From Myxococcota bacterium (GTDB lineage: Bacteria; Myxococcota_C; UBA6777): a stretch of DNA of 21,430 nucleotides. Below the pieces are notes generated by a model. It was given only the letters and a program-made list of their open reading frames with translations, was not told the origin of the DNA and did no database searches. The stretch spans positions 1-21,430 of the forward strand of contig JAKLKB010000125.1 in NCBI GenBank assembly GCA_023150835.1. The letters run 5' to 3'. Both the position numbers and the translations under genes were made by a program. Position 1 is the stretch's first letter; each line of letters begins with the position of its first letter. This document shows, in pieces, positions 1-21,430 of the stretch.

Positions 1-6
1 CCAGTT

Positions 7-117
7 TCCTGGTGATCTTCGCGAAAAGGCTATACCCGATCCCATTCCGAACTCGGTCGTCAAGCTTTTCAGCGCCGATGATACTGCCTCCGGTGGGAAA
101 GTAGGTCGTCGCCAGGA
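7..117 (+). rRNA. rrf: 5S ribosomal RNA
   Basis: The 5' strand tcctggtg (7-14) pairs with the 3' strand cgccagga (110-117) to close helix I, which fixes both ends within a few bases. Between them lie the conserved 5S segments cccattccgaactcgg (loop B/C region, about 41-56), agcgccgatgatactg (about 71-86) and gtgggaaagtagg (about 94-106). The length of about 111-118 nt is normal for a bacterial 5S. The window probably opens at the end of a 16S-23S-5S operon, but 23S is not included. A strong intrinsic terminator follows within 10 bases. Confidence 0.95.
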
Positions 118-126
118 TTCCTCTTC

Positions 127-169
127 AGCCCGATAACAAAGTGATTTGTTATCGGGCTTTTTTTTTTTT
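127..169 (+). terminator. Intrinsic terminator of the rRNA operon
   Basis: A perfect 14-bp stem, agcccgataacaaa (127-140) with tttgttatcgggct (145-158), has a four-base loop gtga and runs into about a dozen T residues. It lies directly after the 5S gene and is a textbook rho-independent terminator. Confidence 0.95.
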
Positions 170-322
170 CAAAAAACTACCCATGCCGCGCTGAACGCGC
201 AGCACTCGCTTTCAGCAACAAAAGGCCCTTGTTTTACAAAGCGTCTGCCCTTATCGTGAACCCGATCTACACGCCAAACAAAGATCGCCCGCCCACCACC
301 AACGCTTCAAAAGAAAGACAAC

Positions 323-1420
323 ATGATGCTGTCAAGAAGCCGCACCGCGCTGTGGATGCTCGCGATCTCCCTCTCTTTGCACGTTCTTTTGTGGCATGGG
401 TTGCATATGTTAAAAATCACACCATTCTCCCCCCCAATGCCTCGAACTCTTCAGCTCCACCTCGCCATCCCCCACCCACCTTCCCTGTCCGTCCGCTTGC
501 CTCGCCCTGCCCCTCTTGTCCCCCCAAAAACCCCACCCCCTCGACCATCACAAAAATCGCCTAACCATCGCCGTTTTCACAAGAACACAAATCAGAACAC
601 CACAAACAAACAAACCACCTCACGCGCAAAAACAACCCGAACAAAAGCCATCCGCCCAAGCCCAACACAAAAAAAACCACCGCTTCACCGCCAAGCCCAT
701 CCCGTCCAAAAACAACCCTCCGTCGAATCTTACCATCAACTACAACTTCCTTCTTCGACTCAAAAAATATCCGTCCATCCATCTTTTGAAACCCTACAAC
801 AACTCCCCCACCACAAGCATACCCCCCCTAACAAACACTCCTCGAAACAGCCTTGGGCAGGAACCGATCGTTTCTCACGACGTATGCAAGCCTACCACCA
901 ACGCTGGAAGGAGCAAAATGACGCAAGGGTCGGCCTAACGGACCACTTCCTGAGCAAGGCATCCACCCTCGTCGATCGATGTTTGGAAGCGTGGTTTTAT
1001 GACTCCTTCAAAAAGACGGTCGAGTCGCTTGGCTCCTTGGCTCCCTTTCACTCATGGGAAGGCCGTTTCGTCATCACATGGGACGCAAATCACAAGACGC
1101 GCACACAGCTCGTCTTCTCCAAGGGTTTGCGCATGATCGACCAAGCTCTACTCAACAAAGCCACCCAATGCAGCAAACAAATCCAACTCCCCAAACGACT
1201 ACACGGAAAATACGTTACCCTCACCCTACAAACCACAGGAAAAGCGGTCCGAAATTACGCATTACACAAGCTTGTCGGAATCGAAGAGGAACGTAATCCA
1301 CACACCCAACAGATGGAGTACAACTTCACTCACATCGGTAAGCTACACATTTCGGCGAACACACTCTTTTTGCGCGGCTCCATCCGTAAAAACAGCTTTC
1401 CGACAGATTTGGCTCGTTGA
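323..1420 (+). CDS. TonB-like energy transducer family protein
   Basis: Predicted protein of 365 aa with TonB architecture. An N-terminal signal-anchor helix spans about residues 8-30. A very long Pro/Lys/Thr/Gln/His-rich linker covers about 36-180. A folded C-terminal part at about 205-345 contains a TonB_C-like stretch: WEGRFVITWDANHKTR followed by a MIDQALLNKAT helix and a short P-K-R-L turn (about 245-300). TonB proteins span the periplasm and pass proton-motive energy from ExbB/ExbD to outer-membrane receptors; no exbBD gene lies nearby, so the partner is unknown. Two adjacent ATG codons (323 and 326) are possible starts, and the ribosome binding site is weak. The linker-encoding DNA is strikingly poor in G on this strand. 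The family call rests on architecture and the C-terminal pattern, not on close sequence identity. Another TonB/TolA-type periplasm-spanning protein is possible. Confidence 0.65.
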   Translation: MMLSRSRTALWMLAISLSLHVLLWHGLHMLKITPFSPPMPRTLQLHLAIPHPPSLSVRLPRPAPLVPPKTPPPRPSQKSPNHRRFHKNTNQNTTNKQTTSRAKTTRTKAIRPSPTQKKPPLHRQAHPVQKQPSVESYHQLQLPSSTQKISVHPSFETLQQLPHHKHTPPNKHSSKQPWAGTDRFSRRMQAYHQRWKEQNDARVGLTDHFLSKASTLVDRCLEAWFYDSFKKTVESLGSLAPFHSWEGRFVITWDANHKTRTQLVFSKGLRMIDQALLNKATQCSKQIQLPKRLHGKYVTLTLQTTGKAVRNYALHKLVGIEEERNPHTQQMEYNFTHIGKLHISANTLFLRGSIRKNSFPTDLAR

Positions 1421-1507
1421 ACGCAAACAGTGAATCGCACAACCCCCAAAGCCACCGAACACTCCGTCGAATACAGCACAGCCCAAAACAAAATTCAGAT
1501 GACAGAT

Positions 1508-1535
1508 TTGACCCCTGCAAAGTCCGCATTAGAAT
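1508..1535 (+). promoter_or_regulatory. Sigma-70-type promoter for the FHA-GGDEF gene
   Basis: A -35 box TTGACC (1508-1513) and a -10 box TAGAAT (1530-1535) are separated by 16 bp; each matches the consensus at five of six bases. Transcription would start near 1542, leaving a leader of about 127 nt before the ATG at 1669. It sits in the 248-bp gap after the TonB-like gene, which suggests the cyclase gene is its own unit. Confidence 0.5.
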
Positions 1536-1668
1536 ACAGAAGCCCAACGGAGGACAGCAGCCTCTTGCCTAACCACCCAACCTTGTACAAAGACCGGTGG
1601 ACCTCCGCAACGTCACCGACGCTACCACACCCGCTCTGCCTCCACGCAAAGCAAGCGGAGGATTTTTG

Positions 1669-2556
1669 ATGAAAGACCACAGAGAGAAAGACGTCACCCT
1701 CGTCGGCAAATTGCCCGGCGTCCTCCCCAAAGCCAAAAACGCTTGCCTTGTGGTTCTTTACGGCCCAGACCTCGGCAAACGCTACACTCTCCAAGCAGAA
1801 GGACACGCAAACATCGGGCGCTCCGACAAAGCGCAGATCTACGTTGAACGCGACTCTGTCTCTCGAAACCACGCGCAGATCCGAAGTGAAAACGGACAAT
1901 ACATCGCCGAAGACCTCGGAAGCACCAACGGAACCTTTGTGAACGATGCCCAAATCCATACAGCCGTCCCCTTGTCCGACGGCGATCTGATCAAAACGGG
2001 AGAGGTGATCTTTAAATTCCTCAGCCGCGACAACCTCGAAAATGTCTACCACGAAGAACTCTACCGGCTCGCAACCCAAGATGGCCTCACGATGGCCTAT
2101 AACAAACGCTTCTTCCTAGACAACATCGAACGAGAATTCAGCCGCGCCCGTCGTTACCGACGCCATCTCAGTTTGATCCTCATGGACCTTGATCATTTCA
2201 AACAAATTAACGACACCTACGGACACCTCGCGGGAGACTACGTACTCAAAAAAACAGCCCGCCTCATCCAAAGCCATATCCGCCGAGAAGATATCTTCGC
2301 ACGTTACGGCGGCGAAGAATTCGCCCTACTCTTGCCTGAAACAGATCGCCCCCAAGCCCTCGGACTGGCGGAAAAGTTACGACAACTTGTCGCAGGACAA
2401 GACGTGCTTTTTGATCGCTATGCGATCCGAGTCACCCTCAGCTTGGGCGCAGCAACCGCCGACGTCGAAACGGAAAACACACACCAACTTCTCCAAGACG
2501 CTGACGCTTACCTCTACCACGCCAAACGCAGCGGGCGAAACCGTGTTTGCGGATGA
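1669..2556 (+). CDS. FHA domain-containing diguanylate cyclase (GGDEF)
   Basis: Predicted cytoplasmic enzyme of 295 aa that makes cyclic di-GMP from two GTP. An FHA phosphothreonine-binding domain occupies about residues 25-115, with the signature residues GRS (50-52), SRNHA (65-69) and GSTNGTFVN (84-92). A GGDEF domain follows (about 130-292) with DLDHFKQIND, the active-site loop GGEEF (214-218), and the inhibitory I-site RxxD as RRED (205-208), five residues before it. Catalysis and product feedback therefore both look intact. FHA domains usually dock on Ser/Thr-phosphorylated partners, so input from a Hanks-type kinase is a reasonable inference. The ATG at 1669 is chosen because GGAGGA (1657-1662) lies six bases upstream; the frame stays open back to a GTG at 1597 without a comparable ribosome binding site. 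It converges with the epimerase gene across 79 bp. Confidence 0.93.
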   Translation: MKDHREKDVTLVGKLPGVLPKAKNACLVVLYGPDLGKRYTLQAEGHANIGRSDKAQIYVERDSVSRNHAQIRSENGQYIAEDLGSTNGTFVNDAQIHTAVPLSDGDLIKTGEVIFKFLSRDNLENVYHEELYRLATQDGLTMAYNKRFFLDNIEREFSRARRYRRHLSLILMDLDHFKQINDTYGHLAGDYVLKKTARLIQSHIRREDIFARYGGEEFALLLPETDRPQALGLAEKLRQLVAGQDVLFDRYAIRVTLSLGAATADVETENTHQLLQDADAYLYHAKRSGRNRVCG

Positions 2557-2635
2557 ACCGCCCTTCCCCACCAACACCCTCCTTCCCAAACCGCCCTAAC
2601 CTCCCTAAGCCCGCCGCTGCCCTCGAAACCGTCCC

Positions 2636-3613
2636 TCACATCTCCCCCATCCCTTCCTGTAACCATTCCAATGTTCTTGACAGCCCTTCTTCGACGCTGA
2701 CCGTTGGCTGGTATCCCAACAAATGCCGAGCCATCGAGATATCCGCACAAGAATGTTTGATCTCCCCTGCGCGTGCTTCCGCATAACGCAAGCGACTCGG
2801 GGATTCACACAAAGACATCACCAACTCCGCAAGACGCGTAATCGTCACAGCACGCCCTGTTCCCACATTAATCGATTCTCCCCGTGAGACCGGACCAAAA
2901 CAACCTAACAATAGCGCCTGTACGATATCCTCTACAAAAACGAAATCTCTTGTCTGACGGCCATCCCCAAAGATCAACAACTCCTGACCCAGCAACGCAC
3001 GCTGCAAAAACAACGAGATGACCCCAGAATACGGGCTCCTCGGATCTTGGCGCGGCCCAAAAACATTAAAAAAACGCAACGACACCGCTGGGACGGCATA
3101 ATGCAACGCGTAAACGCGCAACCACCCCTCACTGGTTAACTTATTCAACCCGTACGGAGAAAGCGGAAACGTCGGCATATCCTCGCGCATCTGCTCAGCT
3201 TCCAAATCCCCGTAAGTCGCTGCTGACGAGGCAAAAACGATCTTCTTTACACCGCTACAACGGGCAAATTCTAACAACTGCAATGTCGCCACTTGGTTGA
3301 TTTGGATATCTTCAAGCGGCTTCACCAAAGAACGCGGAACAGACGTCTGTGCGGCCAAATGAATGATCCGATCGATCGGTTCGTCTTGTTGTGCCGCAAA
3401 CAAAGACGGCCACAAAGAAGACGTGATATCCGCCTCGATCAAACGAAATCCCAAACCACCTTCGTAACGCAAAAGATTTTCCCGAGAACCCGTCGAAAAA
3501 TTATCGATCACCACCACACGTGCGCCGCGCTCTAACAGAGCCTCCACCACGTGCGAGCCGATAAACCCCGCCCCCCCCGTCACCAACACACGCTCACCCG
3601 CAAGTTCCGACAT
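2636..3613 (-). CDS. NAD-dependent sugar-nucleotide epimerase/dehydratase (extended SDR)
   Basis: Predicted protein of 325 aa in the extended short-chain dehydrogenase family, closest in pattern to UDP-glucose/UDP-GlcNAc 4-epimerases (GalE/WbpP type). The NAD-binding Rossmann motif GGAGFIG is at residues 13-19. The catalytic Ser lies in FASSAATYGD (about 128-136) and the YxxxK pair is YGLNK (154-158). The segments NVFGPRQDP and FGDGRQTRDFVFVED are typical of enzymes that epimerise nucleotide sugars for polysaccharide or O-antigen synthesis. The ATG at 3613 is preferred: AGGAG lies six bases upstream, whereas the in-frame TTG at 3619 would directly abut that site. No other polysaccharide genes are adjacent, so the exact substrate cannot be read from context. 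Confidence 0.9.
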   Translation of the reverse strand: MSELAGERVLVTGGAGFIGSHVVEALLERGARVVVIDNFSTGSRENLLRYEGGLGFRLIEADITSSLWPSLFAAQQDEPIDRIIHLAAQTSVPRSLVKPLEDIQINQVATLQLLEFARCSGVKKIVFASSAATYGDLEAEQMREDMPTFPLSPYGLNKLTSEGWLRVYALHYAVPAVSLRFFNVFGPRQDPRSPYSGVISLFLQRALLGQELLIFGDGRQTRDFVFVEDIVQALLLGCFGPVSRGESINVGTGRAVTITRLAELVMSLCESPSRLRYAEARAGEIKHSCADISMARHLLGYQPTVSVEEGLSRTLEWLQEGMGEM

Positions 3614-3896
3614 CCACAACTCCTTCTTCCACAGCGAAAAAACGTCACGCTCCGCGCAAAGCGGTGATTCAAAAACCCATGCGGAAAAGGCGCAAACGGC
3701 ACGTCAAATCAAGCTTTTCCAACCATCCAAAACGCTGGGACACCGCTCAAAAAGCTCCGCCATACTAGCGCAACCCACCACCCCCACGCAAAACATTCCT
3801 CTTTGTCCACAACAACCCGCGTCGAAAACAGCCCATACATCGGACGTTCCCTCTTCCCCCAAACCGCCTTAACCCCCAACACAACCACCTATCCCC
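3614..3896. other. Intergenic region, little structure
   Basis: This 283-bp gap lies between two minus-strand genes. It must hold the end of the large lipoprotein transcript and the control region of the epimerase, but I find no convincing intrinsic terminator and only weak promoter-like hexamers. The sole structure noted is a 7-bp inverted repeat on the minus strand (GGAAAAG with CTTTTCC, about 24 bp apart) near 3680-3725. Confidence 0.5.
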
Positions 3897-6086
3897 TCAA
3901 GAAGGCGTATGGATATGCAACATCTCACCATTTTTCACAAAAAGCGTTCCTTGAAAGATCGCAGAACCATCCACATGGACAAACTTGTCCCCCACAACCG
4001 TTTTGTTGATCGACAAAAACCCTAGAGGCTTGAGCGTTTCAGCATCCCGAACCTCAATACCCGAATGAAACAACACAAAGAGTTTCTTGCGATCCTTGGA
4101 AAGCCCCATCGCATGGCCCAAAGCACGCGTTCGGACTTGAGCCTTCGCTGCGGCAAGGCTCAAGGGTACACGCACCAACAAAGCGGCTTTCGCGCTGTAC
4201 ACCAACAACGCCTGCTGATCGGGCGTAAACAACAAGCCGTAGGGGGTCTTTGGAATCGGCTTCTGCAACGTCTTGCCCGTCACCGTATCCACGACGATCA
4301 CATGCCCCTGTTGATTCGGTAATTCCGTGTATTCCGCCAAGGCGATCTTGGCCATCCCTTCGCTCGCAACGATCCGCTCTAGGCGATACTGATGTTGAAA
4401 ACGTGCGATAATCTGGCGATCTCCAGAAGGCCACTTGATCCCCAAAAGCGCCTTGCGTTGGGGTTGATCGGCAGGAAGCCTACAATCATCTTGGTAGCCT
4501 TCCTCGCGCAACAGCAACAAACGGCTGCTTGGTTGATCAAACCCCACAACACGGAACTGACGGTGGCATCCAGAGGACACCAACGAAAGATGACCCGTAA
4601 TGACGTTATTGCGAACGTCCCAATGCAAGTACACCGTACGCTTGCGGCCTTGTAGTTGCGCTGTTTGCGGCAGGTGTAGCAACAAACCACCGACACCTCG
4701 ATCCAGATCAAGATGCGCGACTTCCAGATCGCCCGAAGCCTTGCGAATCCCTCGGAACCACGGATGCAATGAACGATGCTTTAACAAATAGTCTCGGATC
4801 GGCGGCTTTAACGTCACCAATCGTTTACGCGGCGTGTACCACACCGAGACCGAGCGATCCGAGCAAAAAGCCTCCGTGTAACGCCCCGTCATCCCGAGCA
4901 ATACAGTGTTTTTTGATGCGCCGATCGCTCGGATCTGTTCCGAAAGACCATGCCGATAACGCTGCACATCTACCCGACCAAAGCGCGTTTGAATATGGGC
5001 TTGATCTGTAAAACGCGGCGCGGCCACAGGATTGTACTTGGTGCGTTCTTGCGCACAATGCGCCTTCCATCCCGCCAACACAGCATCCCCGTCAACGGAC
5101 GGAGACACGTAAGAAGGCTCCACAGGCTGCATCGATGTCATGCCTGCTCCGTTCGGTGGTTGCACAGTTCCCTGAAGAGACGGACCCATCGGAGGCACAA
5201 CAGACGGTGCGTGTGGCGGTTGGACCAGAGAAGGTGTTGCAGACGGATACACTCGATTTGAGGGACTCAACGATGCTGTTGCACGTTGATAGCGACGGGG
5301 TTGGACGACAGAGGGCGTCGCAGGAGCATACCCACGCGGACGCACAGACGAAGCCGTCGCAGAGAGATAAGCACGCGGGTTGGCGTGAGGCAAAGCGTCC
5401 GGTGAGGGCTGTGGTGCGACCTCGTGGCCTTGCGCCAACGCACCATAACGATGCAGTCGTTGTTGCAAACGTGCCTTCCGCGCCAAGACGAAGCGCAATG
5501 CCCCTTGGTATCGGAGCATCACAGAAAGATGTTGTTGTGCGCGTTGGGCATAAGCAGCCTGCTCGCCCTGTTCGAGAGAATCGGCGTGTTGTCGGTAACT
5601 TTGGTACAAACGCCGATGCGATCGGATCGCAAGACGATATGCCCGCTCTTTCCGAGACAATTGAGCCATCACCCGATGAATCTGCGCCGCACGCAACTTC
5701 CATTGAAACCGCTGATGCTCGCGGTTGACTTGCCTCTGATGCTCGTGGCGCAATGCCCGATCCGCATCACTTTGTTCTTGATCGTCGCGCCACTTCGGAT
5801 CGCTCTGTCCGCCCGGATATCGGCGATCGACTCCATACGGCTGTTGCGGTGTGTGCATCGAATACGCACCGTGTGCTGGTTGGTGTGGAGAGGGACGCGA
5901 TGGATCGACTTGACCATAGCGCCCTTGCGTCGGTTGTAAACGACGCCCCCATGTCGGTTGCGCTTCGTCTGCGGGAGGCCCTTGCCGATACACCACAGAG
6001 CCTTCTTGATGACCCACACAGCCCGAAACCAACAGGCCAAACATCAAGACCATCATCCCTTTTGTTGCGTTGTGTGTTCTGTCCAT
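3897..6086 (-). CDS. Large lipoprotein with helical, repeat and C-terminal propeller-like regions
   Basis: Predicted protein of 729 aa, function not recognised. The chosen ATG gives a lipoprotein signal peptide ending in the lipobox LVSGC, with Cys23 as the lipidation site; an AGGGG lies about 10 bases upstream. The frame is open further upstream to 6230, but that extension reads as non-coding and would bury the signal peptide. After the lipobox comes a Gln/Pro-rich segment (25-100), then a strongly charged helical, probably coiled-coil region (about 100-215). Four imperfect repeats of 13-14 residues follow, of the form Y..AT.S...P.R (about 240-290), and then a Pro-rich linker to about 330. 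The C-terminal 400 residues are rich in short beta strands (for example GHVIVVDTVTGKTLQKPIPK, TPYGLLFTPDQQALLVYS) and look like WD40/YVTN-type propeller blades, ending in LHIHTPS. Probably envelope-anchored. A sigma-54-like site lies upstream. Confidence 0.8.
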   Translation of the reverse strand: MDRTHNATKGMMVLMFGLLVSGCVGHQEGSVVYRQGPPADEAQPTWGRRLQPTQGRYGQVDPSRPSPHQPAHGAYSMHTPQQPYGVDRRYPGGQSDPKWRDDQEQSDADRALRHEHQRQVNREHQRFQWKLRAAQIHRVMAQLSRKERAYRLAIRSHRRLYQSYRQHADSLEQGEQAAYAQRAQQHLSVMLRYQGALRFVLARKARLQQRLHRYGALAQGHEVAPQPSPDALPHANPRAYLSATASSVRPRGYAPATPSVVQPRRYQRATASLSPSNRVYPSATPSLVQPPHAPSVVPPMGPSLQGTVQPPNGAGMTSMQPVEPSYVSPSVDGDAVLAGWKAHCAQERTKYNPVAAPRFTDQAHIQTRFGRVDVQRYRHGLSEQIRAIGASKNTVLLGMTGRYTEAFCSDRSVSVWYTPRKRLVTLKPPIRDYLLKHRSLHPWFRGIRKASGDLEVAHLDLDRGVGGLLLHLPQTAQLQGRKRTVYLHWDVRNNVITGHLSLVSSGCHRQFRVVGFDQPSSRLLLLREEGYQDDCRLPADQPQRKALLGIKWPSGDRQIIARFQHQYRLERIVASEGMAKIALAEYTELPNQQGHVIVVDTVTGKTLQKPIPKTPYGLLFTPDQQALLVYSAKAALLVRVPLSLAAAKAQVRTRALGHAMGLSKDRKKLFVLFHSGIEVRDAETLKPLGFLSINKTVVGDKFVHVDGSAIFQGTLFVKNGEMLHIHTPS

Positions 6087-6181
6087 GGCTGATGCCCCTG
6101 CGTGTTTGTATTTGAAATGTTCCCCCGCACAACGATAGACCCCGCGCAAGGTTACAGTTCTGTTTGAAAAAGATCGCGCCC

Positions 6182-6196
6182 GCAAAGAATATGCCA
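6182..6196 (-). promoter_or_regulatory. Probable sigma-54 (RpoN) promoter
   Basis: On the minus strand the bases read TGGCATATTCTTTGC. This matches the -24/-12 consensus TGGCACG-N4-TTGC at nine of eleven defined positions, with the invariant GG and GC exactly 12 bases apart. Transcription would start near 6170, giving a leader of about 84 nt for the lipoprotein gene starting at 6086. Sigma-54 promoters need an enhancer-binding activator, and such activators are abundant in Myxococcota. Confidence 0.55.
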
Positions 6197-6197
6197 C

Positions 6198-6214
6198 CCC
6201 AAGATACTCTTGGG
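6198..6214. repeat. Short perfect palindrome next to the sigma-54 site
   Basis: cccaaga (6198-6204) and tcttggg (6208-6214) form a perfect 7-bp inverted repeat around a 3-base centre. It lies two bases upstream of the -24 element of the sigma-54-like promoter. Its closeness suggests a protein-binding site, although activators usually bind farther upstream. Confidence 0.4.
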
Positions 6215-6412
6215 CTGATTGCAAAGACAAGCCCCTACCTTTTCAGCAAAAAGAACCCCGGTCCGGCGTCACCCGAGCTTTTGCGATGGTTCATGTCGCC
6301 GCTGCTTTAAGGTATGGCCTGCCCTCCCCTACCCCGCCCTTTGACATCAAGAAGCCGCTACTCCACCCCCTGCTTTGCTCACGGAGTATTCTTGCTCCAT
6401 CGAACACGGTGC

Positions 6413-7594
6413 TTAGACTGCGCGCTCGACGATCAAAGCGACCGCCTCTCCGCCCCCAAGACACAACGTCGCAAGCCCTCGGCGCAAGCCCCGCTGCTCT
6501 AGCGCAGACAACAACGTCACCAAAACACGCGCCCCACTCGCCCCGATCGGATGACCCAAAGCGATCGCGCCACCGTTCACGTTCACACGCTCCTCGGACA
6601 ATTCCAACTCTTTCATCACCGCCAACGTGCTCGATGCAAACGCTTCGTTGACCTCGTAGAGATCGATATCACCTCGCGAGAGACCTGCTTTTTTCAACAC
6701 TTTGGGGATCGATTTGATCGGCGCGACCAACACATCATGCGGCTCGATACCCGCCGAAGCTTGCGCTCCAACACGCCCCAATACCCGCAATCCGTGCTTC
6801 TCAGCATAAGCCCGCGACACCACCACCAACGCCGCCGCACCATCCGATATCTTCGAAGCATTGGCCGCTGTCACCGTACCATCCTTCTTAAACACCGCAC
6901 GCAACGACGCCATCTTCTCCAACGGAGATGCACGCACCGCCTCATCGTCCAAAAAGGCCAACGCTTCGCCTTTTTTTTGCGGGATCATCACAGGCATCCG
7001 TTCTGCATCAAAGCGCCCCGACCGCACCGACGCCAACGCCCGCTCATAAGAACGAAACGCATAAGCATCCTGCTCCTCTCTCGACACGCCGAACTTTTCG
7101 GCCACAAGATCCGCTGTATAACCCATGTGGAAGTCGTTGTTCACATCCCACAAACCATCGCGGATCATCGCATCCCACATCTCACCATGCCCCATCCGAT
7201 AGCCCGTTCGCGCCTTCGGCAAAAGATATGGCGCTTGTGACATCACCTCCATCCCTCCCGCCACCACCACTTCCGCATCACCACAAGCGACCGCTTGCGC
7301 AGCCAACATCACCGCCTTCAATCCCGAACCACACACCTTATTCACCGTGATCGCGCCCACTTCGTACGGCAAAGCCGCTTTTAAGACCGCTTGACGCGCA
7401 GGATTCTGACCCAAACCATGCGGCAGCACATTTCCCATGATCACTTCATCGACCTGATCAGGCCCAACACCCGCACGCTTCAGCGCCTCCACGATCACCA
7501 ACCCCCCCAGTTCCGTCGCCGTAAAACCAGAAAGCCCCCCCTGAAAATTCCCTATCGCCGTTCTCACCGCACCAACGATCACAACCTCACGCAT
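6413..7594 (-). CDS. atoB: Acetyl-CoA C-acetyltransferase (thiolase)
   Basis: Predicted 393-aa thiolase that condenses two acetyl-CoA to acetoacetyl-CoA, or runs in reverse during breakdown of acetoacetyl-CoA. The nucleophilic Cys88 is in NKVCGSGLKA. EVNEAFA is at about 314-320, the catalytic His348 is in NGGAIALGHPIGASG (340-354), and the second Cys378 is in ATLCLGGGEAVA. These positions match the catalytic set of the short-chain PhaA/AtoB/ThlA class almost exactly, and the length is typical. The ATG at 7594 is chosen because GGAG lies seven bases upstream and the protein then begins with the family-typical REVVIVGAVRTAIG. The gene lies 137 bp after the large fibrinogen-like gene on the same strand, and a small zinc-ribbon-like frame overlaps its start. 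The symbol is family-level; phaA or thlA would be equally defensible. Confidence 0.95.
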   Translation of the reverse strand: MREVVIVGAVRTAIGNFQGGLSGFTATELGGLVIVEALKRAGVGPDQVDEVIMGNVLPHGLGQNPARQAVLKAALPYEVGAITVNKVCGSGLKAVMLAAQAVACGDAEVVVAGGMEVMSQAPYLLPKARTGYRMGHGEMWDAMIRDGLWDVNNDFHMGYTADLVAEKFGVSREEQDAYAFRSYERALASVRSGRFDAERMPVMIPQKKGEALAFLDDEAVRASPLEKMASLRAVFKKDGTVTAANASKISDGAAALVVVSRAYAEKHGLRVLGRVGAQASAGIEPHDVLVAPIKSIPKVLKKAGLSRGDIDLYEVNEAFASSTLAVMKELELSEERVNVNGGAIALGHPIGASGARVLVTLLSALEQRGLRRGLATLCLGGGEAVALIVERAV

Positions 7595-7688
7595 ACGCCT
7601 TCTCCCTTCGTCGTCCGATCCGCACCCCGCAACGGGCGGATACATCGCCTTGCTCGATCTGCACCCAACAACGGGCACACAAAAACAA
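7587..7688 (-). CDS. Possible degenerate zinc-ribbon microprotein
   Basis: A frame of about 33 codons ends inside the first codons of the thiolase gene. It reads LCARCWVQIEQGD followed by VSARCGVRIG, resembling the short zinc ribbons with pattern CxxCGxxIxxGxxFCxxCGxxI. The third Cys is replaced by Ser, the first knuckle Gly by Trp, and the spacer is one residue short. The two halves are also an imperfect DNA direct repeat (about 7655-7679 and 7625-7649). The start is uncertain: TTG at 7688 or 7715, neither with a good ribosome binding site, and the frame is open much further upstream inside the neighbouring gene. It may be a real leader-type gene, a decayed one, or a gene altered by a sequencing error. 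Low confidence as a CDS. Confidence 0.3.
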   Translation of the reverse strand: MFLCARCWVQIEQGDVSARCGVRIGRRREKAYA

Positions 7689-7731
7689 ACGACGGTTATC
7701 ACGACGACGCCCCAAAAAACAAGACGCCCTC

Positions 7732-10700
7732 TCATCGCACCCAGAGGTACGCAAACCCCTTGATCTTTTTGTCCCCATTATCGGGCGCTGCCGACCCTGC
7801 CGTTGACGCAAAATTGCCCACCACAAAATTGGCATCCGCAGATCCTCCCAAAAAGATCGCCGAATCCACCGAACCACAATCAAATTGCTCGTTCCCCAAC
7901 CAAGCGATCCGCGCCCATCCAACGACCCCTCCCGCAAGACCTCCCCCAGCCAGCACGTTGTAAGCTTCTCGCGCACAATTCCGCTGCAACGAAGCATCCG
8001 GCAACATCGCCCTCCAAGCATCACGCCCTGCCCACTCATCAAACGAAACGCTCGTCCCTCCGACTTCGACTCCGCCTAGCGTACTCGATATCATCTCATA
8101 CATCGACGCCATCGGCTTCGACAAGATCACGCGCTTGAGCTGCGCATCCACCTGTCCCAAGGCAGGTTCGCTGATCGGTTGATCGTACGGGTGCATCCCG
8201 ATCAACAAATGCGTGTACGCTACCGCATGATAACTCTGCAACTTCGCTTCTTTGTCTGGGAGGATCTTGATATCTTCTTCGTTCAGCGTGATAAGGTCGG
8301 TCCATCCGGGATTTGTCGCATAATAACCAAATCGACTTGCGGCCCCGCCTTGGTTGTGCCCGACCTTCATAATCAAGGTCCACCCGCCTCCATCGTAATC
8401 CATCTCGCAATGCACCCGAAAAGCCTTTGCGATCGGCTTGTGAACAGAGGACGGATGGATCCAATAAAACCCTGTTTTGGGCGGAGTGTTGGGGTCGTAA
8501 AACGAGGTGTTGCGGTAGGCAAGACAACTCGCCTCGATCGTTCCATCTGCGCGGACATATCCGCCATCTGCATCTTTCGTTGGATCCTTTATGGTCGAAA
8601 GATCCGCCCCAACATATTGAAAACCTTGGCGTGTGCCGCTTTCGGTGCCGAACACCTCGCGCACCGAAACAAAGGCCATCCGAGCATGGCGCTTGTACGC
8701 CAAGACTCCCGATACATCGGGACCTGCGTTGCCTGCGTAGGCTTTGTCTCCTTTGTAATCAGCTTCAAACTTCGGGCCGATCCCTACGAATCCATCGGGC
8801 TGATCACAAGTACTCGCGCCTGCCAATAAACCGATCCGCACAGCTTCGATGGCTTGGGCTTTTCCACCTCCATCGCGCTTTACACAAAACCCTTGACGAT
8901 TGCACAACGCCCGCAGATACGGGATCTCTCCACTCGCCAACGATACGCTGCTTTCCCACGATTGCCTTTCCGAACTGCTCGCCAAGAATCCACCTTGCGC
9001 ATTGAACGGTGCCACCGCGCCCGATGCTCCAGAACAATCCAACAGCGCAGCACGCAAGGAAGCTCCACGCTGCCAAAGAAGGTGTTCGGTAGACGGAGGA
9101 AAGGCCCCACTTAACTTGGTCGGATCGATCGGATCAAACGGCATCATCTGAAGCAAGACCGATCCAAAAGGCAACACATCGTACGCAATCAAGCGCGCTG
9201 CTTGGGCGTCTGGAAGAACAAGATCACGCTTCAAACGCCCCCGACCTCCCGGACCGAGCGCAGGAGTCGTACAGAAAAACCGTGACAATCGCGTACTGGC
9301 CTCCGCATCACAATGCGTCCAGATCTCGTTTTCAAACGACCATTTCTCGTCACGCCCATCGATCTTCAACGCCAGACTCCAGCCCCCGCCTCGCTTCGTC
9401 ATCTGGCAATACACCTTCACAGGCCCTTCCGCCCCGGGTGGCTGGATCCAATACAGGCCGTCGTTGCGCGGCAAACTCTCTTGATGGTACAACCGCCCCA
9501 AATAACCCGCACAACTCATCGGATACGTCCCATCCAACCAGCGATACACGCGATCAACATCTTGTACCAGCAACGCTCGCGCAGGAAGCAGCCTTACATA
9601 CACCCACGCAAAGCCCGGATTCACCGCATCTTTGTTTTTGACTTGCGCCGCTGTTCCTTCATGTTCAGGAACCCCCGTCGCAAAGTTCCCACTCGTCACC
9701 ACCGCCCCGCCACCCGACGAAGCATACGGAACCACCTGCGCCCCCACGCCGAGGAATGAATGCCCTGCGATGCTCGTGCAACCGTACTCACTCCACACGA
9801 TCCCCAAGCGCAACGCACGAACCATCGAGCTTGTCGGGTATGTATTCGTGGCGATGTTGATGCCTTGCCACAAACACGAAGATGGCGCGGTGTGATACGT
9901 CGCCTTGGGCAACAAGCCCAACCACGCACTCGAACGCTCTTCTCTCTGAACCGGCAGATAACGCTCTTGTGAGATCAACCTTCGCAGAGAATTGCCTCGG
10001 TACCCCATAACGAGATTGCCGACTTTTCCGACTGGATCGTTGGCATCTCGCATCTTCAGCATCACCTGAGACAAAGGGATCGAGCCATACGTCCCAAACA
10101 GCGCCTCTTTTGCACTCTCATCCAAACTATCTTCATTCAACCCGCCTTGCGAGGACAACCAATACGGCGAATCATACGCAAAAGTCGGATACCGCCCATC
10201 TGCCTTGAGGACCAACGTCCATCCCCCGCCTTGGGTCGTCATCTCGCAATAAGCCAAGCTCGGAGCATCCGCTGCTGTCGGCTTGATCGCATACACTCCG
10301 TCGTCTGTAGAAGCGCGATAAAATCGTGAAGGCGGATAACGGTATCCCATGCAGCTTGACGCAACACTTCCATCGCTCCAACGCCTCGCACTCACGGGAG
10401 ATTGTGTATAGACGACTGCTTTTTGAATGCACTCACCTTGAACGCATTGTGCGTCAGCACCGCAGTCTGGATCGATCAAACAGCTTGCACAGACCCCACC
10501 TTTACACGCTTGACCTTGCGGACAATGCGAAGACTTGGCGCATACCTGACACAGATTGCCGATACAGTAAGGCTTGGTCGCGTCCCGCACCTGACAATGT
10601 TGATCCGTCTCACAAGCCACACAACGCGACGAAGACAGCGAACAGATCTTTGGATCGTTCGGATCTTTCGCACAATCCGCATCCGCTTTGCACTCGATAC

Positions 10701-11508
10701 ATCGGCCTTTCTCACAACGCTTGCTTGCACAATCCGCATCACGCAAACAAGCCACACACGCGCCCTGATCGCAAAACAGACCCGATCCACAATCCACATC
10801 CGCAAGACACGGCGAACACGATCGATGGATGCAGGCCAAAGGAGCCGTACAATCGGCTGTTTTCAAACAAACCACGCAACGGCTTGCTTGACGATCACAA
10901 AAAGGTGTCGTCGGATTGCGCCCAACCTTGGTACAGTCGGCATCTTCGCGGCATGGAACACAACGTTTTTGATAACAAATCGGCTCGTGTGGTTTGCAGT
11001 CCGTATGAAGCAAACACTCCACGCACTCTCCTTGGCTTTGGCCCGCCTCTGTGTTGCAAAAAAACCCAGAAAAGCAATCCTCGTTCTTGCGGCATCCGAG
11101 CGATGGATCGGGAGGATTCGACGATTCGGACGGCGGAAGCTCTGTGCCTTCGGGGGGCTGCGTTGTTTCTTTCGAGCCATCGGGAAGTTGAGCAGGTTCC
11201 TCCGAACCGTCAGGCGGTTGGGTGAGGTCGGGAGGAGACTCATCCCCAGCATCGGACTCAATGATATTGTTTTTTTCTCCGTTGGTTTCGCGTTTTTCGT
11301 CCGAAGTGCTCTCGCCGATTACTGCATTCTCTCGGTTGGCCTGAGCACGCGCAAACGGCACACAGACCGAACGCTCACACAAAAACGCCCCGATCGGTCG
11401 ACAATCTCCATCGTTTCGACAAAACCACGTGTCGACAGGGGCCGGATCTCCGTTGCAGCCCCCTTGACCGAACCAAAGCAAGCCGAACAAAAGCCAAACA
11501 CGCCGCAT
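7732..11508 (-). CDS. Cys-rich surface lipoprotein with three fibrinogen-like GGGWT domains
   Basis: Predicted protein of 1258 aa with an N-terminal hydrophobic signal and a probable lipobox GQGGC (Cys18). A first short Cys cluster is at 30-49, then a Ser/Thr/Pro/Glu-rich linker (about 60-137) containing the PPDGSEE / LPDGSKE repeats. From about 139 to 360 come about nine Cys-rich repeats of the form C...DADC....C..G.C..C, like those widespread in Myxococcota secreted proteins. Three fibrinogen-like domains follow at about 375-640, 655-950 and 985-1258. Each has DG.Y.I.P, then YC.MT..GGGW(T/S)L.LK (the third has HCEMDYDGGGWTL) and ends in a strand such as AWVYVR or AYLWVR. Such domains often bind sugars or act as adhesins, but the ligand is unknown here. 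The ATG has GAGAGG five bases upstream. The gene starts 23 bp after its paralogue ends, so they are probably co-transcribed. Confidence 0.9.
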   Translation of the reverse strand: MRRVWLLFGLLWFGQGGCNGDPAPVDTWFCRNDGDCRPIGAFLCERSVCVPFARAQANRENAVIGESTSDEKRETNGEKNNIIESDAGDESPPDLTQPPDGSEEPAQLPDGSKETTQPPEGTELPPSESSNPPDPSLGCRKNEDCFSGFFCNTEAGQSQGECVECLLHTDCKPHEPICYQKRCVPCREDADCTKVGRNPTTPFCDRQASRCVVCLKTADCTAPLACIHRSCSPCLADVDCGSGLFCDQGACVACLRDADCASKRCEKGRCIECKADADCAKDPNDPKICSLSSSRCVACETDQHCQVRDATKPYCIGNLCQVCAKSSHCPQGQACKGGVCASCLIDPDCGADAQCVQGECIQKAVVYTQSPVSARRWSDGSVASSCMGYRYPPSRFYRASTDDGVYAIKPTAADAPSLAYCEMTTQGGGWTLVLKADGRYPTFAYDSPYWLSSQGGLNEDSLDESAKEALFGTYGSIPLSQVMLKMRDANDPVGKVGNLVMGYRGNSLRRLISQERYLPVQREERSSAWLGLLPKATYHTAPSSCLWQGINIATNTYPTSSMVRALRLGIVWSEYGCTSIAGHSFLGVGAQVVPYASSGGGAVVTSGNFATGVPEHEGTAAQVKNKDAVNPGFAWVYVRLLPARALLVQDVDRVYRWLDGTYPMSCAGYLGRLYHQESLPRNDGLYWIQPPGAEGPVKVYCQMTKRGGGWSLALKIDGRDEKWSFENEIWTHCDAEASTRLSRFFCTTPALGPGGRGRLKRDLVLPDAQAARLIAYDVLPFGSVLLQMMPFDPIDPTKLSGAFPPSTEHLLWQRGASLRAALLDCSGASGAVAPFNAQGGFLASSSERQSWESSVSLASGEIPYLRALCNRQGFCVKRDGGGKAQAIEAVRIGLLAGASTCDQPDGFVGIGPKFEADYKGDKAYAGNAGPDVSGVLAYKRHARMAFVSVREVFGTESGTRQGFQYVGADLSTIKDPTKDADGGYVRADGTIEASCLAYRNTSFYDPNTPPKTGFYWIHPSSVHKPIAKAFRVHCEMDYDGGGWTLIMKVGHNQGGAASRFGYYATNPGWTDLITLNEEDIKILPDKEAKLQSYHAVAYTHLLIGMHPYDQPISEPALGQVDAQLKRVILSKPMASMYEMISSTLGGVEVGGTSVSFDEWAGRDAWRAMLPDASLQRNCAREAYNVLAGGGLAGGVVGWARIAWLGNEQFDCGSVDSAIFLGGSADANFVVGNFASTAGSAAPDNGDKKIKGFAYLWVR

Positions 11509-11531
11509 CGTCGCCTCTCTTTCGTGGTGCG

Positions 11532-13370
11532 TTAACGGACAAACAAATAACCCATTCGCTTTCGAGCGTTGTCTTTGAAGGCTTCGATCCGATCCGATCC
11601 AACAAACCCGTTGACTCCTAAGGCATCGTTCGCACCGATCCCGATAAAGGATTGGGGACCAACACCATAGTTAGAACAACCTTGTCGCGGCGAACCTAAG
11701 ATCCCAAAACGCACCCGAATCCCAGAGTAATTATTCAAGAGATTCTTGTCTCCGTGAGCGTTAAACGCCTCTCGATGACACTCCCCTTGCAAGACACCGT
11801 TGGGCAACAACAACTGCCAGCCCAACTGCGTAGGGAGAGGCGGATCAAAGCCGATACTTCGGCCTTGTTGCATCAAGGATCGAAAAGACGAAGCACTTTT
11901 GCTAACCGAAAGATAGAGACGCGGCGCACCCGCTTTGATCTCCGAAAAAGCCAGCAACACCGATTGAAAAGGAACTGTCGAAAAGCTCGCAAGCTTGGCC
12001 TCGTTGAGATCCAGTTGCAGATCAGGTGCGTTATGAACCGCTGCGTCAGTCCACAACGCAGCGTCGTACACAAAGGTTTTTCGACTCCCATCCGCTTTTA
12101 AGATCAACGTCCATCCACCGCCCTTTTCGGTCATCAAACAATACACCGCAAACGGTGTCGTGCTTGCTGCGGGCTTGATCCAATACACACCGTCTGTTTT
12201 TGATTCGATATATCCGGGCTTTCCGTTAAAGTACTCCTGACAAGAGATCGCATACCCGCCGTCCTGCCAGCGGTTTCCTGTGATGCTTCCGTTTTGGAAG
12301 GAGGCGATCTGTATTTGGCAACGACCCACTTGGGTATCGCACTTGACGCCGCTGCACTGCGCGTCTGCTGTACATCCCGTGCAGCGGCCTCCCGCACACA
12401 ACAAACCGCTCAGACAATCCTTGTTTTCCGCGCACTCGGCCTTTTGACACACTTTGTTGACGCAGTTTTTGTCAGAGCCACAATCTTTGTCTTCGGTGCA
12501 AAAGTCGCAGCGCCCGTTGATACAGAGCAAACCATTGACACAATCCGTCGCTTGCTTGCATTGCGGCGTACTGCACACGCCTTGGCGACAGATGTCCCCG
12601 TTCGAGCAGTCCGCATCTTTCGCACAAGCCAGACAACGCCCCGCCACACACAACCGCCCCGTTGGACAAAGCGTTGCGGGATCTTGATCGTCACAAACCA
12701 CACACAGATCGTCTCGGCATATCGTGTCCAAGGGACAATCCCCGTCGTTTTGACAAGACACAGCCTTGCACGATCCGTTGCTTTGACAGGCCGCTGCTGG
12801 CGAGCAGGGCTTTTTTGTCGTGCAAGGTTCGCAACCTTCGTCGATCTGCCCGTTGCAATTATTGTCCAAACCATCGCCACAAACCTCGTCAGGTTTGCAT
12901 GAAAGAACACGCTCTGGTGTGGTTCCTTCGGGTAGTGCGTCTGGATCGGCTTCTGAAGCAACGTCGCTCCCTCCCTCCAAAACAGGCTCCACGAGATGTT
13001 CAGGTAGTTCCACGTCAACAGGGGACTCCGTTGTTGCATCCATGGTCTTTTCCGACGCGCTTTCCGCTTCGGGAGATGATTCAGGCGGAGATTCGGAAGC
13101 ATCGGTCGTTTCGTTGCCTTGCGTATTCGACGCAAGACAAAGACCCGCCGCACATCGCGTATCTTTCGGACAATCGGTATCATTGGAGCACAACGCCCGC
13201 GATCCGTTAGGAAGGCGCAAAGCCCCCGTCGGTTCGCAAGCCACAACAGCCAGCATCCAACCAACCGCCGCTCCCCACAAGGCACCCCACAAAAGACGCC
13301 GAAGAACGAGGAAAAAGCTCCCTTGGGTTGCCCCAGAGGATCGAGGGTTTTGTGTTTGCATCTTTACCAT
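11532..13370 (-). CDS. Cys-rich lipoprotein with MopE motif and one fibrinogen-like domain
   Basis: Predicted protein of about 612 aa, paralogous to the downstream 1258-aa protein. A hydrophobic segment (about 19-44) ends in the lipobox AVVAC (Cys45). An acidic Ser/Glu/Pro-rich linker follows (about 80-155). The sequence CGDGLDNNCNGQIDEGC (164-180) is a MopE-type putative metal-binding motif. Cys-rich repeats occupy about 182-352 (for example CAKDADCSNGDICRQGVC). One fibrinogen-like domain covers about 365-612, with DGVYWIKP, YCLMTEKGGGWTLILKADG (410-428) and the end MGYLFVR. The start is uncertain: ATG at 13370 follows a weak GGGA, and in-frame ATGs at 13361 and 13403 are alternatives. Any of these keeps the signal and lipobox. 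Likely exported and anchored in the outer membrane; partner and ligand unknown. Confidence 0.9.
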   Translation of the reverse strand: MVKMQTQNPRSSGATQGSFFLVLRRLLWGALWGAAVGWMLAVVACEPTGALRLPNGSRALCSNDTDCPKDTRCAAGLCLASNTQGNETTDASESPPESSPEAESASEKTMDATTESPVDVELPEHLVEPVLEGGSDVASEADPDALPEGTTPERVLSCKPDEVCGDGLDNNCNGQIDEGCEPCTTKKPCSPAAACQSNGSCKAVSCQNDGDCPLDTICRDDLCVVCDDQDPATLCPTGRLCVAGRCLACAKDADCSNGDICRQGVCSTPQCKQATDCVNGLLCINGRCDFCTEDKDCGSDKNCVNKVCQKAECAENKDCLSGLLCAGGRCTGCTADAQCSGVKCDTQVGRCQIQIASFQNGSITGNRWQDGGYAISCQEYFNGKPGYIESKTDGVYWIKPAASTTPFAVYCLMTEKGGGWTLILKADGSRKTFVYDAALWTDAAVHNAPDLQLDLNEAKLASFSTVPFQSVLLAFSEIKAGAPRLYLSVSKSASSFRSLMQQGRSIGFDPPLPTQLGWQLLLPNGVLQGECHREAFNAHGDKNLLNNYSGIRVRFGILGSPRQGCSNYGVGPQSFIGIGANDALGVNGFVGSDRIEAFKDNARKRMGYLFVR

Positions 13371-13428
13371 CTTGTTCCCATCTACAAAAGTGCTTGAAAA
13401 CATCCGTCAAATCGGAGAAAAAAGCCGA

Positions 13429-13458
13429 CATATAGTGAGTGTACGCAAGATGACACAA
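13429..13458 (-). promoter_or_regulatory. Candidate promoter for the fibrinogen-like lipoprotein genes
   Basis: On the minus strand a -35-like TTGTGT (plus positions 13453-13458) and a -10-like TATATG (13429-13434) are spaced by 18 bp. Transcription would begin near 13422, about 50 bases before the preferred start at 13370. Both hexamers are only fair matches; the support is mainly position, within the 270-bp gap after the M50 gene. Confidence 0.35.
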
Positions 13459-13673
13459 GATGGGAAGACTACAAACAAACGAACGGATGAAGGCGGTGCA
13501 AGATCAAGATCGGAAAAGGCGGAAGATGCGGTAGATGGGAATAGAGACAGGGATCAGCTCTTGGTGAAAACAAGTGCCGTTGTGGGGGGATACCGCCCTC
13601 ACACAGGGGCGACGAAGCCTCTACAGAACCAAGCCATCATGGGCCGTGCGGCGTACAAAAACCGAACGGGGAA

Positions 13674-16133
13674 TTATCGAAAGATCTCCAACGCCATCAT
13701 CGCATGAGGATGTAAAAAGCGAATGAAGATCAGAAAGCCAAACAGCGAAGCCGCCACAAGAAACGAAGCCACACCGATCTTTGCGATCTGATCGCTGCGC
13801 ATCGGTGGCGCGTGCAAGATCATCCGCAACCGCCGAAGTTCGATCTCTTCCATCTCAAAAAATTGCGGTGCGCTGCGTTCACCGAAGTTGATGCCCGTAA
13901 TCCCCTTCAAAAGCAGCGTATCATAGGGGGTGATCGTTTCATGTCCACGCAACAACGCCATCTTGTCTGCACGCCGCCGAGCCATAAACTCCTTAAAAAA
14001 CTCTGCAACGCCGATCATCGCGAGCAGATACAACAAGATCAATTCATGAGCCAACGCAAACACCACCGTCAGCGCAAGCACCGCGATCACAGCGACAAAT
14101 CCCCAAGCAGAGCGCAACGAACACGCTACTGCATGAAGGATACGCCCCCCATCCAGCGGATGCACCGGCATCAAGTTCAGCAAGTTGATCAGCGCTCCCC
14201 AGATCGCAACAGCCAAAAAGAAATCCGCAGGATACACCGCATAAGCCAACAAACACAAAAAGGTTAAGATCGACCCCCACAACGGCCCCGCCAGATTCAC
14301 CCGCGCTTGCGCGTACCAAGAGGGCCAAACATCGTCCGTCACCGTCGCAGCCCCAAAGAACGGGATCAAAAACACCCCCCGTATCTGCATCCCTTCGCGT
14401 TGCATCGCCCAAACATGCCCCAGTTCGTGGAAGATCAAGATCACACACAACAACAACGCAAACTCCCAGCGAAAGAAGACGGCATAAATCCCCAAAGATA
14501 CGCCTGCATAAGCGGGCTTGATGCTTTTTAAAAGCAGTTTCATCCCCGTCGGCAAAAAAGACAAAAAGCCAAAAAAGAGCTTCATCATAAAGGCCCATAT
14601 CCCAAGCCAGACTTGTGTTGAGGCCGAACGTTCGGGCTTTACCGTCGGAGGCTGATCTGCAACCGCTTGCTCTACTTCTGCACGCACACGAAAACGCAAA
14701 CGCGCCAAATCAGGAGTCCGCTCACTTGGCCCGATCTGCTGGATGATCAACGCCAACAGCAGATCAGCATCGCGCATATCGACGATCGGATAGGGCGGAT
14801 CGCCAAAAGACACATGACGCCGCATCCCAAACAGAAAATTACCAAAGTTCGCAAAACAAAACTCGTCCCCACGCGCCGTCACAACACGCGCATAACACAG
14901 CGGATACGGCTTAAAAAACGCCTCGACTGCATGAAGATGCACCGCGTCGACTTCTGACCAAGGCACATACAAAACCCGCAGCTCATCCTCGTACACGATC
15001 CCCACATCATCCAACGTCACACGCCGCCGATAATACGGGAAAAAATAGAAGATCAAACAAGCCAACACGCCCAACAATGTGTGCAAGCCAAGTGTCCACT
15101 GGATCGGCCTCAACGCAGTCCAGCGTTGCGCCATCCAAAAAGTTAACGGAGCCGTAAAAAGCAAACCCAACACAAGTTGCACCAAAAAACGCCGATAGTT
15201 CGCGTGAAACGTCACAGGGCGACCAAAAACCCCCAAGCGCTCCGACCGCACCGCCTCCCCAACAACCTCCTCATCCCGCGACAAAAAGATCGCAAGCTGT
15301 TGCTCGCCTTCTTGCGCGCCCAACGCTTCGCTTTCTGACTCCCCCTCTTCTTCATCCAAACCAAACAGCACTTCTTTCGACAACAAAGCTCTTGGAGACT
15401 TCGGCCCTTCAAGTTCTCCAAAGATCTCCACCTCCGCGATCTCTTTTGGCGAAGCGCTCTGCCGCACGTTTTCTTCCACTTTTTCTTCCGAGACTTCAAC
15501 AGCCAAAGGCTCCCGTACGACCTGCTCTCCCCCTCCACTTCCTCCCAGATGTTCGCCCTCTTCTGCTTTTGCTACCAACAAAGAAACCGCATCTTCCACC
15601 CCCACCGAGACTTGTACATCCTCGACACCGCCGATTTCACCAATGCCCGATGCTCCAGCGCTCTCACCGATACCCGATGTCCCGCCGACTCCAACGATGC
15701 TCGATACTCCGAGAAGCTCCACAGCGTCGGAAGATTGCGCCGGAAAAAAGAAGTCCTCTTCGTTTAAGAGATCGCCTTCGATCTCAGAAAAAAAAGACAT
15801 CTCCAACGCCTCGGGAGATAGGTCTTCTTCGTTGTTTTTGTCCTGCTCACCTGCCGTTGCACCGTGCTGCTCCGACCACGCAAAAAAAGCTTCTTCTAAC
15901 TCCGAAGAAGCCAACGAAGCCGCTGCTACGCCTTGTTGAACGCTCTCGACAACGGTCTGCTCTGCCTCTTCAACAACGCTCCCTTGTGTCCCGACAACGG
16001 CGCTGTCTTCCGCTCCTTCCATGACGCTCCCCTGCGTCCCTACGATGGCGCTCTCTTGCGTTCCTTCGAGGATGCTTTGTGATCGCAACGACAACAACGG
16101 ATTGGGATCTTTGATGGCATCCGAAGCGGCCAC
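13674..16133 (-). CDS. Site-2 protease-like M50 intramembrane metalloprotease with long acidic N-terminus
   Basis: Predicted 819-aa membrane protein. Zinc-ligand motif HELGH is at 569-573 within a transmembrane helix, and the partner motif NLMPVHPLDGGR (about 653-664) supplies the Asp ligand; together they define peptidase family M50. Helices also flank this core at about 318-335, 347-366, 545-566, 620-655, 676-708 and 786-806. The first 300 residues are acidic and low in complexity, with imperfect repeats around VGTQGSV (about 29-55) and a Gly/Ser/Val stretch (140-180), and are probably cytoplasmic and disordered. After a two-helix hairpin, residues about 372-465 (RVTLDDVGIVYEDELRVLYVPWSEVDAVHL) resemble a bacterial PH-like fold. 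Site-2 proteases release membrane-bound regulators; no substrate is obvious nearby. The GTG start is set by a perfect AGGAGG five bases upstream; the overlapping ATG is in another frame. Confidence 0.88.
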   Translation of the reverse strand: MAASDAIKDPNPLLSLRSQSILEGTQESAIVGTQGSVMEGAEDSAVVGTQGSVVEEAEQTVVESVQQGVAAASLASSELEEAFFAWSEQHGATAGEQDKNNEEDLSPEALEMSFFSEIEGDLLNEEDFFFPAQSSDAVELLGVSSIVGVGGTSGIGESAGASGIGEIGGVEDVQVSVGVEDAVSLLVAKAEEGEHLGGSGGGEQVVREPLAVEVSEEKVEENVRQSASPKEIAEVEIFGELEGPKSPRALLSKEVLFGLDEEEGESESEALGAQEGEQQLAIFLSRDEEVVGEAVRSERLGVFGRPVTFHANYRRFLVQLVLGLLFTAPLTFWMAQRWTALRPIQWTLGLHTLLGVLACLIFYFFPYYRRRVTLDDVGIVYEDELRVLYVPWSEVDAVHLHAVEAFFKPYPLCYARVVTARGDEFCFANFGNFLFGMRRHVSFGDPPYPIVDMRDADLLLALIIQQIGPSERTPDLARLRFRVRAEVEQAVADQPPTVKPERSASTQVWLGIWAFMMKLFFGFLSFLPTGMKLLLKSIKPAYAGVSLGIYAVFFRWEFALLLCVILIFHELGHVWAMQREGMQIRGVFLIPFFGAATVTDDVWPSWYAQARVNLAGPLWGSILTFLCLLAYAVYPADFFLAVAIWGALINLLNLMPVHPLDGGRILHAVACSLRSAWGFVAVIAVLALTVVFALAHELILLYLLAMIGVAEFFKEFMARRRADKMALLRGHETITPYDTLLLKGITGINFGERSAPQFFEMEEIELRRLRMILHAPPMRSDQIAKIGVASFLVAASLFGFLIFIRFLHPHAMMALEIFR

Positions 16134-16200
16134 ATCTTCCTCCTAACCTGTTCTTTTTTATGAAGAAATGAAAAATCAAAAACCATCTCCTCAACAAGAT

Positions 16201-16229
16201 TTGACAGGCGCGATCAAGTGATTAGCTTA
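16201..16229 (+). promoter_or_regulatory. Candidate promoter upstream of groES
   Basis: A perfect -35 hexamer TTGACA (16201-16206) is followed, 16-17 bp later, by weak -10 candidates (TAGCTT or AGCTTA, 16223-16229). Transcription would start near 16236, leaving about 130 nt of leader. I find no CIRCE repeat (TTAGCACTC-N9-GAGTGCTAA) and no well-spaced heat-shock sigma-32 box, so how heat induction is achieved is not evident. Confidence 0.4.
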
Positions 16230-16364
16230 GCCCCGCTATCGGGATCAACCAAGAACGATCAGCCACGCTTGACGGCTGCGTTCTGCACCAAACGATCAAC
16301 GTTTCCATCAAAAAGTTCCCAGACTTTACCATTCACACCCAACACACGACGAGGGAAATTGACG

Positions 16365-16655
16365 ATGAAGTTTCGACCCTTGCATGACCGCATTTTGCTC
16401 AAACGCCGCGCTGGCGAAGAAAAAACGGCAGGGGGGATTATCATCCCCGACAGTGCAAAAGAAAAGCCCCTTGAGGGAGAAGTGATCGCGGTAGGACCCG
16501 GTCGCGTCAACCGCGAAGGCAAACTCCAAGCCCTCGAAGTCAAAACGGGCGACCTTGTGCTGTTTGGAAAATACGCAGGTACCGAAGTCAAACTGGATGG
16601 CGAAGACTTCTTGCTCGTCCGCGAAGACGATGTGATCGCGATCCTCGAACGCTAA
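16365..16655 (+). CDS. groES: Co-chaperonin GroES (Hsp10)
   Basis: Predicted 96-aa protein that forms the heptameric lid on GroEL and drives substrate encapsulation. It starts with the family-typical [14 protein letters not shown], contains the mobile loop [18 protein letters not shown] (about 18-35) that contacts GroEL, the VIAVGPGR turn, and ends in [13 protein letters not shown]. The length is normal. The ATG at 16365 follows GAGGGA by eight bases; the frame is open upstream to 16218, but that extension is not family sequence. It is the first gene of a groESL pair with groEL 244 bp downstream. Confidence 0.98.
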
Positions 16656-16662
16656 ACCGTCG

Positions 16663-16687
16663 AAGACACCTTGCTTTCTTGTGTCTT
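16663..16687 (+). other. Small hairpin in the groES-groEL spacer
   Basis: aagacac (16663-16669) pairs with gtgtctt (16681-16687) around an 11-base loop, a few bases after the groES stop, and is followed by a T-rich stretch interrupted by G and C. It could act as a weak attenuator or RNA-processing site that sets the groES:groEL ratio. It is too weak to call a terminator. Confidence 0.35.
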
Positions 16688-16899
16688 TCGTGTCGTTTTG
16701 AACGCAAATACACCTCATCCATCTTCTCACATAGCTGCGAAGTGCTTGTGGAAAAGCTGCTCTGTAACCAAGCAGAGACCGAACCTTCACAACCATTCCT
16801 CGCCGCCCGTTTTATCGCGTCCGTCCGATACACGGGCAGAACAACGAAAAACTTCGGGCGGATCAGCATAAAAGAACAAACAAATAAAGGGATATGAAC

Positions 16900-18519
16900 A
16901 TGGCAGCCAAGGATATCTTGTTTGGTCAGTCCGCACGCGAAAAGATGATGACTGGCGTCGAACTTCTCGCCAAAGCCGTGATGACAACGCTCGGACCTCG
17001 CGGAAAAAACGTCTTGATCGAAAAGTCATGGGGCGCTCCCAATGTCACCAAAGACGGCGTCACTGTGGCAAAAGAGATCAGCCTCGAAGATCGCTATGAA
17101 AACTTGGGCGCCCAGATGGTGCGCGAAGCCGCATCGAAAACCAACGACGTTGCAGGCGACGGCACCACCACAGCCACCGTGCTGGCCTACGCCATGGTTC
17201 GCGAAGGCAATCGCTTGATCGCCGCAGGCGAGGATCCCATGGAACTCAAACGCGGTATGGACAAGGCCGCTGAGACTGTGGTTCGCGAATTGGCGAAGAT
17301 CTCCCGCAAAGTCGAAGGCCGCAAAGAGATCGCTCAAGTCGGAACCATCTCCGCAAACGGCGACACCACCATCGGCAACCTAATCGCCGAAGCGATGGAC
17401 AAAGTCGGTAACGAAGGTGTGATCCAAACCGAAGAAGCCAAATCCTCCGAAACGACGTTGGATGTGGTGGAAGGGATGCAGTTTGATCGCGGCTACATCA
17501 GCCCCTACTTTGTCACCGACGCAGAGCGTATGGTGGCCGAGTTGGAAAATGCACACATCCTTTTGTATGAGAAAAAACTCAGCAACATGAAGGATCTTGT
17601 GCCTCTGCTCGAACAGATCGCACGCTCGAACAGCAGCCTCTTGATCATCGCCGAAGATGTCGAAGGTGAAGCCCTCGCCACGTTGGTGGTCAACAAACTG
17701 CGCGGAACCCTCAATGTGGTGGCGGTGAAAGCTCCCGGTTTTGGTGATCGCCGCAAAGAGATGTTGAAAGATATCGCAGTATTGACGGGCGGCCAACTGA
17801 TCAGCGAAGATCTGGGGATGAAGCTCGAATCCGTGACGCTGCGCGATCTAGGCCGCGCCCGCCGCATCCACATGAACAAAGACAACACCACGATCGTGGA
17901 AGGTGCCGGTTCTCACGACGAGATCAAAGGCCGTATCCAACTGATCCGCCGCCAAATCGAAGAAACCACCAGCGATTACGATCGCGAAAAACTCCAAGAA
18001 CGCCTCGCGAAACTCGCAGGCGGCGTGGCTGTACTCAAGATCGGCGCAGTCACCGAACCCGAGATGAAAGAGAAAAAAGCGCGTATCGAAGATGCACTCA
18101 ACGCCACCCGCGCCGCCGTCGAAGAAGGCATCGTATCGGGCGGTGGTGTCGCGTTGATCCGCGCAGGACAAGCCGCGCACGAACAACTCAAAAACCTCCC
18201 GGGCGCACAACGCTACGGCGCACAAATCCTCTTGCGTGCGCTTGAAGAACCCCTTCGCCAAATCGCCGAAAATGCGGGCTTTGAGAGTTCCGTCGTCGCC
18301 AATCGCGTCAAAGAAGGCAACGGCGCGTTCGGATTCAACGCAGCCACCGAAGAATACGGCGATCTCGTTGCCAGCGGCGTCATCGATCCCGCGAAGGTTG
18401 TCCGCAGCGCCCTCCAAAACGCCACCTCCGTGGCCAGCATGATCTTGACCACCGAAGCCGCTGTCGTCGAACACGCCAAAAGCAAAGGCGATGCCGGCCA
18501 CGATCACGACCACGATTGA
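16900..18519 (+). CDS. groEL: Chaperonin GroEL (Hsp60)
   Basis: Predicted 539-aa subunit of the double-ring chaperonin that folds proteins in an ATP-driven cycle with GroES. It begins [17 protein letters not shown]. The ATP-binding and hydrolysis motifs are intact: [19 protein letters not shown], and [12 protein letters not shown] with the catalytic Asp; [21 protein letters not shown] lies near residue 400. The start at 16900 is preferred over the ATG six bases upstream because AAGGG lies eight bases before it; the earlier ATG nearly touches that site. The usual Gly-Gly-Met tail is replaced by [13 protein letters not shown], a short His/Asp-rich end that could bind metal ions. Length, motifs and position after groES leave no real doubt about identity. 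Confidence 0.99.
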
Positions 18520-18662
18520 TCTTCTCGATCCATCGGCTCGTTTCTACCCACCCCAACCCATCCCCCCGTCCTTCCACACACAAACCACCCTCGCTCGCTT
18601 GTTTCGCGCTCGCCTCTTTGCGCTCGATCCTCTTTGCCCTTTTCTTTCCACGCATCGGTTCT

Positions 18663-18668
18663 TATGAT
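18663..18668 (+). promoter_or_regulatory. Possible -10 element for the outer-membrane protein gene
   Basis: TATGAT matches the -10 consensus at five of six bases and lies 49 bases upstream of the ATG at 18717. No good -35 hexamer sits 16-18 bp before it; that stretch is pyrimidine-rich. The gene could also be read through from groEL, since I see no clear terminator in the 197-bp gap. Confidence 0.25.
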
Positions 18669-18716
18669 CAAGCGGGCTCGCAACCCAAACAAACGCTTTT
18701 GCGCAAGGAGAAAAAG

Positions 18717-19241
18717 ATGTATCGATTGGGAAGATTGTTGTGTGGGATCGGCGTGTGGTTTTGTTTGTGGGGTGCGCCGCAAAAAGCCGATGCAGGGGGA
18801 GCAAAAGACAGCGGATTTAGCGTGTCTTTGACGGCGGGTGGGCGGTATGGCTTTGTGGTGAACGAACCCTCTCAAAGCCAGCGCACCACTCCGTGGGGGA
18901 TGAGTCTCGAATTGTTACCGAGCTACCGCATCGCGATCATCAGCATCGACCTTGGTATCGTAGGCGACTTTCTTCAACGAGAGATGATCTTTCGACCCGG
19001 GTTGCGTGTGCATTTGGGCTGGTTTTACTTGCGTATGGCGATGCCTTTTTCGATCTTGCTCGCTGCTGCGTCGGGTCAGCCCTATGACCTCGGTGTGATG
19101 GTCGGTGCAGGCGTTCAGATCCGCTTCCAACGCTTTGCTTTTCTGTTTGAAGCCAACGTCTCGCCTTTTCTTTTGGAACTCAACAACCGAGGGCTACAAA
19201 TGCCACTCGAAGTTAGACTGGGTGTTGGATACCACTTTTAA
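18717..19241 (+). CDS. Small outer-membrane beta-barrel protein
   Basis: Predicted 174-aa exported protein. The signal peptide (about residues 1-26) has basic residues, a hydrophobic core LLCGIGVWFCLWG and a probable cut after ADA. The remainder alternates polar and hydrophobic residues in short strands rich in Gly and aromatics (GFSVSLTAGGRYGFVV, YRIAIISIDLGIVGDF, FRPGLRVHLGWFYLRM, DLGVMVGAGVQIRF). It ends LEVRLGVGYHF with a C-terminal Phe, the usual BAM recognition signature of outer-membrane barrels; about eight strands are plausible. The ATG has AAGGAG six bases upstream, clearly better than the in-frame starts further back near 18516. No specific family is recognised; it may be structural, a small porin, or an OmpW/OmpX-like protein. 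Confidence 0.8.
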   Translation: MYRLGRLLCGIGVWFCLWGAPQKADAGGAKDSGFSVSLTAGGRYGFVVNEPSQSQRTTPWGMSLELLPSYRIAIISIDLGIVGDFLQREMIFRPGLRVHLGWFYLRMAMPFSILLAAASGQPYDLGVMVGAGVQIRFQRFAFLFEANVSPFLLELNNRGLQMPLEVRLGVGYHF

Positions 19242-19284
19242 CCCCGACTATCCGAGGGAACGGACTTATCCAACATCCAGTCTA
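19214..19284. repeat. 18-bp inverted repeat spanning the end of the outer-membrane gene
   Basis: tagactgggtgttggata (19214-19231) and tatccaacatccagtcta (19267-19284) are reverse complements with one difference, which would be a G-U pair in RNA. The 35-base loop includes the stop codon (19239-19241). No T-run follows, so it is not a canonical intrinsic terminator. No target-site duplication is visible at the arm ends. Confidence 0.8.
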
Positions 19285-19543
19285 CCTTGTCAAAAAGCCA
19301 AACGCACCCCAAGCCTTTCGGGTCGAGGGGAGGCAGGCAGAAAAAAAAGCAGGAATCAAACGGAAAGAAAAAACGGGGGAGTTGCGGGGCGGGTGGATTG
19401 TATGGTTTTTGTGTCACACCTTTCACCAAATCGTTGAAAACGCCCATCCATGCGTTCGTTGGGGTAAGAGAAAAACAAGCATCTGTTTACACGGTGGCTC
19501 ATTGTGGCTCGCATGAAGCACTTGATCCACAAAAAAAGCCCCC
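19242..19543. other. Convergent intergenic region
   Basis: These 302 bp lie between the ends of the barrel gene (plus) and the 82-aa gene (minus). Apart from the right arm of the inverted repeat, I see only purine-rich A/G tracts (about 19316-19385). Directly after the minus-strand stop there is GGGGGC followed by seven T residues, which resembles the tail of a terminator with a poor stem. No supported gene is present. Confidence 0.5.
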
Positions 19544-19792
19544 TCAACGGCGAAGACCACGACGGATCTTGCCCGGCTTAATCGAGCGACTCGATTTTCC
19601 CGAAGCACGTCGAATCGCAGAGCTTTTAAACTCCTGCATCAACAGCTTTCGCGTCAAGGTCAATTCATGACCTTCACCCGTTTCGGGTTCGAGCATCACA
19701 TCATCTCCCTCCAACACGGCCACACGAAAAGACAACTTCGTCAATTTGTGGGTCCACAACTGGCCCACTTCGATCTCAAGTTCTTGAAACAT
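19544..19792 (-). CDS. Small basic-tailed protein, possibly SH3/KOW-like
   Basis: Predicted 82-aa cytoplasmic protein, function not recognised. Residues 1-52 contain alternating strands (IEVGQLWTH, SFRVAVLEGDDVMLEP, HELTLTRKLL), the pattern of a small SH3- or KOW-like barrel. The last 30 residues are strongly basic (RRASGKSSRSIKPGKIRRGLRR), suggesting contact with nucleic acid. The start at 19792 is well supported: AGGAGGA lies seven bases upstream, and a promoter with a 17-bp spacer sits about 70 bases further back. The in-frame TTG upstream lies inside that promoter and is rejected. It is divergent from the large DEDAL-repeat gene. Confidence 0.75.
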   Translation of the reverse strand: MFQELEIEVGQLWTHKLTKLSFRVAVLEGDDVMLEPETGEGHELTLTRKLLMQEFKSSAIRRASGKSSRSIKPGKIRRGLRR

Positions 19793-19862
19793 CACACATT
19801 CCTCCTTGTTTTTCGGGTGATATCGCCCGAGCCTCCCCTCCCTCGTCTCTGGCGCGATGCCA

Positions 19863-19891
19863 CATATAAGATGTTTCCGATGCGTTTGCAA
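19863..19891 (-). promoter_or_regulatory. Promoter of the 82-aa gene
   Basis: On the minus strand a -35 box TTGCAA (plus positions 19886-19891) and a -10 box TATATG (19863-19868) are exactly 17 bp apart; each matches consensus at four of six bases. Transcription would start near 19856, giving a leader of about 65 nt that ends in a perfect AGGAGG ribosome binding site. Confidence 0.45.
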
Positions 19892-19902
19892 GCGCTAATC
19901 CT

Positions 19903-19936
19903 CTTCAACGCACGATTTCTAAAATCGTGCTTGAAG
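19903..19936. repeat. 15-bp-arm palindrome in a divergent intergenic region
   Basis: cttcaa plus gcacgattt (19903-19908 and 19910-19918, one bulged C at 19909) is the reverse complement of aaatcgtgcttgaag (19922-19936), with a 3-base centre cta. The inner nine base pairs are perfect. It lies 12 bases upstream of the -35 box of the 82-aa gene and about 100 bases upstream of the promoter candidate for the opposite gene. It could be an operator or a stable hairpin; it lacks a T-run. Confidence 0.8.
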
Positions 19937-20038
19937 CCCTCGCAAAGCATCGCTCTAACCGCCTTCTACGCACCTTATCACCTTGTGTGCCATTTGGCGA
20001 AATCCTTGCCAAACTCCCGCGCAGACTCCACAAACCTC

Positions 20039-20067
20039 TTGCGCGACAGCGCGATGCCGTATATCAT
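20039..20067 (+). promoter_or_regulatory. Candidate promoter for the DEDAL-repeat gene
   Basis: TTGCGC (20039-20044) and TATCAT (20062-20067) are spaced by 17 bp. The -10 matches at five of six positions, the -35 at only three. Transcription would start near 20074 and give a 60-nt leader to the ATG at 20134. Confidence 0.35.
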
Positions 20068-20133
20068 ACTTGCCACCTTTGGAAAGCAGCCTCTCACCCA
20101 TCCAAGCCGCACGCAAACATAGAGCAGACACAG

Positions 20134-21430
20134 ATGGAGCAAATCAAGATCCTCGATCAACTCTCGCGAGACGAGTTGTACTCGATCTACCAGTTTTTAC
20201 TCCTTGAATCGCGATCCCCCGCCGAGACCCCACGCAACGCTTCCAAAAGCGTCATGCTCGAAACCCTCGGACAGGTCATGACCACCGAAGAAGCCCGCTA
20301 TTGCGTCGACTTCTTTGAAAATTATGAATACTACGCTGTTCCTGTCCTCAAAACCGAGATGATCGATGCCCTCCCCGATGATCTCCTTCAGGCCCTCTTT
20401 GCGATCTATCTCGACGACGATATCCTCCCCGAAGAACACCTCGATCTCGTCGATGCTCTCGGACAATCCCAATTCTTCCTCAAAGAAGATGCCCGCAAAT
20501 TTTACCTCTGGTACTACTATTTCCGCGAACGCATCCCCATCGAACAAGACAGCCCTCAAGAGCAAACCATCCTTGTTTCGGGTTCTTTTTCTTCGAGCAG
20601 CTACGATGAAGCCGCCCATACCCAACGCATGGCGGGCTTCTCTTCGACCGATCTGCCGTCCTTTGAAACAGACGAAGCCCAAGAAACACAACGCCTCCAA
20701 GGATTTCCTGCCCGCCAAGCCGACGAATACGCCGCCGCCCTCGCTGGCGAGGATTCTCGATCTCCCTCAGCCCCAAACGCCATCGATGAAGATGCTCTCG
20801 ATGAAGATGCTCTCGATGAAGATGCTCTCGATGAAGATGCTCTCGATGAAGATGCTCTCGATGAAGATGCTCTCGGTGAAGACGATCTCGATGAAAACAG
20901 CGATAACTTCGACGAGAGCGACGCTTCCGTCTCCTCTCCTTTTTCGAGCGCGTCACTCGATGCCACACGCATCGCTCCTCCGCCCCCTCCGCCCGAGGCT
21001 TTTCAACGAACACCTTCCGCGATCCAGCCTCTGCCCTTTCCGTCTCTTACCCCGAATCCATCGGAAGCAAAAACAATAAGTCAGCCTGCGCAACGCCCCG
21101 ATATCCCGCCTTCTATGCGCACCATCGAACTCGATGTCCTCGATCTGGAAAATTACACCAACGATGCCTCTCCAAAACAAGGCGCTCCCACCCAAGATAT
21201 CCGGGATCAACTCAAACAAAGAGCGCGTACCAGTCCTCCGCCTCCCCCGCCTCCTCCACCCAACGAAGAGATCGAAGAACTCGATCCCGAAGCACTCATC
21301 GAAGAACCCGACTCCACAGACTTTCGAAACGAAGAAACACAACCTCTTCAACGCCCCCAACCGAATCGGCCTCCACAAGCAAACATCCCCCCCACAAAAC
21401 CACCCCCACAAAGCGGCCCACAAACACAAA
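20134..21430 (+). CDS. Large acidic, proline-rich protein with DEDAL repeats (3' end outside window)
   Basis: Open for 432 codons to the last base of the window without a stop, so it is a partial gene; family not recognised. Residues 1 to about 150 look folded and helical (MEQIKILDQLSRDELYSIYQ, then DALPDDLLQALFAIYLDDD and KFYLWYYYFRERIP). From about 150 the protein becomes low in complexity: acidic, with six exact DEDAL pentapeptides plus one variant (218-252), then Ser-rich, then poly-proline tracts (APPPPPPE near 284 and PPPPPPPP near 370) alternating with Glu-rich stretches. Such tails act as flexible arms or docking sites for SH3-, GYF- or similar domains; that role is inferred. The ATG lacks a good ribosome binding site. 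An in-frame GTG at 19927 is an alternative. Codon third positions strongly favour C, as in neighbouring genes. Confidence 0.75.
   Translation, partial: MEQIKILDQLSRDELYSIYQFLLLESRSPAETPRNASKSVMLETLGQVMTTEEARYCVDFFENYEYYAVPVLKTEMIDALPDDLLQALFAIYLDDDILPEEHLDLVDALGQSQFFLKEDARKFYLWYYYFRERIPIEQDSPQEQTILVSGSFSSSSYDEAAHTQRMAGFSSTDLPSFETDEAQETQRLQGFPARQADEYAAALAGEDSRSPSAPNAIDEDALDEDALDEDALDEDALDEDALDEDALGEDDLDENSDNFDESDASVSSPFSSASLDATRIAPPPPPPEAFQRTPSAIQPLPFPSLTPNPSEAKTISQPAQRPDIPPSMRTIELDVLDLENYTNDASPKQGAPTQDIRDQLKQRARTSPPPPPPPPPNEEIEELDPEALIEEPDSTDFRNEETQPLQRPQPNRPPQANIPPTKPPPQSGPQTQ
20785..20889 (+). repeat. 15-bp coding minisatellite (DEDAL pentapeptide)
   Basis: Six identical copies of gatgaagatgctctc run head to tail from 20785 to 20874, followed by a diverged seventh copy (20875-20889, GEDDL) and a partial eighth. 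The unit is a multiple of three, so copy-number change would lengthen or shorten the protein without shifting the frame. Identity at the DNA level implies recent expansion or ongoing homogenisation. Confidence 0.95.

Follow-up and report, generated by a model that had tools for sequence, protein, structure and literature searches.

A tandem pair of putative Myxococcota envelope lipoproteins with predicted intelectin-like GGGWT heads on Cys-rich stalks

The two adjacent genes described here encode new members of a widespread, uncharacterized bacterial family, and their GGGWT heads are predicted to adopt the fold of the animal intelectins. We favor, with moderate confidence, a reading in which both products are exported envelope lipoproteins carrying intelectin-like heads on disulfide stalks, gene 1 being the resident of the locus and gene 2 a three-headed relative of two-headed proteins, and in which the pair probably acts as glycan receptors or adhesins. 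Homology, predicted fold, conserved residues, selection and synteny are supported by the present analysis. The bacterial GGGWT family has so far been annotated by a motif of 46 residues only and called fibrinogen-like; if the intelectin-type fold is true, the family becomes a testable set of Ca-dependent glycan receptors. Such a fold would also bear on the origin of the animal intelectins, which a study of a lamprey lectin approached with motif counts only (PMC9682848). The pair itself, in which one head keeps a putative site and three have partly lost it, lends itself to comparing how a site changes while selection continues.

The locus and its two GGGWT genes

The window, a stretch of 21,430 nucleotides, is contig 65 of a genome of 7.56 Mb in 239 contigs (G000), and the features of interest are collected in Table 1. 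The phylum-level group was sampled through the genomes of five species (G000-G004), among which G001 represents a congener and G003 another genus. A sequence-only reading had described two adjacent minus-strand paralogues with one and three GGGWT domains, and this layout was borne out by the open reading frames, the short gap between them and the NCBIfam matches. The GGGW motif stands at residue 417 of the gene 1 protein and at residues 427, 707 and 1040 of the gene 2 protein. The frame of gene 1 is open further upstream (11532-13403, minus strand), giving 623 residues from its first ATG and 612 from the ATG at 13370.

Table 1. Features of the locus, with positions in the window
Feature	Position	Strand	Basis or remark
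Gene 1, single-head GGGWT putative lipoprotein, 612 aa	11532..13370	-	Open ORF; orthologues in G001 (89% identity) and, by synteny, in G003
Gene 1 signal peptide, ending in lipobox VVAC (putative lipid Cys = residue 45)	13236..13370	-	Sequence
Gene 1 Cys-rich stalk, 36 Cys in 200 aa, starting with CKPDEVCGDGLDNNCNGQIDEGC	12309..12908	-	Weak DUF7107/Dickkopf_N matches
Domain A, predicted intelectin-like GGGWT domain (gene 1)	11535..12308	-	NCBIfam match; model pLDDT 89.6; Z 15.6 to human intelectin-1
Gap of 23 bp with purine-rich, Shine-Dalgarno-like GAAAGAGAGG ahead of gene 2	11509..11531	-	Sequence
Gene 2, three-head GGGWT protein, 1258 aa	7732..11508	-	Open ORF; G001 orthologue, 90% identity
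Gene 2 signal peptide, ending in atypical lipobox GQGGC (Cys 18)	11455..11508	-	Sequence; conserved in G001
Gene 2 N-terminal Cys cluster and acidic Ser/Pro/Thr-rich linker	11104..11454	-	Sequence; fastest-evolving part, dN/dS 0.28
Gene 2 Cys-rich stalk, 40 Cys in 229 aa	10417..11103	-	Partial similarity to TraA Cys region, E 8.9e-5
Domain D1 (gene 2)	9583..10416	-	Groups with first domains of two-domain paralogues
Domain D2 (gene 2), most diverged, with insertions, 8 Cys	8629..9582	-	Alignment, tree
Domain D3 (gene 2), all three conserved putative site residues present	7735..8577	-	Model pLDDT 85.6; Z 16.3 to Xenopus XEEL
M50-family membrane peptidase gene, upstream	13674..16133	-	Adjoins one-head gene in G001 and G003 too
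Thiolase gene, downstream	6413..7594	-	98% identical in G001, 70% in G003

The gap between the two genes is equally long in G001. Within the 303 bp ahead of gene 1 a promoter scan detected no site, and its promoter counts were those of shuffled sequences, so the only support for co-transcription of the two genes is the 23-bp gap. On the downstream side the thiolase frame is open to an ATG at 7735 (6413-7735, minus strand), overlapping the gene 2 stop, and the upstream extension (MRGRLVFWGVVVITVVCFCVPVVGC) resembles a lipoprotein signal; the thiolase itself probably starts at 7594. Elsewhere in the window, positions 1597-2556 (plus strand) encode a protein resembling an FHA domain followed by a GGDEF domain, a relative of which (71% identical) adjoins the thiolase gene in G003. 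A run of DEDAL repeats (DEDALDEDALDEDAL...) lies at about 20780-20880 (plus strand), inside an open frame starting at 19927, and the encoded protein has a relative near the M50 gene in G003.

GGGWT heads and their predicted fold

Each of the four domains matches NCBIfam GGGWT_bact (NF040941) with 43-52 bits, against a curated cut-off of 30. The alignment of the four, which the sequence-only reading had proposed, confirmed that they are homologous along about 250 residues, with pairwise identities of 29-36%; with alignment Z-scores of 22-43 over shuffled sequences, this homology is not due to chance. The likeness to fibrinogen is of a more restricted kind. The whole proteins and the isolated domains A and D1 pass the 22-bit cut-off of Pfam Fibrinogen_C (PF00147, 221 positions), at positions 13-57 only, and the isolated D2 and D3 score below it. 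The Pfam family was therefore rejected as a full-domain assignment, the match spanning about the first fifth of the profile only. A family alignment and profile built from 81 bacterial GGGWT domains displays a second conserved half behind the GGGWT half, marked by LQxxCNxEGFN, RVRIGIxxN...DC, PDSxxGxGG, GNxA and a final R.

When this 81-domain profile was compared with the PDB, intelectins came first (5.9e-14 to 4.6e-11), ahead of the best fibrinogen (7.1e-9). Identity to intelectins is about 14%, and the sequence similarity is significant along the first ~100 residues only. AlphaFold2 gave confident models of domains A and D3. Aligned with VIA-align, the model of domain A has human intelectin-1 as its nearest structure (rmsd 3.5 A, 215 residues), and that of D3 has Xenopus XEEL (rmsd 3.4 A, 227 residues); the intelectin superpositions of both models range overall over rmsd 3.4-3.7 A and 209-231 residues. 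Ficolin, fibrinogen and tachylectin chains reach Z-scores of at most 10.0 with the A model and 8.5 with the D3 model. Foldseek TM-scores of the models to intelectins are below 0.5, hardly above the score to a ficolin. On the strength of these models, the A and D3 heads are predicted to share the intelectin fold, rather than the fibrinogen/ficolin fold, across nearly the whole domain. The sequence-only reading had called the domains fibrinogen-like and looked to modelling for that fold: the description holds for the first 60-100 residues and the heads are indeed fibrinogen-related, but when the domain is taken in full, intelectins are the closest solved folds, with Z-scores far above those to fibrinogen and ficolins.

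A partly conserved candidate site in heads under purifying selection

Intelectins are X-type, Ca-dependent lectins of animal immunity. Their surface Ca ion binds two exocyclic hydroxyls of microbial sugars (PMC8185196). In the lamprey lectin, Glu262, Glu281, Glu293 and Asp279 form Ca site 1, and Asp150 and Asp301 hold a second Ca (PMC9682848). In the bacterial heads, N206, D219 and N233 (domain A numbering) fall in stretches matching the intelectin Ca site, with an uncertain register to ITLN1 in a global alignment of low confidence. Allowing N/D, D/E and N/D at the three positions, this trio is present in 62 of 77 other domains. It is intact in D3 and partly replaced in A (S/Q/N), D1 (S/H/N) and D2 (G/D/N). 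By hhalign the first Cys pair aligns with that of intelectin, and C211 aligns with ITLN1 C259 in a weak part of the alignment. The residue numbers of the ITLN1 query agree with the segments of the PDB profile matches. Global hhalign identified no counterparts of the ITLN1 ligand-box residues Trp288 and Tyr297 in the bacterial domains, at low confidence, and residue-level mapping of the sugar box by this route was rejected on that account.

Between G000 and G001 the dN/dS values of the heads are 0.07 for D3, 0.09 for A, 0.13 for D2 and 0.16 for D1, and 0.28-0.33 for the N-terminal parts with linkers. The purifying selection on each head argues that all four are maintained, and the head with the best-kept putative site (D3) is also the most constrained. 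The specialization proposed from sequence is thereby supported, in that A, D1 and D2 have lost conserved putative site residues and D3 has not. The same reading had singled out D3 as the odd domain for its HCEMDYDGGGW, which was not borne out: His occupies that column in 8 of the 81 domains, so the motif is ordinary variation, and the domain combines the best-kept site with the lowest dN/dS.

Angiopoietins and tenascins are members of the fibrinogen-related superfamily in which the fold is kept and the sugar site is dead. The heads may likewise be protein-interaction or structural modules instead of lectins, as might be expected from three of four domains that are without part of the conserved putative site and yet are under purifying selection. 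We regard this as doubtful, for the site pattern is present in D3 and in 62 of 77 relatives and the nearest folds belong to the Ca-dependent lectin branch.

Export and stalks

Lipoboxes were judged by eye, without a signal-peptide predictor, and the claim of a shared lipobox fared unevenly: that of the gene 1 protein (VVAC) is good, that of the gene 2 protein (QGGC) atypical. The hydrophobic signal of the paralogues ends in a conserved Cys, which in several of them follows non-canonical residues. The Cys-rich repeats and acidic linkers noticed earlier in both proteins proved real on inspection of the sequences, the repeats of the stalks being spaced at about C-x2-C-x5-C-x5-C-x4. The DNNCNG string that had been read as a MopE motif does occur. 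A Pfam scan of the isolated stalk at a maximum E of 10, with filters that drop weak short matches, listed no MopE family. Beyond the lipobox Cys there are 44 Cys in the gene 1 protein and 60 in the gene 2 protein, and the heads A, D1, D2 and D3 contain 4, 4, 8 and 4, respectively. All of these counts, for the proteins as for the single domains, are even, which agrees with complete disulfide pairing outside the cytoplasm.

It is conceivable, though in our judgment unlikely, that the proteins are not exposed at the surface but secreted or located in the periplasm, with for example a role in the matrix or in envelope maintenance. The atypical lipobox of gene 2 and the non-canonical residues of several paralogues would agree with such a location. 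The conservation of the Cys itself speaks against it, as does the stalk-head layout, which lends itself to presentation at the surface, as has been proposed for TraA (PMC3325183).

Possible roles in relation to known systems

For both proteins we infer lipidation, surface exposure, binding of Ca and of glycans, and a biological role, and it is plausible that they are adhesins or glycan receptors. After export, each would be anchored by lipidation at its N-terminal Cys. An acidic low-complexity spacer, followed by the disulfide-rich repeat stalk, would then carry the C-terminal heads, one in gene 1 and three in gene 2. Facing outward, the heads would bind to glycans or glycoconjugates belonging to prey, kin or matrix. 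D3 at least may bind via a Ca site like that of the intelectins, and A, D1 and D2 may have shifted in specificity or act as spacers or as heads for protein binding.

All four domains exceed the cut-off of NF040941, described as fibrinogen-like YCDxxxxGGGW domain-containing proteins. Its model spans 46 residues only, against a domain of ~250 residues here, which includes the C-terminal CxxEGFN...RIGI..N...C..PDS.IGxGG half and is predicted to have an intelectin-like fold. The intelectins (ITLN1, 4wmq/6usc; XEEL, 4wmo/5zc0; lamprey serum lectin, 7e1e) provide both the nearest predicted fold and the best PDB profile matches, yet they differ from the bacterial heads in sequence, the second half being without a confident alignment. 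They are also secreted oligomers lacking a Cys-rich stalk or lipid anchor, unlike the stalked proteins described here. Ficolins, fibrinogen C domains, tachylectin 5A and FIBCD1 have the N-terminal GGGWT half in common with the heads, but their structural scores are clearly lower (Z of 10 or less).

A different kind of likeness is found in TraA, the outer membrane exchange receptor of Myxococcus xanthus, which has a PA14 lectin-like head and Cys-rich repeats thought to form a surface stalk (PMC3325183). The pair resembles it in placing a lectin-like head on Cys-rich repeats and in a weak NCBIfam match in the Cys region. This match amounts to 21.3 bits, in the Cys region only, against an NCBIfam cut-off of 750. 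Pfam and NCBIfam scans of the pair gave no match to PA14 or MYXO-CTERM, and an N-terminal lipobox stands in place of the MYXO-CTERM of TraA. By analogy, the pair may work like TraA without being a member of its family.

Bacteria have been reported to possess motifs 8 and 9 of the intelectin domain, a proposed "prototype" (PMC9682848). That proposal concerns a motif count only, and the present analysis adds whole domains, models and a Myxococcota-wide family. In the limited collection of literature consulted, nothing else was on point for bacterial fibrinogen-like or GGGWT proteins, and other reports may exist. As a tentative extension, for which the balance of our expectation is somewhat unfavorable, a large and hitherto unrecognized bacterial branch of X-type (intelectin-fold) lectins may consist of stalked, lipid-anchored surface receptors in Myxococcota and relatives, expanded and diversified in this phylum-level group for cell-cell or prey recognition and sharing a common ancestor with the animal intelectins.

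Evolutionary history of the pair

The GGGWT family occurs in all five genomes of the phylum-level group, with 9-18 full or partial matches each. In a sample of 188 genomes from the Nannocystis phylum, by comparison, 42 have strong matches (1-5 each). Among 84 related proteins from named genomes, 70 have one head, 12 have two and two have three; one of the latter is the gene 2 orthologue in G001, the other has a fragmentary third copy. A Cys-rich region lies ahead of the domain in 56 of the 81 relatives with enough upstream sequence. The stalk-head layout is thus a theme of the family, and three full heads are rare.

In G001 the gene order is M50, gene 1, gene 2, thiolase. In G003 a single one-head gene of 684 aa stands between the M50 and thiolase genes, about 50 bp ahead of the latter, and gene 2 is absent. 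Since the same neighbors enclose a one-head gene there, gene 1 is most likely the older resident of the site. Gene 2 most likely arrived later, before the split of G000 and G001; its loss in G003 is a less simple alternative. The neighbors of the M50 gene differ in G002 and G004, where it precedes genes that by eye resemble lolCE, lolD, bamA and skp (and lysS in G002), which are lipoprotein-sorting and outer-membrane assembly genes.

The sequence-only reading had explained the four domains by duplication. In a simple local form of this, gene 1 would have been copied to give gene 2 and its domain triplicated internally before divergence. The adjacency of the genes, the same order of their parts, the identity among the four domains and the absence of gene 2 from G003 would all agree with this. 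A single clade of A, D1, D2, D3 and the syntenic G003 domain is rejected (AU p 0.006), as is one of D1-D3 alone (p 0.026); when D2 is omitted the one-clade test gives p 0.10, neither rejecting nor favoring it. Moreover, D1 clusters with first domains from two-domain paralogues at a support of 97/98, D3 lies on the other side of the split, and only gene 1 is syntenic in G003. Simple local duplication is thus not favored, and we consider it improbable. Our preference is to derive gene 2 from a two-headed member of the family that acquired a further head in the middle and would have come to this site in the lineage of the genus. It remains a preference because D2 forms a very long branch and the supports elsewhere in the tree are modest. 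Scoring with HMMs of first-type and second-type domains did not assign A, D2 and D3 to either type, the scores being too similar.

Other GGGWT genes were observed along the way. Contig 209 of G000 carries a second local pair at 2687-8253, consisting of two tandem two-headed genes (open frames of 985 and 804 aa). At 3395-5757 of contig 23 of the same genome, a two-headed gene is split over two frames around Ns, probably at an assembly gap. Myxobacterial-type GGGWT genes also appear on contigs labelled as a Klebsiella pneumoniae MAG, which are probably mislabelled or misbinned.
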